Shown here: positions 1-64,000 of the stretch, piece after piece | How the letters are laid out: each line of letters starts with the position of its first letter | How positions within the stretch are numbered: position 1 is the first letter of the stretch | Assembly: GCF_900110945.1 (NCBI RefSeq) | Contig: NZ_FOFL01000003.1 | Coordinates: 248,001-312,000, forward strand | Reading direction: 5' to 3' | From: Devosia sp. YR412 | GTDB taxonomy: Bacteria; Pseudomonadota; Alphaproteobacteria; Rhizobiales; Devosiaceae | DNA length: 64,000 bases | Position numbers and translations under genes: made by a program | The notes under the pieces: model-generated | Told to the model about the DNA's origin: nothing | Database searches by the model: none | What the model saw: only the letters and a program-made list of their open reading frames with translations

Positions 1-305
1 AGGTGCTGCAGGTGCGTGGCGAATATGTGCAGGTCATCGACCTGGCGCAGCGCTTTGACATGCCATCCGAAACCGATCCGGAAAACCGCTTCGTGGTGCT
101 GTGCGAGGCCGAAGGCTCGGCCAAGGTGGCGCTGATCGTCGACGGGATCATTGGCCAGCAGCAGGTGGTGATCAAGTCGCTGGAAGAGAATTTCGAACGC
201 GTGGACGGCATTGCCGGCGGCACGATCCTGGGCGACGGCAATGTCGCGCTGATCGTGGACGTGCAGGGCCTCAAGACCACGATGGTTCACAAGAACGCGG
301 CCTGA
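1..305 (+). CDS. cheA: CheA histidine kinase, C-terminal end (partial)
   Basis: This is the last ~100 residues of the chemotaxis histidine kinase CheA; the 5' part lies outside the window. What is visible is the CheW-like P5 regulatory domain that docks CheA to CheW and receptors: the reading frame has VLCEAEGSAKVALIVDGIIG and QQQVVIKSLEENF, followed by GIAGGTILGDGNVALIVDV, all hallmark CheA C-terminal motifs. The stop is TGA at 303-305. The frame is open from the first base, so the codon at 3 is not a real start. cheW follows 80 bases downstream on the same strand, as in most che operons. The kinase would phosphorylate the CheY and CheB encoded downstream. Confidence 0.93.
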   Translation, partial: VLQVRGEYVQVIDLAQRFDMPSETDPENRFVVLCEAEGSAKVALIVDGIIGQQQVVIKSLEENFERVDGIAGGTILGDGNVALIVDVQGLKTTMVHKNAA

Positions 306-385
306 TCGCCGCACTAGTCAGAATGCGGCTCGCGGGCCGTTTGTAAAAGCGTAGCCGGCCAGAAGGACGGCAGAAAGGCACTAGA

Positions 386-874
386 ATGGAAGCGCTCGGT
401 TTGCGTGACGACATGGGCGACAAGTCGGCCATTGCCGCCCAGAATTCCCTGCAGTTGATCGCCTTCTCGATCGGCGAACAGACCTATGGCGTCGAGATCA
501 CCACGGTGCGCGAAATCCGCGCCTGGGATGGCGCGACCCCACTGCCCAATACCCGCGAATTCGTGCGCGGCGTGATCAACCTGCGCGGCACGATCGTGCC
601 GATCTTTGATCTGCGCGCCCGCTTTGGCGATGGCAAGACCTCGCCCACCAAAAACCACGTCGTGGTGGTGATGAGCGTCGGCGACAAGTGGGTCGGCATC
701 CTGGTCGATGCGGTCAGCGACATCCTGACCGTGTCCAAGGATGACATCCATGTGGTGCCGGAAGGCAATTCGGTCGATACCGAACTGCTCAATGGTATTG
801 TCACCCATGATGGCCGCATGGTCGGGCTGATCGACCTGCATGCCGTGGTGTCGGGCGCCAAGATGGATGCCTGA
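386..874 (+). CDS. cheW: Chemotaxis coupling protein CheW
   Basis: CheW is the SH3-like adaptor that couples receptors to CheA in the cytoplasmic array. The 162-residue product has the family core: IAFSIGEQTYGVEITTVREI, then FVRGVINLRGTIVPIFDLR, and a C-terminal GILVDAVSDILTVSKDDI with GIVTHDGRMVGLIDLH. Length fits the family. I chose the ATG at 386, preceded by AGAAAGG at 372-378; an internal ATG at 413 (MGDKSA) is an alternative and would remove a short leader. It is followed at once by a strong terminator, so it closes the first che transcript. Confidence 0.96.
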   Translation: MEALGLRDDMGDKSAIAAQNSLQLIAFSIGEQTYGVEITTVREIRAWDGATPLPNTREFVRGVINLRGTIVPIFDLRARFGDGKTSPTKNHVVVVMSVGDKWVGILVDAVSDILTVSKDDIHVVPEGNSVDTELLNGIVTHDGRMVGLIDLHAVVSGAKMDA

Positions 875-900
875 GGTATCTCCAACAGTTTGAATTGAGA

Positions 901-924
901 AGGGCGCCGCGAGGCGCCCTTTTT
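901..924 (+). terminator. Rho-independent terminator after cheW
   Basis: Perfect 8-bp stem AGGGCGCC / GGCGCCCT with a GCGA loop followed by TTTT. It separates the cheA-cheW transcript from the VOC gene. Confidence 0.9.
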
Positions 925-991
925 GTTTGGCGGGAACGGTTTGCAGCACAGTGGAATTGATCTGGCAGTTCCACGAATGGAGACCAGCACC

Positions 992-1396
992 ATGCTCGAC
1001 CACACCGGAATTGTCGTGACAGACCTCGCGAAGGCCCGGCGCTTTTACGATGCGATTGCCAAGGCGCTCGGCCTCGGCACCACGACCAACAGCGACGAGT
1101 CCTTCCTATTCGGAAAAAGCGCCGAGGAGCCGATACCCTATCTGTGGATCGGCACGCTGCGGCCGAGCTATTGGGTCGAGGGCTCACGCGCCGGGATCAA
1201 CCAGATGCACGTGGCTTTCGTGGCCGAGAGCAAGGCGATGGTGGATGAATTTCATCGCGCCGCGATTGCCGCGGGTGGTGTGGATCACGGCAAGCCCGGT
1301 CCACGCGAGGGGGCCGGCGATTACTATGGTGCCTTCGTGCTCGATCCGGATGGCAATAATATCGAGGCGTGTGTCCGGGGCGCAGCGGCACGCTAG
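992..1396 (+). CDS. VOC-fold (glyoxalase/bleomycin-resistance-like) protein
   Basis: A 134-residue protein of the vicinal-oxygen-chelate superfamily. It opens with MLDHTGIVVTDLAKARRFYD, the typical first beta-alpha unit with a metal-ligand His4, and ends with YYGAFVLDPDGNNIEAC, whose Glu is the usual last metal ligand. Substrate cannot be told from the sequence; lactoylglutathione lyase-type, dioxygenase and resistance proteins share this fold. Upstream in-frame codons exist from 923, but the ATG at 992 has GGAG at 979-982 and starts exactly at the domain. It sits inside the che region without an obvious chemotaxis role and has its own terminators on both sides. Confidence 0.82.
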   Translation: MLDHTGIVVTDLAKARRFYDAIAKALGLGTTTNSDESFLFGKSAEEPIPYLWIGTLRPSYWVEGSRAGINQMHVAFVAESKAMVDEFHRAAIAAGGVDHGKPGPREGAGDYYGAFVLDPDGNNIEACVRGAAAR

Positions 1397-1399
1397 GCC

Positions 1400-1425
1400 A
1401 AAAGAAAAGGCGCCTTACGGCGCCC
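1400..1425 (-). terminator. Terminator between the convergent VOC and CheT-like genes
   Basis: GGCGCC-TTAC-GGCGCC hairpin with AAAAGAAAA on its left side, which reads as a T-rich tract on the minus strand. It best serves the reverse-strand gene ending at 1451 and may also stop the VOC transcript. Confidence 0.7.
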
Positions 1426-1450
1426 TCTGTTCCAGCTTTGGCTGCTCGAC

Positions 1451-1804
1451 CTAAAACAGGTCGACGTCGCCGTGGCTCTGGTGGGCGGCGATGCCCGAGA
1501 GCGAGGGGACGCGCAATTCGTCCAGCGTCAGGCTGCACCAGATTTCGTCATAGACGCTGTCTGGTGCCGAATGGGGCAGCAGGGCGAACTGGCGGACGGC
1601 CAATGCCATATTGTGGCAGCGCTGCTCGATACGATCCTGGCCCTGCAGGGCGGTAATGATCATCTGCGTGGCTTCGCGCACGCTCGGGTCCTTGCTGATC
1701 GACTTATCGGCCAGGAGTTGCAGCGCCTCGGTGATGCCTTCCAGCATCGAGGACGTCTGGCGCGCCGTCTCATCGAGTTCTCTCGCGAGTTTCTGCAGTG
1801 ACAT
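1451..1804 (-). CDS. Candidate CheT/CheZ-like CheY-P phosphatase
   Basis: A 117-residue, largely helical soluble protein on the strand opposite the che genes, between cheW and cheD. It has no membrane segment. Residues 52-66 read ALQGQDRIEQRCHNM: D57-R-I-E-Q61 fits the DxxxQ catalytic motif of the CheZ phosphatase family (QDLTGQ in CheZ). A small DxxxQ protein, CheT, is known in the che operon of Sinorhizobium meliloti. The C-terminus GDVDLF resembles both the acidic/hydrophobic CheY-binding tail of CheZ (ending LGF) and the tail of CheD next door (DDIELF). Assignment rests on motif, size and location, not on a measured alignment. A general helical chemotaxis adaptor remains possible. It is divergent from cheD and has its own terminator. 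Confidence 0.6.
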   Translation of the reverse strand: MSLQKLARELDETARQTSSMLEGITEALQLLADKSISKDPSVREATQMIITALQGQDRIEQRCHNMALAVRQFALLPHSAPDSVYDEIWCSLTLDELRVPSLSGIAAHQSHGDVDLF

Positions 1805-1902
1805 TGAGTGTGAAATCCTAGCCCCGATCCAGATATCCTATAGTAGTATTTCTAAAGCTCTCCTTGCCGTTTCCGGGGGCTTTGCAGTCCTCGCGCAGCG
1901 TG

Positions 1903-1919
1903 GTTAGCAATTGGCTAAC
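1903..1919. repeat. Palindrome in the cheD / CheT-like divergent intergenic region
   Basis: Perfect inverted repeat GTTAGC-AATTG-GCTAAC in the 166-base region between the divergent CheT-like gene and cheD. The position suits an operator controlling one or both genes. It also overlaps an in-frame TTG at 1911, which argues against that codon as the cheD start. Confidence 0.5.
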
Positions 1920-1970
1920 GAGTTTTCGGCTACCATCGCGATGACTACGCTTTGGGGTTGTACATACCAA

Positions 1971-2561
1971 ATGGCACTGCCGAATTCCTTACCCCCCGAG
2001 TTCGATCGCGGGGTGGTCACGACCGTCCACCAAGGCGACTGCCATGTTTCGAACGAAACCGACCTGACCTATTCGACGGTCTTGGGCTCCTGCATCTCGG
2101 CCTGCGTGCGCGATCGGGTCGCCAATGTCGGCGGCATGAACCACTTCCTGCTCGCCGAACAGTCGGGATCGGCCAAGGATCGCTACGGCGCTTCGGCCCG
2201 CTATGGCGCCTTCGCCATGGAGCAGTTGATCAACAAGGTGCTCACCAAGGGCACCGGCAAGAAGGCCAATCTCGAAATAAAAGTGTTTGGTGGCGGCAAG
2301 ATAAACTCGGCGCTGGATGATGTGGGCCGCAAGAATATCGAATTCGTGCGGCAGTTCCTCGCCGATGAAGGCTATGCGCTGACCGGCGAAGACCTCGGTG
2401 GCAATTATGCCCGCCGCGTGCTGTTCAAGCCGCATTCCGGCCGGGTGTTCGTCAAGCGTCTCGACAGTGATGTTGGTACCAATGTGGCCCGCGAGGAAGC
2501 GGCCTTTGCCAAGCGGCGTGTTGTGGTTGCGGCACCGGTGGATGACATCGAACTATTCTGA
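1971..2561 (+). CDS. cheD: Chemoreceptor glutamine deamidase CheD
   Basis: CheD deamidates specific receptor glutamines to glutamates. The catalytic Cys lies in STVLGSCISACV (C41) and the catalytic His in VGGMNHFLL (H58), both conserved. The middle has AMEQLINKVLTKG and LEIKVFGGGKI, family blocks. I start at the ATG at 1971 (196 residues); in-frame ATG 1941 and TTG 1911 exist, but the latter lies within a palindrome and none has a clear ribosome site. The C-terminus is unusual: APVDDIELF, a short acidic tail ending in Phe, similar to that of the neighbouring CheT-like protein. The seven receptors downstream are its plausible substrates. Confidence 0.94.
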   Translation: MALPNSLPPEFDRGVVTTVHQGDCHVSNETDLTYSTVLGSCISACVRDRVANVGGMNHFLLAEQSGSAKDRYGASARYGAFAMEQLINKVLTKGTGKKANLEIKVFGGGKINSALDDVGRKNIEFVRQFLADEGYALTGEDLGGNYARRVLFKPHSGRVFVKRLDSDVGTNVAREEAAFAKRRVVVAAPVDDIELF

Positions 2562-2650
2562 ACTTGCCGTGCCAAACAGGGACGGAAATTCATGTTCTGG
2601 CAAGCGGGCTTAGCAAAGTCTTACGCATTGGCAATAGTTTATAGGTTTGG

Positions 2651-2658
2651 TTAACCAT
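2651..2658 (+). promoter_or_regulatory. TTAACCAT half-site (CtrA-type) before the PAS/MCP gene
   Basis: TTAACCAT, the half-site form known for the alphaproteobacterial regulator CtrA, lies 62 bases before the start of the next gene. A single 8-mer is weak evidence alone; similar sites recur before other signalling genes in the window. Confidence 0.35.
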
Positions 2659-2719
2659 TACCGGGCTAGGGTCCGGTCATGTTGCAACCGTCCTTGCTGA
2701 TTTGCGGATCAGGCGCGTC

Positions 2720-4237
2720 ATGTCCAGCCTGCGTCTAGCGCTGATCGCGGCCATACCGTGGCTCGGCGCCGTGGCGCTGGCGGCTGGACTATTGCCGGCG
2801 CTCGGCTCGGGCGTGGTCTGGCTGCTGAGCGTTGCTGCGCTGATGCTGGTGGCGCTGTCGATCATGCTCACTCTCGCCATTCGCCGCAGCCGGCAGGACA
2901 GCCATACGCTGACCATGCTGGCTTTGGCGGCCGGCCTAACAGCGCGAGCCGACGAAGTTCTGACCATCGATGGCATTATCCTGCGGCTGAGCAAGCGGCT
3001 GGAAAAGGCGCATTTGTTCAAGAGCACTATTGCAGGCCTGCAGCAACCGGCGCTGGTGGCCGACAATACGGGTGTCATCATCGCCGTCAGCCATGGCGCG
3101 ACGGCGTTGGCCAAGGGGGCCGTGGAAGGCGCGACGCTCGATGCGCTGTTTGGCGCCGGTTATCTCGACAGCGGTGGCGGAGCGCCCGAGGAAAGCATGG
3201 TCACGCTGGGCGGCGGGCGCTTTGTCGTCAAGCGCCAGACCGTCGCCATGGGCTGGTATCTTTTCGAGCTGATGCCGGCGGGTCTTTACATTGAAGACGA
3301 CGATCTCGATGCCTTTGTCGGTGCACTGGCCGGCGGGCAGACCGGGTTCCGTTTCGCCAAGGCTTTGGCCACGTCGCATCCGGCGCTGGTGGCGCTCAAC
3401 AAGGGCATGGCCACGATCGATCATGGGCTGCGCCAATTGGAGGACGTCGCGGCCGGCGGCGACCTGCCCGATGCGCTGGATGGTCCGTTGGGCGCTTTGG
3501 CCGTGCGGCTCGATGATTTTACCCGCGCCGTGGCCGAGCAGCTCGATGAAGAGCGCGGGTTGCGTGAGGGTCTTGAGCAGCGCCTGGCTTTGGTCGGCAC
3601 GCTGCTCGATGATTTCGAAGTGCGCGCGGCGCAGTATAGTGCGCAGAGCGAGGCCAATCGCGGCGATGTGGGGATGACCGGCAAGGCGCTGGCCGATGGC
3701 ACCGGCCGCTTGCAGCAGGCGCGAGTAATCGGGCGAGCGGCGCAGGACGTGGCCGGCGAACTGGATCTAGCGGCACGGCGCACCCAGGCGCTGGTTGGCG
3801 ATATCGACCAGATGACCCAGGACGTCGACAAGATGGTGCAGGCCATCGAGGATGTTTCCTTCCGCACCAATCTTCTGGCGCTCAACGCGGCAGTCGAGGC
3901 GGCACGGGCCGGTGAAAAGGGTGCGGGCTTTGCCGTGGTGGCCGATGAAGTGCGGCAGCTGGCGCAGATTACCAATCGTTCCGCCAAGGATATCCGCTCC
4001 GTGGTCAAGCGCGGCCGCGCACAATCGGAGACCGGAATAATGGAAGCCGAGAGTTTGCAAAAAATGATCGCAGGCCTCGACAGTCATTTACGCAATCTAA
4101 GCAATGAAACCGATACAATTGCTTTGACACTGGACGAAGGTGAAGCGGCGCTGCGGCGTCTCACCGGGCGAATGGCGTCGTTCGGCGAAGGTGTGGAGCG
4201 TATTCCGGCTCCCCTCCCCAAGCGAGCGAGGGCCTGA
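2720..4237 (+). CDS. Membrane-anchored PAS/MCP-signalling-domain protein in the che operon
   Basis: A 505-residue chemoreceptor-like protein encoded between cheD and cheR. Two hydrophobic segments (about residues 4-25 and 31-53) form a short hairpin without a periplasmic domain. A PAS-like segment follows (about 100-185, [20 protein letters not shown]). The receptor tip is clear: [20 protein letters not shown] then [16 protein letters not shown]. The helical arms are short compared with the array receptors downstream, there is no HAMP repeat and no DWxEF tail. It therefore looks like a cytoplasmic or redox/energy sensor, comparable in position to the internal receptor of rhizobial che operons. 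Start at ATG 2720 with AGG at 2711-2713; TTG 2702 is possible. Confidence 0.82.
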
Positions 4238-4276
4238 CCCCAGCTTCGGACCGGTTGGCGAATTGGGGTGCACCGC

Positions 4277-5125
4277 ATGGAACAGGGAGAAATCTCCCTT
4301 AGCGACCGCGAGTTTTCGCGGATCAAGAGCCGGGTCTATCAGGTAGCCGGTATCTCGCTGAGCGATGCAAAACGAACCCTGGTGATTTCGCGTCTCAGCA
4401 AGATCGTGCGGGCGCTGGGACTGCCGGGCTTTGACGCCTATATCGATTATCTCGAGCGCGGCGGCAGTGCCAGCGACGGGCAGGACTTCGTCAATGCGCT
4501 GACCACCAACCTGACGCGCTTCTATCGCGAAGACCACCACTTCGATCACCTGCGCAGTTACATCGGCACGCTGATCAGCGAAAAGCCGCGCGGCACACGG
4601 CTGCGCATCTGGTCGGCCGGCTGCTCGACAGGGCAGGAGCCCTATACGATCGGCATGGATCTGCTGGCTGCCTTTCCCGAGCTGAAACGCTGGGATTTCA
4701 AGATCCTTGCCACCGATATCGATACCGCCGTCATCGCCAAGGCGGCGGCCGGGGTCTATCCGGAGAACGAGCTCAACGGGCTCAGCGCCGAACGCGCCCG
4801 CCTGCTCGACAAGGGTGGCGACGGCACCATCCGCATTCCCGCCGCTGTCCGTGAACTCGTCTCGTTCAAGCCGCTCAATCTGATCGGGCCAGCCTGGCCG
4901 ATGAAGGGGCCGTTCGACGCCGTGTTCTGCCGCAATGTGGCGATCTATTTCGACAAGCCAACGCAGGGCGAAGTGTTTGGCCGGCTTGGCAAGCTGCTGG
5001 CGCCAGAGGCCTTCCTCTATATCGGGCATTCGGAAAACCTCGGCTCGGGCGGCGACGGCTTCCGGCTGGTCGGCAAGACGATTTATCAATCCAAGCAGAA
5101 ACTCAACAAACGAGAAGCAGCATGA
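4277..5125 (+). CDS. cheR: Chemotaxis protein methyltransferase CheR
   Basis: CheR methylates receptor glutamates with S-adenosylmethionine. The 282-residue product has the N-terminal helical domain (about 1-80, with NLTRFYREDHHFDHL), the SAM-binding motif RIWSAGCSTGQEPYTIGM, the ATDIDT loop, and FDAVFCRNVAIYFD ending in GHSENL. The start is the ATG at 4277 after GGGGTG; a GTG at 4268 in the same frame adds only three residues. Its last four bases overlap the cheB start (ATGA), so the opposing adaptation enzymes are translationally coupled. Five downstream receptors carry a C-terminal tether of the kind CheR binds. Confidence 0.97.
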   Translation: MEQGEISLSDREFSRIKSRVYQVAGISLSDAKRTLVISRLSKIVRALGLPGFDAYIDYLERGGSASDGQDFVNALTTNLTRFYREDHHFDHLRSYIGTLISEKPRGTRLRIWSAGCSTGQEPYTIGMDLLAAFPELKRWDFKILATDIDTAVIAKAAAGVYPENELNGLSAERARLLDKGGDGTIRIPAAVRELVSFKPLNLIGPAWPMKGPFDAVFCRNVAIYFDKPTQGEVFGRLGKLLAPEAFLYIGHSENLGSGGDGFRLVGKTIYQSKQKLNKREAA

Positions 5126-6171
5126 GCATCAAGGTCCTGGTCGTCGACGATTCGGCGCTGATCCGCGAAGTGCTGACGCGCATGCTGTCCCGCGATGGCG
5201 ATATCCATGTGGTCGGCACGGCAACCGACCCGATCGATGCGCGCGAAAAGATCAAGGCGCTCAACCCCGATGTGGTGACGCTTGATATTGAAATGCCCAA
5301 CATGAACGGGCTGCAATTTCTCGACAAGCTGATGCGCCTGCGGCCGACGCCTGTGGTGATGGTCTCGACCCTGACCAAGAAGGGGGCCAGCGAAACCTTG
5401 CTGGCACTCGAACTGGGTGCGGTGGATTTCGTCGCCAAGCCGAGCGCGGAATTCGAAGGCGGGCTCGATGCCTTTGGCGCCAACCTGCGTGACAAGATCC
5501 GGGCGGCTGCCAAGTCGGATGTGCGTGGCCGTTCGGCCGGTCGTGCCGATGCGCCCAAGGTCGCGGTGCGCACGGCGGCGGCGCCGAGCGGTGCGCTGAT
5601 CGCGATCGGTGCTTCGACCGGTGGCGTCGAAGCGATCCGTGCGGTGCTCAGCCAGATGCCGGTGGATTGCCCGCCGATCGTCATCGCCCAGCATATGCCG
5701 CCGGGCTTCACCAACCGCTTTGCCGCGCGTCTCGACGAAATTTGCGAACTGACTGTAGTGGAAGCGGAAGACCGCATGGTGCTGCAGCCGGGCCATGCTT
5801 ATGTGGCCAAGGGTGACTATCACCTGCGGGTCGAGCGTTCGTCGGGCCAGCTCAAGACGCGGTTGACCCATGACGAGCTGGAAAGCGGTCATCGCCCCAG
5901 CGTCGACGTGCTGTTTGAATCTGTGGCCAAGGTGGTCGGGCCAATGGCGGTCGGGGCGATCCTCACCGGCATGGGCCGCGATGGCGCACGTGGTCTCAAG
6001 CTGATGCGGGATGCCGGTGCCTATACCGTCGGCCAGAGCCAGGCCTCGGCGCTGGTCTATGGCATGCCGCGCGTGGCCTTCGAAGAGGGTGCCGTGGTCG
6101 AGCAGGCGCCGATCGAGGCGATCGCCGGCCGGCTCGCCAATGCGCTGGTCCGCATCAAGTCCGCCGCCTAA
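5122..6171 (+). CDS. cheB: Receptor methylesterase/deamidase CheB
   Basis: CheB removes methyl groups from receptors after phosphorylation by CheA. Residues 1-120 are a response-regulator receiver: VLVVDDSALIR with phosphoacceptor D55 in VTLDIEMPNMNG, and K in AVDFVAKPS. After a ~30-residue Ala/Arg-rich linker the methylesterase domain has the complete triad: S165 in IGASTGGVEAIR, H191 in IAQHMPPGFT and D287 in TGMGRDGARG. Length (349) is normal. It overlaps cheR by four bases. With CheD present, receptor deamidation may be shared between the two enzymes. Confidence 0.97.
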   Translation: MSIKVLVVDDSALIREVLTRMLSRDGDIHVVGTATDPIDAREKIKALNPDVVTLDIEMPNMNGLQFLDKLMRLRPTPVVMVSTLTKKGASETLLALELGAVDFVAKPSAEFEGGLDAFGANLRDKIRAAAKSDVRGRSAGRADAPKVAVRTAAAPSGALIAIGASTGGVEAIRAVLSQMPVDCPPIVIAQHMPPGFTNRFAARLDEICELTVVEAEDRMVLQPGHAYVAKGDYHLRVERSSGQLKTRLTHDELESGHRPSVDVLFESVAKVVGPMAVGAILTGMGRDGARGLKLMRDAGAYTVGQSQASALVYGMPRVAFEEGAVVEQAPIEAIAGRLANALVRIKSAA

Positions 6172-6297
6172 GTACAATCCCTAATCAGTCCCGGACAATC
6201 TGGGGCTGTCGATTGATAGATTTGTAACGCTTACTGCCTAGTGTTCCAGCGAAGTCCGAGGTCAGAAGACCCCGAGCGCCAAGAAGGTGAATACGAC

Positions 6298-6687
6298 ATG
6301 CCAAAAGCCAGCGCTGTCAGCGTTCTCATCGTTGATGACCAGCAGTCCATGCGGGGTATCTGCAAGTACATCCTGACCCAGCTCGGATTCAAGGACATCA
6401 TCGAGGCCAAGAGCGGCCGCGATGCCTTGGGCAAGCTGGAAAAGGCCAATGTCGATCTGATCATTTCCGACTGGAACATGGAAGATATCGACGGGCTGAC
6501 CCTGCTCAAGGTAATCCGCAAGCACCCCCGCACCCAGGCCATGCCCTTCATCATGGCGACCGGCCGTTCCGACAAGGAACAGGTGAAGGAAGCCATCTCG
6601 TTTGGCGTCAACAATTACATCATCAAGCCCTTCGATGCTTCGACCATGAAGAAGCGCATCGAGGCGGTGATCGGTGCGCTGAGCTAA
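6298..6687 (+). CDS. cheY: Chemotaxis response regulator CheY
   Basis: A 129-residue single-domain receiver that carries the signal to the flagellar motor or acts as phosphate sink. All key residues are present: D13-D14 in VLIVDDQQSM, phosphoacceptor D58 in IISDWNME, T88 in IMATGRSD, and K110 in NYIIKPF. The start ATG at 6298 is set by AAGAAGG at 6281-6287; the reading frame is open upstream but lacks conserved sequence. It is separated from cheB by 126 bases and followed by its own terminator, so it may have its own promoter. Confidence 0.95.
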   Translation: MPKASAVSVLIVDDQQSMRGICKYILTQLGFKDIIEAKSGRDALGKLEKANVDLIISDWNMEDIDGLTLLKVIRKHPRTQAMPFIMATGRSDKEQVKEAISFGVNNYIIKPFDASTMKKRIEAVIGALS

Positions 6688-6713
6688 GCGCCTCTCACAC
6701 CATGAAGTTTTGC

Positions 6714-6740
6714 AAAGGGTCACCCTCGGGTGGCCCTTTT
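6714..6740 (+). terminator. Rho-independent terminator after cheY
   Basis: GGGTCACCC-TC-GGGTGGCCC stem with one G-T pair, flanked by AAA and TTTT. It marks the end of the che enzyme operon before the receptor array. Confidence 0.88.
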
Positions 6741-6769
6741 GCTTTGTGCTGCTGAAAAATAAGGCAGCC

Positions 6770-6784
6770 GTAACCTGTGGTTAA
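6770..6784 (+). promoter_or_regulatory. CtrA-like box upstream of receptor 1
   Basis: GTAA-CCTGTGG-TTAA: two TTAA-type half-sites separated by seven bases, one mismatch from TTAA-N7-TTAA. The spacer nearly equals that of the perfect site at 63531. It lies 138 bases upstream of receptor 1. Confidence 0.4.
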
Positions 6785-6921
6785 GCCAAAATCTGTATCG
6801 TTTGCATTTATCGGTCAGGCATATTGCTTGGGAGGGCGATCGCTGCGGGGCTGCGTCAGAGGCGCAGTATCGATGCCTTCGGGAGAGGCATGCAGCGGTC
6901 CGGGACGGGTTGGAGGACCCA

Positions 6922-9390
6922 ATGGCATTTCAGTTGAAGATTGCGCAGAAGCTGCCGCTGGCGCTGGTGGGTTCGGCGCTGCTGGTCAGCGCTGGCGTGG
7001 GTCTCGCCAGCTATCAGATCGGGCTGGGCACCGTGCAGGATCAGCGCAATCAGTCGATGGAAGCGTCCCTTACGACGGCCGTGTCGCTGGTCAGCGACTA
7101 TTATGACAGTGCCGAGGTCGACCTCCGTCTCTTCGTGCAGCGCTCCGACACCGTGACGGCGATGAAGAACCTGACGCGCTCGCTGGAAGAGCTGCGCATG
7201 GGCCTCGCCGAGCGTGCCGCGCTTCAGCTGCAGACCGCCTATGTCACCGAAAACCCCGACCCGGACGATCGTGCTTCGGTCGACAGCGTCGGCGCCAAGG
7301 GCGCGACCTATGACGCGCCGCACAAGAGATTCCATCCCGGCTTCCGCACCCTGGTGCAGGAACGGCAGTATTCGGATGTGCTGCTGATCAGCACCGCGGG
7401 CGACGTGGTCTATTCCGTCGCCAAGAATACGGATTTCGCTACCAATGTGTTAACCGATGGTGACATGGCGGCGACCGGGCTGGGCGCGGCTTTTGCAGCC
7501 GCCAAGGACCTGCCGGACGGGCAGGCGGTGTTCGTCGATTATTCGAACTATGCCCCGACCGGGGTGGCTGAAAGCTTCATGGCCATGCCGGTCTACGAGA
7601 AGGAAGCGAGCACCGGCGTGATGGTGCTGGCCATTCCCAGTGATGTGCTGAGCGCCCGGATTTCGGCCTTGTCTGGGCTTGGGCTGACCGGAGAGGTGGT
7701 CGTGGTCGGCGAGGATGGCCTGCTGCGCACGGAATCCCCTCGCACCGAAGCGCCCGATGTGCTGCAGTCGACATTGACGTCGGACGTACTGGCGCGGGCC
7801 TTTGCCGGCGAAACCAGCGAAGGCATCAGCACGGATTACCGCAATGCGCCCATGGTGGTGCGGGCCGGGCCGGTCAGCGTTGGCGGCGTCACCTGGGCGG
7901 TCGCGGCGGTGCAGCCGGAGGACGAGGTCTACGCGCCGGTCAACAATATGCGCAACATGATCCTGCTGGTGGGCGGGGCGTTGCTGGCCATTGCTGCCGT
8001 GGCCGGATATTTCTTTGCCCGCTCGGTCAGCCGGCCGATCAGCCGCCTGACGACGACCATGGAGCAGTTGGCGGACGGAGATCTCGATGTCAAGGTGCGC
8101 GGCGCCGATGGCAAGGATGAGCTTGGCGCCATGGCGCGGGCCGTGGAAGTGTTCCGCGAAAACGGTCTCAAGGTTGCGGCGATGACCGAGGCCGAGGCGG
8201 TGCAGATCATCCGCAGCCAGGCCGAGCGTGCGACTATGATGCAGGACCTGCAGCGTTCGTTTGGCGCGGTGGTGGATGCGGCGATTGCCGGTGATTTCAG
8301 CGGTCGCGTCGAGGCCGAATTTCCTGACGACGAGCTCAATAACCTGGCCGGTTCTGTCAATACGCTGGTGGCGACCGTCGATCGGGGCGTCAGCGAAACC
8401 GGTGTGGTGCTGGCATCGCTGGCCGATACCGATCTCACCAAGCGGATGAGAGGCCAGTATCACGGCGCCTTCGCCCAATTGCAGGCCGATACCAATGCGG
8501 TGGCCGACAAGCTGACCGATATCGTCGGCCAGCTCAAGGACACGTCCGGCACGCTGAAGACGGCCACCGGCGAAATCCTGTCTGGCGCTAATGACCTCAG
8601 CGAGCGCACCACGCGGCAGGCGGCGACGATCGAGGAAACCTCGGCGGCGATGGAGCAGCTGGCGTCCACCGTGATGCAGAATGCCGAGCGAGCGCGCGAA
8701 GCCAGCGACGTGGCGTCTGCGGTCACACGCACCGCCGAAGAGGGCGGGCAGGTAATGCATCAGGCGACCGAGGCGATGGAGCGCATTACCCAATCGTCAG
8801 GCAAGATTTCCAACATCATCGGGCTGATCGACGATATCGCCTTCCAGACCAACCTGCTTGCTCTCAATGCTTCTGTCGAAGCCGCTCGCGCCGGCGATGC
8901 CGGCAAGGGCTTTGCCGTGGTGGCGGTGGAAGTGCGGCGGCTGGCGCAATCGGCGGCCAATGCCTCGTCCGAGGTCAAGGCCTTGATCGAACAGTCTGCG
9001 GGTGAGGTCAGGGGTGGCTCGCGCCTGGTGCTGGATGCGGCCAGCAAGCTCGAAGCCATGGTCGCCGCAGCGCGATCATCCAATGGCCTGATGAGCGGCA
9101 TTGCCCGGGACAGTCGCGAGCAGGCCGGGGCGATCGAAGAGGTCAACACGGCCGTCCGCACCATGGACGAGATGACCCAGCACAATGCGGCACTGGTGGA
9201 AGAGATCAACGCGGCCATCGAGCAGACGGAGGCCCAGGCCAATGAGCTCGACCGGATCGTCGAGATTTTCATCACCGATGACCGGGCAGCGCTCTCAAAC
9301 CATCAGCAGCATGGTTCACCTGTGCCGGTCAGAGCGGCGACGGACAGTGAGCGTGACGCTCGGCCCGAGCGCATTCTGGCCCGTGCTTGA
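6922..9390 (+). CDS. Methyl-accepting chemotaxis receptor 1 (double-Cache type)
   Basis: An 822-residue transmembrane chemoreceptor. TM1 spans about residues 10-32 and TM2 about 345-367, enclosing a ~310-residue periplasmic domain of dCache size, with motifs such as [19 protein letters not shown]. Three HAMP-like units follow ([59 protein letters not shown]), then the signalling domain with its hairpin near residue 643 ([20 protein letters not shown]). Start ATG 6922 has GGAGG at 6912-6916; the frame is open upstream to 6802. It ends ERILARA and lacks the DWxEF tether. The sensor is paralogous to that of receptor 6. The ligand is unknown. Confidence 0.93.
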
Positions 9391-9503
9391 GGGGCGAAGG
9401 GGCGGCGTCAGGCAAGTTGTCACGCAAAGGCTGAAAAAATAACTGCGGATTGCGCATTAATCCTCGTTCCGGGCCCTCCCGAGGCTTGGCGGAGAAGAAT
9501 CGG

Positions 9504-9509
9504 TTAACC
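9504..9509 (+). promoter_or_regulatory. TTAACC motif upstream of receptor 2
   Basis: TTAACC sits 78 bases before the receptor 2 start, in the same relative place as TTAACC/TTAACCAT motifs before other array genes. Too short to stand alone. Confidence 0.25.
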
Positions 9510-9586
9510 GCTGTGTCCTAACTTTGACGGAATTGATTGTGGATGCGCGGGAGTGAGCGCGTCCGGATCTTTGGGGGAAATGATCC

Positions 9587-11665
9587 ATGCGTATGCTTAC
9601 GGCCGTGTTCGGCAATATCCGGATGACCACGACAATTGCTGTTCTGGTGCTGGTCTCCATTATCGGGTCCATTGCTGCCGTATCGGGTGCCATCTACCTG
9701 AACCTGCATGCGCGCTCGATGGCTGACAGCACGCTGCAGCAGCAGACCAATCTGGCGGTAGCGGCGACCATTCTCGAGCGGCGGATTTCCGGTTCGGTGC
9801 TGAACTGGACCCCCGAAGGCACCATGGATGCCTTCCAGAGCTGGGCGGTGCCGCCCTTCTATGACACCGAAATCATCGACTCAGTGACCCGCGTCACCCA
9901 GCAGGATGCGACGATCTATGTGCTGGATTCGGCGACGCAGGTGCTGGTCGGCAAGACCACCAGCATTGCGGCGCCCGATGGTACCCGCGTTGCCGACCTC
10001 ACCCTTGATGCCAGCAGCCCGGTGTTTGCCAGCCTGATGGCCGGCGAGCCCTTCATGGGACAGCTGCCGATCAATGGGGTGGATTATTTTGGCGCCCTGC
10101 AGCCGATCGAAAAGATGAGCGGCGAGGTGATGGGTGCGATCTTTGTCGGTACGCCGATGGCCGCGATCGAAGCCGCCGCCAACGGCGTGCTGGGCCTGAT
10201 CCTGATGGTGGGTGGCGCGGTGGTCGTAGCGCTGGGCCTCGTCGGGTTTGTGCTCTCCAATGTCATCACACGGCCAATCCCCAAGCTGGCCCATTCGATG
10301 GAGACGATTGCCGAGGGCCACTACGATATCGACGTGCCCTATACCGGACTGGGCAATGAAGTGGGCGGCATGGCCCGCGCCGTGGAAGTGTTCCGCCAGA
10401 ATGGATTGCGCGTTAGCCAGATGACCGAGGCCGAGGCGGCCCGGATCATTGCCGACCAGGAAAACCGGCAGCAGATGATGAGCGAGCTGCAATCGGCCTT
10501 TGGCGCGGTGGTGGATGCCGCGGTGGCCGGCGATTTCTCCAAGCAGGTTTCGGTGGAATTCCCCGATCCAGAACTCAATGCTTTGGCCGGTAGCGTCAAC
10601 AATCTGGTGTCGACCTTCAATCGCGGCGTCACCGAAATTGGCCAGGTGCTGGGTGCGATGGCCGACACCGACCTGACCCAGCGTATGCATGGCGACTATG
10701 AAGGCGCCTTTGCCACGCTGAAATCCGACATCAATGCCGTGGCCGACAAGCTGACTGAAGTGATCGGCCAGCTGCGCCACACATCAGGTTCGCTGAAGAC
10801 CGCGACAGGCGAAATTCTTTCGGGCGCCAATGATCTCTCGGAACGCACCACCAAGCAGGCAGCGACGATCGAGGAAACCTCTGCGGCGATGGAGCAGCTG
10901 GCATCGACGGTGATGCAGAATGCCCAGCGCGCCAAGGAGGCCAGCGCCAATGCCATGCAGGTCACCAAAACCGCCGAAGAGGGCGGTCAGGTGATGGATG
11001 CGGCAACCTCGGCGATGGAACGGATCACCCAGTCCTCGGCCAAGATTTCCAATATCATCGGCATGATCGACGATATCGCCTTCCAGACCAACCTTTTGGC
11101 GCTGAACGCCTCGGTGGAAGCAGCGCGTGCTGGCGATGCCGGCAAGGGCTTTGCGGTGGTGGCCGTGGAAGTGCGGCGGCTGGCGCAGTCTGCCGCGAGC
11201 GCTTCGTCGGACGTCAAGGCGCTGATCGAGCAGTCGGCCAATGAGGTCAGGACCGGCTCCAAGCTGGTCGGTGATGCAGCCGGCAAGCTCAAGTCCATGC
11301 TGGACGCGGCGCGGGGCAACAATGGCCTCTTGGAATCCATTGCCAATGACAGCCGCGAACAGGCTTCGGCCATCGAGGAAGTGTCCACGGCCGTCCGCAC
11401 CATGGACGAGATGACCCAGCATAACGCGGCGCTGGTCGAAGAAACCAATGCGGCGATCGAGCAGACCGAGGCACAGGCCACGGAGCTCGACCGCATTGTC
11501 GAGGTGTTCCGCATCACCCAGCAGGAGGCGCCGGTTCGCGTTGCCAGGGCACCCACCCCGCCGGCTTCGGCTGCGCGCGGCCTGCAGCATCGGCTGGCCT
11601 CGGCATCGGCCAATCTCAAGAGCCACGGTAACGCCGCCATTGCGGCGGATTGGGATGAGTTCTGA
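9587..11665 (+). CDS. Methyl-accepting chemotaxis receptor 2 (Cache_3-like sensor)
   Basis: A 692-residue receptor. TM1 is about 13-37, TM2 about 200-225, and the ~160-residue periplasmic domain resembles the single-Cache (Cache_3/Cache_2-like) family: AVAATILERRI near its start, TIYVLDSATQVLVG centrally and SGEVMGAIFVGTPM at its end. It is paralogous to the receptor 3 sensor. Cytoplasmic part: HAMP plus two HAMP-like repeats, and the signalling hairpin near residue 501. The C-terminus SHGNAAIAADWDEF carries an xWxxF pentapeptide of the type that binds CheR/CheB. Start ATG 9587 follows TTTGGGGGAAATGATCC. No hairpin terminator is evident after it. Confidence 0.93.
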   Translation: MRMLTAVFGNIRMTTTIAVLVLVSIIGSIAAVSGAIYLNLHARSMADSTLQQQTNLAVAATILERRISGSVLNWTPEGTMDAFQSWAVPPFYDTEIIDSVTRVTQQDATIYVLDSATQVLVGKTTSIAAPDGTRVADLTLDASSPVFASLMAGEPFMGQLPINGVDYFGALQPIEKMSGEVMGAIFVGTPMAAIEAAANGVLGLILMVGGAVVVALGLVGFVLSNVITRPIPKLAHSMETIAEGHYDIDVPYTGLGNEVGGMARAVEVFRQNGLRVSQMTEAEAARIIADQENRQQMMSELQSAFGAVVDAAVAGDFSKQVSVEFPDPELNALAGSVNNLVSTFNRGVTEIGQVLGAMADTDLTQRMHGDYEGAFATLKSDINAVADKLTEVIGQLRHTSGSLKTATGEILSGANDLSERTTKQAATIEETSAAMEQLASTVMQNAQRAKEASANAMQVTKTAEEGGQVMDAATSAMERITQSSAKISNIIGMIDDIAFQTNLLALNASVEAARAGDAGKGFAVVAVEVRRLAQSAASASSDVKALIEQSANEVRTGSKLVGDAAGKLKSMLDAARGNNGLLESIANDSREQASAIEEVSTAVRTMDEMTQHNAALVEETNAAIEQTEAQATELDRIVEVFRITQQEAPVRVARAPTPPASAARGLQHRLASASANLKSHGNAAIAADWDEF

Positions 11666-11719
11666 CGCTTCAACCGCTATACTATAGACCCCTGCGCCGG
11701 AGATGCGCGGAGGAGATTT

Positions 11720-11737
11720 ATCAGTATAAATACTGAT
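11720..11737. repeat. Perfect inverted repeat upstream of receptor 3
   Basis: ATCAGTAT-AA-ATACTGAT, 8-bp arms, strikingly AT-rich for this DNA. Its location 136 bases before the receptor 3 start suits a repressor or activator site. Confidence 0.5.
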
Positions 11738-11743
11738 CTATTT

Positions 11744-11757
11744 GTCCGCTTGCGGAC
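11744..11757. repeat. Short inverted repeat GTCCGC-TT-GCGGAC
   Basis: Second hairpin-forming element in the 207-base receptor 2-3 intergenic region, immediately after the AT-rich palindrome. No T tract follows, so it is not a clear terminator. Confidence 0.35.
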
Positions 11758-11780
11758 CAATAGAGAGCGTCCTGTCATGA

Positions 11781-11795
11781 ATAACGCTTGGTTAA
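11781..11795 (+). promoter_or_regulatory. CtrA-like box upstream of receptor 3
   Basis: ATAA-CGCTTGG-TTAA, one mismatch from TTAA-N7-TTAA, 78 bases before the receptor 3 start codon. Confidence 0.35.
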
Positions 11796-11798
11796 TCC

Positions 11799-11819
11799 CC
11801 CGATGATAATTTCATCGGG
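11799..11819 (+). repeat. Hairpin in the receptor 3 leader
   Basis: CCCGATGA-TAATT-TCATCGGG, perfect 8-bp stem, ends 54 bases before the start of receptor 3. It could be a leader hairpin or operator; there is no T tract. Confidence 0.45.
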
Positions 11820-11872
11820 CTGAACGCGCCTATTTTCTTAGGTGGCAGCATGGGTTTAATGGGGCCATTGGC

Positions 11873-13960
11873 ATGCTGCAGCGCGCTGGACATATTCTGG
11901 GCAATATCAAGCTCACCACGATGATCGCCACGCTGGTGATTTCTGCCATCATCGTGTCGGTCGGGGTGATCCTTGCCGCAACCTATGTCAATTTGAGCGC
12001 ATCGGCGCGCGAGAGCGCGGCAGAGGCGCAGGTCACCAGCCTCGAGATCGCCGCGACCGTGTTGCAGGGCAGCCTGCCGGGTGCCGAGGTCAAATGGACC
12101 GATGGCGGCGAGATTGCCGGTATTCACGCCTGGGCCATGCCGGCACAATTCATCGATCATACGATCGTCGATTCCATTGCCAGGATTACCGACGAAGCCG
12201 CAACGATCTTTGCCTGGGACGAGACGCAGCAAGATTTCATCCGCATGACGACAACGATTGTCGGCGCGGATGGCCAGCGCATTCTCGGTACGCCGCTGGG
12301 TCAGGCGAGCCCCGCCTATGCCGCCATGATGGCGGGTCAATCCTATTTCGGCGAGGCGACGATTGTCGGCAAGCCCTATTACACGGCCTATCAGCCCATT
12401 CTCGACCAGGCCGGCAAGCCGGTCGGCATCCTGTTCGTCGGGCTCGACCGTGGTGAGGTCGAGGCGGTGATCCACGATACCGTCAATGTGCTGCTGGTTG
12501 TCGGTGCCGTGGCGCTCATCGTGCTTGGCGCTATCGGTTATTTGATGTCGCGCCTGATGATGGCGCCCGTGCCGCGCCTGGCGCGCACCATGAAGGCCAT
12601 TGCCAGGGGCGACTACGACACCGAAGTGCCCTTCACCGCTCGCGGCAATGAAGTGGGCGAGATGGCGCGTGCCGTGGAAGTGTTCCGCGAGAATGGCCTC
12701 AAGGTCAGCGCCATGAGTGACGAGGAGCGCTTGTCCAGCGAGCGCCGTGCTATCGAGCGCAGCGACATGATGGTGGCGTTGCAGGCAGCGTTCGGCGAAG
12801 TGGTCGATGCGGCCATTGCCGGCGATTTCTCCAAGCGCGTGCATGCTCAATTTCCGGATCGGGAACTGAATTCGCTGGCGCAGAGCGTCAACAATCTGGT
12901 CGAGACGGTCGATCGCGGCATTGGTGAAACCGGCCAGGTGCTCGACGCGCTGGCCAATACCGACCTGACCAAGCGCATGCATGGCGACTATCAGGGCGCT
13001 TTTGCCCGCCTCAAGACCGATACCAATGCGGTGAGCGAAAAACTGGCCGAAGTGGTCGGCAGCGCGCAGCATATCTCGGGCTCGCTGAAGCAGGCGACCG
13101 GCGAAATCCTCTCCGGCATGAACGACCTTTCCGAGCGCACCACCAAGCAGGCGGCAACGATCGAAGAGACCTCCGCTGCCATGGAGCAGCTTGCGGCCAC
13201 CGTCGCCGACAATGCCCGCATGGCCGAAGACGCCAATGGCAAGGCGCAGTCGGTGTCGCAGAGTGCGGCGCAGAGCGGGCTCACCATGACCCAGGCCAAC
13301 GAAGCCATGGAACGCATCACCACCAGCTCGGCCAAGATTTCCAATATCATCGGCATGATCGACGACATCGCCTTCCAGACCAATCTGCTGGCGTTGAATG
13401 CCTCGGTCGAGGCTGCCCGCGCTGGTGATGCCGGCAAGGGCTTTGCCGTGGTGGCTGTGGAAGTGCGTCGTCTGGCGCAGTCGGCGGCGAGCGCCTCGTC
13501 GGATGTGAAGGCACTGATCGAGCAGAGCGCGACCGAAGTGCGTGGCGGTTCACGCCTCGTCTCCAATGCGGCCGAACAGCTGGCGGCGATGCTCAACGCG
13601 GTCAACGAGAATGCCAGCCTGATGCAGGCCATCGCCCAGGCCAGCAAGGATCAGGCTTCGGCGATTGACGAGGTCACCATCGCCGTGCGGACGCTGGACG
13701 AGATGACCCAGCATAATGCGGCGCTGGTGGAACAGACCAATGCTGCCATCGAGCAGACCGAGGCGCAGGCTTCCGAGCTCGACAGGGTGGTGGACGTGTT
13801 CACGCTGGATGCTACGGTGAGCCGTGCGCCGACCCGCCAGATCGCGGCGGCAGCCCCGGCGGCTCCGGTGCGCAGTTCGATGCAGAAGGTGCGCTCGGCG
13901 GCCCAGTCCTATCTCAGCCATGGCAATGCGGCCATCTCCAGCGACTGGTCTGAATTCTAG
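11873..13960 (+). CDS. Methyl-accepting chemotaxis receptor 3 (Cache_3-like sensor)
   Basis: A 695-residue receptor, TM1 about 15-38 and TM2 about 204-226. The periplasmic domain matches receptor 2 in layout ([28 protein letters not shown]) but is diverged, so ligands probably differ. The cytoplasmic half is instead almost identical to that of receptor 5: [34 protein letters not shown] and [19 protein letters not shown] occur in both and in no other array member. Hairpin near residue 502. C-terminus [14 protein letters not shown] has the tether pentapeptide. The ATG at 11873 has only a weak ribosome site (GGGGCC). Confidence 0.92.
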
Positions 13961-13984
13961 AATTCATCAGTAAACGTCGAAGCA

Positions 13985-14012
13985 AAAAGGAGCGCCTTAT
14001 GGCGCTCTTTTT
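13985..14012 (+). terminator. Rho-independent terminator after receptor 3
   Basis: GAGCGCC-TTAT-GGCGCTC stem, preceded by AAAAAG and followed by TTTTT. Confidence 0.92.
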
Positions 14013-14035
14013 ATTTCCTGACAGTGGTTTAGTAT

Positions 14036-14050
14036 TTTACCACGCATTAA
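14036..14050 (+). promoter_or_regulatory. CtrA-like box upstream of receptor 4
   Basis: TTTA-CCACGCA-TTAA followed by CC, one mismatch from TTAA-N7-TTAA, within the 288-base gap before receptor 4. Confidence 0.4.
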
Positions 14051-14248
14051 CCAGCTTCAGACAGTATCGAATTCGGACGCATCAATAACAACACGTGACC
14101 CTGCCGGGAATCGGGGTCGCATGAGGTAGCATGTCGTCCCACCCACCAATCTTGCTTGCCGTCAAAGCTCGCGGAGCCAGGTCTTGCCTGTTCGCTCGCG
14201 GCTCTTTGCCGTTCGGCCCCCATCTCAAACCGTCACCTGGAGCGCACC

Positions 14249-16276
14249 GTGACTAACCTTTTTACCGGCAGTATTGCCAGACGTCTGTATAGCCTGCTCT
14301 TCGTGTTCGCTTTGGGTTTCGTGGCCGTCGTCGGTTACCAGCTTTATGCGCTGCGGCAGAGCCTTGATCAGTTCAAGCGCACGGAGATCCAGTCAGTGGT
14401 CCAGTCCGGCGCCAGCATTGTGCAGAGCTTTTACGACCAGGCCCAGGCCGGCACCATGACGACGGAAGCCGCGCAGGCCGAAGCGCTCAATGTGCTGCGC
14501 AGCATGCGCTACCAGGGCGAGGAATATCTGTTCGTCGACAACTATGACTACGTCAACGTGATGCACAGCTACCAGCCGGAGAAGGAAGGCACCAACCGCA
14601 AGGAGGTTAAGGACGGCAATGGCAAGTTCTATCTCGACGAGATGATCACCGCCGCCAAGGCCCAGGGCTCCTATTTCGTCTCCTATGCCTTCAAGGACAA
14701 GGATGACACGTTCAAGGACAAGGTGACCTATGCCCAGGCGTTCGAGCCATGGGGCTGGGTGATTGCCTCGGGCGTGCTGATGACCACGGTGCAGGCGATC
14801 TTCTGGCAGGCCGCCATCACCAGCGCTCTGATCACACTGGGCGTGATGGTCGTGGTGCTGCTGCTGGGTGGCCTGATCGCCCGCGCCATCGGCAAGCCGA
14901 TCAATGCGCTGACCGAAGACATGACAAGCATTGCTGCCAATGACTTCGATGTGGTGCTGGCTGGCCAGAACCGCCGCGACGAGATCGGCGCCATGGCCCG
15001 CGCCGTGGAAGTGTTCCGCGAGAACGGCCTCAAGGTTAGCCAGATGACCGAGGCGGAAGCTGCTCGCATCATCGCCGACCAGGCCGCGCGCCAGCAAATG
15101 ATGAGCGAGCTGCAGGACGCTTTCGGCCAGGTGGTGGATGCCGCGATTGCCGGCGACTTTGCCCGCCGCGTCGAGACCGAATTCCCCGATGCCGAACTCA
15201 ATGGCCTGGCACAGAGCGTCAATAGCCTCGTCGCTACCGTCGAGCGCGGTCTGGACGAAACCGGCCGCGTGTTGACGGCCCTTGCCAATACCGACCTGAC
15301 CAAGCGCATGGACGGCGATTACCAGGGCGCTTTCGCGCGCCTCAAGACCGATACCAATGCGGTGGGCGACAAGCTGAGCGAAGTGGTTTCGCAGCTGCGC
15401 AACACCTCGGGTTCGCTGCGTACCGCAACCGGCGAAATCCTCGCCGGCGCCAATGACCTGTCCGAGCGCACTACTAAGCAGGCTGCGACGATCGAAGAGA
15501 CCTCGGCCGCCATGGAGCAGCTGGCCTCCACCGTGCTGCAGAATGCCCAGCGCGCCAAGGATGCCAGCGTCAATGCAGCCGACGTGACCCGTACCGCCGA
15601 AGAGGGTGGTCTGGTGATGGAAAAGGCCAATGCCGCCATGGTGGCGATCGAAGCCAGCTCGGGCAAGATTTCCAATATCATCGGGCTGATCGACGATATC
15701 GCCTTCCAGACCAATCTGCTCGCCTTGAACGCTTCGGTGGAAGCCGCTCGCGCTGGCGATGCCGGCAAGGGCTTTGCCGTGGTGGCCGTGGAAGTGCGGC
15801 GCCTGGCGCAGTCGGCGGCATCTGCTTCGGCTGATGTGAAGGTGCTGATCGAACAATCGGCGACCGAAGTGGGGCTGGGCTCGCGCCTGGTTTCCGATGC
15901 GGCCGGTCGCCTCTCGGCCATGCTCGATGCCGCCCGCTCCAACAACCAGCTGATGGATGGCATTGCCCGCGAAAGCCGTGAGCAGGCCTCGGCCATCGAC
16001 GAGGTCAATATCGCCGTCCGCACCATGGACGAGATGACCCAGCACAATGCGGCGCTGGTCGAGGAGATCAATGCGGCGATCGAGCAGACCGAGTCGCAGG
16101 CCAGCGCGCTGGACGAGATCGTCACCGTGTTCCACACCGGCGATCATTATGCCGCGCCACGCCGCACCAGCAATGTGGTTGCCGCACCGGTCAAGCCAGC
16201 TGGCGTCAAGCGCGCCGCACAGGCCTATCTCAGCCAGGGCAATGCGGCGATCTCCACCGACTGGAGCGAGTTCTAG
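14249..16276 (+). CDS. Methyl-accepting chemotaxis receptor 4 (single Cache_2 sensor)
   Basis: A 675-residue receptor. TM1 about 12-32, TM2 about 186-208. The ~150-residue periplasmic part has the sCache_2 signature: VLRSMRYQGEEYLFVDNYDY, a tandem VNVMHSYQPEKEGTN, and AFEPWGWVIASGVLM before TM2. Such domains often bind small organic acids, but the ligand here is unknown. Three HAMP-like units and a signalling hairpin near residue 488 follow. C-terminus SQGNAAISTDWSEF carries the tether. I place the start at GTG 14249 (TGGAG at 14238-14242); the open frame extends back to 14156 without domain sequence. Its own terminator follows. Confidence 0.92.
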   Translation: MTNLFTGSIARRLYSLLFVFALGFVAVVGYQLYALRQSLDQFKRTEIQSVVQSGASIVQSFYDQAQAGTMTTEAAQAEALNVLRSMRYQGEEYLFVDNYDYVNVMHSYQPEKEGTNRKEVKDGNGKFYLDEMITAAKAQGSYFVSYAFKDKDDTFKDKVTYAQAFEPWGWVIASGVLMTTVQAIFWQAAITSALITLGVMVVVLLLGGLIARAIGKPINALTEDMTSIAANDFDVVLAGQNRRDEIGAMARAVEVFRENGLKVSQMTEAEAARIIADQAARQQMMSELQDAFGQVVDAAIAGDFARRVETEFPDAELNGLAQSVNSLVATVERGLDETGRVLTALANTDLTKRMDGDYQGAFARLKTDTNAVGDKLSEVVSQLRNTSGSLRTATGEILAGANDLSERTTKQAATIEETSAAMEQLASTVLQNAQRAKDASVNAADVTRTAEEGGLVMEKANAAMVAIEASSGKISNIIGLIDDIAFQTNLLALNASVEAARAGDAGKGFAVVAVEVRRLAQSAASASADVKVLIEQSATEVGLGSRLVSDAAGRLSAMLDAARSNNQLMDGIARESREQASAIDEVNIAVRTMDEMTQHNAALVEEINAAIEQTESQASALDEIVTVFHTGDHYAAPRRTSNVVAAPVKPAGVKRAAQAYLSQGNAAISTDWSEF

Positions 16277-16303
16277 CCGCTCGACTGCTCGTAAAATGAA
16301 AGG

Positions 16304-16330
16304 CGCCCTCCTCGCGGAGGGCGTTTTTTT
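16304..16330 (+). terminator. Rho-independent terminator after receptor 4
   Basis: CGCCCTCC-TCGC-GGAGGGCG stem followed by seven T residues. Confidence 0.93.
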
Positions 16331-16507
16331 ATGTCCAGTCAACGACTTGGTGGACGACTTGCCGCAGCCCCCCATTCAGAAAATGTTAAACATGAATATG
16401 TCACGGCTGCTGTCGTATCGACAGGACTGACGCTGGTGCAATCGGCGGAGGAGCCCGGCCCAGTCGGTGTCATCCATCTAACGGTCCAGAATGGACTGGA
16501 GACACGA

Positions 16508-18526
16508 ATGACCTGGCTTCTTCATCACGCAAAAATTTCATTCAAGATCGTTCTTCTGATCGCCATGCTGAGCATCGTCGGCATGGCCGGCGTGGCCATC
16601 ATGGCCTTCAACTACAAGGCTGCCGACACGACCTACGGCGGCTATTTCAACGCCAGCATGAACCAGACGCTGGTGGCCCGCACCAATTCGAACCTGGCCT
16701 TCATGCTGTATGAGGCCAGCCATTACGCGGCGGTCTCGGCCGGCTCGCCTGAGCGGATCGCTACGCGCGCGGCCTTCGAAGTGCAGGTGGAAGACCTCAA
16801 CCTGCGCTTTGAAGAAATCCAGACGCTGACCAATGCCTCGGCAGAGGTGCGTGACAGTTCCCGGGCGACGCTGGACAATATCATCAACATGCTGCGCAAC
16901 GTGATGGACCTGGTCGATCGTGGCCAGGTTGTCGAAGCCAGCGACGTGCTGGCGCAGGCCGATACGACGATCGACGAATATGTGGCCTATGTGTCGGCGT
17001 GGATCGTCGAGAATGCCGCCATCATGGTGGCGTCGATCACCGAAATGAGCGCCGAGACCAACGGCATAATCACGACCGTATCGGCCGTGTTCCTCGGCAC
17101 GATCGTGCTGGTGGTGCTGCTGGCCATGCTGGTGGCGACCCGTGGTATCACACGTCCGCTGGCGGCGCTGAGCCGAGCCATGGATGAGATCCGCGCCGCC
17201 AATTACGACGTGGAAATTCCTGGTCAGACCCGCCGCGACGAGATCGGGCCGATGGCCAAGGTCATCGTGACCTTTGCCGAGACTGGCAAGAAAATGAGCG
17301 CGATGACCGAGGCGGAAGCCGCGCGCATCGTGCAGGACGAAAAAAACCGCCAGCAGATGATGGCCGAGCTGCAGGATGCGTTCGGCGTTGTGGTCGATGC
17401 GGCGGTGGCCGGCGATTTTACCAAGCGCGTCACCGCCGAATTCCCCGATCCCGAACTCAATGCGCTGGCGCAGAGCGTCAACAACCTCGTTGGCACCGTG
17501 GATCGCGGTATCGGCGAGACCGGCCAGGTACTGGGTGCGCTGGCCAATACCGACCTGACGCAGCGCATGCAGGGCGACTATCAGGGGGCCTTTGCCCGTC
17601 TCAAGACCGATACCAATGCTGTGACCGAGACGTTGACCGAGATCGTCGGCAGCGCCCAGCATATTTCGGGCTCTCTGAAGCAGGCGACAGGCGAAATCCT
17701 CTCGGGCATGAATGACCTTTCCGAGCGCACCACCAAGCAGGCGGCGACAATCGAGGAGACCTCTGCCGCCATGGAACAACTGGCGGTGACCGTGGCGGAC
17801 AATGCCCGCATGGCCGCCGATGCCAATGGCAAGGCGCAGTCGGTGTCGCAGAGTGCGGCGCAGAGCGGCGTGACCATGACCCAGGCCAACGAAGCCATGG
17901 AGCGGATCACCACCTCGTCGTCGAAGATTTCCAACATCATCGGCATGATCGACGATATCGCCTTCCAGACCAACCTGCTTGCGCTCAACGCCTCGGTGGA
18001 AGCGGCGCGGGCTGGCGATGCCGGCAAGGGCTTTGCCGTCGTGGCGGTGGAAGTGCGGCGTCTGGCGCAGTCGGCGGCGAGCGCCTCGTCGGATGTGAAG
18101 GCGCTGATCGAGCAGAGTGCGACTGAAGTTCGGGGCGGTTCGCGGCTCGTCTCTAATGCGGCTGAACAGCTTGCGGCCATGCTCAATGCCGTCAATGAGA
18201 ATGCCAGCCTGATGCAGGCGATTGCTCAAGCCAGCAAGGAGCAGGCGTCGGCAATCGACGAGGTGACCATTGCGGTGCGGACGCTCGACGAAATGACCCA
18301 GCATAATGCGGCGCTAGTGGAACAGACCAATGCCGCCATCGAGCAGACCGAGGCGCAGGCCTCGGAGCTTGATCGCGTAGTCGATGTGTTCACGCTGAAC
18401 AGCAGCAAGCGTAGCTCGGTTCGGCAGGTTCCGGCCGCAGCACCGGCGCAGAAGGTCAAGTCGGCGGCCCAGTCCTATCTCAGCCACGGCAATGCGGCGA
18501 TTTCGGCCGACTGGAACGAATTCTAG
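16508..18526 (+). CDS. Methyl-accepting chemotaxis receptor 5 (four-helix-bundle-type sensor)
   Basis: A 672-residue receptor. TM1 about 10-33, TM2 about 188-210. The periplasmic segment is all helical, Ala/Asp/Glu-rich and free of Cache motifs ([14 protein letters not shown] repeats of polar helices), so I read it as a 4HB_MCP-like bundle. The cytoplasmic half is nearly identical to receptor 3, although the sensors are unrelated. HAMP-like repeats span about 215-370, hairpin near residue 487. C-terminus [14 protein letters not shown] has the tether. Start ATG 16508 with GGAGA at 16498-16502; the frame is open upstream to 16331 through the terminator of receptor 4, which is not coding. Confidence 0.92.
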
Positions 18527-18601
18527 TCTTAGAGCAATGCAGCGGCCCAGCTTCGGCGGGCCGCCGCATGACCCCTGTGCGATAGGGCCGGAAGCGGTTC
18601 C

Positions 18602-18609
18602 TTAACCAT
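18602..18609 (+). promoter_or_regulatory. TTAACCAT half-site upstream of receptor 6
   Basis: Exact TTAACCAT, 98 bases before the receptor 6 start. Confidence 0.35.
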
Positions 18610-18706
18610 ATGCTTTCTATGTTGGCCGCGCATCATGACCGCGGAAGAGGAGCTGCGGGCATGCCTTGGCGAAGGCAGCAGTGCCACAACTCCGGAAGAC
18701 GACCTC

Positions 18707-21154
18707 ATGACCAGCCAGCTCAAACTTGCCTTCAAACTGCCAGCCATGGTGGTAGCGATTGCTCTGGTCACCGGAGCGAGCCTGGCGCTGGCCGCCTATT
18801 TCACCTCCAATGCCATTGTCACCAGCCAGGCCGAGCAGCGCCTGACGGCGGCGAGCGCGAATGCGCGATCCTCGCTCGAAGCCTATCTCAAGGAAGTGGC
18901 CGAGGATCTGACGCTGTTCGCCGGGCGCGCGGAGATTGCTGCCAATATCGACCTGTTCTCGGGCGCCATGCGCTCGCTGAAGGGCCAGGGCGATCCGACG
19001 GCGCTGCTGCAGGACGCCTATATCACGCAGAACCCCAATCCGGTCGGCGAGCGCATGCTGCTCGACACTTCGGACAAGCTGCCGGTCTATGACCTGCACC
19101 ATCGGAACCTGCATGCCGATTTCCGCGACCTGCTGGTCAAGCGCGGCTATTACGACATCTTCCTGTTCGATACCGATTTCAACAATGTCTATACGGTGTT
19201 CAAGGAAGCCGATTTCGCCACCAATTTCGCCGAGGGCGGCGGTCCCTGGGCCGATAGCGACCTGGGCAAGGTGGTGCGCTCCGCTATGGCCGCCGAAGAG
19301 GGCCAGGTCTTCCTCTCCGATTTCGCGCCCTATGGCCCCAGCGCCGGGGCACCGGCCAGCTTCATCGCGTCGCCAGTCTATGACCAGGGCTTTCTCATTG
19401 GCGTCATCGCCTTCCAGATGCCGACGGGCCGCATCGGCGAAGTGCTGGATCGCACGCTGGGCCTGGGCGATAGCGGGGAAACCTATCTCGTCGGCCAGGA
19501 TGGGCTGGCGCGCAATGATTCCCCCAAGACCTCCGGCGATGACGTGCTGACGCTGTCGCTGCAGGGCGATGCAATAACGGCCGCCTTGGCGGGCACGGCA
19601 GGGCTGGGCGGCATGGCCCATCATGAGGGGCAGGCATTCGTTGCGGCCAGCCAGCCGCTGAACTTTGGCGGTGTCGACTGGGCAGTGGTGGCGCTGGAAA
19701 GCGAAGCCGATATTTCCGCGCCCTCCGCCGGGCTGCGCAATTCGCTATTGATCATCGGGTTGGTGCTGCTCGCGCTGGCAGCCATTGTCAGCGTCTTGAT
19801 CGCCCGCACCATCACGCGGCCAATTTCGCGGCTGACCGATGCCATGGCCGAAATTGCCGGCGACAGACTCGACCTCGTGGTGCCGGGTCTCGAACGCTCC
19901 GACGAGCTCGGTTACATGGCCGAAGCGGTGGAAGTGTTCCGCAGCAATGGCATCAAGATGCGCGACCTGCGCACGGCCGAGCTGGACATGAGCGCCGAGC
20001 GCGCCAGCCAGGTTCTGATCATCGAGGGCCTGCAGAAGGACATCGGCAAGGTGGTCGGCGCGGCCATTGACGGTGACTTCACCGGCCGCGTGGCGACTGA
20101 CCTCAACGATCCCGAACTGCGCTTGCTGGCGCAGAACGTCAACGACCTGGTGGAATCGGTTGATCGCGGGCTGACCGAAACCGGCAACGTGCTGGCCGCC
20201 CTGGCACGGGCTGATCTCAGCCAGCGCATGCAGGGTGATTACAAGGGTGCCTTTGCCCAGCTCAAGACCGATACCAATGGCGTGGCCGAGCAACTCGGTC
20301 AGATCGTCACGCAATTGCGCGGCACCTCGGGTGCGCTCAAGACGGCGACCAGCGAAATCCTCTCCGGCGCCAATGATCTCTCCGAACGCACCACGCGACA
20401 GGCGGCGACGATCGAACAGACCAGCGCCGCTATCGAGCAGCTCAGCCGCACCGTGGTCGACAATGCCGGCCATGCCGAAGAGGCCAGCCGCAAGGCGCGT
20501 GCCGTCTCCAATGATGCCGAAGCCAGTGGCGCGGTGATGGTCGAGGCGACAGCGGCGATGGACCGGATCACCCAGTCCTCTTCCAAGATTTCCAACATCA
20601 TCGGGTTGATCGACGACATCGCCTTCCAGACCAACCTTTTGGCCTTGAACGCCTCCGTTGAGGCGGCCCGCGCGGGCGACGCCGGCAAGGGTTTTGCCGT
20701 GGTGGCGGTGGAAGTGCGGCGCCTGGCGCAATCGGCGGCATCGGCTTCGGCGGATGTGAAGGCGCTGATCGAGCAGAGCGCCAGCGAAGTGCAGGGCGGC
20801 AGCAAGCTGGTGGCGATTGCCGCCGAGCAAATCGCCAGCGTGCAGGCTGCAATCCGGACGAATGCTGCCATGCTTGATGGCATTGCGCGGGCCAGCCGCG
20901 ACCAGGCCGCCTCGATCGACGAGGTGACGGTGGCGGTGCGGCAGATGGATGAAATGACCCAGCATAATGCGGCGCTTGTGGAGGAAACCAATGCCGCGAT
21001 CGAGCAGACCGAGGCTCAAGCCTCCGAGCTTGATCGGGTGATTGGCGTGTTCACTTTGGGCGTTGCGCTACGTGATTTGCCGGAGCGCGACACTCATGCG
21101 CGAGGCATGATAAGCGGGTTGCGACAGGCCTTTGGGCAGCGCAAGGCCAGCTAA
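18707..21154 (+). CDS. Methyl-accepting chemotaxis receptor 6 (double-Cache type)
   Basis: An 815-residue receptor paralogous to receptor 1 over its full length, including the N-terminus ([14 protein letters not shown] versus [14 protein letters not shown]). TM1 about 12-34, TM2 about 344-366, with a dCache-size periplasmic domain ([40 protein letters not shown]). HAMP repeats and signalling hairpin near residue 641. The methylation helix reads [12 protein letters not shown] rather than [12 protein letters not shown]. It ends FGQRKAS, so like receptor 1 it lacks the DWxEF tail. Start ATG 18707 with GGAAG at 18693-18697. Strong terminator downstream. Confidence 0.93.
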
Positions 21155-21158
21155 GTTA

Positions 21159-21174
21159 CGGAAATATACGTATA
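21159..21174 (+). repeat. 16-base motif shared with the GGDEF-EAL leader
   Basis: CGGAAATATACGTATA occurs here and, inverted, at 34909-34924 just before the GGDEF-EAL gene. The core contains the palindrome TATACGTATA. Here it overlaps the end of the receptor 6 transcript and may belong to control of receptor 7. Confidence 0.4.
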
Positions 21175-21203
21175 AAATGGCATCCTCGGATGCCATTTTT
21201 TTT
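21174..21203 (+). terminator. Rho-independent terminator after receptor 6
   Basis: AAAATGGCATCC-TC-GGATGCCATTTT, perfect 12-bp stem followed by further T residues. Confidence 0.95.
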
Positions 21204-21514
21204 ATCAGGCACCGGTTGTTGGATTTCCGTTAACCTTTGCAGCGCAGGGTCGCCATCGGGACGCAGATCAACTCAGCATTCGCCACCGGTGGGGACCTGT
21301 GGCGGCAGATGAACGATCGGCCATGGCCCAATCAGCAGCGAGATTGCAACCGCCAGTATCTGGCCCCATCGGGGCTGGCGGGTATCGGGCATGGTTTTGG
21401 GATTTCTGCGCGGGCGGCGCGCAGACCCCAACCAGCAGCGTCGAAAATCCTCAAGCAATTTTTCAAACCGGGCGCCGTAGAAGCGGCATGGGCAGAGGCT
21501 GGAGGGCCTTCTCG
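21204..21514 (+). other. Intergenic region upstream of receptor 7
   Basis: Together with the preceding terminator this makes the longest gene-free gap (360 bases). It contains a TTAACC motif at 21230-21235 like those before other array genes. Small open frames on both strands here have no recognisable domain and no good ribosome site; I see no gene in it. Confidence 0.5.
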
Positions 21515-23272
21515 ATGGGTATTTTCTCACGCAAAGATAGCGACGACCGGGCAAAAGTAGACGCCATCATGCGCAGCCAGGCGGTGATCGAGTTCAATCT
21601 CGACGGCACTATCATTACCGCCAATGAAAATTTTCTGGCAGCGCTGGGTTATGAGCTGAGCGAGATCGCCGGCCAGCATCACCGCATGTTTGTCGATCCA
21701 GCCGAGGCGCAGTCGCTTGAATACAAGCAGTTCTGGGCTGACCTTGCCGCTGGCAAGTATCAGGCTGCTGCCTATCGGCGCATCACCAAGAGCGGCCGCG
21801 AGATCTGGATCCAGGCAAGCTATAATCCGGTGTTCGACAAGGCCGGCAAACCGATGCGGGTGATCAAGTTCGCCACCGACATCACCGAGCAGAAAAACCA
21901 GGCCGCCGACCACGAGGCGCAGATTGCCGCGATTTCGCGGGCCCAGGCCGTCATCGAGTTCAACCTCGACGGCACGGTGCGGCAGGCCAATGAGAACTTT
22001 TTGGCCACGGTCGGCTACCGCATGGACGAGATTGTCGGCAAGCATCACCGCATGTTCTGCGACCCGGCCTATGCGGCATCGGCCGAATATGGCCAGTTCT
22101 GGGATCGCCTGCGCAGCGGCGAATATGTCGCCGCCGAATTCCAGCGCTTCGGCAAGGGCGGCCGGGAAGTGTGGATCCAGGCATCCTACAATCCGATCCT
22201 CGATGCCCAGGGCAAGCCGGTCAAGGTGATCAAGTTTGCCACCGACATTACCGAGCGCAAGCGCGCCGAGGGCATCATTGCCCATCTCAGCCAGAGCCTT
22301 GGCAAGATGGCCGATGGTGACCTCAGCGGCCGGATCGAGACCGAGTTTACCGGCGAGTACGAGCAGCTGCGGCTGGCCTTCAACAAGTCGATCGATCGGC
22401 TGCATGATATCGTCACCAGCCTGCAAAGCACGTCGCGCTCGCTGAAGAATGCGACCGGGGAAATCCTCGCCGGCGCCAATGACCTCTCCGAGCGCACCAC
22501 CAAGCAGGCGGCGACGATCGAGGAGACCTCCGCTTCGGTCGAACAGCTATCGAGCGCTGTGCATGACAATGCGGCGCGCGCGGCCACTGCGAGCCAGAAG
22601 GCCAAGGCGGTTTCGACCAATGCCACCGAAGGCGGCGCGGTGATGGAACAGGCCAATGCGGCGATGACAGCGATCGAGACCAGTTCGGCCAAGATCTCCA
22701 ACATCATCGGCCTGATCGACGACATCGCCTTCCAGACCAACCTTCTGGCCTTGAACGCTTCGGTCGAGGCGGCCCGCGCTGGCGATGCCGGCAAGGGTTT
22801 TGCCGTGGTGGCCGTCGAGGTTCGTCGCCTGGCGCAATCGGCGGCGCAGGCATCGAGTGAGGTCAAGGTTTTGATCGAAGCCAGTGCCAATGAGGTCAAG
22901 GCGGGTTCACGGCTGGTCGGGCAGGTGGCCAGCAAGCTGCAGGACATCCTGCAGGGCGCGCAGGAAAGCTCGTCCCTGATCGACTCGATTGCCCAGGCCA
23001 ACCGGGAATCTTCGTCGTCGCTCGAAGAGGTGTCGATCGCGGTGCGGCAGATGGACGAGATGACCCAGCACAATGCGGCGCTGGTCGAGGAGACCAATGC
23101 GGCCATCGAGCAGACCGAGGCCCAGGCCAGCGAGCTCGATCATATCGTCGACATCTTCAAGATCGAGCAGGCCGCGCCGGTGCAGGCACCGCGGATTGCC
23201 GCGCCCAAGCCAAGGCCGGCGCTGCGCTCGGTCGGCAATACGGCGATCGCGCAGGATTGGGCCGAGTTTTAG
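21515..23272 (+). CDS. Soluble tandem-PAS chemoreceptor 7
   Basis: A 585-residue receptor with no membrane segment. Two PAS/PAC units, about residues 18-125 and 140-248, are clear duplicates: both have [34 protein letters not shown] and [14 protein letters not shown]-like linker ([11 protein letters not shown]) leads to the signalling domain, hairpin near residue 408. C-terminus [11 protein letters not shown] carries the tether, so it should be adapted by the same CheR/CheB as the membrane receptors. PAS domains of this type sense redox, oxygen or cytoplasmic ligands; the cofactor cannot be told. Start ATG 21515 has GGAGGG at 21501-21506; upstream frame (from 21299) lacks domain sequence. Confidence 0.93.
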
Positions 23273-23368
23273 GCCCCAGGCGAAACGCGTTTCGGACAGA
23301 GGTTTCCTCCCCTCATTGTCCGGAACGCCAGGGTTCTCCTGATGCTCCCTTCAGGCGAACCGCTAGGT

Positions 23369-23405
23369 GGTGGCTCCGCGTCCAGGCGGGGCCACTATCG
23401 TTTTT
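23369..23405 (+). terminator. Rho-independent terminator after receptor 7
   Basis: GTGGCTCCGC / GCGGGGCCAC stem (one T-G pair) followed by TATCGTTTTT. It marks the end of the receptor array. Confidence 0.75.
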
Positions 23406-23463
23406 GCCTGCCATTGCCCTTGGGCGGTGAAGCGGGCATGAAGTCATCAGCATGGAGGGCGGC

Positions 23464-23826
23464 ATGGCGCGCATCGGACTGGTGGCTCACGACGACAAGA
23501 AGGACGATCTCTGCGTGTGGGCCGAGCACCACAAGCACAAGCTCAGCCAGCATGACCTGTGGGGCACCGGCACCACCGGCAGCCGGGTGATGGCGGCGAC
23601 GGGCATGAGCGTCGTTTTGCTGAAAAGCGGGCCGCTTGGCGGCGATCAGCAGCTCGGCGCCATGATCGCCGAGGGCAAGCTGGACGTGCTGATCTTTTTC
23701 ATCGATCCGCTCTCGGCGCAGCCGCATGATGTGGACGTCAAGGCACTGACCCGGCTGGCGACGCTCTACGATGTGCCCTTCGCCAACAATAAATCCACAG
23801 CCGACGCAGTCCTCGCCTATCTCTGA
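23464..23826 (+). CDS. mgsA: Methylglyoxal synthase
   Basis: MgsA converts dihydroxyacetone phosphate to methylglyoxal plus phosphate, an overflow route of glycolysis. The 120-residue protein has IGLVAHDDKKDDL at the N-terminus, the phosphate-binding GTGTTGS, LKSGPLGGDQQLGA with a catalytic Asp, FFIDPLSAQPHDVDVKAL with the active-site His/Asp pair, and the terminal PFANNKSTAD. Start ATG 23464 follows GGAGGG; ATG 23452 overlaps that ribosome site. It stands alone between two terminators. A gloB gene (50175) for the glutathione-dependent disposal of methylglyoxal is also in this window. Confidence 0.95.
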   Translation: MARIGLVAHDDKKDDLCVWAEHHKHKLSQHDLWGTGTTGSRVMAATGMSVVLLKSGPLGGDQQLGAMIAEGKLDVLIFFIDPLSAQPHDVDVKALTRLATLYDVPFANNKSTADAVLAYL

Positions 23827-23867
23827 CCCATCGCCATTCGGGCACAGCCCTTATGGCCTTCTCCCCT

Positions 23868-23892
23868 AAAAACGCTCCACAGGAGCGTTTTT
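23868..23892 (+). terminator. Rho-independent terminator after mgsA
   Basis: AAAAACGCTCC-ACA-GGAGCGTTTTT, perfect 11-bp stem ending in T5. It lies within a frame that could extend livG upstream, so a far-upstream livG start is unlikely. Confidence 0.93.
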
Positions 23893-24005
23893 GCGCCAAG
23901 AGCGCCGTGTCGAAGTTGACCCATGCGTCACCTTATGCGCACATGCCTCAAAATAGCCCGGAATATGAACCGCGGGTAAATGGCATTAGGAACGGGACGG
24001 ATTTG

Positions 24006-24788
24006 GTGTCCTCAGACTTGGTTATCGACGTTCGCAACGTCAGCAAACGCTTTGGCGGTCTCACCGCCGTCAACAACTGCTCGCTCTCGGTGCGACGCGG
24101 CTCCGTCACAGGGCTGATCGGGCCGAATGGTGCGGGCAAATCCACGCTGTTCAATATCGTGGCCGGCAATATCGTGCCCGACGAGGGCGCGGTGATCTTT
24201 GACGGCAATGACGTGACCGGCCTCAAGCCGCATCAGCTGTTCCGCACCGGCATGCTGCGCACCTTCCAGATCGCGCATGAATTCTCCAATATGACGGCGC
24301 TGGAAAACCTGATGATGGTGCCGGGCGACCAGCCGGGCGAATATCTAGGCAATGCCTGGTTCCGGCCGGGCCTCGCCAGGTCGCGCGAGACGGAAGTCCG
24401 CAAGAAGGCGCTGGATGTCATCGACTTTCTCAAGCTCGGCCATGTGCGCAACGAGCTGGCGGGCAACCTGTCGGGTGGCCAGAAGAAGCTGCTCGAGCTG
24501 GGCCGCACCATGATGGTCGATGCCAAGGTGGTGCTGCTCGACGAGGTTGCTGCGGGCGTCAACAAGACGCTGCTCAACGATCTCGCCTCTAACATCGAGC
24601 GGATGAATACCGAGCTGGGCTACACCTTCTTCGTCATCGAGCATGACATGGACCTGATCGGCCGGCTCTGTGATCCCGTGATCGTCATGGCGCAGGGCGA
24701 AAAGATCGCCGAAGGCTCGATGGAAGAAATCCGGGCCAATCCACAAATCGTCGAAGCCTATTTCGGCACTCCGGTCGAGGTGGCGTAA
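24006..24788 (+). CDS. livG: Branched-chain amino acid ABC transporter ATPase LivG
   Basis: First ATPase of a hydrophobic amino acid uptake system. Walker A GPNGAGKST, signature LSGGQKKLLELG and Walker B VVLLDEVAAGVN are present, with the switch His in VIEHDMDLI. The Walker B is followed by Val where most LivG proteins have Pro (DEP). The domain starts at DLVIDVRNVSKRFGGL; I use the GTG at 24006, with GGGACGG at 23994-24000. TTG 24003 and ATG 23943 are alternatives. The stop overlaps the livF start by one base, so livGFHM is one coupled operon. Confidence 0.9.
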   Translation: MSSDLVIDVRNVSKRFGGLTAVNNCSLSVRRGSVTGLIGPNGAGKSTLFNIVAGNIVPDEGAVIFDGNDVTGLKPHQLFRTGMLRTFQIAHEFSNMTALENLMMVPGDQPGEYLGNAWFRPGLARSRETEVRKKALDVIDFLKLGHVRNELAGNLSGGQKKLLELGRTMMVDAKVVLLDEVAAGVNKTLLNDLASNIERMNTELGYTFFVIEHDMDLIGRLCDPVIVMAQGEKIAEGSMEEIRANPQIVEAYFGTPVEVA

Positions 24789-25492
24789 TGGCATTGCTGG
24801 AACTCAAACACGTCGTCGGCGGATACGGCGGCGCGCCGATCCTCAATGGCGTCAACATGGCCATCGAGCAAAGCGATATCGGCGTCATCGTCGGCCCCAA
24901 TGGCGCCGGCAAGTCGACGACGCTCAAGGCGATCTTCGGCCTGCTCAAGGTCACCGGCGGCACCATCGAATTTCTCGGCGAGAGCATCGCCAATTCACTG
25001 CCGGACAAGCTGGTGCCCCGGGGCCTGAGCTTTGTGCCGCAGGAAAAGAACGTCTTCACCTCGATGAGCGTCGAGGAAAATCTTGAAATGGGTGCCTTCA
25101 CGCGGAAGGACGATTTTTCCGAGACCATGCAATGGGTCTATGAAATGTTCCCGGTGCTGGCCGAAAAGCGCCGCCAGCCGGCCGGCGAACTCTCCGGCGG
25201 CCAGCGCCAGATGGTGGCCATGGGCCGTGCGCTGATGAGCAAGCCCAAGCTCCTGATGCTGGACGAGCCCTCGGCGGGCCTCTCGCCGCGCTATGTGATC
25301 GAGATTTTCGAGACCATCGTGCGTGTCAACCAAGAGGGCGTCGGCATTCTCATGGTCGAGCAGAATGCGCGCCAGGCCCTGGCCTTCGCCTCCAAGGGCT
25401 TTGTGCTTGCACAGGGCCAGAACCGCTTCACCGGCACGGGCCAAGAGCTCATTGCCGATCCCGAAGTCGCCAAAAGTTTCCTCGGGGGCTAA
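24788..25492 (+). CDS. livF: Branched-chain amino acid ABC transporter ATPase LivF
   Basis: Second ATPase of the system, 234 residues. Walker A VGPNGAGKSTTLKAIFGLL, Q-loop FVPQEKNVFTSMSV, signature LSGGQRQMVAMGRALM, Walker B LLMLDEPSAGLSP, and the LivF-typical VEQNARQAL. The ATG overlaps the livG stop (TAATG). It pairs with LivG on the cytoplasmic face of LivH-LivM. Confidence 0.96.
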   Translation: MALLELKHVVGGYGGAPILNGVNMAIEQSDIGVIVGPNGAGKSTTLKAIFGLLKVTGGTIEFLGESIANSLPDKLVPRGLSFVPQEKNVFTSMSVEENLEMGAFTRKDDFSETMQWVYEMFPVLAEKRRQPAGELSGGQRQMVAMGRALMSKPKLLMLDEPSAGLSPRYVIEIFETIVRVNQEGVGILMVEQNARQALAFASKGFVLAQGQNRFTGTGQELIADPEVAKSFLGG

Positions 25493-25495
25493 GCC

Positions 25496-26500
25496 GTGAC
25501 CGAACTCATTTTCTTCATCAACCAGGTGGTCATTTCCGGCGCCGTTCTGGGCTGCATCTATGCCCTTGGCGCTGTCGGCATCACGCTGGTGTTCGGCATT
25601 CTGCGCTTTGCCCATTTCGCCCATTCCGAGCTGATGACCTCGGGCGCCTTCTTTGCCTTCCTGCTGGCGGCGCTGTTTGCCAGCTGGGGCATTGTCACCC
25701 CGATCCCGCTGGGCTTCGTCGTCCTGCCGATTGCCATGGTCATGTCGGCGATTTTCGCGCTGGGCATCGACAAGGGCTTTTACGCACCGCTGCGCAAGCG
25801 TGGTGCCAAGCCGGTGATCTTGCTGATTGCTTCGATCGGCGTGACGCTGATGGTGCAGGGTCTGATCCGCCTGTTCTTCGGCGCCGGCTCCTATTCGTTC
25901 TTCGAGACCGAGACCAAGGATGTGTTCCGCGTCGATCTGGCCTGGCTCGGCTCGACCCGGCCGCTGGTGATCACCGAACCGCAATTGCTGATGATCATCG
26001 TGACGGTGGTGTCGGTGCTGGCGCTGCACTTCTTCCTGACCCGCTCGCGGCTGGGCAAGGCGATGCGCGCCATGGCCGACAATGCCGATCTGGCGCAGGT
26101 CTCGGGCATCAATACCGCGCTCGTGGTGCGGGTAACCTGGATTGTCGCCGGCGCCTTGGCCTGCATGGCCGGCACCATGCTGGCGCTGGACGTGACGCTG
26201 AAGCCCGATCTCGCCTTCAACATCATCATCCCGATCTTTGCTGCCGCTATCGTCGGTGGCCTCGGCCAAGCCTATGGCGCCATCGCCGGTGGCCTGCTGA
26301 TAGGCTTTGCCGAGTCGCTGGCGGTGTTCAACTGGACCATGGTGCTGCGGCCGCTCAATGGCGTGCTGCCCGAATGGGCGCAGCTGCCGGCGACGCTGTC
26401 CTTCGTTCCGACCGAATATAAGCTGACCGTGGCTTTCGTCATTCTCGTCGTGGTGCTGCTGGTCCGGCCCACGGGTATTTTCAAGGGAGCTTCGTCATGA
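25496..26500 (+). CDS. livH: Branched-chain amino acid ABC transporter permease LivH
   Basis: A 334-residue inner-membrane permease with about eight hydrophobic helices. LivH-family landmarks are YALGAVGITLVFGILRFAHF near the N-terminus and GINTALVVRVTWIVAGALA plus FAAAIVGGLGQAYGAIAGG toward the C-terminus. The start is GTG 25496, with GGGGG upstream. The stop region overlaps livM by four bases. Confidence 0.95.
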   Translation: MTELIFFINQVVISGAVLGCIYALGAVGITLVFGILRFAHFAHSELMTSGAFFAFLLAALFASWGIVTPIPLGFVVLPIAMVMSAIFALGIDKGFYAPLRKRGAKPVILLIASIGVTLMVQGLIRLFFGAGSYSFFETETKDVFRVDLAWLGSTRPLVITEPQLLMIIVTVVSVLALHFFLTRSRLGKAMRAMADNADLAQVSGINTALVVRVTWIVAGALACMAGTMLALDVTLKPDLAFNIIIPIFAAAIVGGLGQAYGAIAGGLLIGFAESLAVFNWTMVLRPLNGVLPEWAQLPATLSFVPTEYKLTVAFVILVVVLLVRPTGIFKGASS

Positions 26501-27780
26501 TCCGGCGTTCTCTCACGCTGTTTGCTGGCCTGTTCGTGCTGATCCTCGTGATCGGCTGGGCCATGGGCCTGCCGTTTACTTCATCGCGTCTGGTGGAGGC
26601 GGCGGCCTATTCGCTGATCGCTTTGGGTCTCAATATCCAGTGGGGCTATGGCGGGCTGTTCAACTTCGGCATCATGGGTTTCCTGATGCTGGGCGGCTTT
26701 GCCGTGACCTTCATCTCCTATCCGGTCAATCCGCAGTTCTGGGGCTCCGATGGCCCCTGGATGCTGGGCCGGGCGCTGATCGCTTTCGCGGCCGGCGCAT
26801 TGCTGGTCTATGGCGCGCGGCAGAGCGACAAGATCGGCATCAAGGGCGGCTGGAAGACCTTTGTGACCGTGCTGGCGTGGTTTGTCGCCTATTGCGTCTA
26901 TCGCAGCCAGATCGATCCGGCTGCCGCCTATATCGAGGCCAATGCCGGCTTTGTCGGCGGGTTGGGTGGCCATCCGGTGCTGGGCTGGCTGTTCGGCGGC
27001 GTGCTGGCGGCGGTGATCGCCTTCATCGTCGGCAAGATCGCGCTGGGCCTGCGCACCGACTATCTCGCCATTGCCACGATCGGCATTTCGGAAATTATCC
27101 GGGCGCTGATCAAGAACATGGACTGGCTGACCCGCGGCACGCTGACCGTGTCGCCGATACCGTGGCCGACGCCATTGCCGCAGGCCTATCAGGCGTCGGG
27201 CTCCGACCAGTTCAGCTCGCTGTTGCTGGCCCGCGGCGGCTTCCTGCTGCTGGCGCTTGCGGTGCTGGGCATTGCGATCTGGCTGATCTCGCGCGCCTAT
27301 GCCGGGCCGTGGGGCCGGATGATGCGCTCGATCCGCGACAATCACATCGCCGCCGCTTCCATGGGCAAGAATGTCACGGCGCGGCAGCTGGAAATCTTCG
27401 TTTTCGGCTCGGTGCTGATGGGCATTGGCGGCGCCATGCTGGTCAGCTTCACGCAGATTTTCGACCCCTCGAGCTACCAGCCGATCAACCACACTTTCCT
27501 GATCTGGGTGATGATCATCGTCGGCGGCGCCGGCAACAATTGGGGCGCGGTGTTTGGCGCTATCCTGATCTGGCTGGTCTGGGTGGTTTCCGAACCGCTG
27601 GCCAAGGTGATCTTCGATTTCGTCAGCTACTGGTCGACCAATGTCGGCTGGGGCGCGATCCCCGAGATCGAATCCCGCTCGGCCCAGATGCGCGTCTTCG
27701 TGCTGGGCCTCGTGATCACCATAGCGCTCAGATACGCGCCCAAGGGCTTGATCCCCGAAGTGGTGCGACGCGACGCCTAG
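26497..27780 (+). CDS. livM: Branched-chain amino acid ABC transporter permease LivM
   Basis: A 427-residue permease with about ten membrane segments, the partner of LivH. SLIALGLNIQWGYGGLFNFG and GKIALGLRTDYLAIATIGIS are LivM landmarks, and IVGGAGNNWGAVFGAILIW lies near the C-terminal end. It is somewhat longer than the usual LivM, because of an extra ~60-residue hydrophilic/hydrophobic insert after the second helix (around residues 75-135). The operon ends here with a terminator; its binding protein is encoded on the other strand 1.2 kb away. Confidence 0.94.
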   Translation: MIRRSLTLFAGLFVLILVIGWAMGLPFTSSRLVEAAAYSLIALGLNIQWGYGGLFNFGIMGFLMLGGFAVTFISYPVNPQFWGSDGPWMLGRALIAFAAGALLVYGARQSDKIGIKGGWKTFVTVLAWFVAYCVYRSQIDPAAAYIEANAGFVGGLGGHPVLGWLFGGVLAAVIAFIVGKIALGLRTDYLAIATIGISEIIRALIKNMDWLTRGTLTVSPIPWPTPLPQAYQASGSDQFSSLLLARGGFLLLALAVLGIAIWLISRAYAGPWGRMMRSIRDNHIAAASMGKNVTARQLEIFVFGSVLMGIGGAMLVSFTQIFDPSSYQPINHTFLIWVMIIVGGAGNNWGAVFGAILIWLVWVVSEPLAKVIFDFVSYWSTNVGWGAIPEIESRSAQMRVFVLGLVITIALRYAPKGLIPEVVRRDA

Positions 27781-27799
27781 CTGATCCAGATGCCTATCA

Positions 27800-27826
27800 G
27801 GGGCTCGTCTTCGGACGGGCCCCTTT
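27800..27826 (+). terminator. Terminator after livM
   Basis: GGGGCTCGTC-TTCG-GACGGGCCCC stem (one T-G pair) followed by TTTCG; also lies just past the end of the reverse-strand DHFR-like gene. Confidence 0.75.
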
Positions 27827-27833
27827 CGTTTGC

Positions 27834-28394
27834 CTATCGTTTCGCCTCATAGGTCAGCGCTATGGCGCCGGAGGCGAAGGTGCGCTGGGCGGTGAGCTTG
27901 AGGTCGATATAGGACGGCAGGCCGGCAAACAGGGTCGGGCCGTGGCCGGCAATGCGCGGGTGGACCACCAGAATGTAGTCGTCGATCAGGCCCATTGCGG
28001 CAATCTGGCCGGCAAGGTTCACCCCGCCTAACGAGATGACACCGTCCTCCTCGCGCTTGAGCTGCTCGATGGCCGTCTTGAGATCACCCTCGATCAGCCG
28101 GGCATTCCAGTCGACCTGATTGAGGGTGGTGGAAGCGACATATTTCCGGGCGGCATGGATAGACTGGGCGAAGGGCAGCACCCAATCGGCCATGTCCGCG
28201 GGGACGGTGCCGCTTTCGGCCATCGGCCGCCAGGCGCCTTCCATCATCTCATAAGTGATGCGGCCATAGAGCAACGCGTCGGCTCTTGTGACCACATCGG
28301 CCCAGAACTGGTGCATTTCCGGATCGGGAACGCCGGCCCGGTGATCGCAGCAGCCATCCAGCGTGATGTTGATCGAATATTGCAGTCTGGCCAT
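27834..28394 (-). CDS. Dihydrofolate reductase-like (RibD C-terminal domain) protein
   Basis: A 186-residue single-domain protein of the RibD_C/DHFR-like superfamily. It starts MARLQYSINITLDGCCDHR, the usual beta-strand with SLDG-like turn; DALLYGRITYEMMEGAW and GVISLGGVNLAGQIAAMGLI (a nucleotide-binding GG motif) follow, and the C-terminal strand is ALTYEAKR. Members are probable NADPH-dependent reductases with mostly unknown substrates; it is not riboflavin or folate biosynthesis by context. It may be cotranscribed with the VOC gene upstream on the same strand. Confidence 0.85.
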   Translation of the reverse strand: MARLQYSINITLDGCCDHRAGVPDPEMHQFWADVVTRADALLYGRITYEMMEGAWRPMAESGTVPADMADWVLPFAQSIHAARKYVASTTLNQVDWNARLIEGDLKTAIEQLKREEDGVISLGGVNLAGQIAAMGLIDDYILVVHPRIAGHGPTLFAGLPSYIDLKLTAQRTFASGAIALTYEAKR

Positions 28395-28450
28395 GACGTC
28401 CTCCCATCACTGCGTTCAGGCTAGCAAACCGGCTCAAGACTGCAAGCGGG

Positions 28451-28867
28451 CTAGCCCGGCATGCTGATGGTGCCGTCTGCGGCGATGGGGAAGTCGGGGT
28501 TCCAGGCGATCTCCCAGAGAAAGCCATCCGGGTCGGCCAGATAGGCGACGCGGCCGCCCCAGGGCATGGCGCGGGCTGGGGCGGTGATCGACGCGCCAGC
28601 TGTCACGAGTTTTTTGACCAAGGCATCGACATCGGCTTCCTGCCGCACATTGTGCGAGAGCGAGAAGGCGCCGGGCCCCTTGCGGTCTGGCGTGCCGGCA
28701 TCCTTCGCCAGGTCCGGATAGAGCGACAGGATCAGTCCGCCGAGCTGGAAGAAGGCGACGCCCTCGGCCTCCTTCATTGAACGCTTCCAGCCCAGCGCCT
28801 CGTAGAAGGCGATGCTGCGGGCGAGATCGGTGACGGCGAGGGTGACGAGGCTGACGCGCGGTTCCAT
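28451..28867 (-). CDS. VOC-fold (glyoxalase-like) protein
   Basis: A 138-residue VOC superfamily protein, distinct from the one at 992. It opens MEPRVSLVTLAVTDLARSIA and has FYEALGWKRS, then RVAYLADPDGFLWEIAWNPD with the C-terminal metal-ligand Glu. The start at 28867 is decided by AAGGAG seven bases upstream on the minus strand. The substrate is unknown; this subgroup is often annotated as glyoxalase or extradiol-like. Confidence 0.83.
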   Translation of the reverse strand: MEPRVSLVTLAVTDLARSIAFYEALGWKRSMKEAEGVAFFQLGGLILSLYPDLAKDAGTPDRKGPGAFSLSHNVRQEADVDALVKKLVTAGASITAPARAMPWGGRVAYLADPDGFLWEIAWNPDFPIAADGTISMPG

Positions 28868-28892
28868 GAGCATGCTCCTTGCCAGCCTCAAC

Positions 28893-28921
28893 GAAAAAGG
28901 CCCGGGATCGCTCCCGGGCCC
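28893..28921 (-). terminator. Rho-independent terminator of the livJ-type gene
   Basis: On the minus strand GGCCCGGGA-GCGA-TCCCGGGCC followed by TTTTT. It lies 24 bases past the binding-protein stop. Confidence 0.92.
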
Positions 28922-28944
28922 TTCGAACATTCGAGCCGATCAGA

Positions 28945-30147
28945 TCACTGAATCAGGCCCTTTTCGACGAACTTGCCGCCTTCGACGGCGAGTTCGACGA
29001 TGATGCCGTCAACGTCGCCAGCGGCGTCGAAGTCGAGCGCGCCACCGGCACCTTCATAGTCGATGTCGGTGCCGGCCTTGATCAGCTCGACAGCCTTGGT
29101 CCATTCGCCGGGCAGGATCTTCTCGCCGGGAGCCGAAGCGACTTCGCGCAGGGCGGCCGAGAGGCCGTCACGCGAGGCCGAACCGTTCTTCTCGATGGCG
29201 AGAGCCAGCAGGAAGGCGGCGTCATAGGCCTGGGGGGCATAGGTCGCGTTGGCGACGAAGCCGTCATTGGTGAAGGCGTTGTAGATGTCGACGGCAGCAC
29301 CGGTCGGGGCGCCGGCGCGGGTGGCGATCAGGCCTTCGACAGCAGCAGCGTCGATGCCGGAGAGCAGGTCGTCGCCAACCATGCCGTCGCCACCAACATA
29401 GGTGGTGAAGTTGCCGGATTCGACGGCCTGACGCAGCACGGTGTTACCCGAAGCGTTGGCATAGGCGAGGATCACCAGGTTCTGCGAGGCGGTCAGGTTG
29501 CCCAGCTCGGCGCGGTAGTCGGCCTTGCCTTCTTCATGGGCGACATTGGCAGCCACGGTGCCGCCGCCGGCGGTGTAGGCAGCCGACAGGGCATCGGCGA
29601 AGCCTTTGCCGTAGTCATTGTTGACATAGGTGATGGCGATGTCCTTGACGTCCTTGGCCAGCAGCAGCTGGGCCAGCTTGACGCCCTGCAGCGCGTCGGA
29701 CGGGGTGGTGCGGTAGACAAGGTCACTGTCTTCCAGCGTGGTCAGGGCCGGAGCCGAAGAGGCCGGCGAGATGAACACGACATTGCCCGAGAGGCCCGAG
29801 CCGTTGAACGCGCCGATGGTTTCACCGGTGCAGAGTGCACCGACGACACCGACGACGTTGTCCGAGTTGATGACCTTGTCGGCAGCGGCGGCAGCGGCCG
29901 TCGCATCGCAAGCGCCGTCAGCGGAGATGAGCTTGAGCTCGCCGCCCAGGATGCCGCCCTGCTCGTTGATCTGCTTCACGACCAGCTCGGCGCCGGCGAA
30001 GATCGGCGGGGTCAGGGATTCGATCGGGCCGGTGAAGCCACCGATGAAGCCGATGGTAGCACCGGTGTCCTGTGCGATGGCGGGCGCGGCGACGGCGAGC
30101 GTCGAAGCGGCAACGGCCAGAGCCAGGGTGTTCTTGAGATTGAGCAT
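28945..30147 (-). CDS. Branched-chain amino acid ABC transporter periplasmic binding protein
   Basis: A 400-residue type I periplasmic binding protein (LivJ/LivK family). A signal peptide is clear: MLNLKNTLALAVAASTLAVA ending APAIA-QD. The mature part has IGFIGGFTGPIESLTPPIFA, GVVGALCTGETIGAFN, VFISPASSAPALT and YVNNDYGKGFADAL, all family landmarks. Start at 30147 is set by GAGGGAC upstream and by the signal peptide; the frame runs to 30282 without sense. It most likely feeds the LivGFHM permease, although it is on the opposite strand with its own promoter and terminator. The exact amino acid is not determinable. Confidence 0.94.
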   Translation of the reverse strand: MLNLKNTLALAVAASTLAVAAPAIAQDTGATIGFIGGFTGPIESLTPPIFAGAELVVKQINEQGGILGGELKLISADGACDATAAAAAADKVINSDNVVGVVGALCTGETIGAFNGSGLSGNVVFISPASSAPALTTLEDSDLVYRTTPSDALQGVKLAQLLLAKDVKDIAITYVNNDYGKGFADALSAAYTAGGGTVAANVAHEEGKADYRAELGNLTASQNLVILAYANASGNTVLRQAVESGNFTTYVGGDGMVGDDLLSGIDAAAVEGLIATRAGAPTGAAVDIYNAFTNDGFVANATYAPQAYDAAFLLALAIEKNGSASRDGLSAALREVASAPGEKILPGEWTKAVELIKAGTDIDYEGAGGALDFDAAGDVDGIIVELAVEGGKFVEKGLIQ

Positions 30148-30223
30148 ATGTGTCCCTCTGCTGGGTCGCACCGTCGAGAGGCCCTTGCCCGAGCCAGTCT
30201 TTCGAACGGAACGACACGATAAG

Positions 30224-30242
30224 GAGGCGCAACCCGCGCCTC
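30224..30242 (-). repeat. Hairpin in the leader of the LivJ-type gene
   Basis: GAGGCGC-AACCC-GCGCCTC, perfect 7-bp arms, 77 bases upstream of the binding-protein start. It could stabilise the mRNA or serve as an operator. Confidence 0.4.
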
Positions 30243-30317
30243 GCTGGAGGGGACTGTTGCACATTTGTTGAGCCGGAGTCACCGGGAATTGATAGGGATA
30301 TCCGGGCTCTGCTGCGG

Positions 30318-30346
30318 TTGCTTAACGAGACAGTGTTTTGCATAGA
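30318..30346 (+). promoter_or_regulatory. Possible promoter for the first betaine-type binding protein
   Basis: TTGCTT, 17-base spacer, CATAGA: a moderate housekeeping-type match 31 bases before the start codon. Confidence 0.35.
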
Positions 30347-30376
30347 GTGGAGCGGTTCGGTGAGGGAGAGATCAGC

Positions 30377-31399
30377 ATGACGGCAGGGCTTTTACGCGCG
30401 GCAATGCTGATGGTCGCAACGCTTGCCGCAGGGCCGGCCCTAGCGCAATTCACCGTGCTCGATCAGGCGCAGGATGCGGCAGGCCCACCGGCAATTGTGG
30501 CCGAGCCTGAGCCGATCTGCGGCACGCAGCCCTTGACCGTGGCGCGCATGGCCTGGCCCTCGGCCGAATTGCTGGCTGAAATCCATGTTCGCCTGCTGCG
30601 CCAGGAGTTTGGCTGCGAGGCTTCCACTGCGCCGGGCGATCTGGCGGCCACGGGTTCATCCATGGGTTCGACCGGCCAACCGGCGGTGGCGCCGGAAATG
30701 TGGGTCAATCGCATTGCCGACGTCTGGAATGCCGGTATCGAAGCGCAGATGCTGCGGCCTGCGGCGCAGAGCTATGTGGAAAGCCAGTTCGAAGGCTGGT
30801 TCATGCCGGACTATCTGGCGGCCGAACATCCCGAGCTGCAGGCAGCCAGTGGTCTTGCGGCGGCCCTGCCGGCGCTGGGTAAGCTGCGCTTTATCTCTTG
30901 CCCGGCCGACTGGGCCTGCGCGGTGATCAACCGCAATCTGGTCAGGGCCTGGGGGCTGGGTAATCTGGTGGAGCTGGTCGAGCCGGCAAATCGCTTCGAG
31001 ATGGACACGATGATCGCCGAGGCGGTCAATCTGCGCCAGCCGGTGCTGTTCTATTATTGGCAGCCCAATCCGGTGCTGGCGCAGCTCAATTTTGTGGCGC
31101 TGGACATGGGGGACTACAACGAGGAGGCAGCACGCTGCCTGGCGCAAGTGGCTTGTGCCAGTCCACAGCCCAGTGCCTTTGCCAGCGACACCACGGTGAT
31201 TGCGCTGGCCGAATGGGTGTTTACCGATATTCCGGCGATCGCCGGCTACTTCCAGCGCGCCAGCATGCCGCTCGGCACGATGAACAGCCTGCTGGCGCAG
31301 CTCAGCGAACCGGGTGCCACCGTCGAGGGTGTGGCGGAGCGGTTCGTCGCCACGCAAGAAAATCTCTGGCGCGACTGGGTCGGCGCAGGCGCGCCCTGA
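30377..31399 (+). CDS. Glycine betaine/proline-type ABC substrate-binding protein (paralogue 1)
   Basis: A 340-residue secreted binding protein of the ProX/OpuAC family. Signal peptide: MTAGLLRAAMLMVATLAAG ending ALAQ. Mature landmarks are MAWPSAELLAEIH, QPAVAPEMWVNR, FEGWFMPDYL, a SCPADWAC Cys pair and LFYYWQPNPVLAQLNF. Start ATG 30377 has GGGAGAG at 30364-30370. It is clearly paralogous to the next gene but diverged and has no adjacent permease of its own; it may widen the substrate range of the downstream transporter or act as a sensor. Confidence 0.87.
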   Translation: MTAGLLRAAMLMVATLAAGPALAQFTVLDQAQDAAGPPAIVAEPEPICGTQPLTVARMAWPSAELLAEIHVRLLRQEFGCEASTAPGDLAATGSSMGSTGQPAVAPEMWVNRIADVWNAGIEAQMLRPAAQSYVESQFEGWFMPDYLAAEHPELQAASGLAAALPALGKLRFISCPADWACAVINRNLVRAWGLGNLVELVEPANRFEMDTMIAEAVNLRQPVLFYYWQPNPVLAQLNFVALDMGDYNEEAARCLAQVACASPQPSAFASDTTVIALAEWVFTDIPAIAGYFQRASMPLGTMNSLLAQLSEPGATVEGVAERFVATQENLWRDWVGAGAP

Positions 31400-31596
31400 T
31401 CGCCGGAAGCTGGGCTATTCTGCGGCAAAATCGCGGCGACAAAATATTTTTTGCTTGGTCAGTGGTGCTGACATAACTTGCTGTGCGATTTTTGAGAAAG
31501 TTTTTCTGCGCCGACAGTTTTGTCACAGTACTCACTAGTTGGCGCCCCAAGAAAAAATCGCGATATTTTACAGTCATCTGCCAAGTATTGGCTGAT

Positions 31597-31626
31597 TTGA
31601 CAGTGCTGTATTGCCATCGCTATGGT
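31597..31626 (+). promoter_or_regulatory. Promoter candidate for the second binding protein
   Basis: TTGACA at 31597-31602 and TATGGT at 31621-31626 (18-base spacer), in a distinctly AT-rich 258-base gap. It implies that the second binding protein is not simply read through from the first. Confidence 0.5.
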
Positions 31627-31658
31627 CCGGCCATCGCAAAAATCCAGGAGACGACCTG

Positions 31659-32687
31659 ATGATATTGAAGTCCGGTGGCATTGCCGCCGCGATTGCCGTT
31701 GCCCTATTGTCGGCAGCATCTGTTCCCGCGCTCGCCCAGGAGGCTGATGCGCCCGCCTGCGGCACCGACCGCACCATCGACATTGCCGAGATGACTTGGC
31801 CCTCCGCGGCCGCCTTGGCGCATATTCATGCTACCATTCTCGAAACGGGCTTCGGCTGTGACGTCGAGATCGTCACCGGCGATACCGTTCCGACGGCCTC
31901 GTCCATGCTGACGCGCGGCACGCCGGCCGTGGCGCCCGAGCTGTGGACCAGCGCCGTCGAACAGCCCTGGGCCGAAGGCCTTGAAGCTGGCGATGTGGTG
32001 CAGCTGGGCGATGCCATCACCGATGGTACGGTGGAAGGCTGGTTCATCCCGCGCTACCTGCAGGAAGAGCATCCCGAGCTGACCTCGGCCGAAGCCGTGC
32101 TGGCGCGGCCGGACCTGTTTGCCGATCCGGAGGATTCCGCCAAGGGCCGGCTCTATTCCTGCCCGCCGGGCTGGGCCTGCGAGCTGTCGACCTCGGCGCT
32201 CTATGAGGCTTATGGCGTGGCCGATAGCTGGAACCTGTTCTCGCCCGGTTCGGGCGGTGCGCTGGATGCGTCCATCGCCCGCGCCTTTACCCGCGAAGAG
32301 CCAATCCTTTTCTACTACTGGGGCCCGACGGCGATCCTCGGCAAGTATGACGCGGTGCAGCTCGATCTCGGCGAGACCAAGCCGGAGGTCTATGTCTGCA
32401 ATACCGATCCCGATTGCGTCGAGCCGGCTGGCATAACCGCCTATCCGTCTTCGCCTGCCGTGGTGGGCGCTGCCGCCTGGCTGCAGGACGAGGCGCCGGA
32501 AGTTGCCGCCTATTTCGCCAAGGTGGGCCTGAGCAATGCCGAGATCAGCGAATTGCTGGTCTATGGCGACGAGAACCAGGCCGATGCCGCCGCAACCGCG
32601 CAGAACTTCCTGCTGACCAAGCAGGACCTCTGGACCGGCTGGGTTTCCCCGGCTGTGGCCGAGAAGGTCAAGGCCAGCCTCGGCTGA
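31659..32687 (+). CDS. Glycine betaine/proline-type ABC substrate-binding protein (paralogue 2)
   Basis: A 342-residue periplasmic binding protein, same family as the previous gene. Signal peptide about residues 1-27 (AAAIAVALLSAASVPALAQE). Landmarks shared with paralogue 1: MTWPSAAALAHIH, TPAVAPELW, EGWFIPRYLQEEHPEL, SCPPGWAC and LFYYWGPTAILGKYD. The Trp/Tyr-rich segments fit an aromatic cage for a quaternary amine, but this is family inference. Start ATG 31659 with AGGAG at 31646-31650. A hairpin separates it from the permease, so it is probably made in excess over the membrane components. Confidence 0.92.
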   Translation: MILKSGGIAAAIAVALLSAASVPALAQEADAPACGTDRTIDIAEMTWPSAAALAHIHATILETGFGCDVEIVTGDTVPTASSMLTRGTPAVAPELWTSAVEQPWAEGLEAGDVVQLGDAITDGTVEGWFIPRYLQEEHPELTSAEAVLARPDLFADPEDSAKGRLYSCPPGWACELSTSALYEAYGVADSWNLFSPGSGGALDASIARAFTREEPILFYYWGPTAILGKYDAVQLDLGETKPEVYVCNTDPDCVEPAGITAYPSSPAVVGAAAWLQDEAPEVAAYFAKVGLSNAEISELLVYGDENQADAAATAQNFLLTKQDLWTGWVSPAVAEKVKASLG

Positions 32688-32711
32688 TCTTCCGCTGACA
32701 AGAGATATCGC

Positions 32712-32735
32712 GCGGCCGGGTTTCGATCCGGCCGC
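32712..32735 (+). terminator. Hairpin between binding protein and permease genes (partial terminator?)
   Basis: GCGGCCGG / CCGGCCGC, perfect 8-bp stem with an 8-base loop followed by CTTTCG. The T tract is short, so it may be an attenuator or 3'-stabiliser that raises binding-protein mRNA relative to permease mRNA. Confidence 0.5.
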
Positions 32736-32809
32736 CTTTCGCGTGATGCCCGAGAGCGCCGAGGAACGCCCTTCGGCATCGCGCGCCAATTCCAGACAAG
32801 AGAAGACGC

Positions 32810-33679
32810 GTGTTCCCTGAACTGTTTGATACCAGACCCATGCGCCGGGCTATCGACGATAGCCTCAACTGGGTCGTGCGCCATTGGGGCGACGAATTCG
32901 AGGCGGCTGCCTATCCCCTGCTGATGCTGCTGAAAGCCATCGAAGACCTGCTGATTGCCACGCCCTGGTGGCTGATCATGGCAATCCTGACGGGTATTGC
33001 CTGGCTGGCCACCCGCAGCTGGAAGCTGCCAGCGGTGGTGCTGGTCTCGCTGCTGTTCCTTGGCGTGATGACGCTGTGGAAGGACGCGATGACGACCATG
33101 GCGCTGATGATCACGGCGACGATTACCGCCATCGTGCTGTCGATCCCGCTTGGCGTGTGGATGAGCCGCTCGCTCAATGTCCGCAAGATCTTCACCCCGG
33201 TGCTCGACCTGATGCAGACGCTGCCGAGCTTTGTGTATCTGATCCCGACTGTGATGATCTTCGGACCCGGCAAGATTCCGGCGCTGATTGCCACCATCGT
33301 CTATGCCGCGCCGCCCCTGGTGCGCCTGACCGATCTCGGCCTGCGCTCGGTCGATCCGGCGGTGATGGAAGCCAGCCGCTCCTTCGGCACCAATCCGAGC
33401 CAGCGCCTGTTCGGCGTCCAGATCCCCCTGGCGCTGCCGACCATCCTGGCCGGTATCAACCAGACCACGATGATGGCGCTCTCCATGGTGGTGATCGCCT
33501 CGATGATCGGCGCCGGCGGGCTGGGCTATCAGGTGCTGCAGGGCATCGGGCGGCTGGAGATCAGTCGTGGCCTGCTCGCGGGTCTCGGCATCGTGGCTCT
33601 GGCCATTATCTTCGACCGCGTCACCCAATCTTTCGGCAAACAATTGCAGGGTCGTATCGGCCTGGCGGAGGCACGCTAA
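32810..33679 (+). CDS. proW: Glycine betaine/proline-type ABC permease (ProW-like)
   Basis: A 289-residue inner-membrane permease with about six to seven helices. The N-terminal cytoplasmic segment and WWLIMAILTGIAWLATRSWK helix resemble ProW; the core has MQTLPSFVYLIPTVMIFGPG, then EASRSFGTNPSQRLFGVQIP (the EAA-type loop contacting the ATPase) and MVVIASMIGAGGLG. Start GTG 32810 has only AGAAGA upstream; ATG 32840 is an alternative. The next gene begins directly after its stop. Confidence 0.92.
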   Translation: MFPELFDTRPMRRAIDDSLNWVVRHWGDEFEAAAYPLLMLLKAIEDLLIATPWWLIMAILTGIAWLATRSWKLPAVVLVSLLFLGVMTLWKDAMTTMALMITATITAIVLSIPLGVWMSRSLNVRKIFTPVLDLMQTLPSFVYLIPTVMIFGPGKIPALIATIVYAAPPLVRLTDLGLRSVDPAVMEASRSFGTNPSQRLFGVQIPLALPTILAGINQTTMMALSMVVIASMIGAGGLGYQVLQGIGRLEISRGLLAGLGIVALAIIFDRVTQSFGKQLQGRIGLAEAR

Positions 33680-34747
33680 ATGAACGCGATGAATCCCATT
33701 CTCCAGCAGGGTGAAACCACATCCGATCTGGCCATCGCCATGCGCGGCGTCACCAAGATCTTCGGCGACAATCCGCAGCACGCGCTCAACCTGCTGCAGT
33801 CGGGAAAATCCAAGACCGAGGTGCAGGCCGAGACCAATCACGTGGTCGGGCTCGACAATGTCTCGCTCGATATCGCCAGAGGCCAGATTTTCGTGGTGAT
33901 GGGCCTCTCGGGTTCGGGCAAGTCGACACTGATCCGCCACGTCAACCGGCTGATCGAGCCGACCGCCGGCGAGATTGTGGTCAATGGCAGCGACGTGCTC
34001 AAGATGAGTCTGCCCGAGCTGCGCACCTATCGCCGCAGCCAGGTGGCCATGGTGTTCCAGAAGTTTGGCCTATTGCCGCATCGCTCGGTGATCGAGAATG
34101 TCGCCTATGGGCTGGAGGTGCGCGGCGTCGGCAAGGCTGAGCGGCTGAAGGAAGCGGCCAAATGGATCGAGATCGTTGGCCTCTCGGGTTATGAAAACTC
34201 GGCGCCGCGTCAGCTGTCAGGCGGACAGCAGCAGCGCGTCGGTCTCGCCCGCGCGCTGGCGCTCGATACCGAGATCATCCTGATGGACGAGGCCTTTTCG
34301 GCGTTGGATCCACTGATCCGCTCAGGCATGCAGGATCAGTTGATCGAACTGCAGAAGTCGCTCGGCAAGACCATCCTGTTCATCACCCATGATTTCGACG
34401 AGGCGCTGAAAATTGGTGATCGCATCGCCGTGCTGAAAGATGGCGCGGTGCAGCAAGAGGGCAAGCCCGAGGATATCGTGCTGCGGCCGGCCAATGAGCA
34501 TATCGAGGAATTCGTGCGCGAGGTGAACAAGGCCCGTGCCATCCACGTCCGCTCGATCATGGAAAAGGGCGAGCACGAGCCCTGCGAGGCGTCTGTCTCC
34601 AAGGATGCCCGCTGCGAGGACGTCCTGCCGCTTTTTGCAGAGCATCAATGGGTTGGCGTGGTGGATCAGGAGGGAAGGCAGATCGGCCGCGTCACCGCCA
34701 AGCAGGTGATCAAGGCGTTGGCGCGCTACACGCCTGGCATCGGCTAG
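33680..34747 (+). CDS. proV: Glycine betaine/proline-type ABC ATPase (ProV-like)
   Basis: A 355-residue ATPase. The N-terminus has the ProV-type IFGDNPQHALNLL segment; Walker A GLSGSGKSTLIRH, signature LSGGQQQRVGLARAL, Walker B IILMDEAFSALDP, switch His in FITHDFDEAL. After the nucleotide-binding domain only one CBS-like unit remains (about 290-350), shorter than the two-CBS ProV of enterobacteria, so osmotic gating through a full CBS pair may be absent. The start codon follows the proW stop with no gap. Confidence 0.93.
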   Translation: MNAMNPILQQGETTSDLAIAMRGVTKIFGDNPQHALNLLQSGKSKTEVQAETNHVVGLDNVSLDIARGQIFVVMGLSGSGKSTLIRHVNRLIEPTAGEIVVNGSDVLKMSLPELRTYRRSQVAMVFQKFGLLPHRSVIENVAYGLEVRGVGKAERLKEAAKWIEIVGLSGYENSAPRQLSGGQQQRVGLARALALDTEIILMDEAFSALDPLIRSGMQDQLIELQKSLGKTILFITHDFDEALKIGDRIAVLKDGAVQQEGKPEDIVLRPANEHIEEFVREVNKARAIHVRSIMEKGEHEPCEASVSKDARCEDVLPLFAEHQWVGVVDQEGRQIGRVTAKQVIKALARYTPGIG

Positions 34748-34766
34748 TGGTAGGATAGGCTTAACC

Positions 34767-34786
34767 CTGCCGTCCGAGGGCGGCAG
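34767..34786 (+). repeat. Weak hairpin after proV
   Basis: CTGCCG / CGGCAG with an 8-base loop, no T tract; only a possible transcript end. Confidence 0.3.
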
Positions 34787-34908
34787 AATTGTCACCGCTT
34801 TGTCATATGGGCTGATTAGGTGGCAGTCAGCACGTCCGTCCTAAGCGTTTGTTCAAGCTGCGGTTTCGCGCCGCGTTTACGCCACGTTCAGAGATTGCTG
34901 ATCTAGGA

Positions 34909-34924
34909 TATACGTATATTTCCG
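34909..34924 (-). repeat. 16-base motif before the GGDEF-EAL gene, shared with 21159
   Basis: Reverse-strand CGGAAATATACGTATA; with its flanks the 12-bp palindrome ATATACGTATAT (34908-34919). It ends 15 bases before the start codon, where a bound protein could block expression. Confidence 0.45.
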
Positions 34925-34939
34925 GAGCAGAACAAAGCC

Positions 34940-36448
34940 ATGCGCCGCGATCCGAACTTTGCGTCCATTCTGGTTGGCTATCGTCGCATTGCTATTGCCG
35001 TTGCTGTGCTGGTGCTCTTCACCATCGCCATCCGCCTGTTGGCGTTTTTCGATCTGCTTGGGCCAAGGGCCCTGGCGGTGATGCCGGCGGGCGCGCTGCT
35101 GATCGGCCTGGTGATGCTGGGCATCCTGATCTACGGTCATCGCTGGCTGTCGCGGCAATTGTCCTCCATCGCTGTCCAGGCCCGCCACGCCCGTGACAAG
35201 TCCAACCGCGACGCGCTGACCGGGGTCTATAACCGCGCCTTTTTCCTCGAGGCGCTGGCCGACGACGTGTTCCATGGTTCCGAGCGCCCGGTTGGCTATC
35301 TGCAGCTCGACATGGATAATCTCAAGGTGCTCAACGACAGCGCCGGCCATGCAGCCGGTGATGCGGCACTGGTGCATCTGGCACGCACCATCGAGACCGT
35401 GATCCCCGGTGGCGTACTGGGCCGGCTGGGCGGCGACGAATTTGGCGTCATCATCCTTGGCCATGACAACAAGCCTGCCCTGCGCCGGCTCGGCGAGGAA
35501 CTGCTGCGGCAGCTGGAGCGTCCGGTCAACATCCTCGGTCGCTCCGTTCGCCTGTCGGCCTCGATCGGCGTTGCCATGTCGCCGCTTGATACAGTTGATC
35601 CGACGGACCTGATTTCCAAAGCCGATCTCGCGCTTTATACCGGCAAGAAGAATGGCCGCCACGCGGTCGTCTGTTTTGAACCCGACATGCTGGGTGACGA
35701 ACGCCACCGCCGTTTCGTCGAGCGCGACCTGCGCGCCGCAATCATGATGAACGAACTCGAACTGCATTATCAGCCGGTGTTCGGCAGTGACATGCAGATC
35801 CGCTCGCATGAAGCGCTGGTACGGTGGCGTCACCAGGTGCGCGGCATGATCTCGCCCGCGCAATTCGTGCCGATCGCCGAAGAAAGCGACCTGATCGACA
35901 AGCTGGGTGAATGGGTGTTGCGCCGCGCCTGCGCCGACCTGGGCAACCTGGGCGGCAAGCCGGTGGCCATCAATGTGTCGCCCATGCAGCTGCGGCACAG
36001 TGATTTCGCCAGGCGTTTCGCCGAGACACTGACGGAATTGGGCACCGATCCACGCCTGATCATCGTCGAGATTACCGAGACAGTGCCGCTCAATGCACGC
36101 GCAGCGGAGCTGGATAATCTCAAGGCCCTCCGGGCGCTGGGCGTGCGCATTGCCATCGACGATTTCGGGGCAGGACATGCCAGCCTGCAATATCTGCGCG
36201 GCTTTGCCTTCGACATCATCAAGATCGACCGCAGCTATGTGATGAACCTGGGCGAGAACCGCATCGACGGCATGATCGTTACCGCGATCTGCGATATCGC
36301 CCGCTCGCTGCCGGTGGATGTGATTGCCGAGGGTGTCGAGACGCCGGAACAGCTGCGGCAGTTGCGGCTCGCGGGCTGCACGGGTTTCCAAGGTTTCTTG
36401 CTGGGTCGGCCGCAGCCCCTGCTCAAGGCGGAAGCCGTAGCTGCGTGA
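34940..36448 (+). CDS. GGDEF-EAL c-di-GMP cyclase/phosphodiesterase, membrane-bound
   Basis: A 502-residue protein. Two N-terminal helices (about 15-38 and 47-67) anchor it without a recognisable sensor domain. GGDEF domain about 80-240 with intact RLGGDEF active site (G164-F168) and SRDALTG-like NRDALTGVYNRAFF entry. EAL domain about 255-495 with HEALVRW (E291), AINVSPMQL, VEITET, IAIDDFGAGHASL, KIDRSY and EGVET, so the phosphodiesterase residues look complete. Both activities are possible; which dominates cannot be read from sequence. GGAG at 34924-34927 precedes ATG 34940. It may tune motility against the chemotaxis genes upstream. Confidence 0.92.
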   Translation: MRRDPNFASILVGYRRIAIAVAVLVLFTIAIRLLAFFDLLGPRALAVMPAGALLIGLVMLGILIYGHRWLSRQLSSIAVQARHARDKSNRDALTGVYNRAFFLEALADDVFHGSERPVGYLQLDMDNLKVLNDSAGHAAGDAALVHLARTIETVIPGGVLGRLGGDEFGVIILGHDNKPALRRLGEELLRQLERPVNILGRSVRLSASIGVAMSPLDTVDPTDLISKADLALYTGKKNGRHAVVCFEPDMLGDERHRRFVERDLRAAIMMNELELHYQPVFGSDMQIRSHEALVRWRHQVRGMISPAQFVPIAEESDLIDKLGEWVLRRACADLGNLGGKPVAINVSPMQLRHSDFARRFAETLTELGTDPRLIIVEITETVPLNARAAELDNLKALRALGVRIAIDDFGAGHASLQYLRGFAFDIIKIDRSYVMNLGENRIDGMIVTAICDIARSLPVDVIAEGVETPEQLRQLRLAGCTGFQGFLLGRPQPLLKAEAVAA

Positions 36449-36548
36449 CAGGCTGGTGACAGCTATCCTTCTGTTGCAGTTGCATCGGGCATGACCGGAC
36501 AGATATAAGGGTCGCGGGAAGCCGGTTTGTGGCAGCGGGAGTAGTGCC

Positions 36549-36962
36549 TTGGATTTGAAGCGGATCAACGAACACGTCAGCGTTTCGGGCCAGATTCAGC
36601 CTGAGGACGTTGCCGCGCTCAAAGAGGCCGGCTTTACCGCCATCATCAACAATCGGCCCGATGGCGAATCGCCTGACCAGCCGGACAGCGCCGAGATCGA
36701 AGCGGCCGCCAAGGCTGCCGGTCTCGCCTATTATGCCATTCCATTGGGCCGTGAAGGGGTTTCTCCCGACATGGTCGAACAGACCAAATCGGTGCTCGAG
36801 GGGAGCGCTGGTCCGGTCTTTGCCTTTTGCCGTTCGGGAACGCGCTCGACCACCTTGTGGGCGCTTAGCCAGGCCGGCGAGGCCGATGCAAGCGAAATCA
36901 TTTCGCAGGCGGCCGAGGCCGGCTACGACATGAGCCATCTCGCCGGCCATCTCAGCCGCTAG
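36549..36962 (+). CDS. DUF442 / TIGR01244-type phosphatase-like protein
   Basis: A 137-residue protein of the tyrosine-phosphatase-fold family (DUF442, also found fused to beta-lactamase-like sulfur transferases). It starts LKRINEHVSVSGQIQPEDVA, the family opening, then FTAIINNRPDGESPDQP and the P-loop FCRSGTRST with nucleophile Cys. Free-standing members are often linked to sulfide metabolism, but no partner is present here. Start TTG 36549 with GGGAG at 36537-36541. Confidence 0.85.
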   Translation: MDLKRINEHVSVSGQIQPEDVAALKEAGFTAIINNRPDGESPDQPDSAEIEAAAKAAGLAYYAIPLGREGVSPDMVEQTKSVLEGSAGPVFAFCRSGTRSTTLWALSQAGEADASEIISQAAEAGYDMSHLAGHLSR

Positions 36963-37021
36963 TTTTTGCGATTTCACGGTTGGGCGGTCAACCGTCCCAT
37001 CCGTTGCCAACGACCTGAGCC

Positions 37022-37039
37022 GGACCCGCAAGCGGGTCC
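37022..37039. repeat. Inverted repeat upstream of pyruvate carboxylase
   Basis: GGACCCGC-AA-GCGGGTCC, perfect 8-bp arms, 21 bases before the pyc start. It could be an operator or leader hairpin. Confidence 0.4.
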
Positions 37040-37059
37040 CCAACCCCTCCTGCTCGGAT

Positions 37060-40000
37060 ATGCAATCGATGCCAATCAAAAAAATCCTCGTCGCCAACCG
37101 CAGCGAAATCGCCATCCGCGTGTTCCGCGCCGCCAATGAGCTCGGGCTCAAGACCGTTGCCGCCTATGCCGAAGAAGACAAGCTGGCGCTGCACCGCTTC
37201 AAGGCCGACGAAGCCTATCTGATCGGCAAGGGCAAGGGGCCCGTCGAGGCTTATCTGCAGATCGACGAATATATCCGCATCGCCCGGATTTCCGGCGCCG
37301 ATGCCATCCATCCCGGCTATGGCCTCCTTTCGGAATCACCGGAATTTGTCGATGCCTGCGAGGATGCCGGGATCATCTTCATCGGCCCGCGCGCCCAGAC
37401 CATGCGCGACCTCGGCAACAAGGTTGCGGCGCGCAATATGGCGATCGCCAGCAATGTGCCCGTGGTGCCGGCGACCGAAGCGCTGCCGGATGATCCAGAG
37501 CAGATCAAGAAGCTAGCCGCCGAGATTGGCTATCCGCTGATGCTGAAAGCCTCCTGGGGCGGCGGCGGGCGCGGCATGCGCCGTATCATGGACGAGACGA
37601 CGCTGATTGCCGAAGTGAGCGAAGGCAAGCGCGAGGCCAAGGCCGCCTTCGGCAAGGACGAGATGTATCTCGAAAAGCTGATTGAGCGGGCGCGGCATGT
37701 CGAAGTGCAACTGATCGGTGACGACCACGGCAATCTGGTGCATCTGTTCGAACGCGACTGCTCGGTGCAGCGGCGCAACCAGAAGGTGGTCGAACGCGCA
37801 CCTGCGCCCTATCTCGATGACGCTGTGCGCAAGGAGCTGACCGACGCGGCGGTGCGGCTTGGTTCTGCCGCCAGCTATCGCGGTGCCGGCACGGTCGAAT
37901 TCCTGATGGATGCCGATACCGACAAGTTCTACTTCATCGAAGTGAACCCGCGCATCCAGGTCGAGCATACCGTCACCGAGGAAGTGACCGGCATCGACAT
38001 CGTCAAGGCGCAGATCCACCTGCTCGATGGCGCGGTGATCGGCACGCCTGAGTCCGGTGTCCCGCTGCAGCAGGACATCAAGCTCAACGGCAATGCCATC
38101 CAGTGCCGTGTCACCACCGAAGACCCCGAGCAGAATTTCATTCCCGACTATGGCCGCATCACTGCCTATCGCGGCGCCACCGGCTTTGGCGTGCGTCTCG
38201 ACGGCGGCACGGCCTACGCCGGGGCAGTGATCACCCGCTTTTACGATCCGCTGCTGGAAAAGGTCACCTGCTGGGCGCCAAGTGCAGAAGAAGCGATCGC
38301 CCGCATGCATCGCGCCCTGCGCGAATTCCGCATCCGCGGCGTCTCGACCAATCTGGCCTTCCTTGAAAACATCATCACCCATCCCGACTTTGTCGAGAAC
38401 CGCTATACGACGCGCTTCATCGATACGACGCCGGAGCTGTTCAACTTCAAGCCGCGCAAGGACCGCGCGACGAAGCTGCTGAGCTATATCGCCGACGTGA
38501 CGGTCAACGGACATCCCGAAGTACGCGACCGGCCCAAGCCGCCGGCGGAAGCTGCGGCGCCGGTGGTGCCGGAATTTCCCGCGCTCAGCGTCATCGAGGG
38601 ATCGCGTCAGGTGCTGGAGCGCGAAGGTCCGGCGGGCCTCGCCAGCTGGATGAAGAAGCAGAAGCGGGTGCTGTTTACCGACACGACGATGCGCGATGCG
38701 CATCAGTCGCTGCTGGCGACGCGCATGCGGAGCTTCGACATTACCCGCATTGCCCAGGCCTATAGCCGTGGACTACCGAACCTCTTCTCGCTCGAATGCT
38801 GGGGTGGCGCGACCTTCGACGTCTCGATGCGCTTCCTCAACGAGGATCCGTGGGAGCGGCTCAGCAAGGTGCGCGAAGGCGCGCCGAACATTCTGACCCA
38901 GATGCTGCTGCGCGGGTCGAACGGCGTCGGCTACACCAATTATGCCGACAATGTCGTCAAGTTCTTCGTCAAGCAGGCGGCCATCGGCGGCGTCGATGTG
39001 TTCCGTGTCTTCGATTGCCTCAACTGGGTCGAGAACATGCGCGTCTCGCTCGACGCAGTGATCGAAGAGGGCAAGGTCGCCGAGGGCGTGATCTGCTATA
39101 CTGGCGACTTGTTCGACCCTGACCGCTCCAAGTATAACCTCAAGTACTATGTCGGGCTGGCGCAGGAGCTGGAAAAGGCCGGCGCGCATGTGCTGGGCCT
39201 CAAGGACATGGCGGGGCTGCTGAAGCCCGCCGCGGCCAAGAAGCTGATTTCCACTCTGCGCAACGAGACCGACCTGCCGATCCATCTCCATACCCACGAC
39301 ACCTCGGGTGCCGCGTCTGCCACGGTGCTGGCAGCGGTGGAAGCGGGCGTCGACGCAGTGGATGCGGCGATGGATGCGCTGTCGGGCACGACCTCGCAGC
39401 CGACGCTGGGTTCCATTGTTGCGGCGATTGCCGGCAGCGAGCGCGATCCGGGCCTCGACGCCAAGGCGATCCGGCAGATCTCCTTCTATTGGGAAGCGGT
39501 GCGCACGCAGTATCGCGCCTTCGAAAGCGATCTCAAGGGCGGCGCGTCGGAAGTCTATCTGCACGAAATGCCGGGCGGCCAGTTCACCAATCTCAAGGAA
39601 CAGGCGCGCTCGCTGGGGCTGGAAACCCGCTGGCACGAGGTCGCCCAGACCTATGCCGACGTCAACCAGATGTTCGGCGATATCGTCAAGGTGACGCCCA
39701 GCTCCAAGGTGGTCGGTGATATGGCCTTGGCCATGGTCTCGGCGGGCCTCAAGCGGGCCGATGTCGAAAATCCGGACAAGGACATCGCCTTCCCCGATTC
39801 GGTGGTGGGCTTCTTTGCCGGTGACCTGGGCCAGCCGCCGGGCGGTTTTCCCGAGGCGCTGCAGAAGAAGGTGCTCAAGGGCCGCACCCCGCTCACCGAA
39901 CGCCCCGGCTCCTACCTCAAGCCGGTCGATCTCGATGCCGAGCGCAAGAAGATCGCCGACGAGGTCGGGCATGAGGTCGACGATTTCCGCCTCGCCTCAT

Positions 40001-40509
40001 ACCTGATGTATCCGAAAGTCTATTCGGATTTCGAGAAGACCCAGGAGCGCTACGGCCCCACCGAAGTGCTGCCGACGCCGGTGTATTTCTACGGCCTTTC
40101 GGAAGGCGACGAGCTGTTCGTCGATATCGAAAAGGGCAAGACGCTGGTGCTGCAATATCTCGGCCGCGCCCCGACCAATGAAAAGGGCGAGGTCCGCGTC
40201 TTCTTCGACCTCAACGGCCAGCCGCGCACCATTGTCGTGCCGGATCGGCTCAAGGCCGGCGAGGTCAAGGTTCGCGCCAAGGCCGTGCCGGGCGATGCCA
40301 AGCAGGTCGGCGCGCCGATGCCGGGCGTGATCTCGACGCTAGCGGTCAAGGAAGGCCAAACGGTTCAGGCTGGTGATGTGATCTGTTCGATCGAGGCGAT
40401 GAAGATGGAAACCGCCATCCATGCTGAAGTGGATGGCGTGATCGCCGAGCTCCTGATCAAGCCCGGCGACCAGATCGACGCCAAGGACCTGCTGGTCCGG
40501 CTGGAATAG
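37060..40509 (+). CDS. pyc: Pyruvate carboxylase
   Basis: Single-chain biotin enzyme (1149 residues) that carboxylates pyruvate to oxaloacetate, replenishing the TCA cycle. Biotin carboxylase about 4-460 (ILVANRSEIAIRVFRAANEL; ATP-grasp SWGGGGRGMRR; EVNPRIQVEHTVTEE). Carboxyltransferase about 545-830 (FTDTTMRDAHQSLLATRMR with metal/substrate ligands; LHTHDTSGAA). Linker and tetramerisation region to ~1050. C-terminal biotin carrier with EAMKMET, biotinyl Lys about residue 1115. ATG 37060 and ATG 37069 (MPIKKILV) are both possible starts; neither has a strong ribosome site. Full length, monocistronic, with terminator. Confidence 0.97.
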   Translation: MQSMPIKKILVANRSEIAIRVFRAANELGLKTVAAYAEEDKLALHRFKADEAYLIGKGKGPVEAYLQIDEYIRIARISGADAIHPGYGLLSESPEFVDACEDAGIIFIGPRAQTMRDLGNKVAARNMAIASNVPVVPATEALPDDPEQIKKLAAEIGYPLMLKASWGGGGRGMRRIMDETTLIAEVSEGKREAKAAFGKDEMYLEKLIERARHVEVQLIGDDHGNLVHLFERDCSVQRRNQKVVERAPAPYLDDAVRKELTDAAVRLGSAASYRGAGTVEFLMDADTDKFYFIEVNPRIQVEHTVTEEVTGIDIVKAQIHLLDGAVIGTPESGVPLQQDIKLNGNAIQCRVTTEDPEQNFIPDYGRITAYRGATGFGVRLDGGTAYAGAVITRFYDPLLEKVTCWAPSAEEAIARMHRALREFRIRGVSTNLAFLENIITHPDFVENRYTTRFIDTTPELFNFKPRKDRATKLLSYIADVTVNGHPEVRDRPKPPAEAAAPVVPEFPALSVIEGSRQVLEREGPAGLASWMKKQKRVLFTDTTMRDAHQSLLATRMRSFDITRIAQAYSRGLPNLFSLECWGGATFDVSMRFLNEDPWERLSKVREGAPNILTQMLLRGSNGVGYTNYADNVVKFFVKQAAIGGVDVFRVFDCLNWVENMRVSLDAVIEEGKVAEGVICYTGDLFDPDRSKYNLKYYVGLAQELEKAGAHVLGLKDMAGLLKPAAAKKLISTLRNETDLPIHLHTHDTSGAASATVLAAVEAGVDAVDAAMDALSGTTSQPTLGSIVAAIAGSERDPGLDAKAIRQISFYWEAVRTQYRAFESDLKGGASEVYLHEMPGGQFTNLKEQARSLGLETRWHEVAQTYADVNQMFGDIVKVTPSSKVVGDMALAMVSAGLKRADVENPDKDIAFPDSVVGFFAGDLGQPPGGFPEALQKKVLKGRTPLTERPGSYLKPVDLDAERKKIADEVGHEVDDFRLASYLMYPKVYSDFEKTQERYGPTEVLPTPVYFYGLSEGDELFVDIEKGKTLVLQYLGRAPTNEKGEVRVFFDLNGQPRTIVVPDRLKAGEVKVRAKAVPGDAKQVGAPMPGVISTLAVKEGQTVQAGDVICSIEAMKMETAIHAEVDGVIAELLIKPGDQIDAKDLLVRLE

Positions 40510-40510
40510 C

Positions 40511-40543
40511 AAAAGGCCCGGAGCAATCCGGGCCTTGTTGTTT
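40511..40543 (+). terminator. Bidirectional terminator after pyc
   Basis: AAGGCCCGGA-GCAA-TCCGGGCCTT stem followed by GTTGTTT on the plus strand and TTTTGC on the minus, serving pyc and the convergent DUF1232 gene. Confidence 0.85.
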
Positions 40544-40546
40544 CGC

Positions 40547-40855
40547 TCAAACCCGGCGGGCGCGGCCGTTGATGGTCTGGCCGTTGCGCTCGCGCATGTC
40601 GGCCCTGACCGGGATCGGCAGGCGGGAAACGATCCAGCCCACCATCATCGGCACCAGCACGATATCGTCGATCCAGCCGGCCAGCGGTATGAAGTCGGGG
40701 ATGATATCGATCGGGTTGATGAGATAGAAGGCGACGAACAGCGTCGCGGCCTTCAGCATCAGCGGGGTTTCGGGCGCGAAGAAGGCCTTCCAGAGCTGGA
40801 CGACTTCTTTGCGGAAGAGGACGAGGCGGGGGAGGAGCATCTTGAACATGCTCAA
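40547..40855 (-). CDS. DUF1232 (YkvA-like) small membrane protein
   Basis: A 102-residue protein with the DUF1232 hallmark LINPIDIIPDFIPLAGWIDD, spanning two short hydrophobic stretches (about 40-55 and 60-80). Function of the family is unknown. The basic C-terminus (RERNGQTINGRARRV) is probably cytoplasmic. Convergent with pyc. Confidence 0.88.
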   Translation of the reverse strand: MSMFKMLLPRLVLFRKEVVQLWKAFFAPETPLMLKAATLFVAFYLINPIDIIPDFIPLAGWIDDIVLVPMMVGWIVSRLPIPVRADMRERNGQTINGRARRV

Positions 40856-40902
40856 TAAATGGTCCCGTTCCCGGATGGTTCAAGACCTCGGCGATCACAT
40901 TG

Positions 40903-41115
40903 TCAGTTGATCAGCCCGCCTTTTTCCTTGAGCAGCTTTACGATGGCCATGGCATGGCCATGCCCGAGGCCATATTCGGCCTTCAGCCAATCGGTGATTA
41001 CCGTGGCCTTGGTGCCCTTCTGGGTGAAGCCTTTTTCGGTGGCCAAGCGGATGAATTCGTCGGGGCTGACGCCGGTCTGGGCTTCGATATTGGTGAGATA
41101 GGCGGCAAAACTCAT
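40903..41115 (-). CDS. DUF4287 small protein
   Basis: A 70-residue soluble protein matching the DUF4287 pattern: SFAAYLTNIEAQTGVSPDEF, then TKATVITDWLKAEYGLGHGH and AIVKLLKE. Start at 41115 is set by GAGGAG eight bases upstream (minus strand); the frame runs on to 41145. Members are widespread, unknown in function and often occur near DNA-binding or ligand-binding partners, but none is seen here. Confidence 0.8.
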   Translation of the reverse strand: MSFAAYLTNIEAQTGVSPDEFIRLATEKGFTQKGTKATVITDWLKAEYGLGHGHAMAIVKLLKEKGGLIN

Positions 41116-41254
41116 GGCTGGCTCCTCGCTGGCTTTTCGTAGCATCGACGCGTGGCGCTGCGCCAGTTCGACACGCTTGCGCTATCATCAATCAGAAACA
41201 TTGCACGGATAGGCTGACAGGCTTATTTCTCCCCTCGAACAACTGAGGTGTTTC

Positions 41255-42496
41255 ATGGCTGGCCCGGCAATGCGCAGGCAATCGGTAGGCGTCCACGTCG
41301 GCGGCGTGCAGGTCGGTGGCGGGGCCCCCGTGGTCGTCCAGTCGATGACCAATACCGATACGGCCGATATCGACGCCACGGTGAAGCAGGTGATGCAGCT
41401 GGCCCGCGCCGGCTCGGAAATCGTCCGCATCACGGTGGACCGCGACGAGTCGGCCGCTGCCGTGCCGATCATTCGCGATCGCCTGAGCTTCATGGGCTAT
41501 GACGTGCCGTTGGTGGGCGACTTTCACTATATCGGCCACAAGCTTCTTACAGATCACCCGGCCTGTGCCGAGGCGCTGGCGAAATATCGCATCAATCCGG
41601 GCAATGTCGGCTTCAAGGCCAAGCGCGATACGCAGTTCTCGACGCTGATCGACATTGCCAATCGCTACAACAAGCCTGTGCGTATCGGGGTGAATTGGGG
41701 TTCGCTCGACGAAGAACTGCTCACCAGGCTGATGGACGAGAATGCAGCCTCCGAGGCGCCAATCACCGCCGCTGCCGTGCAGCGCGAAGCGATCATCCAG
41801 TCGGCTCTGCTCAGCGCCCAGCGCGCCGAAGAGCTGGGTATGGGACGCGACAAGATCATCCTCTCCACCAAGGTCTCGGATGTGCAGCACCTGATAGCGG
41901 TCTATCAGGACCTGGCGGCCCGCTGCGACTATGCGCTGCATCTGGGGCTGACCGAGGCGGGCATGGGCACCAAGGGTGTTGTCGCCTCGTCGGCCGCTTT
42001 GGGCATTCTCATGCAGCAGGGCATTGGCGACACGATCCGTATTTCGCTGACGCCCGAGCCGGGTGGCGATCGCACCACCGAGGTCAAGGTGGCGCAGGAA
42101 TTGCTGCAGACCATGGGCTTCCGCCAGTTCCTGCCGGTGGTGGCCGCCTGCCCGGGTTGCGGGCGCACCACGTCCAACACCTTCCAGCACTTGGCCAAGG
42201 ACATCCAGGATCACCTGACGGCCTCGATGCCCGACTGGAAAGAGCGCTATCCGGGCGTCGAGACACTGTCGGTGGCGGTGATGGGCTGCATCGTCAACGG
42301 TCCGGGCGAGAGCAAGCACGCCAATATCGGCATTTCGCTGCCCGGTACCGGCGAGACCCCGGCTGCCCCCGTGTTCATCGATGGCGAAAAGGCCGTCACT
42401 CTGCGCGGCGCCGATGTGGCCGACCAGTTCAAGGTGATGGTGGCCGATTATATCGAGCGCAAATTCGGCCAGGGCCAGAAGACGGCTGCCGAATGA
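41255..42496 (+). CDS. ispG: 4-hydroxy-3-methylbut-2-enyl diphosphate synthase IspG
   Basis: IspG (GcpE) is the [4Fe-4S] enzyme of the non-mevalonate isoprenoid pathway. The 413-residue protein has [20 protein letters not shown] near the start, [10 protein letters not shown], and [12 protein letters not shown] in the TIM barrel; the cluster ligands are in ACPGCGRT and [10 protein letters not shown]. Length fits. Start ATG 41255 with GAGG at 41243-41246. The tiny membrane-protein gene at 42493 overlaps its stop. A prenyl diphosphate synthase lies 1.2 kb further on the other strand. Confidence 0.97.
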
Positions 42497-42633
42497 GCCT
42501 GGAACCGCAACGCGACGGCAATTACCGCCCCCGCACCTTTCTCCAGGTGCTCTACGGCAATCCGCGGCGCTGGATCTATATCGGCCTGCTGATTGTCGTG
42601 CTGCTCGCCCTGCGCTGGACCGGCAATCTCTAG
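42493..42633 (+). CDS. Small single-pass membrane protein overlapping ispG
   Basis: A 46-residue frame whose ATG overlaps the ispG stop (ATGA), typical of translational coupling. Polar N-terminus ([20 protein letters not shown]), then [18 protein letters not shown], one hydrophobic helix (about 28-43). I recognise no family. It overlaps the convergent YbaK-type gene by four bases. Conservation in relatives would settle whether it is real. Confidence 0.55.
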
Positions 42634-43103
42634 TCGCCGTTCGGCGGCACGCAGGCGTCGACCCATTTGTTGCCGCAGAGTTCGGCCAGCCGCGCGACGC
42701 TGAGCGTCACCGAGGCATGGGTATCGCCGCCGGCCGGAATCATCACGTCATAGACCTTGATCGAGACGTCGAGATAGATCGGCAGCGGGGCGGGCAGGCC
42801 GAAAGGGCAGACGCCGCCGACCTGGTGGCTGGTGAGGCGCAGCACGTCCTCGGCGCCCAGCATGCGTGGGCGGCCGCCAAAGGCGGTCTTGGATTTCTGG
42901 TTGTCGAGCCGGGCATTGCCGCGGGTGACCAGCAGGAATTCCTCGTCCTTGACCTTGATGCAGAGCGTCTTGGCGATCTGGCCGGGTTCGACGCCATGCA
43001 CGGCGGCGGCGAGCTCCACCGTGGCGGTTGAGGCTTCGGTGACCTCGACGACGAGATCAGGCGCGCGCAGGGCGAGGTCGGCTTGGACGGACGCTAAGGA
43101 CAT
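42630..43103 (-). CDS. YbaK/EbsC-family aminoacyl-tRNA deacylase-like protein
   Basis: A 157-residue single-domain protein of the YbaK/ProX trans-editing superfamily. Landmarks: IAKTLCIKVKDEEFLLVTRG with the conserved Lys in the substrate pocket, LRLTSHQVGGVCPFGLP (GxxxP loop) and the C-terminal strand. These proteins hydrolyse mischarged tRNA such as Cys-tRNA(Pro) or Ala-tRNA(Pro); the specificity is not clear here. Confidence 0.9.
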   Translation of the reverse strand: MSLASVQADLALRAPDLVVEVTEASTATVELAAAVHGVEPGQIAKTLCIKVKDEEFLLVTRGNARLDNQKSKTAFGGRPRMLGAEDVLRLTSHQVGGVCPFGLPAPLPIYLDVSIKVYDVMIPAGGDTHASVTLSVARLAELCGNKWVDACVPPNGD

Positions 43104-43112
43104 GGAAAACTT

Positions 43113-43745
43113 TCAGAACAGGCTGGCGAGTTTGTCTTCAAACTTGAAGCGGGTCTTCTCGCGGATCGGGGTGGTCAGCGCGCGGCGCATGAAGGCCGGG
43201 TCGATCTGCTTGACCACATCGAGCGCCATCAGCTCGCTGACGGTGATGCGCTCACCGGCGAAGGGCGTGTAAATGACGTCCATGCCCGGCTCGACCGTGC
43301 CGGGCGTCAGCACGCGGCAATAGGCGCCGGGGCGGCCGGCGCGGTGAAACTTCTTGACCCACATCGGATCGCCCATCAGCGCGGCAAAGGTCATGCAGGG
43401 CGTGCGGTGATAGGTAACCTCCAACTCGACCGGCCCCATGGCAAAGCGATCGCCGATGGCAACGCTGCGGCCCTCGACGCCTGAGATGGTGAGGTTATCG
43501 CCGAACCAGCCCGGCTCGATGCTGCGGCCGAGCTGGTCGGCCCAATACTGATAGTCGTCGGCGAAGTAGACGTAGACCGCCTGATCAACTCCGCCGTGGT
43601 GCTTGCGGTCGCAGACGGCGTCGCCGCTCAGGCCCATGCGATCGATCACAGCGCTTTGCACTGGCGTCTTGATGATGCCGGTCAGCGGCTTGTAGCCCTC
43701 GATATGCCGGGCGGTGCCATGGTTGACGCTGAGAAGCTCAGGCAT
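43113..43745 (-). CDS. MOSC-domain protein (YiiM-like)
   Basis: A 210-residue protein with a MOSC domain: GLSGDAVCDRKHHGGVDQAV, FGDNLTISGV, and PCMTFAALMG with the conserved Cys. The organisation (single MOSC plus C-terminal 3-alpha segment) is that of YiiM, a molybdenum-cofactor-dependent N-hydroxylated base reductase. The substrate is inferred from the family only. Start at 43745, one base upstream of the stop of the prenyl synthase gene (ATG-T-CA arrangement), so the two are in one transcript. Confidence 0.9.
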   Translation of the reverse strand: MPELLSVNHGTARHIEGYKPLTGIIKTPVQSAVIDRMGLSGDAVCDRKHHGGVDQAVYVYFADDYQYWADQLGRSIEPGWFGDNLTISGVEGRSVAIGDRFAMGPVELEVTYHRTPCMTFAALMGDPMWVKKFHRAGRPGAYCRVLTPGTVEPGMDVIYTPFAGERITVSELMALDVVKQIDPAFMRRALTTPIREKTRFKFEDKLASLF

Positions 43746-43746
43746 G

Positions 43747-44649
43747 TCAGTTCTCCCGGCTGGCGAAATATTTCGCCGTGGCGCGCAGGCCATCGGCCTT
43801 GGGGCCAAAGGTGCGCAGGGCAAAGAGGGCTTGATTGACGATTTCTGCGAGGCGCGCTCTGGCGCCATCGAGGCCGAGTTCAGCCACCAGGGTCTGCTTG
43901 CCGGCGCTGGCATCCTTGCCGGTTGCCTTGCCCATGGCCTCGGGCGTGGCGGTGACGTCGAGAATGTCGTCGGCGAGCTGGAAGGCGCGGCCGGCGGCTT
44001 CGGCATAGGCGGTGAGGACCGAAAGGGCGCGGGCATCGGCACCGCCCAGAATCGCACCCATGCGGACGCTGGCGCGGATCAGCGCGCCGGTCTTCATCGC
44101 CTGCATGGTGGAAATCTCGTCGCCGGAAAAGCCACCCTGTTCGCCCTCGATATCGCGCATCTGGCCGCCGACCATGCCGCCCGCACCCGAGCCGCGCACC
44201 AGTTCGGTGACCAGCGCAATACGTGTCGCCGGATCGGGATGGCAGGCAGGGTCGGCAAGCAGGCCGAAGGCGTGGGTGAGGAGGGCATCACCGGCGAGGA
44301 TTGCCGTGGCCTCGTCATAGGCCTTGTGCACGGTGGGGCGGCCGCGGCGCAGGTCGTCATCGTCCATGGCCGGCAGGTCGTCGTGGATCAGCGAATAGCA
44401 GTGGATCATTTCCACCGCCAAGCCGGCAGTCAGCGCGCTTGCGGCGGGCACATTGAAGATGGCGGCCGCCTGGCGCACCAGCAGCGGCCGCAGGCGTTTG
44501 CCGCCCTCCAGCGCACCATGCCGCATGGCGGCGACGACGCGTTCGGCGGCCGGGCCGGGGCCGGAGAGACGCGCGACTTCGAGCTGCTGCGCCAATCCGG
44601 CTTCGACGTCCCTGGCGCAGTTGGCAATGTCGGCGGCGAAATCATACAT
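43747..44649 (-). CDS. ispA: Polyprenyl (farnesyl/geranyl) diphosphate synthase
   Basis: A 300-residue trans-prenyltransferase. First Asp-rich motif LIHDDLPAMDDDDLRRG, the Lys-Thr pair in MKTGALI, and second Asp-rich motif FQLADDILDV, all conserved. GGKRLRPLLV binds isopentenyl diphosphate. Size and motif spacing fit the short-chain FPP synthase IspA; product length (C15 versus C20) is not certain. It uses isopentenyl/dimethylallyl diphosphate made downstream of IspG. Confidence 0.92.
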   Translation of the reverse strand: MYDFAADIANCARDVEAGLAQQLEVARLSGPGPAAERVVAAMRHGALEGGKRLRPLLVRQAAAIFNVPAASALTAGLAVEMIHCYSLIHDDLPAMDDDDLRRGRPTVHKAYDEATAILAGDALLTHAFGLLADPACHPDPATRIALVTELVRGSGAGGMVGGQMRDIEGEQGGFSGDEISTMQAMKTGALIRASVRMGAILGGADARALSVLTAYAEAAGRAFQLADDILDVTATPEAMGKATGKDASAGKQTLVAELGLDGARARLAEIVNQALFALRTFGPKADGLRATAKYFASREN

Positions 44650-44728
44650 GTGTCGTTGCTAGCCGGTTGATAGGAGCGGGGCAAGATGGCGCCTTTCCGT
44701 GGCGCCCCGCTTTGGCTATTGAGCCCCC

Positions 44729-45436
44729 ATGGCACGACGCAAAGGCATCTGGCGGATCCTGCGGCCCATCGCAATGGTGGTGGGTCTGCTCATCGCCGTG
44801 CCGGTGGTGCTGACGCCGCTTTATCTGGTGATCGATCCCGTTTCCGTGCCGATGCTGGAACGCTATCTCACCGGCCGAGCGGTCGATCGCCAGTGGCGCG
44901 ATATCGGCGATATATCCGATCGGCTGAAGGCCTCGGTCATTCTCTCGGAAGATGGCCAGTTCTGCCGGCATTGGGGCGTGGATTTCGGTGCGCTGCGCGA
45001 AGAAGTGGAACGCTATATGGAGGGCGAGGATGCGCGCGGCGCCTCGACCATCACCATGCAGGTGGCGCGCAATCTCTTCCTCTGGAACTCACCCAGCGTC
45101 ATCCGCAAGGCGCTGGAAGTGCCGCTGGCGCTCTATGTCGATCTGGTGCTGCCCAAGCGGCGGATCATGGAGATCTATCTCAATATCGCCGAATGGGGGC
45201 CGGAGGGGCAGTTCGGCATTGCCGCTGGCGCCCAGCGGGCCTTTGGCATCACGCCACAAAATCTGGACTGGCGGAGGGCGACACTGCTGGTGACGGCTTT
45301 GCCCAATCCCATGCTGCGCCAGCCGGGGCGGCCATCACAAGGTATGCTGCGCATCGCGGGCATCATCGAGGGACGCGTCATGGAATATGGCCAGCGCGCC
45401 GCCTGCGTCGGTGACAACGGCCGGCTGGCGCTCTAG
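44729..45436 (+). CDS. mtgA: Monofunctional peptidoglycan glycosyltransferase MtgA
   Basis: A 235-residue GT51 enzyme polymerising lipid II into glycan strands in the periplasm. One N-terminal membrane anchor (about 14-35). Catalytic Glu74 lies in VILSEDGQFCRHWGVD, followed by GASTITMQVARNLFLW and RRIMEIYLNIAEWGP, all GT51 motifs. There is no transpeptidase domain. Its stop overlaps the convergent ChaC gene by four bases. Confidence 0.95.
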   Translation: MARRKGIWRILRPIAMVVGLLIAVPVVLTPLYLVIDPVSVPMLERYLTGRAVDRQWRDIGDISDRLKASVILSEDGQFCRHWGVDFGALREEVERYMEGEDARGASTITMQVARNLFLWNSPSVIRKALEVPLALYVDLVLPKRRIMEIYLNIAEWGPEGQFGIAAGAQRAFGITPQNLDWRRATLLVTALPNPMLRQPGRPSQGMLRIAGIIEGRVMEYGQRAACVGDNGRLAL

Positions 45437-45981
45437 GCGGCCTGCTCCTGCGTCAGCAGGTCGGCCAGCGCCATCAACTGGCGATCGCGAATGCCGAGTT
45501 CGCCGAGATGGCGGGCGGTGTTGAGCACATAATCCACATTGCGACCCGAGAGACCGACGCCGGCCCGCACCATGGCGGCCTGCTGGTCGAGATCGAGCCG
45601 GCCGGCAAACTGCTCGTGGTTTTCATCGACGAGAAAGGCAAGCGCGCTGACCGTGCGGCCATCGGCCAGGCGCACCGGCCGCATCACGTCGCGATAGACG
45701 GCTGTGACCTGCTCGCGCTCCTGCAGATAGGCATAGACCTGGGCCCAGTCGCTGTCGGCCACTTCGAACACCATGCCGCGGCAGGAGCCGCCGCGCGCCA
45801 GGCCGAACACCAGGCCCGGCTGTTCCACCGTGCCGCGATGGTGGTGTGAAACAATAGACAGGCTGCGATGGGCGCCCTTGAGCAGGCCCTGTTGGGCCGA
45901 GACATGGGCAAAGCCCGGGTTCCAGATCAGGGACCCATAGCCGAAGACCCAATGGGTCGCTGTCGTTTCCAAATCGCGCAT
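45433..45981 (-). CDS. ChaC-like gamma-glutamylcyclotransferase (copy 1)
   Basis: A 182-residue ChaC family protein that likely cleaves glutathione to 5-oxoproline and Cys-Gly. The substrate-binding VFGYGSLIWNPGF and the catalytic-Glu region VYAYLQEREQVTAVY are present, with GSCRGMVFEV between. Start at 45981 with AGGA upstream; the frame is open to 46029. A longer paralogue lies at 60106. Confidence 0.9.
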   Translation of the reverse strand: MRDLETTATHWVFGYGSLIWNPGFAHVSAQQGLLKGAHRSLSIVSHHHRGTVEQPGLVFGLARGGSCRGMVFEVADSDWAQVYAYLQEREQVTAVYRDVMRPVRLADGRTVSALAFLVDENHEQFAGRLDLDQQAAMVRAGVGLSGRNVDYVLNTARHLGELGIRDRQLMALADLLTQEQAA

Positions 45982-46127
45982 CGTCCTACTCTCAACGCAA
46001 AACCTAGGCAGACTTGCGGCGGCAAGCAATGGCCTGCCTGTCAGTTATGGGTCCTGCAGCGCCGGCGCCACCCGGATTTGACTACGCCTCTTTAGTCGAC
46101 CGGCCGGTAAAGGTAAGACTGCCCGCC

Positions 46128-47099
46128 ATGAAGAAGCGAATCATCCTCCTCGGCTCTGTCGTCATTGGTGTCATCCTCCTGTGGAGCGCGGCCTGGCTCG
46201 TGTTCGCCGGCATGATCAAGCAGAATATCGAAGCCATGGCGCTGGCCGATGGCGTGCTGACGCCGCGCGCGACCTGCGAGACGCTCAATGTTGGCGGCTT
46301 TCCCTTCCGCTTCGATGCCGATTGCGTCAATGCGCGGGTGGTCAGCGGCGATGTGGTGGTGGATGTGCCAGGGATTCGCGCCAGCGCGCTGGTCTATTCG
46401 CCGACCTTCATCCGCGCCTCGGCGCTTGGTCCGCTACAGCTGACCGACAATTTTACCGGCACGCGTAACAGCGTGGCCTGGGCCGGGCTGGAAGCGAGTC
46501 TCAGGCTCGACAACTGGCGCATCACGCGCGGCTCGATTTCGGGCACGGACATGGTGTGGAGCGATACGCTGTTCGGCGATGCAGTGATTGCGGAGAGCCC
46601 GCTGGTGGAGCTGCATCTGTTCGATATTCCCGAGCAGCATGATGCAGAACGGCATGTGTCGGCGCTGGCCGCCTATGCGCGGGCGCAGAATGCGTCATGG
46701 CCAGGCCTGACGCTTACCGACACCAATGCCGAGATCCAGCTCGAACTCAGCGGCCTGCCCGACGATGTACGCTATTGGGGCGATCCCATGCTGTTGCCGG
46801 CCCTGCAGCAGGCGGGCGGCAAGCTCAATATTGTCTCGATCCACGCCACCGATGGCGACTCGACGCTCGATGCCAGCGGCGAGCTCGGGCTCGATCCGCA
46901 GGCCATGCTGGACGGCCAGATCGCCATCACCTCCACCGGCGTTGCCGAGCGGATCGGGCCGATGATCGAGGAGCCGTTTCGCACACTGGTGCTCGGCACG
47001 CCGGGCGCCGATGGGGTCTACAGCAATCAGCTGACCTTCAAGGCCGGCGCGATTTTTTCGGGGCTTGTGCCCATCGCGAGCGTGCCGCCGCTGTATTAG
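46128..47099 (+). CDS. DUF2125 membrane-anchored protein
   Basis: A 323-residue protein with one N-terminal membrane helix (about 5-27, ILLGSVVIGVILLWSAAWLV) and a periplasmic beta-rich body: NVGGFPFRFDADCVNARV, then ASALVYSPTFIRASALGP, and a Leu-Asp-rich central part. This is the alphaproteobacterial DUF2125 family, unknown in function; the layout recalls AsmA-like lipid/envelope proteins. Start ATG 46128 fits the signal anchor; the ribosome site is weak. Confidence 0.87.
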   Translation: MKKRIILLGSVVIGVILLWSAAWLVFAGMIKQNIEAMALADGVLTPRATCETLNVGGFPFRFDADCVNARVVSGDVVVDVPGIRASALVYSPTFIRASALGPLQLTDNFTGTRNSVAWAGLEASLRLDNWRITRGSISGTDMVWSDTLFGDAVIAESPLVELHLFDIPEQHDAERHVSALAAYARAQNASWPGLTLTDTNAEIQLELSGLPDDVRYWGDPMLLPALQQAGGKLNIVSIHATDGDSTLDASGELGLDPQAMLDGQIAITSTGVAERIGPMIEEPFRTLVLGTPGADGVYSNQLTFKAGAIFSGLVPIASVPPLY

Positions 47100-47159
47100 C
47101 GTTCCGAGCGGGCCTTACCTTCGTGCCATTCGAGCGTAGCTCTCATGGCCTTGCCTGCT

Positions 47160-47185
47160 CAAATCGCTCCAATGGAGCGATTTGC
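47160..47185. terminator. Hairpin between convergent DUF2125 and tyrA genes
   Basis: CAAATCGCTCC-AAT-GGAGCGATTTG, perfect 11-bp stem; A/T pairs near the base give a weak bidirectional terminator. Confidence 0.7.
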
Positions 47186-47200
47186 CCCTGCGGGTCGCAG

Positions 47201-48172
47201 TCAAGCGTCCTCGCCGCCATCATGCTCGCGCACAAACGGAATGTCCGGCACCGGCGGGGCCTCGTGTGGGCGGCCAAAGTCGGGGGCGGCGGTTTCCTGG
47301 CCGGCCGAGATGATCGAGCGGCGGATGGCGCGGGTGCGGGTGAACATGGCCTCCAAGGCCGGTCCGTCGCCCATGCGCACCGAGCGCTGCAGCGCCGATA
47401 GGTCTTCCGAAAAGCGGCCGAGCATTTCCAGCACGGCATCGCGATTGGTCAGGAAAATGTCGCGCCACATCACCGGGTCCGAGGCGGCGATGCGGGTGAA
47501 ATCGCGGAAGCCCGAGGCCGAGAATTTGATGACTTCGGACTGGGTGGCGGCTTCGAGGTCGGCGACCGTGCCGACGATATTGTAAGCCACGAGATGCGGA
47601 ATATGGCTGGTGATGGCCAGCACCATGTCGTGGTGGGCGGCATCCATGCTCTCGACCTGGCTGCCCATGGCGCGCCAGAAGGTGGCGAGCTTTTCGATCT
47701 TGGCCGGATCGACTTCGGCGCCTGGAGTGAGAACGCACCAGCGGCCGGTGAACAGTTCTGGGAAGCCGGCTGACGGGCCGGAATGCTCGGTGCCGGCAAG
47801 CGGATGGCCGGGAATGAGGCTGATGTCTTTTGGCACAAGCGGCGCCAGCGTTTTGACCACGTGACCCTTGACCGAGCCCACGTCGGACAGGATGGCGCCC
47901 GGCTCCAGTGCGGGCGCGATGGCCTGCATGACGCCTTCATAGGCGCCAATGGGCGTGCAGATGATCACAAGATCCGCGCCGCGCACTGCTTCTGCGGCAT
48001 CCAGCGTATAGATATCGCCCAGACCCAACTCGCGCGCTTCGTCGAGCGTTTCCAGCTTGCGGGTGGCGATGGAAATGACTTCCACCAGGCCTTGCCGGCG
48101 GGCGGCGAGGGCGATGGAGGAGCCGATCAGGCCGATGCCGATCAGGGCGAGTTTGCGAAAATGGACCGTCAT
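47201..48172 (-). CDS. tyrA: Prephenate/arogenate dehydrogenase (TyrA/TyrC type)
   Basis: A 323-residue NAD(P)-dependent dehydrogenase of tyrosine biosynthesis. Rossmann motif LALIGIGLIGSSIALAARR, then IICTPIGAYEGVM, SDVGSVKGHVV, and the substrate-site PGHPLAGTEHSGPSAG. No chorismate mutase or ACT domain is fused. Whether prephenate or arogenate is preferred is not evident. Its ATG overlaps the hisC stop by four bases; HisC-type transaminases in this context often supply aromatic transamination. Confidence 0.95.
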   Translation of the reverse strand: MTVHFRKLALIGIGLIGSSIALAARRQGLVEVISIATRKLETLDEARELGLGDIYTLDAAEAVRGADLVIICTPIGAYEGVMQAIAPALEPGAILSDVGSVKGHVVKTLAPLVPKDISLIPGHPLAGTEHSGPSAGFPELFTGRWCVLTPGAEVDPAKIEKLATFWRAMGSQVESMDAAHHDMVLAITSHIPHLVAYNIVGTVADLEAATQSEVIKFSASGFRDFTRIAASDPVMWRDIFLTNRDAVLEMLGRFSEDLSALQRSVRMGDGPALEAMFTRTRAIRRSIISAGQETAAPDFGRPHEAPPVPDIPFVREHDGGEDA

Positions 48173-49269
48173 GCGACCTTGACCAATGCCTTGAGAATGC
48201 CGGCGACGCCGCGCATCGCCTGTTCGGAACCGATGGAAATGCGCAGGGCATCGTGAATGCCATAGGAAGCGCCGATTTCGCGCACGATCAAGCCGCGCTC
48301 GCGCAGCGTCTCGAAGGCCAGCGCGGCGTGTTCGGCGTCTGGAAACAGCACCATGACGAAATTGGCCTGGCTGGGGATAACCCGGAAATGGTTGGATTCA
48401 TCCAGTTCGGCCGTGATCCAGTCGCGCCATTGCGCATTATGAGCCTTGAGCTTGTCGTTGAACTCGCTGTCGCGTGCCGCGGCGGCACCGGCCAACTGGG
48501 CCGGCAAGTTGACGTTGAACGGGCCGCGAATGCGGTTGATGGCGTCGATGACGTGGTCTGGCCCGAACATCCAGCCTATGCGGGCCGCAGCGAGCCCCAT
48601 CTTGGAGAAGGTGCGGACCATGACGACATTGCTCGCCTCGCGCACCAGGTCGGCGCCGACGGTAAAATCCTCGGCCGTCACATATTCGGCATAGGCATTG
48701 TCGATCACCAGCATGATGTCGGGCCGCAGGCCGGCATGCAGGCGCCTCACTTCGGCGTCCGGCAGATAGGTGCCGGTTGGATTGTTGGGATTGGCCAGCC
48801 AGATGATTTTGGTCCGGGGGGTGACTGCCGCCAAGAGCGCATCGACATCGGCGGTGTAGTCGTCCTCGTCGACCATGACGATCGCGGCGCCCGCTGCCTT
48901 GGTGATGATCGGATAGACCGAAAAGCCGTAGCGGTTCATCACCGCCTCGTCGCCTTCGCCGAGATAGCACTGCGCCAAGAGGTGCAGCAGGTCGTCCGAG
49001 CCATTGCCGCAGACGATCAGCGCCGGATCAAGCCCATGCACTTCGCCGAGCGCGGTGCGCAGCACGCGGCTCGACCCCTCTGGATAGATGTCGAGATGTT
49101 CGGACGCCGCGCGAAACGCTTCCATGGCCTTGGGGCTGGCGCCGAGCGGGCTTTCATTGGCCGACAGCTTGATCGAATTGCTCCCCGGCGCGCCGGACTT
49201 GCCGGGCAGGTAGGGGGCAATATCGAGGATACCGGGCTGTGGAACGGGGCGAAGAGGTGCGTCGGACAT
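48169..49269 (-). CDS. hisC: Histidinol-phosphate (or aromatic) aminotransferase
   Basis: A 366-residue class I/II PLP aminotransferase. IKLSANESPLGASPKAMEAF, IVCGNGSDDLLHLLAQCYLG, NPNNPTGTYLP and the PLP-Lys motif VRTFSKMGLAAARIG are present. It is close to HisC; coupling with tyrA suggests that aromatic amino acid transamination may be its main role here. I start at ATG 49269 (MSDAPLRPVPQPG); the long upstream frame to 49821 is a shadow of the methyltransferase gene. Confidence 0.93.
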   Translation of the reverse strand: MSDAPLRPVPQPGILDIAPYLPGKSGAPGSNSIKLSANESPLGASPKAMEAFRAASEHLDIYPEGSSRVLRTALGEVHGLDPALIVCGNGSDDLLHLLAQCYLGEGDEAVMNRYGFSVYPIITKAAGAAIVMVDEDDYTADVDALLAAVTPRTKIIWLANPNNPTGTYLPDAEVRRLHAGLRPDIMLVIDNAYAEYVTAEDFTVGADLVREASNVVMVRTFSKMGLAAARIGWMFGPDHVIDAINRIRGPFNVNLPAQLAGAAAARDSEFNDKLKAHNAQWRDWITAELDESNHFRVIPSQANFVMVLFPDAEHAALAFETLRERGLIVREIGASYGIHDALRISIGSEQAMRGVAGILKALVKVA

Positions 49270-49337
49270 GATGCCAATCTGGGCGGAAAAACCGCGCGGA
49301 CCATAGTCAAAGCCATGCGCGATGGCAAAGGAAAGCG

Positions 49338-50069
49338 TCAGCCCTGCCGCGCCGTAGCGGTGTTCATGCTGGGCACGCGGACGAAGCGTTCCTCGCGCTT
49401 GCGGCGGGGAATGGCCGGGAAGGCTTCCTTGCGGGCGCGCACGCAGATGACGCCGCTCATCGCCGGGCCGAACAATCGCCCGGCGCGCTCGAAGGCGCGG
49501 GTGGATTTCAGCACCAATGCGTTTTGCACCGGCGGCAGGAACAGGCCATCGCGCCAGGCTTCGGGCACGAAGCTGTGGTCGCGCAATAGCTTGTCGAGCT
49601 GGCTGCCGGAATAGGGATTGCCCTGGCCGAAGGGGGTATTGTCGCGCTGGGCCCAGATGCCGCGACGGCGCGGTACGACGATGATCAGCTGCCCATTGGG
49701 CGCCGTGATACGCCAGAGCTCGCGCATCAGCTCCTCGGCATCGGCCACATGCTCGAAGGCATGGATGGCGATGGTGAGGTCGACAGCGGCATCGGTCAAC
49801 GGCATTTCCAGCGGATCGCACAGCACGGTATGGCTCGGGCCCTCGCGCGGCCAGGCCGAGGCGCCCTGCCGTGCCGGCATGAAGGCCAGCACGCGCTCGG
49901 CCTTGTCGAGGGCAAAGCGCAGATAGGGCGTCGCAAAGCCGAGACCCAACACGCGCTTACCGGAAACGTCCTCGGCCAGGCCCACGACCTGTTCGCGCAC
50001 CAGCGTCCGCGAAATGCGGCCCAGTGGCGATTTGTAATAGGCAATGAGGCGGGTCACGTCGGCGGTCAT
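49338..50069 (-). CDS. Class I SAM-dependent methyltransferase
   Basis: A 243-residue protein with a Rossmann-type methyltransferase core: KRVLGLGFATPYLRFALDKA (a variant of the usual E/DxGxGxG SAM loop), MPLTDAAVDLTIAIHAFEHV, and LMRELWRITAPNGQLIIVVP. A basic C-terminus (IPRRKREERFVR) follows. The substrate is unknown. It is 68 bases upstream of hisC on the same strand and divergent from gloB. Confidence 0.85.
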   Translation of the reverse strand: MTADVTRLIAYYKSPLGRISRTLVREQVVGLAEDVSGKRVLGLGFATPYLRFALDKAERVLAFMPARQGASAWPREGPSHTVLCDPLEMPLTDAAVDLTIAIHAFEHVADAEELMRELWRITAPNGQLIIVVPRRRGIWAQRDNTPFGQGNPYSGSQLDKLLRDHSFVPEAWRDGLFLPPVQNALVLKSTRAFERAGRLFGPAMSGVICVRARKEAFPAIPRRKREERFVRVPSMNTATARQG

Positions 50070-50174
50070 GGTTCCAACTCTGCCGGTTTCGCGCGGACTT
50101 GTCCAATTGGCCGGTTGTCATGGGCAGGCGCTACCCCTAGCTATCGAGGCAAAGAGTTTTGAAGGAGCCGTGCC

Positions 50175-50942
50175 ATGAGTCTGATCGTCGATGTATTTCC
50201 CGCGCGCAGCGATAATTTCGGTTACCTGGTGCATGACACGGCCACTGGCCGCACCGCCGCGATCGACGCGCCGGAAGCCGCGGCGATCAAGAATGCGCTG
50301 CTGCATCGCGGCTGGACGCTGAGCGATATTTTCATCACCCACCACCATATCGACCATGTCGAAGCCATCCCCGAGCTCAAGGCGGAGTTTGGTGTGCGCG
50401 TGGTCGGGCCGCGGGCCGAGGCCGACAAGATTGCCGATCTCGACGAACTGGTCGCCGGTGGCGAGACACTGGCGCTGGGCGAGACCGTGTTCCAAGTCTA
50501 TGACGCGCCGGGCCATACGCTGGGGCAAATCGTGTTCCACGACGCGGCCGGCAAGCATCTGTTCACCGCCGATGCGCTGTTTTCACTGGGCGTCGGCCGC
50601 ATGTTCGAGGGCACGCCGGGGCCGATGTGGGAAGGCGTCAAGGCGCTCCGCGCATTGCCTGACGATACGCTGGTGTATTGTGGCCACGAATATACCCAGA
50701 GCAATGCCAAGTTTGCCCTGTCGATCGACCCCGACAATGTGGCGCTGCAGAAGCGCGCAGCCGAGGTCGATGCCCTGCGTATTGCCGGCAAGGCGACGAT
50801 CCCCTTCCTGCTCGGCGAAGACAAGGCGGCCAATCCGTTCCTGCGCGCCGATGCGCCGGAACTAGCCAAGCACTACGGTCTCGAGGGCGCTTCGCCCGCC
50901 GAAGTGTTTGCGGCCATTCGCAAGGGCAAGGATACGTTCTAG
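50175..50942 (+). CDS. gloB: Hydroxyacylglutathione hydrolase (glyoxalase II)
   Basis: A 255-residue metallo-beta-lactamase-fold enzyme that hydrolyses S-lactoylglutathione to lactate and glutathione. Metal motif FITHHHIDHVEAI, then APGHTLGQIVF, FTADALFSLGVGRMFEG and YCGHEYTQSNAKF are the GloB set, with the C-terminal HAGH domain ending FAAIRKGKDTF. It is the second step of methylglyoxal detoxification; mgsA (23464) makes the toxin. Confidence 0.96.
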   Translation: MSLIVDVFPARSDNFGYLVHDTATGRTAAIDAPEAAAIKNALLHRGWTLSDIFITHHHIDHVEAIPELKAEFGVRVVGPRAEADKIADLDELVAGGETLALGETVFQVYDAPGHTLGQIVFHDAAGKHLFTADALFSLGVGRMFEGTPGPMWEGVKALRALPDDTLVYCGHEYTQSNAKFALSIDPDNVALQKRAAEVDALRIAGKATIPFLLGEDKAANPFLRADAPELAKHYGLEGASPAEVFAAIRKGKDTF

Positions 50943-50956
50943 CCTAGACGCCTGAT

Positions 50957-51005
50957 TTAACCATCTGACGCTTTTTAGGAGCCTAAAGCGTTAACAAAAC
51001 GTTAG
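50957..51005 (+). promoter_or_regulatory. CtrA-type half-site and box upstream of the 82-residue gene
   Basis: TTAACCAT at 50957-50964 and TTAA-CAAAACG-TTAG at 50991-51005 (one mismatch from TTAA-N7-TTAA), 98 bases before the start of the next gene. Confidence 0.45.
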
Positions 51006-51102
51006 CATCTGGCACGAGGATTGCTCTTAATAGGGCATCGGGCCGGATGCTTTGTTTCATTTCGAGACAGATCGGCCCGCTTTGAGACAAAGCGAGGCTG
51101 AT

Positions 51103-51351
51103 ATGGCCAAGAGTGAGAAGGTGATTGCACTACCGGTGCCGCTTGCGGCGCCCGGTGCCAAGCCGTCGCTGGCCCGCAATCCGACCGCCGCAGCCTTTGT
51201 CAGCCAGCTTTTGGCGGAACGCGGCAACCTGCCGCCGCAGCGGGCGCGTCGGCGCGGCAATGCCGAGGGCGCCATCGGCGCTTATGCCGATGGTGCCAAG
51301 GTGACGGTCAAGCGCATGCCCCTGGGTTATCGAACGACGATCGTCGCCTAG
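51103..51351 (+). CDS. Hypothetical 82-residue protein
   Basis: Small soluble basic protein (AKSEKVIALPVPLAAPGAKP, then PTAAAFVSQLLAERGNLPPQ and RARRRGNAEGAIGAYADGAK), with no membrane segment. I do not recognise a family. GAGG at 51094-51097 precedes ATG 51103. Its promoter region has CtrA-type sites, so it may be a cell-cycle or motility-linked protein. It overlaps the convergent membrane-protein gene by four bases. Confidence 0.7.
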   Translation: MAKSEKVIALPVPLAAPGAKPSLARNPTAAAFVSQLLAERGNLPPQRARRRGNAEGAIGAYADGAKVTVKRMPLGYRTTIVA

Positions 51352-51797
51352 CCCATTGTCACGTCGCGACCGGCGCTGGTGATCGATACCGTGAAGCCGG
51401 CGACGACGTCGATCAGCGCCATGACCATGAGCAGGAAGAACACCGAGCTCGAGGCTGCGCCGGCCAGCAGGAATTCGATCAGGAAAGCCACGAAGAGCAC
51501 CATGGAGAGCATGTGCTCGACGATGGACGAGCGCCCGGCATTGGTCGATTTCAGCACTTCGATGAACAGGCAGACAATGCCGATCACCAGCAGGAAATCG
51601 CCGGCCGTGATGGCCCATGGCGTGCCGGATACCATGGGAATGGTGAAGAGCCCATTGGACCAGCCGGCGGGCGAGCCACCGAAGAACAGGAATGCCACGA
51701 TATTGTAGAGCACGAAGGGCACGACCAGCAGCGGCGGGATGAAGGTCCCATTGCGACGCGTGGCATGTGGGGTCGGCATATAGACGGTTTCGGTCAT
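51348..51797 (-). CDS. Hypothetical four-helix membrane protein
   Basis: A 149-residue protein with about four hydrophobic helices (roughly 20-42, 60-80, 92-112 and 118-140; for example LLVVPFVLYNIVAFLFFGG and FFLLMVMALIDVVAGF) and a polar, His/Arg-rich N-terminus. I do not recognise a family with confidence. Start at 51797 with GGAG upstream on the minus strand. Confidence 0.75.
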   Translation of the reverse strand: MTETVYMPTPHATRRNGTFIPPLLVVPFVLYNIVAFLFFGGSPAGWSNGLFTIPMVSGTPWAITAGDFLLVIGIVCLFIEVLKSTNAGRSSIVEHMLSMVLFVAFLIEFLLAGAASSSVFFLLMVMALIDVVAGFTVSITSAGRDVTMG

Positions 51798-51799
51798 CG

Positions 51800-51825
51800 G
51801 GTGGCTCCGGTTCGACGGAGCCACC
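51800..51825. repeat. Inverted repeat at the start of the four-helix protein gene
   Basis: GGTGGCTCCG-GTTCGA-CGGAGCCACC, 10-bp arms, overlaps the ribosome-binding region of the reverse-strand gene starting at 51797. A fold in the mRNA here would mask the ribosome site. Confidence 0.5.
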
Positions 51826-51845
51826 ATGCCAGAGGAATGCGAAAT

Positions 51846-51880
51846 GAGAAAGGCGGCCGCTGGATGCCAGCGACCGCCTT
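51846..51880 (-). terminator. Terminator after fumC
   Basis: On the minus strand AAGGCGGTCGCTGG-CAT-CCAGCGGCCGCCTT (one mismatch) followed by TCTC, 20 bases past the fumC stop. Confidence 0.75.
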
Positions 51881-51900
51881 CTGTTACTGGATGTCTGGTC

Positions 51901-53301
51901 TTACTTCTTGAGCTTGAGCGGCCCGACCATCTGTTCCGGCTTTACTTCGGCGTCGAATTCGTCGCCGGTGAGCAGGCCAAGCTCGATCGCCGTCTCGCGC
52001 AGGGTGCTACCATTCTTGTGGGCGGTCTTGGCGATCTTGGCGGCATTGTCGTAGCCGATCTTGCGGTTGAGCGCGGTGACCAGCATCAGCGACTTGTTGA
52101 CCAGCTCGTCGATGCGCTTGCGGTCGGGCTCGATGCCGACGGCGCAATTGTCGTTGAACGACTTGGCACTGTCCGCGAGAAGCCGTACGGCCTGCAGGAA
52201 GTTATAGGCGATGACCGGCTTGAAGACGTTGAGCTCGAAATTGCCCTGCGATGCAGCAAAGCCAATGGCGGCGTCATTGCCCATGACATGGGCGACGACC
52301 ATGGTCATGGCCTCGGACTGGGTCGGGTTGACCTTGCCCGGCATGATCGACGAGCCGGGCTCGTTTTCCGGAATGGTGATTTCGCCCAGGCCCGAACGCG
52401 GACCGGAAGCCAGCCAGCGCACGTCATTGGCGATCTTCATGAAGGCCACGGCCAACTGCTTCAGCGCGCCGGAAGTGCCGACAAAGGCGTCGTGGCCGGC
52501 CAGCAGCGCGAATTTGTTGGGGCCGGTGACGAAGTCATGGCCGGTCAGCGTGGCGATTTCCTTGGCCACGGCCACGGCATAGTCGGGGTGGGCGTTGAGG
52601 CCCGTGCCGACGGCCGTACCGCCGAGCGCCAGCTCCTTGAGCTGGGGAATGGTCGCCTTGATGGCGGCGATCGCGTAGTCGATCTGGGCGACCCAGCCGG
52701 AGATTTCCTGGCCGAGCGTCAGTGGCGTCGCGTCCTGCAGATGGGTGCGGCCGATCTTGACCACATCCATGAATTCTTCCGACTTGGCATGCAGCGTATC
52801 GCGCAGCAGGGCGACACGCGGGAACAGATAGTTTTCCAGCGCCTCGACGGCGGCGATATGCATGGCGGTGGGATAGGTGTCGTTGGACGACTGGCTCATG
52901 TTGACGTGGTCATTGGGATGCACGGGTTTTTTGGAGCCCATGGTGCCGCCGGCCAGCTCGATGCCACGGTTGGAGATGACCTCGTTGACATTCATATTGG
53001 ACTGGGTGCCCGAACCGGTCTGCCAGACGACGAGCGGGAAGTGATCGGCAAGCTTGCCGGCAATCACTTCATCGGCCGCGGCGACGATCAGGTCGCGCGT
53101 CGCTTCATCGAGCAGGCCAAGCTTGTGGTTGGCCAGGGCCGCGGCTTTCTTGAGCACGCCAAAGGCCGTGACGATTTCGGTCGGCATCTTCTCGCCGCCG
53201 ATGTCGAAATTCATCAGGCTCCGGGCCGTCTGCGCGCCGTAGTATTTGTCGGTCGGGACCTCGATCGTGCCCATGGTGTCCGATTCAACGCGCATGCTCA
53301 T
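51901..53301 (-). CDS. fumC: Fumarate hydratase class II
   Basis: A 466-residue iron-independent fumarase of the TCA cycle. N-terminal [20 protein letters not shown], then [57 protein letters not shown], and the superfamily signature [13 protein letters not shown] are all present. Length matches the family. rpmF lies upstream on the same strand with a terminator between. Confidence 0.97.
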
Positions 53302-53347
53302 AAAGTCACTCCCGGATTGGCCGCTTCAAACGCGGCTTGATAACAGC

Positions 53348-53380
53348 AAAACGGCCGACCCTCAGTGAGGATCGGCCGTC
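53348..53380 (-). terminator. Terminator after rpmF
   Basis: Minus-strand ACGGCCGA ... TCGGCCGT stem (with inner pairs) followed by TTTTGC, 44 bases past the rpmF stop. Confidence 0.75.
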
Positions 53381-53423
53381 GCAATATCATAGATCGAGGG
53401 CAGTTTGCGCCTCGTCTTTGGAA

Positions 53424-53603
53424 TTAGTTCTTGGCCGCGAGGACCTGACGACCGCGGTACATGCCGGTCTTGAGGTCGACGTGGTGCGGACGGCGCAGCT
53501 CGCCCGAATCCTTGTCTTCGACATAGGAACCAGCGGAAAGGGCGTCGGCCGAGCGGCGGAAGCCGCGCTTCATCGGCGAGGTCTTGCGTTTTGGAACTGC
53601 CAT
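53424..53603 (-). CDS. rpmF: 50S ribosomal protein L32
   Basis: A 59-residue protein that I translated by hand: [20 protein letters not shown] at the start, then [20 protein letters not shown] and a terminal [13 protein letters not shown]. This is the alphaproteobacterial L32 pattern, without the Cys zinc-ribbon pairs found in some phyla. It is short and easily missed by length cut-offs. A 148-base region upstream separates it from the next gene. Confidence 0.95.
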
Positions 53604-53751
53604 GGTCGGTACTCCGAATTCAATATCGTTGCGCCGCCAGAGCGGCCCAGAGAATTCATCTCTGAAGGGGTTGGTGGCGTCTATAGAGGAAGACGAAGAG
53701 CTTGGCTAGAGGCTTGTGAAAGAGTCGTCACACTAACTCTGCGCCGCCAAA

Positions 53752-54093
53752 TCAGGCCGCCTGCGCGCCCTGCAGCGGCTCAGCACCTTCGAGGTCCCAG
53801 ATGGTAGCGAGGCGTTCGGCATTACCGGCCGAGAGCACGCGGAAGACGCGGTCGGCGCAGTCGAGCGCCAGGCGAAACCGCGTGCGGCTCATCGGATCGG
53901 CGACCAGTTCATCGGTCGAGCCGACCCACATGACGTGGCTACCCTTGGCCAGCACAAAGAGCTGGGCTTCATTCATGGCGAAGCGTTCGAGATTCTCGCT
54001 GAGCAGGCCATAGGTCTGGCCGGAGCGGCCCTGCCAATTGCTGTGGCGGCCAAAGCCGTGAACCAGAACATTGCTATCGACAATTCCAGTCAT
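53752..54093 (-). CDS. Hypothetical 113-residue protein with an SOS-type promoter
   Basis: Soluble protein starting MTGIVDSNVLVHGFGRHSNW, with GLLSENLERFAMNEAQLFVL, WVGSTDELVADPMSRTRFRL and a terminal AERLATIWDLEGAEPLQG. It has no membrane segment and no family that I can name; the opening resembles PIN-domain starts only superficially and the acidic triad is not evident. The frame extends to 54159, but that stretch holds the promoter and LexA box, so I start at 54093 (GGGGCG just upstream); ATG 54114 is the alternative. The LexA box predicts induction by DNA damage. Confidence 0.75.
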   Translation of the reverse strand: MTGIVDSNVLVHGFGRHSNWQGRSGQTYGLLSENLERFAMNEAQLFVLAKGSHVMWVGSTDELVADPMSRTRFRLALDCADRVFRVLSAGNAERLATIWDLEGAEPLQGAQAA

Positions 54094-54125
54094 TTCACGC
54101 CCCACAGATGACATCTGCCCAATGA

Positions 54126-54159
54126 GAACAAAATTAGAACAAAACACAAGACATGTCAA
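54126..54159 (-). promoter_or_regulatory. LexA-controlled promoter (GTTC-N7-GTTC over the -10)
   Basis: On the minus strand: -35 TTGACA (54154-54159), 17-base spacer, -10 TAATTT (54131-54136). The alphaproteobacterial LexA box GTTCTAATTTTGTTC (54126-54140) covers the -10 exactly. The predicted transcription start, near 54124, fits the downstream 113-residue gene. Confidence 0.8.
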
Positions 54160-54222
54160 GCGCCACTGCGCATGACCTCAATATATATGTTAGTGTTCGC
54201 CAAAAGCGTCAATATGTAGTGG

Positions 54223-55032
54223 TTATGGGGTGTTTGCCTGGGCCTGGCGCAGCGCATCGACCTTGGCCTGAAATTCCGGCGTCAGCGGCCGGCCGAGGCC
54301 ACGATCGACGGCTTCGAGAATCAGCTGATTGGAATGGGTTTCGATGGCGGATTTGAGGCGTTCCATGAAGACGTCGGCCGAGAGACCGGCTTCGATGGCT
54401 GGGAGGAACTTGCCCTCGGCCGTGCCTGGCCAGATCATCAGGCTATTGCGGCCCCAGAACAGGCCGGAGTTGAGCGCCACCGGCACCACCGGGACATTGA
54501 GCTCCATATAGAGCCGCACAATGCCCTGACGATAATCGGCCGGGGCCAACGGCGCCTTGCGGGTGCCTTCGGGGAAGATGACGATGCGGCAGCCACGTTC
54601 GACGGCGGCATGGGCCTGCGCCATCATCAACGGAATGGCTTCGGCGCCCTTGCGGCGATCGACTTCGATACAGTCGAGCGAGCGGGCGGCCCAGCCGAAG
54701 AAGGGAATGCGCATCAGCTCCTTCTTGACGATATAGGCGGGACGGCCGGCATGCGGGAAAATGGCGAAGACATCCCAGTCGCTCTGATGCTTGCTGGCAA
54801 TGATACAGCCGCCTTCGGGGATGTTTTCCTGCCCGGTCATCCTGGTTTTGACGCCGGCCAGATAGCGCAGGAATTTCAGGTTCGAGCGGCACCAGTATTT
54901 GGCCATGGCCCAGCTCAGCGGGGTGCGGCCGCTGATCAGGGCGATGATGCCCAGCGTGATGGCGACGATCGCCGTCTGGCCGATGAAGATGAAATAGAAC
55001 ACGGCCGTACGCAGGGCCTGGATCGCTGCCAT
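54223..55032 (-). CDS. plsC: 1-acyl-sn-glycerol-3-phosphate acyltransferase
   Basis: A 269-residue membrane enzyme making phosphatidic acid. N-terminal hydrophobic helix (about 8-38), acyltransferase block I SKHQSDWD (H82-x4-D87), block III-type FPEGTRKAPLAP and block IV VPVVPVALNSG. Start at 55032 has GGAGG eight bases upstream (minus strand). It is third in a run with the YcxB-like gene and ftsEX on the same strand. Confidence 0.94.
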   Translation of the reverse strand: MAAIQALRTAVFYFIFIGQTAIVAITLGIIALISGRTPLSWAMAKYWCRSNLKFLRYLAGVKTRMTGQENIPEGGCIIASKHQSDWDVFAIFPHAGRPAYIVKKELMRIPFFGWAARSLDCIEVDRRKGAEAIPLMMAQAHAAVERGCRIVIFPEGTRKAPLAPADYRQGIVRLYMELNVPVVPVALNSGLFWGRNSLMIWPGTAEGKFLPAIEAGLSADVFMERLKSAIETHSNQLILEAVDRGLGRPLTPEFQAKVDALRQAQANTP

Positions 55033-55069
55033 TCTCAATTCCTCCGCCGCGTCGCCGGGGCGAACGGGC

Positions 55070-55600
55070 TTAGCGCCCGATCCCGGCGAGATGCTGCCGC
55101 AGGCTGTGGTACTGGTCCGGGGGAAGGACCCGTTTCGGGATCACCCTATATAGGCGATCGGACTCGAACAGAAGAATAGTTCGCTTGTCCTCGCTCCAGC
55201 GCAGGAAATGGCTCCACGGCATGTCGAAGGCGCCATATTCGGTATCGGCGGTCAGGTGTTCGCTCGTCCAGCGATAGGCCAGCTCGCCCTGCAGCGAACG
55301 CTGCTGCCGAAAGGTCCGGCGGGCCGCCACGGGCATGATGACCTGCATCACCGCCGCTGTGGCGGCAAAGGGGGCGAGGGATAGCGCCAGCAGGAAACCG
55401 GCATTATTCTGCAGCGCCTGGGGATCACCCATGGCCGGGCCGAGCGTGAGCCAGGCGACGAGCGGGAGGATGATCAGCCAGAGTAGCACAAGGCCGATCA
55501 TGGTGCGGCGCTGGGTCAGGCCCGACCAGCCATAGAGCTGGCCCGCCGCAACGAGATCGTCTTCAGTCAGGCGAAACCGCGCGCTGGCGCAGTCTGGCAT
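55070..55600 (-). CDS. YcxB-like membrane protein
   Basis: A 176-residue protein with two central membrane helices (about 34-55 and 66-92) and a soluble C-terminal part (YGAFDMPWSHFLRWSEDKRT, then LYRVIPKRVLP) of the YcxB-like C-terminal type. Function unknown. Its start overlaps the ftsX stop by one base, so it belongs to the ftsE-ftsX transcript. Confidence 0.8.
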   Translation of the reverse strand: MPDCASARFRLTEDDLVAAGQLYGWSGLTQRRTMIGLVLLWLIILPLVAWLTLGPAMGDPQALQNNAGFLLALSLAPFAATAAVMQVIMPVAARRTFRQQRSLQGELAYRWTSEHLTADTEYGAFDMPWSHFLRWSEDKRTILLFESDRLYRVIPKRVLPPDQYHSLRQHLAGIGR

Positions 55601-56529
55601 CAGGAGGTTTCAGCCAGGAAGCGGCGCACGGTGACGCGCGAGGTGATGGCAGTGAGCGCCGCGATGACCGGAACCACCGCGGCGATGCCGATAATGCCGG
55701 CAAGGCCCAAAGCAAAGCGGCCGAACAGCACGCCAACCTGCGCGCCGGCTTCGCTCGACAACATGCCGCCGGCCGCCGTTCCGATCAGGGTGAAAAACAG
55801 CACCGCCGCAACCGTGCCCAACAGCCCGCCCTGCAGGCCGATCGAGAGAAACCGCCCCTGGAATTCCCCGGCAATGAATTTGTTGGAGGCGCCGATATAA
55901 TGCAGCACGTCGACGATTTCGCGATTGGTCGCCATGGCGCCGCGGGTGGCAAAGACGATGGCCAGCACGGTCGCCGCGCCGATCAGAATCAGCACCAACA
56001 GCCCCGAGACCACGATGGTGCCGGCCATGGTGTTGAGCTGCTGTCGCCAGGCGGCATGGGTATCAAGGCTGGCGCCCTTGATGGCGCCGAGATTGCGCTC
56101 CAGCCCTGCGATATCGGCATCGGCCGGATCGGCCAGTTGCACCACGACGAGGCGCGGGATTTCGATGGCGGTCAGATCCAGCCCGGCGCCGAGCCAGGGC
56201 TCGAGCAGGGCCTGGCTTTCCTCGACGGTGATGGCGCGGGCCGAGGCCACGCCGGGGGTGGACTGGGCCAGCGACACGGCGGTGCGCAGATTGCTGTCCA
56301 TCACCTCGCCCTCGACCGGGCGGATCTGGATGGTCACCTCGCGGCCGACATCGGCCGACCAGGCAATGGCGGATTTTTGCACCAGCACGACGCCGCCGAG
56401 GGTCACGGCGGAGAGGAAGCTCATGATGGTGATGAGCAGCAGCAGGGTGCGGCCGGCAACGCTCTTTTCGGGAACGATGGGGGCGGCGCCCTTGCGGGCT
56501 GGGATCAAGGCCCGGACGCGCTCAATCAT
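55600..56529 (-). CDS. ftsX: Cell division protein FtsX
   Basis: A 309-residue permease-like partner of FtsE at the divisome, linked to activation of peptidoglycan hydrolases. TM1 about 26-50, then a ~110-residue periplasmic domain, and three C-terminal helices (about 168-192, 218-240, 272-295). REIVDVLHYIGASNKFIAGE and FQGRFLSIGLQGGLLG are FtsX landmarks. It overlaps ftsE by eight bases. Confidence 0.94.
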   Translation of the reverse strand: MIERVRALIPARKGAAPIVPEKSVAGRTLLLLITIMSFLSAVTLGGVVLVQKSAIAWSADVGREVTIQIRPVEGEVMDSNLRTAVSLAQSTPGVASARAITVEESQALLEPWLGAGLDLTAIEIPRLVVVQLADPADADIAGLERNLGAIKGASLDTHAAWRQQLNTMAGTIVVSGLLVLILIGAATVLAIVFATRGAMATNREIVDVLHYIGASNKFIAGEFQGRFLSIGLQGGLLGTVAAVLFFTLIGTAAGGMLSSEAGAQVGVLFGRFALGLAGIIGIAAVVPVIAALTAITSRVTVRRFLAETS

Positions 56530-57184
56530 GGATGGTGAGCTCCCCCTTTTGCAGCAACATGCGCGGATAATTGAACTTGTCGAGCAGCGGCAGCTCGTGG
56601 GTGGCCAGAATGATCGTCATGCCCAGCGTGCGGTTGAGCTCGGCAAAGAGATGGACCAGGCGGCTCGACAGGTCGGGATCGACATTGCCGGTGGGCTCGT
56701 CGGCCAGCAAAACTTTTGGTCGGGCGATGACGGCGCGGGCAATGGCGGCGCGCTGTTTTTCGCCGCCCGACAGCAGCGAGGGCAGGGCATTCATCCGCTC
56801 GCCAAGGCCGACCCATTCGAGCAGTTCGGTGACATTGGGCCGGTATTCGCTTTCCGGCTGACCCAGCACGCGCAGCGGTAGCGCCACATTCTCGAAGGTA
56901 GTCAGATGATCGAGCAGGCGGAATTCCTGGAAGACGATGCCGATATGGCGGCGCATCTGCAGCAGGCGATCCTGGCTGAGATTGCTCACATCCTCGCCAA
57001 ACATCGTCACCGTGCCGCGGCTGGGTTTTAGCGACAGCAGCAGCAGGCGCAGCAGGCTGGTCTTGCCGGCGCCGGAGGGGCCGGTGAGGAAATGAAACGA
57101 GCCCGGCTCGACCGAAAAGCTCAGGTCCCGCAGGATTTCCGGACCATTGCCGTAGCGCAACCCGACATTGGAAAACTCGATCAA
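56522..57184 (-). CDS. ftsE: Cell division ATP-binding protein FtsE
   Basis: ABC ATPase partner of FtsX. Walker A GPSGAGKTSLLRLLLLSLKP, Q-loop VFQEFRLLDHLTTFENVA, signature LLSGGEKQRAAIARAV, Walker B VLLADEPTGNVDP and switch ATHELPLLD. The conserved protein starts at IEFSNVGLRYGN; TTG at 57184 (with GGGAG nine bases upstream) fits best, although ATG 57226 in frame would add 14 residues. The zinc-ribbon gene is divergent from it, separated by about 215 bases. Confidence 0.92.
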   Translation of the reverse strand: MIEFSNVGLRYGNGPEILRDLSFSVEPGSFHFLTGPSGAGKTSLLRLLLLSLKPSRGTVTMFGEDVSNLSQDRLLQMRRHIGIVFQEFRLLDHLTTFENVALPLRVLGQPESEYRPNVTELLEWVGLGERMNALPSLLSGGEKQRAAIARAVIARPKVLLADEPTGNVDPDLSSRLVHLFAELNRTLGMTIILATHELPLLDKFNYPRMLLQKGELTIHD

Positions 57185-57401
57185 GAGGGCAGGCTCCCGG
57201 AAAGGTCCGCAGACGAGGCGAATCATATGTTGTGCGCATCATAACAGCCAGAAGCCCGGCATGCGCATGATGGGCCTCATGGCGGGACGAAAGCGGCACA
57301 AATGTGGTGGATTGTCAGCGCCGTGCGCAAGGTTTGAGGAGTTTTAACCCCCGCTGGATAGTGTCGGTCTTCTGTAACTGCGTTCCAATGCGTCTGGCCC
57401 G

Positions 57402-58367
57402 ATGATCATCACCTGTCCACACTGCCAGACCAAGTACCAGGTGACCTATGAGGCCATCGGGTCGGCTGGTCGCAAGGTGCAATGCGCGCACTGCCAGCAG
57501 GCCTGGCAGCAGGTGCCGCTGGACAAGGAAACGCCCGGCACGCCCGAGCAGAAAAAAGCCTCCGAGGTCATCACCGAAGACGGTCTCGACGACGCCATGG
57601 CGGCCGAGGAGCACAAGGTTGCCTCGGAAGTCGCCAAGCGCCTGGCGATGGAAAAGCTCGAAAAAGCCGCCGAGGAGGCGCAGCACAAGGCGTCTGCCGC
57701 CGCGGGCAAGATTGAAGCCGCCGTCATGCGCAAGCGGCAGCGCGATTTCTCCAAACGCCAGAATGCGCGCGTCGCCGACCTGCCGCTGGCAAAGCTGCGG
57801 CGGAGCCTGCGCATCGGCGGGGCTTTGGCACTGGTTGGCATTGCCGCGACCGCCTATTTTGGCCGCGTCCAGGTGGTGGAAAAGTTTCCCGCCATGGCCG
57901 GCGTCTATGAAGCCGTGGGCCTTGGCGTCAATGTGGTGGGTCTCGATTTTTCCAATGTGACGACGCTGCAGTCTTTGCGCGACGGCAAGGAAGTGCTGTC
58001 GGTTTCGGCGCAGATCGTCGGGCTCCAGCCTGATCCGGTCGTCGTGCCGGCGGTTGTGGTGACCCTGCTCGATAGCCATGGGCAGGGCGTCTATGAGTGG
58101 AGCGTCACCCCAGCGGTGCGCGACCTGATGGCCGGCGAACGCGCCACCTTCGATACCCAGCTGACGCTGCCGCCGGGCGAAGCCTCCAGCGTGCGGCTGA
58201 GCTTTGCCGGCGGACATAGTATTCCGATCGTCGCGGGCGGAGGAACCCCGGCCACCGCGTCATCGATCGAGCATGATGCGCCGACAGGCCATGCCGAACC
58301 GGCGGGCCATGAACCAGCGGCGCCTGCCGCCGCTACTGAACACACACCGACCCCGGAGCATCACTGA
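57402..58367 (+). CDS. MJ0042-type zinc-ribbon / DUF3426 membrane protein
   Basis: A 321-residue protein. N-terminal zinc ribbon MIITCPHCQTKYQVTYEAIG ... VQCAHCQQAW (CPxC-x19-CxxC), an Ala/Glu/Lys-rich coiled region (about 60-115), one membrane helix (about 137-153), and a C-terminal extracytoplasmic DUF3426-like domain (VLSVSAQIVGLQPDPVVVPA; VTPAVRDLMAGERATFDTQL), ending in a His/Pro/Ala-rich tail. Divergent from ftsE; its stop overlaps the cpdR start by one base, so the two are coupled. Function unknown. Confidence 0.87.
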   Translation: MIITCPHCQTKYQVTYEAIGSAGRKVQCAHCQQAWQQVPLDKETPGTPEQKKASEVITEDGLDDAMAAEEHKVASEVAKRLAMEKLEKAAEEAQHKASAAAGKIEAAVMRKRQRDFSKRQNARVADLPLAKLRRSLRIGGALALVGIAATAYFGRVQVVEKFPAMAGVYEAVGLGVNVVGLDFSNVTTLQSLRDGKEVLSVSAQIVGLQPDPVVVPAVVVTLLDSHGQGVYEWSVTPAVRDLMAGERATFDTQLTLPPGEASSVRLSFAGGHSIPIVAGGGTPATASSIEHDAPTGHAEPAGHEPAAPAAATEHTPTPEHH

Positions 58368-58777
58368 TGGCCCGCATTCTAGTTGCCGAAGACGATCCAT
58401 CGGTGCGCGCCTTCGTGGTGAGCGCCCTGACCATGAAGGGTCATGAGGTCGTCGCCGAAGAAGATGGTGGCCTTGCCGCCGAAACCGCCGATGCCGAGAA
58501 CGGGCGCTTCGACCTGCTGCTCTCCGACATCAAGATGCCGATCATGGACGGCATCGGGCTGGCGCTGCATGTGGCGGCGAAATATCCCGAGATCATCATC
58601 GTGCTGATGACCGGCTTTGCCGACCAGCGCGAGCGGGCGCATGGCCTCGATGCTCTGATCTATGACGTCATCACCAAGCCCTTCACCCTCGCCGACCTGT
58701 TGCAGAAGGTCGATGACGCGCTGGCGGGCAAGCCGGTCGAAGTGGTGTCGCTCGCCCGCCAGGCGCGCGAGCAATAG
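58367..58777 (+). CDS. cpdR: Response regulator CpdR
   Basis: A 136-residue single-domain receiver very like alphaproteobacterial CpdR: ARILVAEDDPSVRAFVVSAL, phosphoacceptor D54 in LLLSDIKMPIMDG, T82 in VLMTGFADQRERAHGLDALI, K104 in DVITKPFTLADLL. Unphosphorylated CpdR is an adaptor that primes ClpXP for cell-cycle proteolysis, including CtrA turnover in Caulobacter. It differs from the CheY at 6298 by the DQRERAxGLDAL block and the extended C-terminus. Translationally coupled to the zinc-ribbon gene. Confidence 0.9.
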   Translation: MARILVAEDDPSVRAFVVSALTMKGHEVVAEEDGGLAAETADAENGRFDLLLSDIKMPIMDGIGLALHVAAKYPEIIIVLMTGFADQRERAHGLDALIYDVITKPFTLADLLQKVDDALAGKPVEVVSLARQAREQ

Positions 58778-58780
58778 GCC

Positions 58781-60040
58781 TCAAACCCAGTCGGGCACCG
58801 AATCCAGCGCGATCAGCGCGTCGATCGACTTGCGCGGACGGATGACGTGGAATTTCTCGCCGTCGACCAAAACTTCCGGGATCAGCGCCCGCGAATTGTA
58901 CGTGGATGCCATCACCGCGCCATAGGCGCCGGCGCTCATCACGGCCAGCAGGTCGCCTTCCTTGACGCGGGGCATGGTACGGGCCTTGGCCAGGTAATCA
59001 CCCGTTTCGCAGACCGGGCCGACGATGTCGGCGGTGATCGGGGCGAGGTTGGAGTGATTGACCGGCACGATGTCGTGATGCGCCTCGTAGAGCGTGGGGC
59101 GGATCAGGTCGTTCATAGCCGCATCGACGATGACGAAATTGGTGCCGCCTTCCTTCACATATTCGACCTTGGTGACGAGGATGCCGGCATTGCCGACCAG
59201 CAGGCGTCCCGGTTCGATCACCAGCGTGCAGCCGAGCTGGCCGATCTTGTCGCGCACCACGGCCGCATAGGCAGCGGGGAGCGGCGGGGCGGTTTCGTCG
59301 ACATTATAGGGAATGCCCAGACCGCCGCCGACATCCACATGGCGGATGTCATGGCCGTCAGCCTTGAGCGCCTTGACCAGTTCGGCCATCAGGCCAAAAG
59401 CGGTGCCGAAGGGTTCGAGATCGGTGAGCTGGCTGCCGATATGCATGTCGACGCCGACCGCTTGGACATTGGGTAGCTCGGCAATGCGGCGATAGACGTC
59501 GCGGGCGCGGGCATAGGGAATGCCGAACTTGTTCTCGGCCTTGCCGGTCGAAATCTTGGCATGGGTGCGGGCGTCGACATCCGGGTTGATGCGGACGGAG
59601 ACATGAGCGGTGAGGCCCATATCGGCGGCCACCATGGAGAGCCGCTCGAGCTCGGGCTCGCTCTCGACATTGAAGCACTTGATGCCGACCGAAAGGCCCC
59701 GGCGCATTTCGGCAATGGTCTTGGCCACGCCGGAAAAGACGATCATTTCCGGCTTGATGCCGGCGGCCAAAGCCCGTTCCAGCTCGCCCAGCGAAACCAC
59801 ATCGGCGCCGGCGCCTTCGGAGGCCATGAGCTTGAGCACGGCTTGGTTGGAATTGGCCTTCATGGCATAGGCCAGCAGCGTCGGAATGCCCTCGAAGGCT
59901 GCCTTCACCACCCGCACATGTCGGCGCAAGGTGGCGCTGGAATAGACGTAAAACGGCGTGCCCACCTTGTCGGCAAGGTCGTTCAGATTGACGTCCTCGG
60001 CATAGAGGGTTTCGTCGCGGTGATGAAAATGGTGGACCAA
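58781..60040 (-). CDS. lysA: Diaminopimelate decarboxylase
   Basis: PLP enzyme for the last step of lysine synthesis, 419 residues. PLP Lys61 in LLAYAMKANSNQAVL; GADVVSLGELERALAAG; HIGSQLTDLEPF; HVDVGGGLGIPY; EPGRLLVGNAG and the C-terminal PVCETGDYLAK, where Cys-Glu contact substrate. Full length. The conserved start is the ATG at 60040 (MVHHFHHRDETLYAEDVNL). Confidence 0.96.
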   Translation of the reverse strand: MVHHFHHRDETLYAEDVNLNDLADKVGTPFYVYSSATLRRHVRVVKAAFEGIPTLLAYAMKANSNQAVLKLMASEGAGADVVSLGELERALAAGIKPEMIVFSGVAKTIAEMRRGLSVGIKCFNVESEPELERLSMVAADMGLTAHVSVRINPDVDARTHAKISTGKAENKFGIPYARARDVYRRIAELPNVQAVGVDMHIGSQLTDLEPFGTAFGLMAELVKALKADGHDIRHVDVGGGLGIPYNVDETAPPLPAAYAAVVRDKIGQLGCTLVIEPGRLLVGNAGILVTKVEYVKEGGTNFVIVDAAMNDLIRPTLYEAHHDIVPVNHSNLAPITADIVGPVCETGDYLAKARTMPRVKEGDLLAVMSAGAYGAVMASTYNSRALIPEVLVDGEKFHVIRPRKSIDALIALDSVPDWV

Positions 60041-60105
60041 GGCCGGCGCTCCGTCGGATGTGCCCTAGGCTCTAGTGCAAAGGCCCAAAAAACAAAAGCC
60101 GGGAC

Positions 60106-60804
60106 TTAGCGATCCGGCTCATAGGCCGCCTCGATGCGCTCGGCCACCAGCGACTGCAATTGCCAGAGATGCGGATCGTGGATTCCCATGTCTTCGAGAT
60201 GGGCCACGGTGGCGAAGAGATATTCGGCCATCGAGCCGCGCGAGCCGACGGCCTTGGACAGGACATCGGCGATCTCGTCGACCGACAGGCCCGAAATATA
60301 GCGGCCGGAGTGGCGGTCGATGCAGAAGGTGATGGCGCGGATCATCCGGTCGCCGGACTTCACATTGACCCAGCGCGGTGGAAAGGCCGATGGCAGCCAG
60401 CCCATTTCGCGCTCCAGCAGCTTGACCATATTGGCATCAACCTGTCCGGGCGGCAGGCGATACAGCACACCATTGCAGGCGCCGCCGCGATCGAGCGCCA
60501 GCATCAGGCCGGGATTTTCATCCGAGCCACGCCAGCGATTGTTCCAGCCGAGGCAAAAGGCCCGATGCCATCCGCGCACCAGACCGGTGCGCATTTCGAC
60601 GAAGTCGCAGGCCGGTTTCCAGATCAGCGAGCCATAGGCAAAGATCCAGACCTCGTCCTGGCTGCGGTCTGGGCCGAGCAGGGTGTCGAGCGTTTCAGCA
60701 TAGTCATCCGCCGTTGCCGCCCGCATCCCTTCGCGCGGGGGCGGCATGTCCTCGGATGCATCTTCGGGGATCAGATAGCCGACGTGACGCTCGGTGAGGC
60801 GCAT
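60106..60804 (-). CDS. ChaC-like gamma-glutamylcyclotransferase (copy 2)
   Basis: A longer ChaC family protein (~232 residues with this start). It has VWIFAYGSLIWKPACDFVEM, CNGVLYRLPPGQVDAN, LLEREMGWLPSAFPPRW with the Glu region, and YISGLSVDEIADVLSKAVGS. An extra ~55 N-terminal residues precede the domain. The start is uncertain: 60804, 60831 or 60726 are possible and none has a good ribosome site. It lies between argH and lysA on the same strand. Confidence 0.85.
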   Translation of the reverse strand: MRLTERHVGYLIPEDASEDMPPPREGMRAATADDYAETLDTLLGPDRSQDEVWIFAYGSLIWKPACDFVEMRTGLVRGWHRAFCLGWNNRWRGSDENPGLMLALDRGGACNGVLYRLPPGQVDANMVKLLEREMGWLPSAFPPRWVNVKSGDRMIRAITFCIDRHSGRYISGLSVDEIADVLSKAVGSRGSMAEYLFATVAHLEDMGIHDPHLWQLQSLVAERIEAAYEPDR

Positions 60805-60878
60805 CTGTCTTTGTCGGCCAGCCATCCACAACAGTCCAAATCAGTGAAGCACACCGGTATGGTATGCCTCGGGCGATT

Positions 60879-62327
60879 TCATTCAACCCCGCCGTCACCA
60901 TGGCCGCCATGCTTTTTCTTGCCGAGCGGCTTGGGCTCATGCGGCTCGCCGGTGAGTTCGGTCTTCCAGCGCGCAGCCTGGATCAAAACGTTTGCCGGAT
61001 CCGTGCCGCCATAGGACTTACGGGCGGCGACCGAGGCCTCGACGGTCAGCACCTTGTGCACGCGGCTGTCGATACGCTGGTCGACAAATTTGAAGTCCTC
61101 GATGGTCAGGCCTTCGAGGCCGCAATTTTTCTGCTCGGCCAAAGCGACGATCTGCCCGGTGATATGATGGGCGTCACGGAACGGGATATTGAGCTCGCGC
61201 ACCAGCCAGTCGGCAATATCGGTGGCGGTGGAGAAGCCGGCGGCGGCCGAGACGCGCATGCGTTCGCGATTGGGCGCCATGTCGGCGACCATGCCGGTCA
61301 TGGCGGCCAGCGACAGCGACAAGGAATCGAGCGCGTCGAAGGCGACTTCCTTGTCTTCCTGCATGTCCTTGGAATAGGCCAGCGGCAGGCCCTTCATGAC
61401 GACGATCAGCGAGGTCAGCGCTCCGAGGATGCGGCCGATCTTCGCGCGCACCAGTTCGGCAGCATCGGGATTGCGCTTCTGCGGCATGATCGACGAGCCG
61501 GTGGTGAACTTGTCGCTCAAGCGGACAAAGCCGAACTGTGCCGAGGACCAGATCACCATTTCCTCGGCAAAACGCGACAGATGCATGGCGCAGATCGAGG
61601 CAGCAGCCAGCGTTTCGAGAATGAAGTCGCGATCCGAGACGGCATCGAGCGAATTGGCGGTGGGCCGGTCAAAGCCGAGCTTTTCGGCCGTCATGTGCCG
61701 GTCGATCGGATAGGGCGTGCCGGCCAGTGCCGCCGAGCCGAGCGGGCTTTCATTGAGGCGCTTGCGCGCATCGAGCAGCCGGCCGGCGTCGCGGCCGAGC
61801 ATTTCGACATAGGCCAGCAGGTGATGGCCAAAGGTCACCGGCTGGGCGCTCTGCAAATGGGTGAAACCGGGCATGATGGTCTCGGCTTCTTCTTCGGCCT
61901 TCTCGACCAGCGCCAGCTGCAGCGTATGGACCTGGACCACCAGCGTATCGATCGTGTCACGGACATAAAGCTTGAAGTCGGTAGCGACCTGGTCGTTGCG
62001 CGAGCGGGCCGTATGCAGGCGCCCGGCGGCATCGCCGATCTTTTCGCGCAGACGGCTTTCGACATTCATGTGAATGTCTTCCAGCGCCCGCGAGAACGTG
62101 AAGCTGCCACCCTCGATTTCGGCCAGCACCTCGGTTAGACCGGCGATGATGCTGTCGCGGTCTTCCGTCGTCAGAATGCCCGTTTCGGCGAGCATTGTGG
62201 CATGGGCGATCGATCCGGCAATATCCTGGCGGAACAGACGCTGATCGAAGCCGATCGATGCGTTGATTTCTTCCATGATGGCGTCGGGGCCGGTGGCAAA
62301 CCGTCCACCCCACATCTTGTTGCTCAT
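60879..62327 (-). CDS. argH: Argininosuccinate lyase
   Basis: A 482-residue lyase for the last step of arginine synthesis. [65 protein letters not shown] and the signature [16 protein letters not shown] are all present. The C-terminus carries an added Lys/His/Gly tail ([18 protein letters not shown]) beyond the usual end. Divergent from tlpA, with only 22 bases between the start codons. Confidence 0.96.
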
Positions 62328-62349
62328 CGAATACCCCGGAGACTAGTTC

Positions 62350-63012
62350 ATGACCGAAACGCACGCGCCCCGCCCCGGAGCAACGAGCCGGGTTCGGCTG
62401 TGGATCATCCTGGGCTTGGCGGGATTGGCGCTAGCTATAGCGGCGTGGGTCATGCTCGGCAATGCCGCCGGGGCAAAGGAATGCCCGGTGCAGGACGAAG
62501 CCGCCGCAGCGATCGATGCGGCGGCGACCGGCGAGCTGGCAGCGCTCAATGGCACGGGCGAAGGGCGCGGTTATGCCAGCATGGCGTTCAAGAATGCGGC
62601 CGGCACGGAGATGAGCATCGCCGATTTCAAGGGCAAGGCGCTGCTGGTCAATTTCTGGGCCAGCTGGTGCGTGCCTTGCCGCGAAGAAATGCCGGCGCTC
62701 GATGCCCTGGCCACCAAATACAATTCCGACACCTTCATGGTGCTGCCGATCAATCTCGATATCGGCGCGGGCGGCCTCGAAAAGGCGCAGGGGTTCCTCG
62801 ACGACAACCAGTTCGCCAACCTGCCGCTCTATGCCGACAACACCTTTGCGGCCTTCGACCGCCTAAAGACGCAGGCGGTGGCGATCGGCCTGCCGGCAAC
62901 GCTGGTGCTGGATGAGAATGGCTGCGAGCTGGCCGTGCTGCAGGGGCCGGCGGAATGGAATACCCCTGACGGTGAGCGGGTGATCGAGGCGCTGCTGGGG
63001 CTTGGCGCCTAG
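62350..63012 (+). CDS. tlpA: TlpA/ResA-type periplasmic thiol-disulfide protein
   Basis: A 220-residue membrane-tethered thioredoxin-fold protein: one N-terminal helix (about 17-37), then a periplasmic domain with LLVNFWASWCVPCREEMPAL (active-site C107-x-x-C110) and the cis-Pro in GLPATLVLDENG. TlpA proteins reduce periplasmic targets, often for cytochrome or oxidase assembly. Divergent from argH, an arrangement common in Hyphomicrobiales. Confidence 0.93.
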   Translation: MTETHAPRPGATSRVRLWIILGLAGLALAIAAWVMLGNAAGAKECPVQDEAAAAIDAAATGELAALNGTGEGRGYASMAFKNAAGTEMSIADFKGKALLVNFWASWCVPCREEMPALDALATKYNSDTFMVLPINLDIGAGGLEKAQGFLDDNQFANLPLYADNTFAAFDRLKTQAVAIGLPATLVLDENGCELAVLQGPAEWNTPDGERVIEALLGLGA

Positions 63013-63224
63013 ATCAGGCGGTCAACCACGGCGCCGGAACTGAGCGCTGGGACTTCACCCTCCGGGGTGACCCGTTCGGCTTCGGCCCGCCTTTCATCAA
63101 GGGCTTGCAGCAGCTCGCCACGCAGTTCTGCGACCTTGCCGAGCGAAGCGTCCTGCGGTGTTCCGGATTGATCGACGAGGCGGTTGATCATCACGTTGGG
63201 GCCGATACCGAGAGCATTGCTCAT
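63009..63224 (-). CDS. Hypothetical 71-residue protein
   Basis: Small soluble helical protein: MSNALGIGPNVMINRLVDQS, then SLGKVAELRGELLQALDERR and a terminal PALSSGAVVDRLI. I recognise no family. Start at 63224 with GGAGGG eight bases upstream. Directly downstream of the YjfB-like gene on the same strand (27 bases), so they are probably cotranscribed and share a role. Four-base overlap with the tlpA stop. Confidence 0.7.
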   Translation of the reverse strand: MSNALGIGPNVMINRLVDQSGTPQDASLGKVAELRGELLQALDERRAEAERVTPEGEVPALSSGAVVDRLI

Positions 63225-63251
63225 CGTCACATCCCTCCAGCCTGAATTACG

Positions 63252-63434
63252 TCAGGCGAGCTTGTCAATCTTGACGCCCTGGCCGGGCGGTGGTGCCGAC
63301 AGGGCCGTCTGCATCAGCGTTTCGAGCAGGTCGGTCTGCATGTCATGGCTCTTCTTGAACACGGCGACCTGCATGCTAGTCTGCAGCTTGCTCGAGTTCA
63401 TCGCGACAACCTGCATCGTCAGGTCGGAATTCAT
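63252..63434 (-). CDS. YjfB-like small motility protein
   Basis: A 60-residue protein matching the YjfB family (putative motility protein): a short helical stretch MQVAVFKKSHDMQTDLLETL, then SAPPPGQGVKIDKLA, the Pro/Gly-rich end with the conserved GxxID-A. Ribosome site AGGAGGT fixes the start at 63434. The family is small, present in many flagellated bacteria and of unresolved function. Confidence 0.75.
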   Translation of the reverse strand: MNSDLTMQVVAMNSSKLQTSMQVAVFKKSHDMQTDLLETLMQTALSAPPPGQGVKIDKLA

Positions 63435-63530
63435 GCCGGACCTCCTGTGCTGATAGTCCAAGCGTCACGCTAGGCGCGACATGTGAACAAACCCTTCGCC
63501 AGCCATGACATTTTGATGAAATGTGACTGT

Positions 63531-63546
63531 TTAACCTGTTGTTAAC
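63531..63546 (+). promoter_or_regulatory. Perfect CtrA-type box TTAA-N7-TTAAC
   Basis: TTAACCTGTTGTTAAC, two TTAA half-sites exactly seven bases apart, matching the consensus TTAA-N7-TTAAC. It lies 103 bases upstream of the 5TM-LYT gene and 97 bases upstream of the divergent YjfB-like gene, so it could control either. Confidence 0.6.
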
Positions 63547-63648
63547 GGCGCTGGCAGGCAGTGCCTGTATGGGTATCCAAGTTTATCGCTCGCTTACGTT
63601 TCTGCTGCCAGATGGAGCCATACCGGCGCCAAGGGCACTCGCATTTCC

Positions 63649-64000
63649 ATGTTTTTCCAAGACCTTTTCATCGCGCTGATTCACGGCATTAGCCTTCTGG
63701 CCTTGCTGGCGATCTGCTTTGGCCAGGTCGAGCGGCAATATTGGCCGCAGGGACTGCGCTCGGTGGTGCAGGGGCTGATCTTTGGCTGTGGGGGCATCAT
63801 CGCCATGATGGCCCCAGCCCGAATCGGCGACGGTATCATGGTGGATTCCCGCGCGCTGATCGTGGCTTTTGCAGCGGCCTTCGGTGGCTGGCCGGCCGCG
63901 CTGGTCGCCGTGGTGATCAGTGGCAGTTACCGGCTATGGCTTGGTGGGCTCGGCGCCATGCCGGGTGCCGCCGGCATAGCCGTTGCCGCGCTGCTCGGCC
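63649..64000 (+). CDS. 5TM-LYT-type membrane sensor, N-terminal part
   Basis: The open frame continues past the window end. The 117 visible residues form about four hydrophobic helices (FIALIHGISLLALLAICFGQ, LIFGCGGIIAMMAPARIGDG, VDSRALIVAFAAAFGGWPAA) with the GDGIMVDSRALIVAFAAAFG block and GxYRLWLGG of the 5TM-5TMR_LYT receptor domain. In Proteobacteria this domain usually precedes GGDEF/EAL or histidine-kinase modules, so a c-di-GMP enzyme is likely but not seen. The ATG at 63649 has no strong ribosome site. Confidence 0.75.
   Translation, partial: MFFQDLFIALIHGISLLALLAICFGQVERQYWPQGLRSVVQGLIFGCGGIIAMMAPARIGDGIMVDSRALIVAFAAAFGGWPAALVAVVISGSYRLWLGGLGAMPGAAGIAVAALLG

Follow-up and report, generated by a model that had tools for sequence, protein, structure and literature searches.

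The window analysed here, a stretch of 64,000 nucleotides from Devosia sp. YR412 (contig NZ_FOFL01000003.1, positions 248,001 to 312,000), contains a small gene between a plsC-type acyltransferase gene and rpmF, coding for a protein of 113 residues, P0001 (Table 1). The open reading frame listed at 53752-54159 is a 135-codon reading from a TTG; reading from the ATG at 54093 gives the 113 residues that the preliminary description of this DNA had assigned to the product. The ATG is preceded by a likely ribosome-binding site, and a G-rich stretch ahead of the start was seen by eye in many relatives. The protein is under selection, since dN/dS ranged from 0.08 to 0.36 in six pairs. Searched as a single protein against Pfam, NCBIfam and PHROGs, P0001 matched no family, and a search of NCBIfam with 53 members from across the order gave isolated matches only, the best with an E value of 0.002 and each in one member. 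The nearness of plsC, ftsEX and rpmF, also part of the preliminary description, was borne out by matches to PF01553, to an FtsX-like permease (PF02687, below the cut-off), to an ABC ATPase (PF00005) and to L32p, and tyrA (PF02153) is present in the window as well. We take the ATPase to be ftsE and the PF01553 acyltransferase to be plsC, and hisC is named here on the same presumption.

Table 1. Features of the locus, with positions counted from the first nucleotide of the window
Feature	Positions	Strand	Basis or remark
plsC-type acyltransferase gene, upstream neighbour	54223..55038	minus	PF01553
Possible second promoter, TTGACG-N17-CATATA	54184-54212	minus	candidate; between plsC and the putative SOS promoter
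-35 element TTGACA	54159-54154	minus	read from sequence
-10 element TAATTT	54136-54131	minus	17 bases from the -35 TTGACA
LexA-type operator GTTCTAATTTTGTTC	54140-54126	minus	pattern GTTC-N7-GTTC; covers the -10
Likely ribosome-binding site, GGGG	54103-54100	minus	precedes the ATG at 54093
Coding sequence of P0001, 113 residues	53752..54093	minus	ATG at 54093; stop included
Predicted N-terminal beta hairpin, W-x-G-R-S-G-x-x-Y signature, residues 17-33	53995..54045	minus	structure model
Strands LFVLAKG and MWVGS, aligned with the GIY and YIG strands, residues 45-59	53917..53961	minus	model and alignment
Last predicted helix, residues 91-101, with isoleucine 98 at the expected catalytic glutamate	53791..53823	minus	model and alignment
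C-terminal Gln-Ala-Ala, predicted ClpXP signal	53755..53763	minus	homologue ends and tmRNA tag
rpmF (ribosomal protein L32), downstream neighbour	53424..53603	minus	PF01783

Re-reading of the minus strand recovered the promoter that had been described, TTGACA-N17-TAATTT with GTTC-N7-GTTC lying over the -10. This pattern is given as the operator type for Alphaproteobacteria in part of one paper (PMC8565304) and for Caulobacter in part of another (PMC9578287). The whole genome contains 89 exact matches to the pattern, about 0.005 per 395-base window, and 72 to its reversed form; a single 15-mer accounts for ten of the 89. Box counts were therefore not accepted as evidence on their own. That 15-mer, GTTCAGAATCCGTTC (for example G000:C2:19363-19377), resembles a dispersed repeat and not LexA sites. 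With such counts a single box proves little; it is conservation that makes the operator real.

A scan of named genomes yielded 28 loci of the Devosia type, and 26 of them, having upstream DNA and a frame that spans most of the gene, were counted. The two left uncounted are L022, whose upstream DNA is absent, and L036, from Candidatus Devosia symbiotica; the counted ones include L023, which leaves the frame of the family in its C-terminal part. At L036 the reading frame ends 14 codons into the matched stretch, and the box, too, has decayed. A further 60 members, outside Devosiaceae and family f28, were fetched from the listed places of order-wide profile matches. The preliminary description had set as a check a box absent before orthologues; when this was run, the exact operator was found in all 26 Devosia-type loci and, no further than 350 bases ahead of the match, in 43 of the 60 members of other families (two of the 43 lie beyond 250 bases), these 43 spanning 31 of the 36 genera in the set. 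The box also precedes the gene in six of nine genomes of f28 and in all 12 additional Devosiaceae genomes, although at least one of these 12 (G179) looks like a strain already counted, that of L020. As controls, the same 60 loci (L123-L182) had no box outside the upstream windows in 108,120 strand-bases; of the 60 windows, two contained the reversed pattern and seven an exact box on the other strand. A TTGAC word stands 18-19 bases before the box in 25 of the 26 Devosia-type loci (at -19 in 23 and at -18 in two); this -35 word is less fixed among the 43, of which 11 have TTGA(C/T) at -19 and five have it at -20.

The remaining 17 members have no exact box and, one case apart, none even with one mismatch. 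Eight of these boxless members belong to a single genus, g38 (L123, L127, L129, L135, L137, L139, L145 and L146), and have in common a C-terminal extension with an SSRAVFTT-like end; in three g38 loci read at 8 kb (L254-L256) the place behind plsC is kept. Outside Devosiaceae and f28, gene order was read over 3.5 to 17.5 kb for 20 loci out of the 43 with a box and for 12 out of the 17 without. Among the boxed loci, 14 of 20 have plsC at most 1 kb upstream on the same strand with ftsE-ftsX before it, and 19 have plsC, tyrA or hisC within the stretch. The corresponding numbers for the 12 boxless loci are eight with plsC, six with ftsE-ftsX and 11 with plsC, tyrA or hisC, the single exception to the last being a 3.5 kb contig. 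Their position makes it likely that boxed and boxless members are orthologues, and some lineages have probably lost the box.

The boxless members could also be taken to mean that the operator is an idle inheritance, the gene being a passenger of the plsC region transcribed mainly from an upstream promoter: 17 of 60 members do without an exact box, 11 of the 12 examined keep their place all the same, and a second promoter-like element lies upstream at 54184-54212. However, the distance between box and -35 word hardly varies in 25 of 26 Devosia-type loci, and the box recurs across 31 of 36 genera, as idle DNA would not, which makes this explanation very improbable. The upstream element is possibly a second promoter or the site of another regulator, and stretches of the form CACTACATATTGAC...CATAGATATAG resembling it were seen by eye in many Devosia-type loci. 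We consider the studied gene likely to be an SOS gene because the operator over the -10 is kept in most Hyphomicrobiales relatives read; its orthologues would make up an order-wide, so far unnamed gene that is likely under LexA control, a regulatory claim that is strong for a computed one. On its regulatory side, the earlier proposal of a new DNA-damage-induced factor is well supported by operator conservation.

Out of the 89 box matches in this genome we fetched 27 stretches with AT-rich spacers. Their boxes stand before, among others, uvrA, radA, a YifB-type gene, a radical SAM gene of the PA0069 type and lexA, which has one box on each strand; recA was not among the frames recognised behind the boxes examined in this genome. 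The studied gene resembles the known alphaproteobacterial LexA regulon in operator sequence, in the position of the operator over the -10 and in the conservation of the operator with the gene, and has the box type found before lexA, uvrA and radA, but differs from it in belonging to a family unnamed in Pfam and NCBIfam. Two paralogous genes of this genome, at L043:1372-1731 and L058:1292-1663 (both minus strand), code for 120 and 124 residues and have the box GTTCCTATTTTGTTC behind a TTGAC word; their products end in GLAA and GSAA and match nothing in Pfam or NCBIfam. They are probably unnamed SOS genes as well, with a tail like that of P0001. At L038:331-561 (plus strand) a 77-residue frame without a family follows GTTCTATTTTTGTTC, the same box that stands before many Devosia orthologues of the studied gene.

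A profile built from Devosia members matched 899 proteins, of which the best 120 were listed, and one remote member used as the query found 52. With a joint profile, matches were obtained in 201 of 397 Hyphomicrobiales genomes and 75 of 141 genera, nearly always as one copy. Within Devosiaceae the gene is present in 97 of 101 genomes, one of which (G378) has an inner stop, and two of the four misses are in genomes less than 75% complete. Across the class, a scan that scored at most 11 candidates per genome with a wider profile found matches in 10 of 385 genomes, and four of those ten are GIY-YIG-like proteins and not family members, which suggests a family mostly restricted to the order Hyphomicrobiales. 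Four candidates were dropped: L078 and L079 (two of 16 matching genomes), which read as LivF-like ABC ATPases that resemble the WVGS...LVADP stretch by chance, and L091 and L092, which are unrelated frames. Outside the order, two relatives without a box (L215 and L216, minus strand) lie directly behind a gene whose C-terminus contains ...CGECGNFTLVRNGTCLKC... or a similar sequence and which is presumably a B12-dependent ribonucleotide reductase.

The C-terminus of the protein is kept in a particular form. An Ala-Ala end was found in all 139 Devosia-type homologues listed and in all 52 of the f28 type, counts that draw on related, non-independent sequences; for comparison, three of 42 approximate genes of the window end in this way. 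Among the scanned Devosia-type loci 26 of 28 have it, the exceptions being L023 and L036, and it is also lacking in L071, from a further Devosiaceae genome. In other families the end was present in 15 of the 43 boxed members and in one of the 17 boxless ones. The tmRNA tag of this genome, ANDNNKAPVALAA, ends in ALAA and P0001 in QAA. ClpXP reads C-termini resembling the ssrA tag, and the C-terminal QAA is predicted to be a ClpXP degron.

In the structure model the protein has a core of the order strand-strand-helix-strand-helix, preceded by the extra N-terminal hairpin, in which W20 is kept in 99, G22 and S24 in 102 and Y28 in 100 of the 102 rows of alignment A4. The top PDB match of a structure search, a weak one, was the N-terminal GIY-YIG domain of UvrC, aligned to model residues 34-106; Foldseek with a second model placed UvrC only 32nd, and one structure search put PDB entry 2lwf first, which we take to be a GIY-YIG domain as well. 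Profile comparison of alignment A4 and of the order-wide alignment A5 with a set of GIY-YIG-like proteins (A7) gave probabilities of 96.1 and 98.9, values that are partly circular, A7 including members without a PF01541 match. The comparison with a set of ordinary small GIY-YIG proteins gave a probability of 2. Neither P0001 nor any of 22 members of alignment A1 or 53 of A5 reached the PF01541 cut-off, and profiles A1 and A5, run against the sequences of the PDB, returned chance-level matches only. Filing the protein under PF01541 was rejected since the comparison with ordinary small GIY-YIG proteins failed. A GIY-YIG fold is nevertheless likely from several weak scores in agreement, and fold prediction and profiles together argue moderately for a kinship with GIY-YIG proteins. 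The statement of the preliminary description that the protein is of no recognised family therefore holds for Pfam, NCBIfam and PHROGs, but has to be amended in that P0001 belongs to an order-wide unnamed family resembling GIY-YIG domains.

Residues used for catalysis in such domains appear to be missing. The position aligned to isoleucine 98 of P0001 is presumably that of the catalytic glutamate of UvrC, as set by alignment A9 together with general knowledge of UvrC. Glutamate occurs there in none of the 102 rows of A4, which hold I, V, A, L or M, and in six of the 53 order-wide rows of A5, being absent from the other 47. The position of the YIG tyrosine is W in 99 of the 102 rows, in some families no YIG strand can be made out (alignment A9), and the position of the GIY tyrosine is Y in 51 of the 102 rows and F in P0001. 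The family is like PF01541 and the UvrC N-terminal domain in its predicted core and its weak top match, and unlike them in the extra hairpin, in keeping neither the glutamate nor the YIG tyrosine and in having no Pfam match. Proteins of a GxSGxxY type from other Alphaproteobacteria (L217, L221, L247 and L249) are GIY-YIG-like and share the hairpin signature or a form of it, the strand order and a profile link with the studied family, but they keep YIG-like motifs and the glutamate, and the stretch checked contains no exact LexA box.

A divergent GIY-YIG nuclease that still cuts, like Cho or Caulobacter CC3518, is one way to read these data. The half of the rows that keep the GIY tyrosine would suit it, as would CC3518 itself, which part of one paper (PMC1839093) describes as UvrC-like with COG2827 and an SOS box, a likeness to the studied gene by description and not by sequence. 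The losses at the glutamate and YIG positions, and of a recognisable YIG strand in some families, render activity of this kind very unlikely. A protein-protein adaptor of the SOS response that makes no contact with DNA, perhaps one that partners translesion polymerases or UvrB, would agree with the mildly acidic character of the Devosia-type proteins and with the best conserved part of the family being the W-x-G-R-S-G hairpin, which lies outside the UvrC-aligned stretch; no co-located partner was recognised among the recurring neighbours annotated, which represent a minority of the neighbour clusters, and we judge such an adaptor unlikely.

The neighbourhood brings in a division inhibitor, one of two roles guessed at in the preliminary description. 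SulA, SidA and YneA block septation under SOS control, by other means. The studied protein is like them in being small, likely SOS-controlled and, to judge from its Ala-Ala tail, probably short-lived, and ftsE and ftsX belong to its conserved neighbourhood in 14 of 20 boxed and six of 12 boxless loci, so that it might block septation, perhaps through FtsEX or another part of the divisome, and be degraded after damage. It is unlike them in having no Pfam or NCBIfam match and, in the Devosia type, no membrane-like segment, and is set apart by family profiles and descriptions; SidA and YneA are membrane proteins according to part of PMC9578287. The highest 19-residue hydropathy among 139 Devosia-type members is 1.24, so that none reaches 1.6, as 11 of 52 f28-type members do. 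Furthermore, the predicted fold suggests a domain descended from a nuclease, and tyrA and hisC are conserved neighbours too, so that proximity to ftsEX may carry no function. Deriving a function from neighbours was rejected, those recognised being housekeeping genes. A division inhibitor seems improbable, though it is, with the adaptor, the strongest competitor of a repair role; the other guess, a repair accessory, fits the predicted fold better, although the conserved ftsEX-plsC neighbourhood leaves some weight with the inhibitor.

A repair accessory is the most economical inference from a nuclease-type fold that does not cut and is under SOS control. We propose, with close to an even chance of being right, an SOS gene whose product has a GIY-YIG fold with isoleucine in place of the glutamate and acts as a non-cutting, DNA-binding repair accessory. 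LexA, which we infer to bind the operator, would block transcription from its place on the -10. DNA damage removes LexA from SOS genes, and the 113-residue protein would then accumulate. With the surface that active GIY-YIG domains use, it would likely bind DNA that is distorted or branched and mark or shield it, or steer another repair enzyme; this step is the least certain. The tail, resembling the tmRNA tag, would be predicted to allow removal by ClpXP once repair is finished.

A wider reading, possible but doubtful, is that a disarmed nuclease domain was recruited whole into a SOS response common to the order, where under LexA control it would read damaged or branched DNA without cutting it, protect it or license its repair, and be cleared by ClpXP through its tmRNA-like tail; together with the L043 and L058 products it may signal a rule by which small SOS effectors carry self-destruct tails. 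A literature search of titles and abstract openings, with two key regulon papers lying outside it, returned no description of the family. The family is matched in 201 of 397 Hyphomicrobiales genomes and has an SOS box in most members read, yet it is nameless in Pfam and NCBIfam, and it is likely no isolated case but a new and widespread component of the response to DNA damage. We know of no SOS protein designed as a non-cutting, nuclease-derived DNA-binding factor. If the proposed role is true, the SOS response of this order would include a DNA-binding factor made from a nuclease that no longer cuts.
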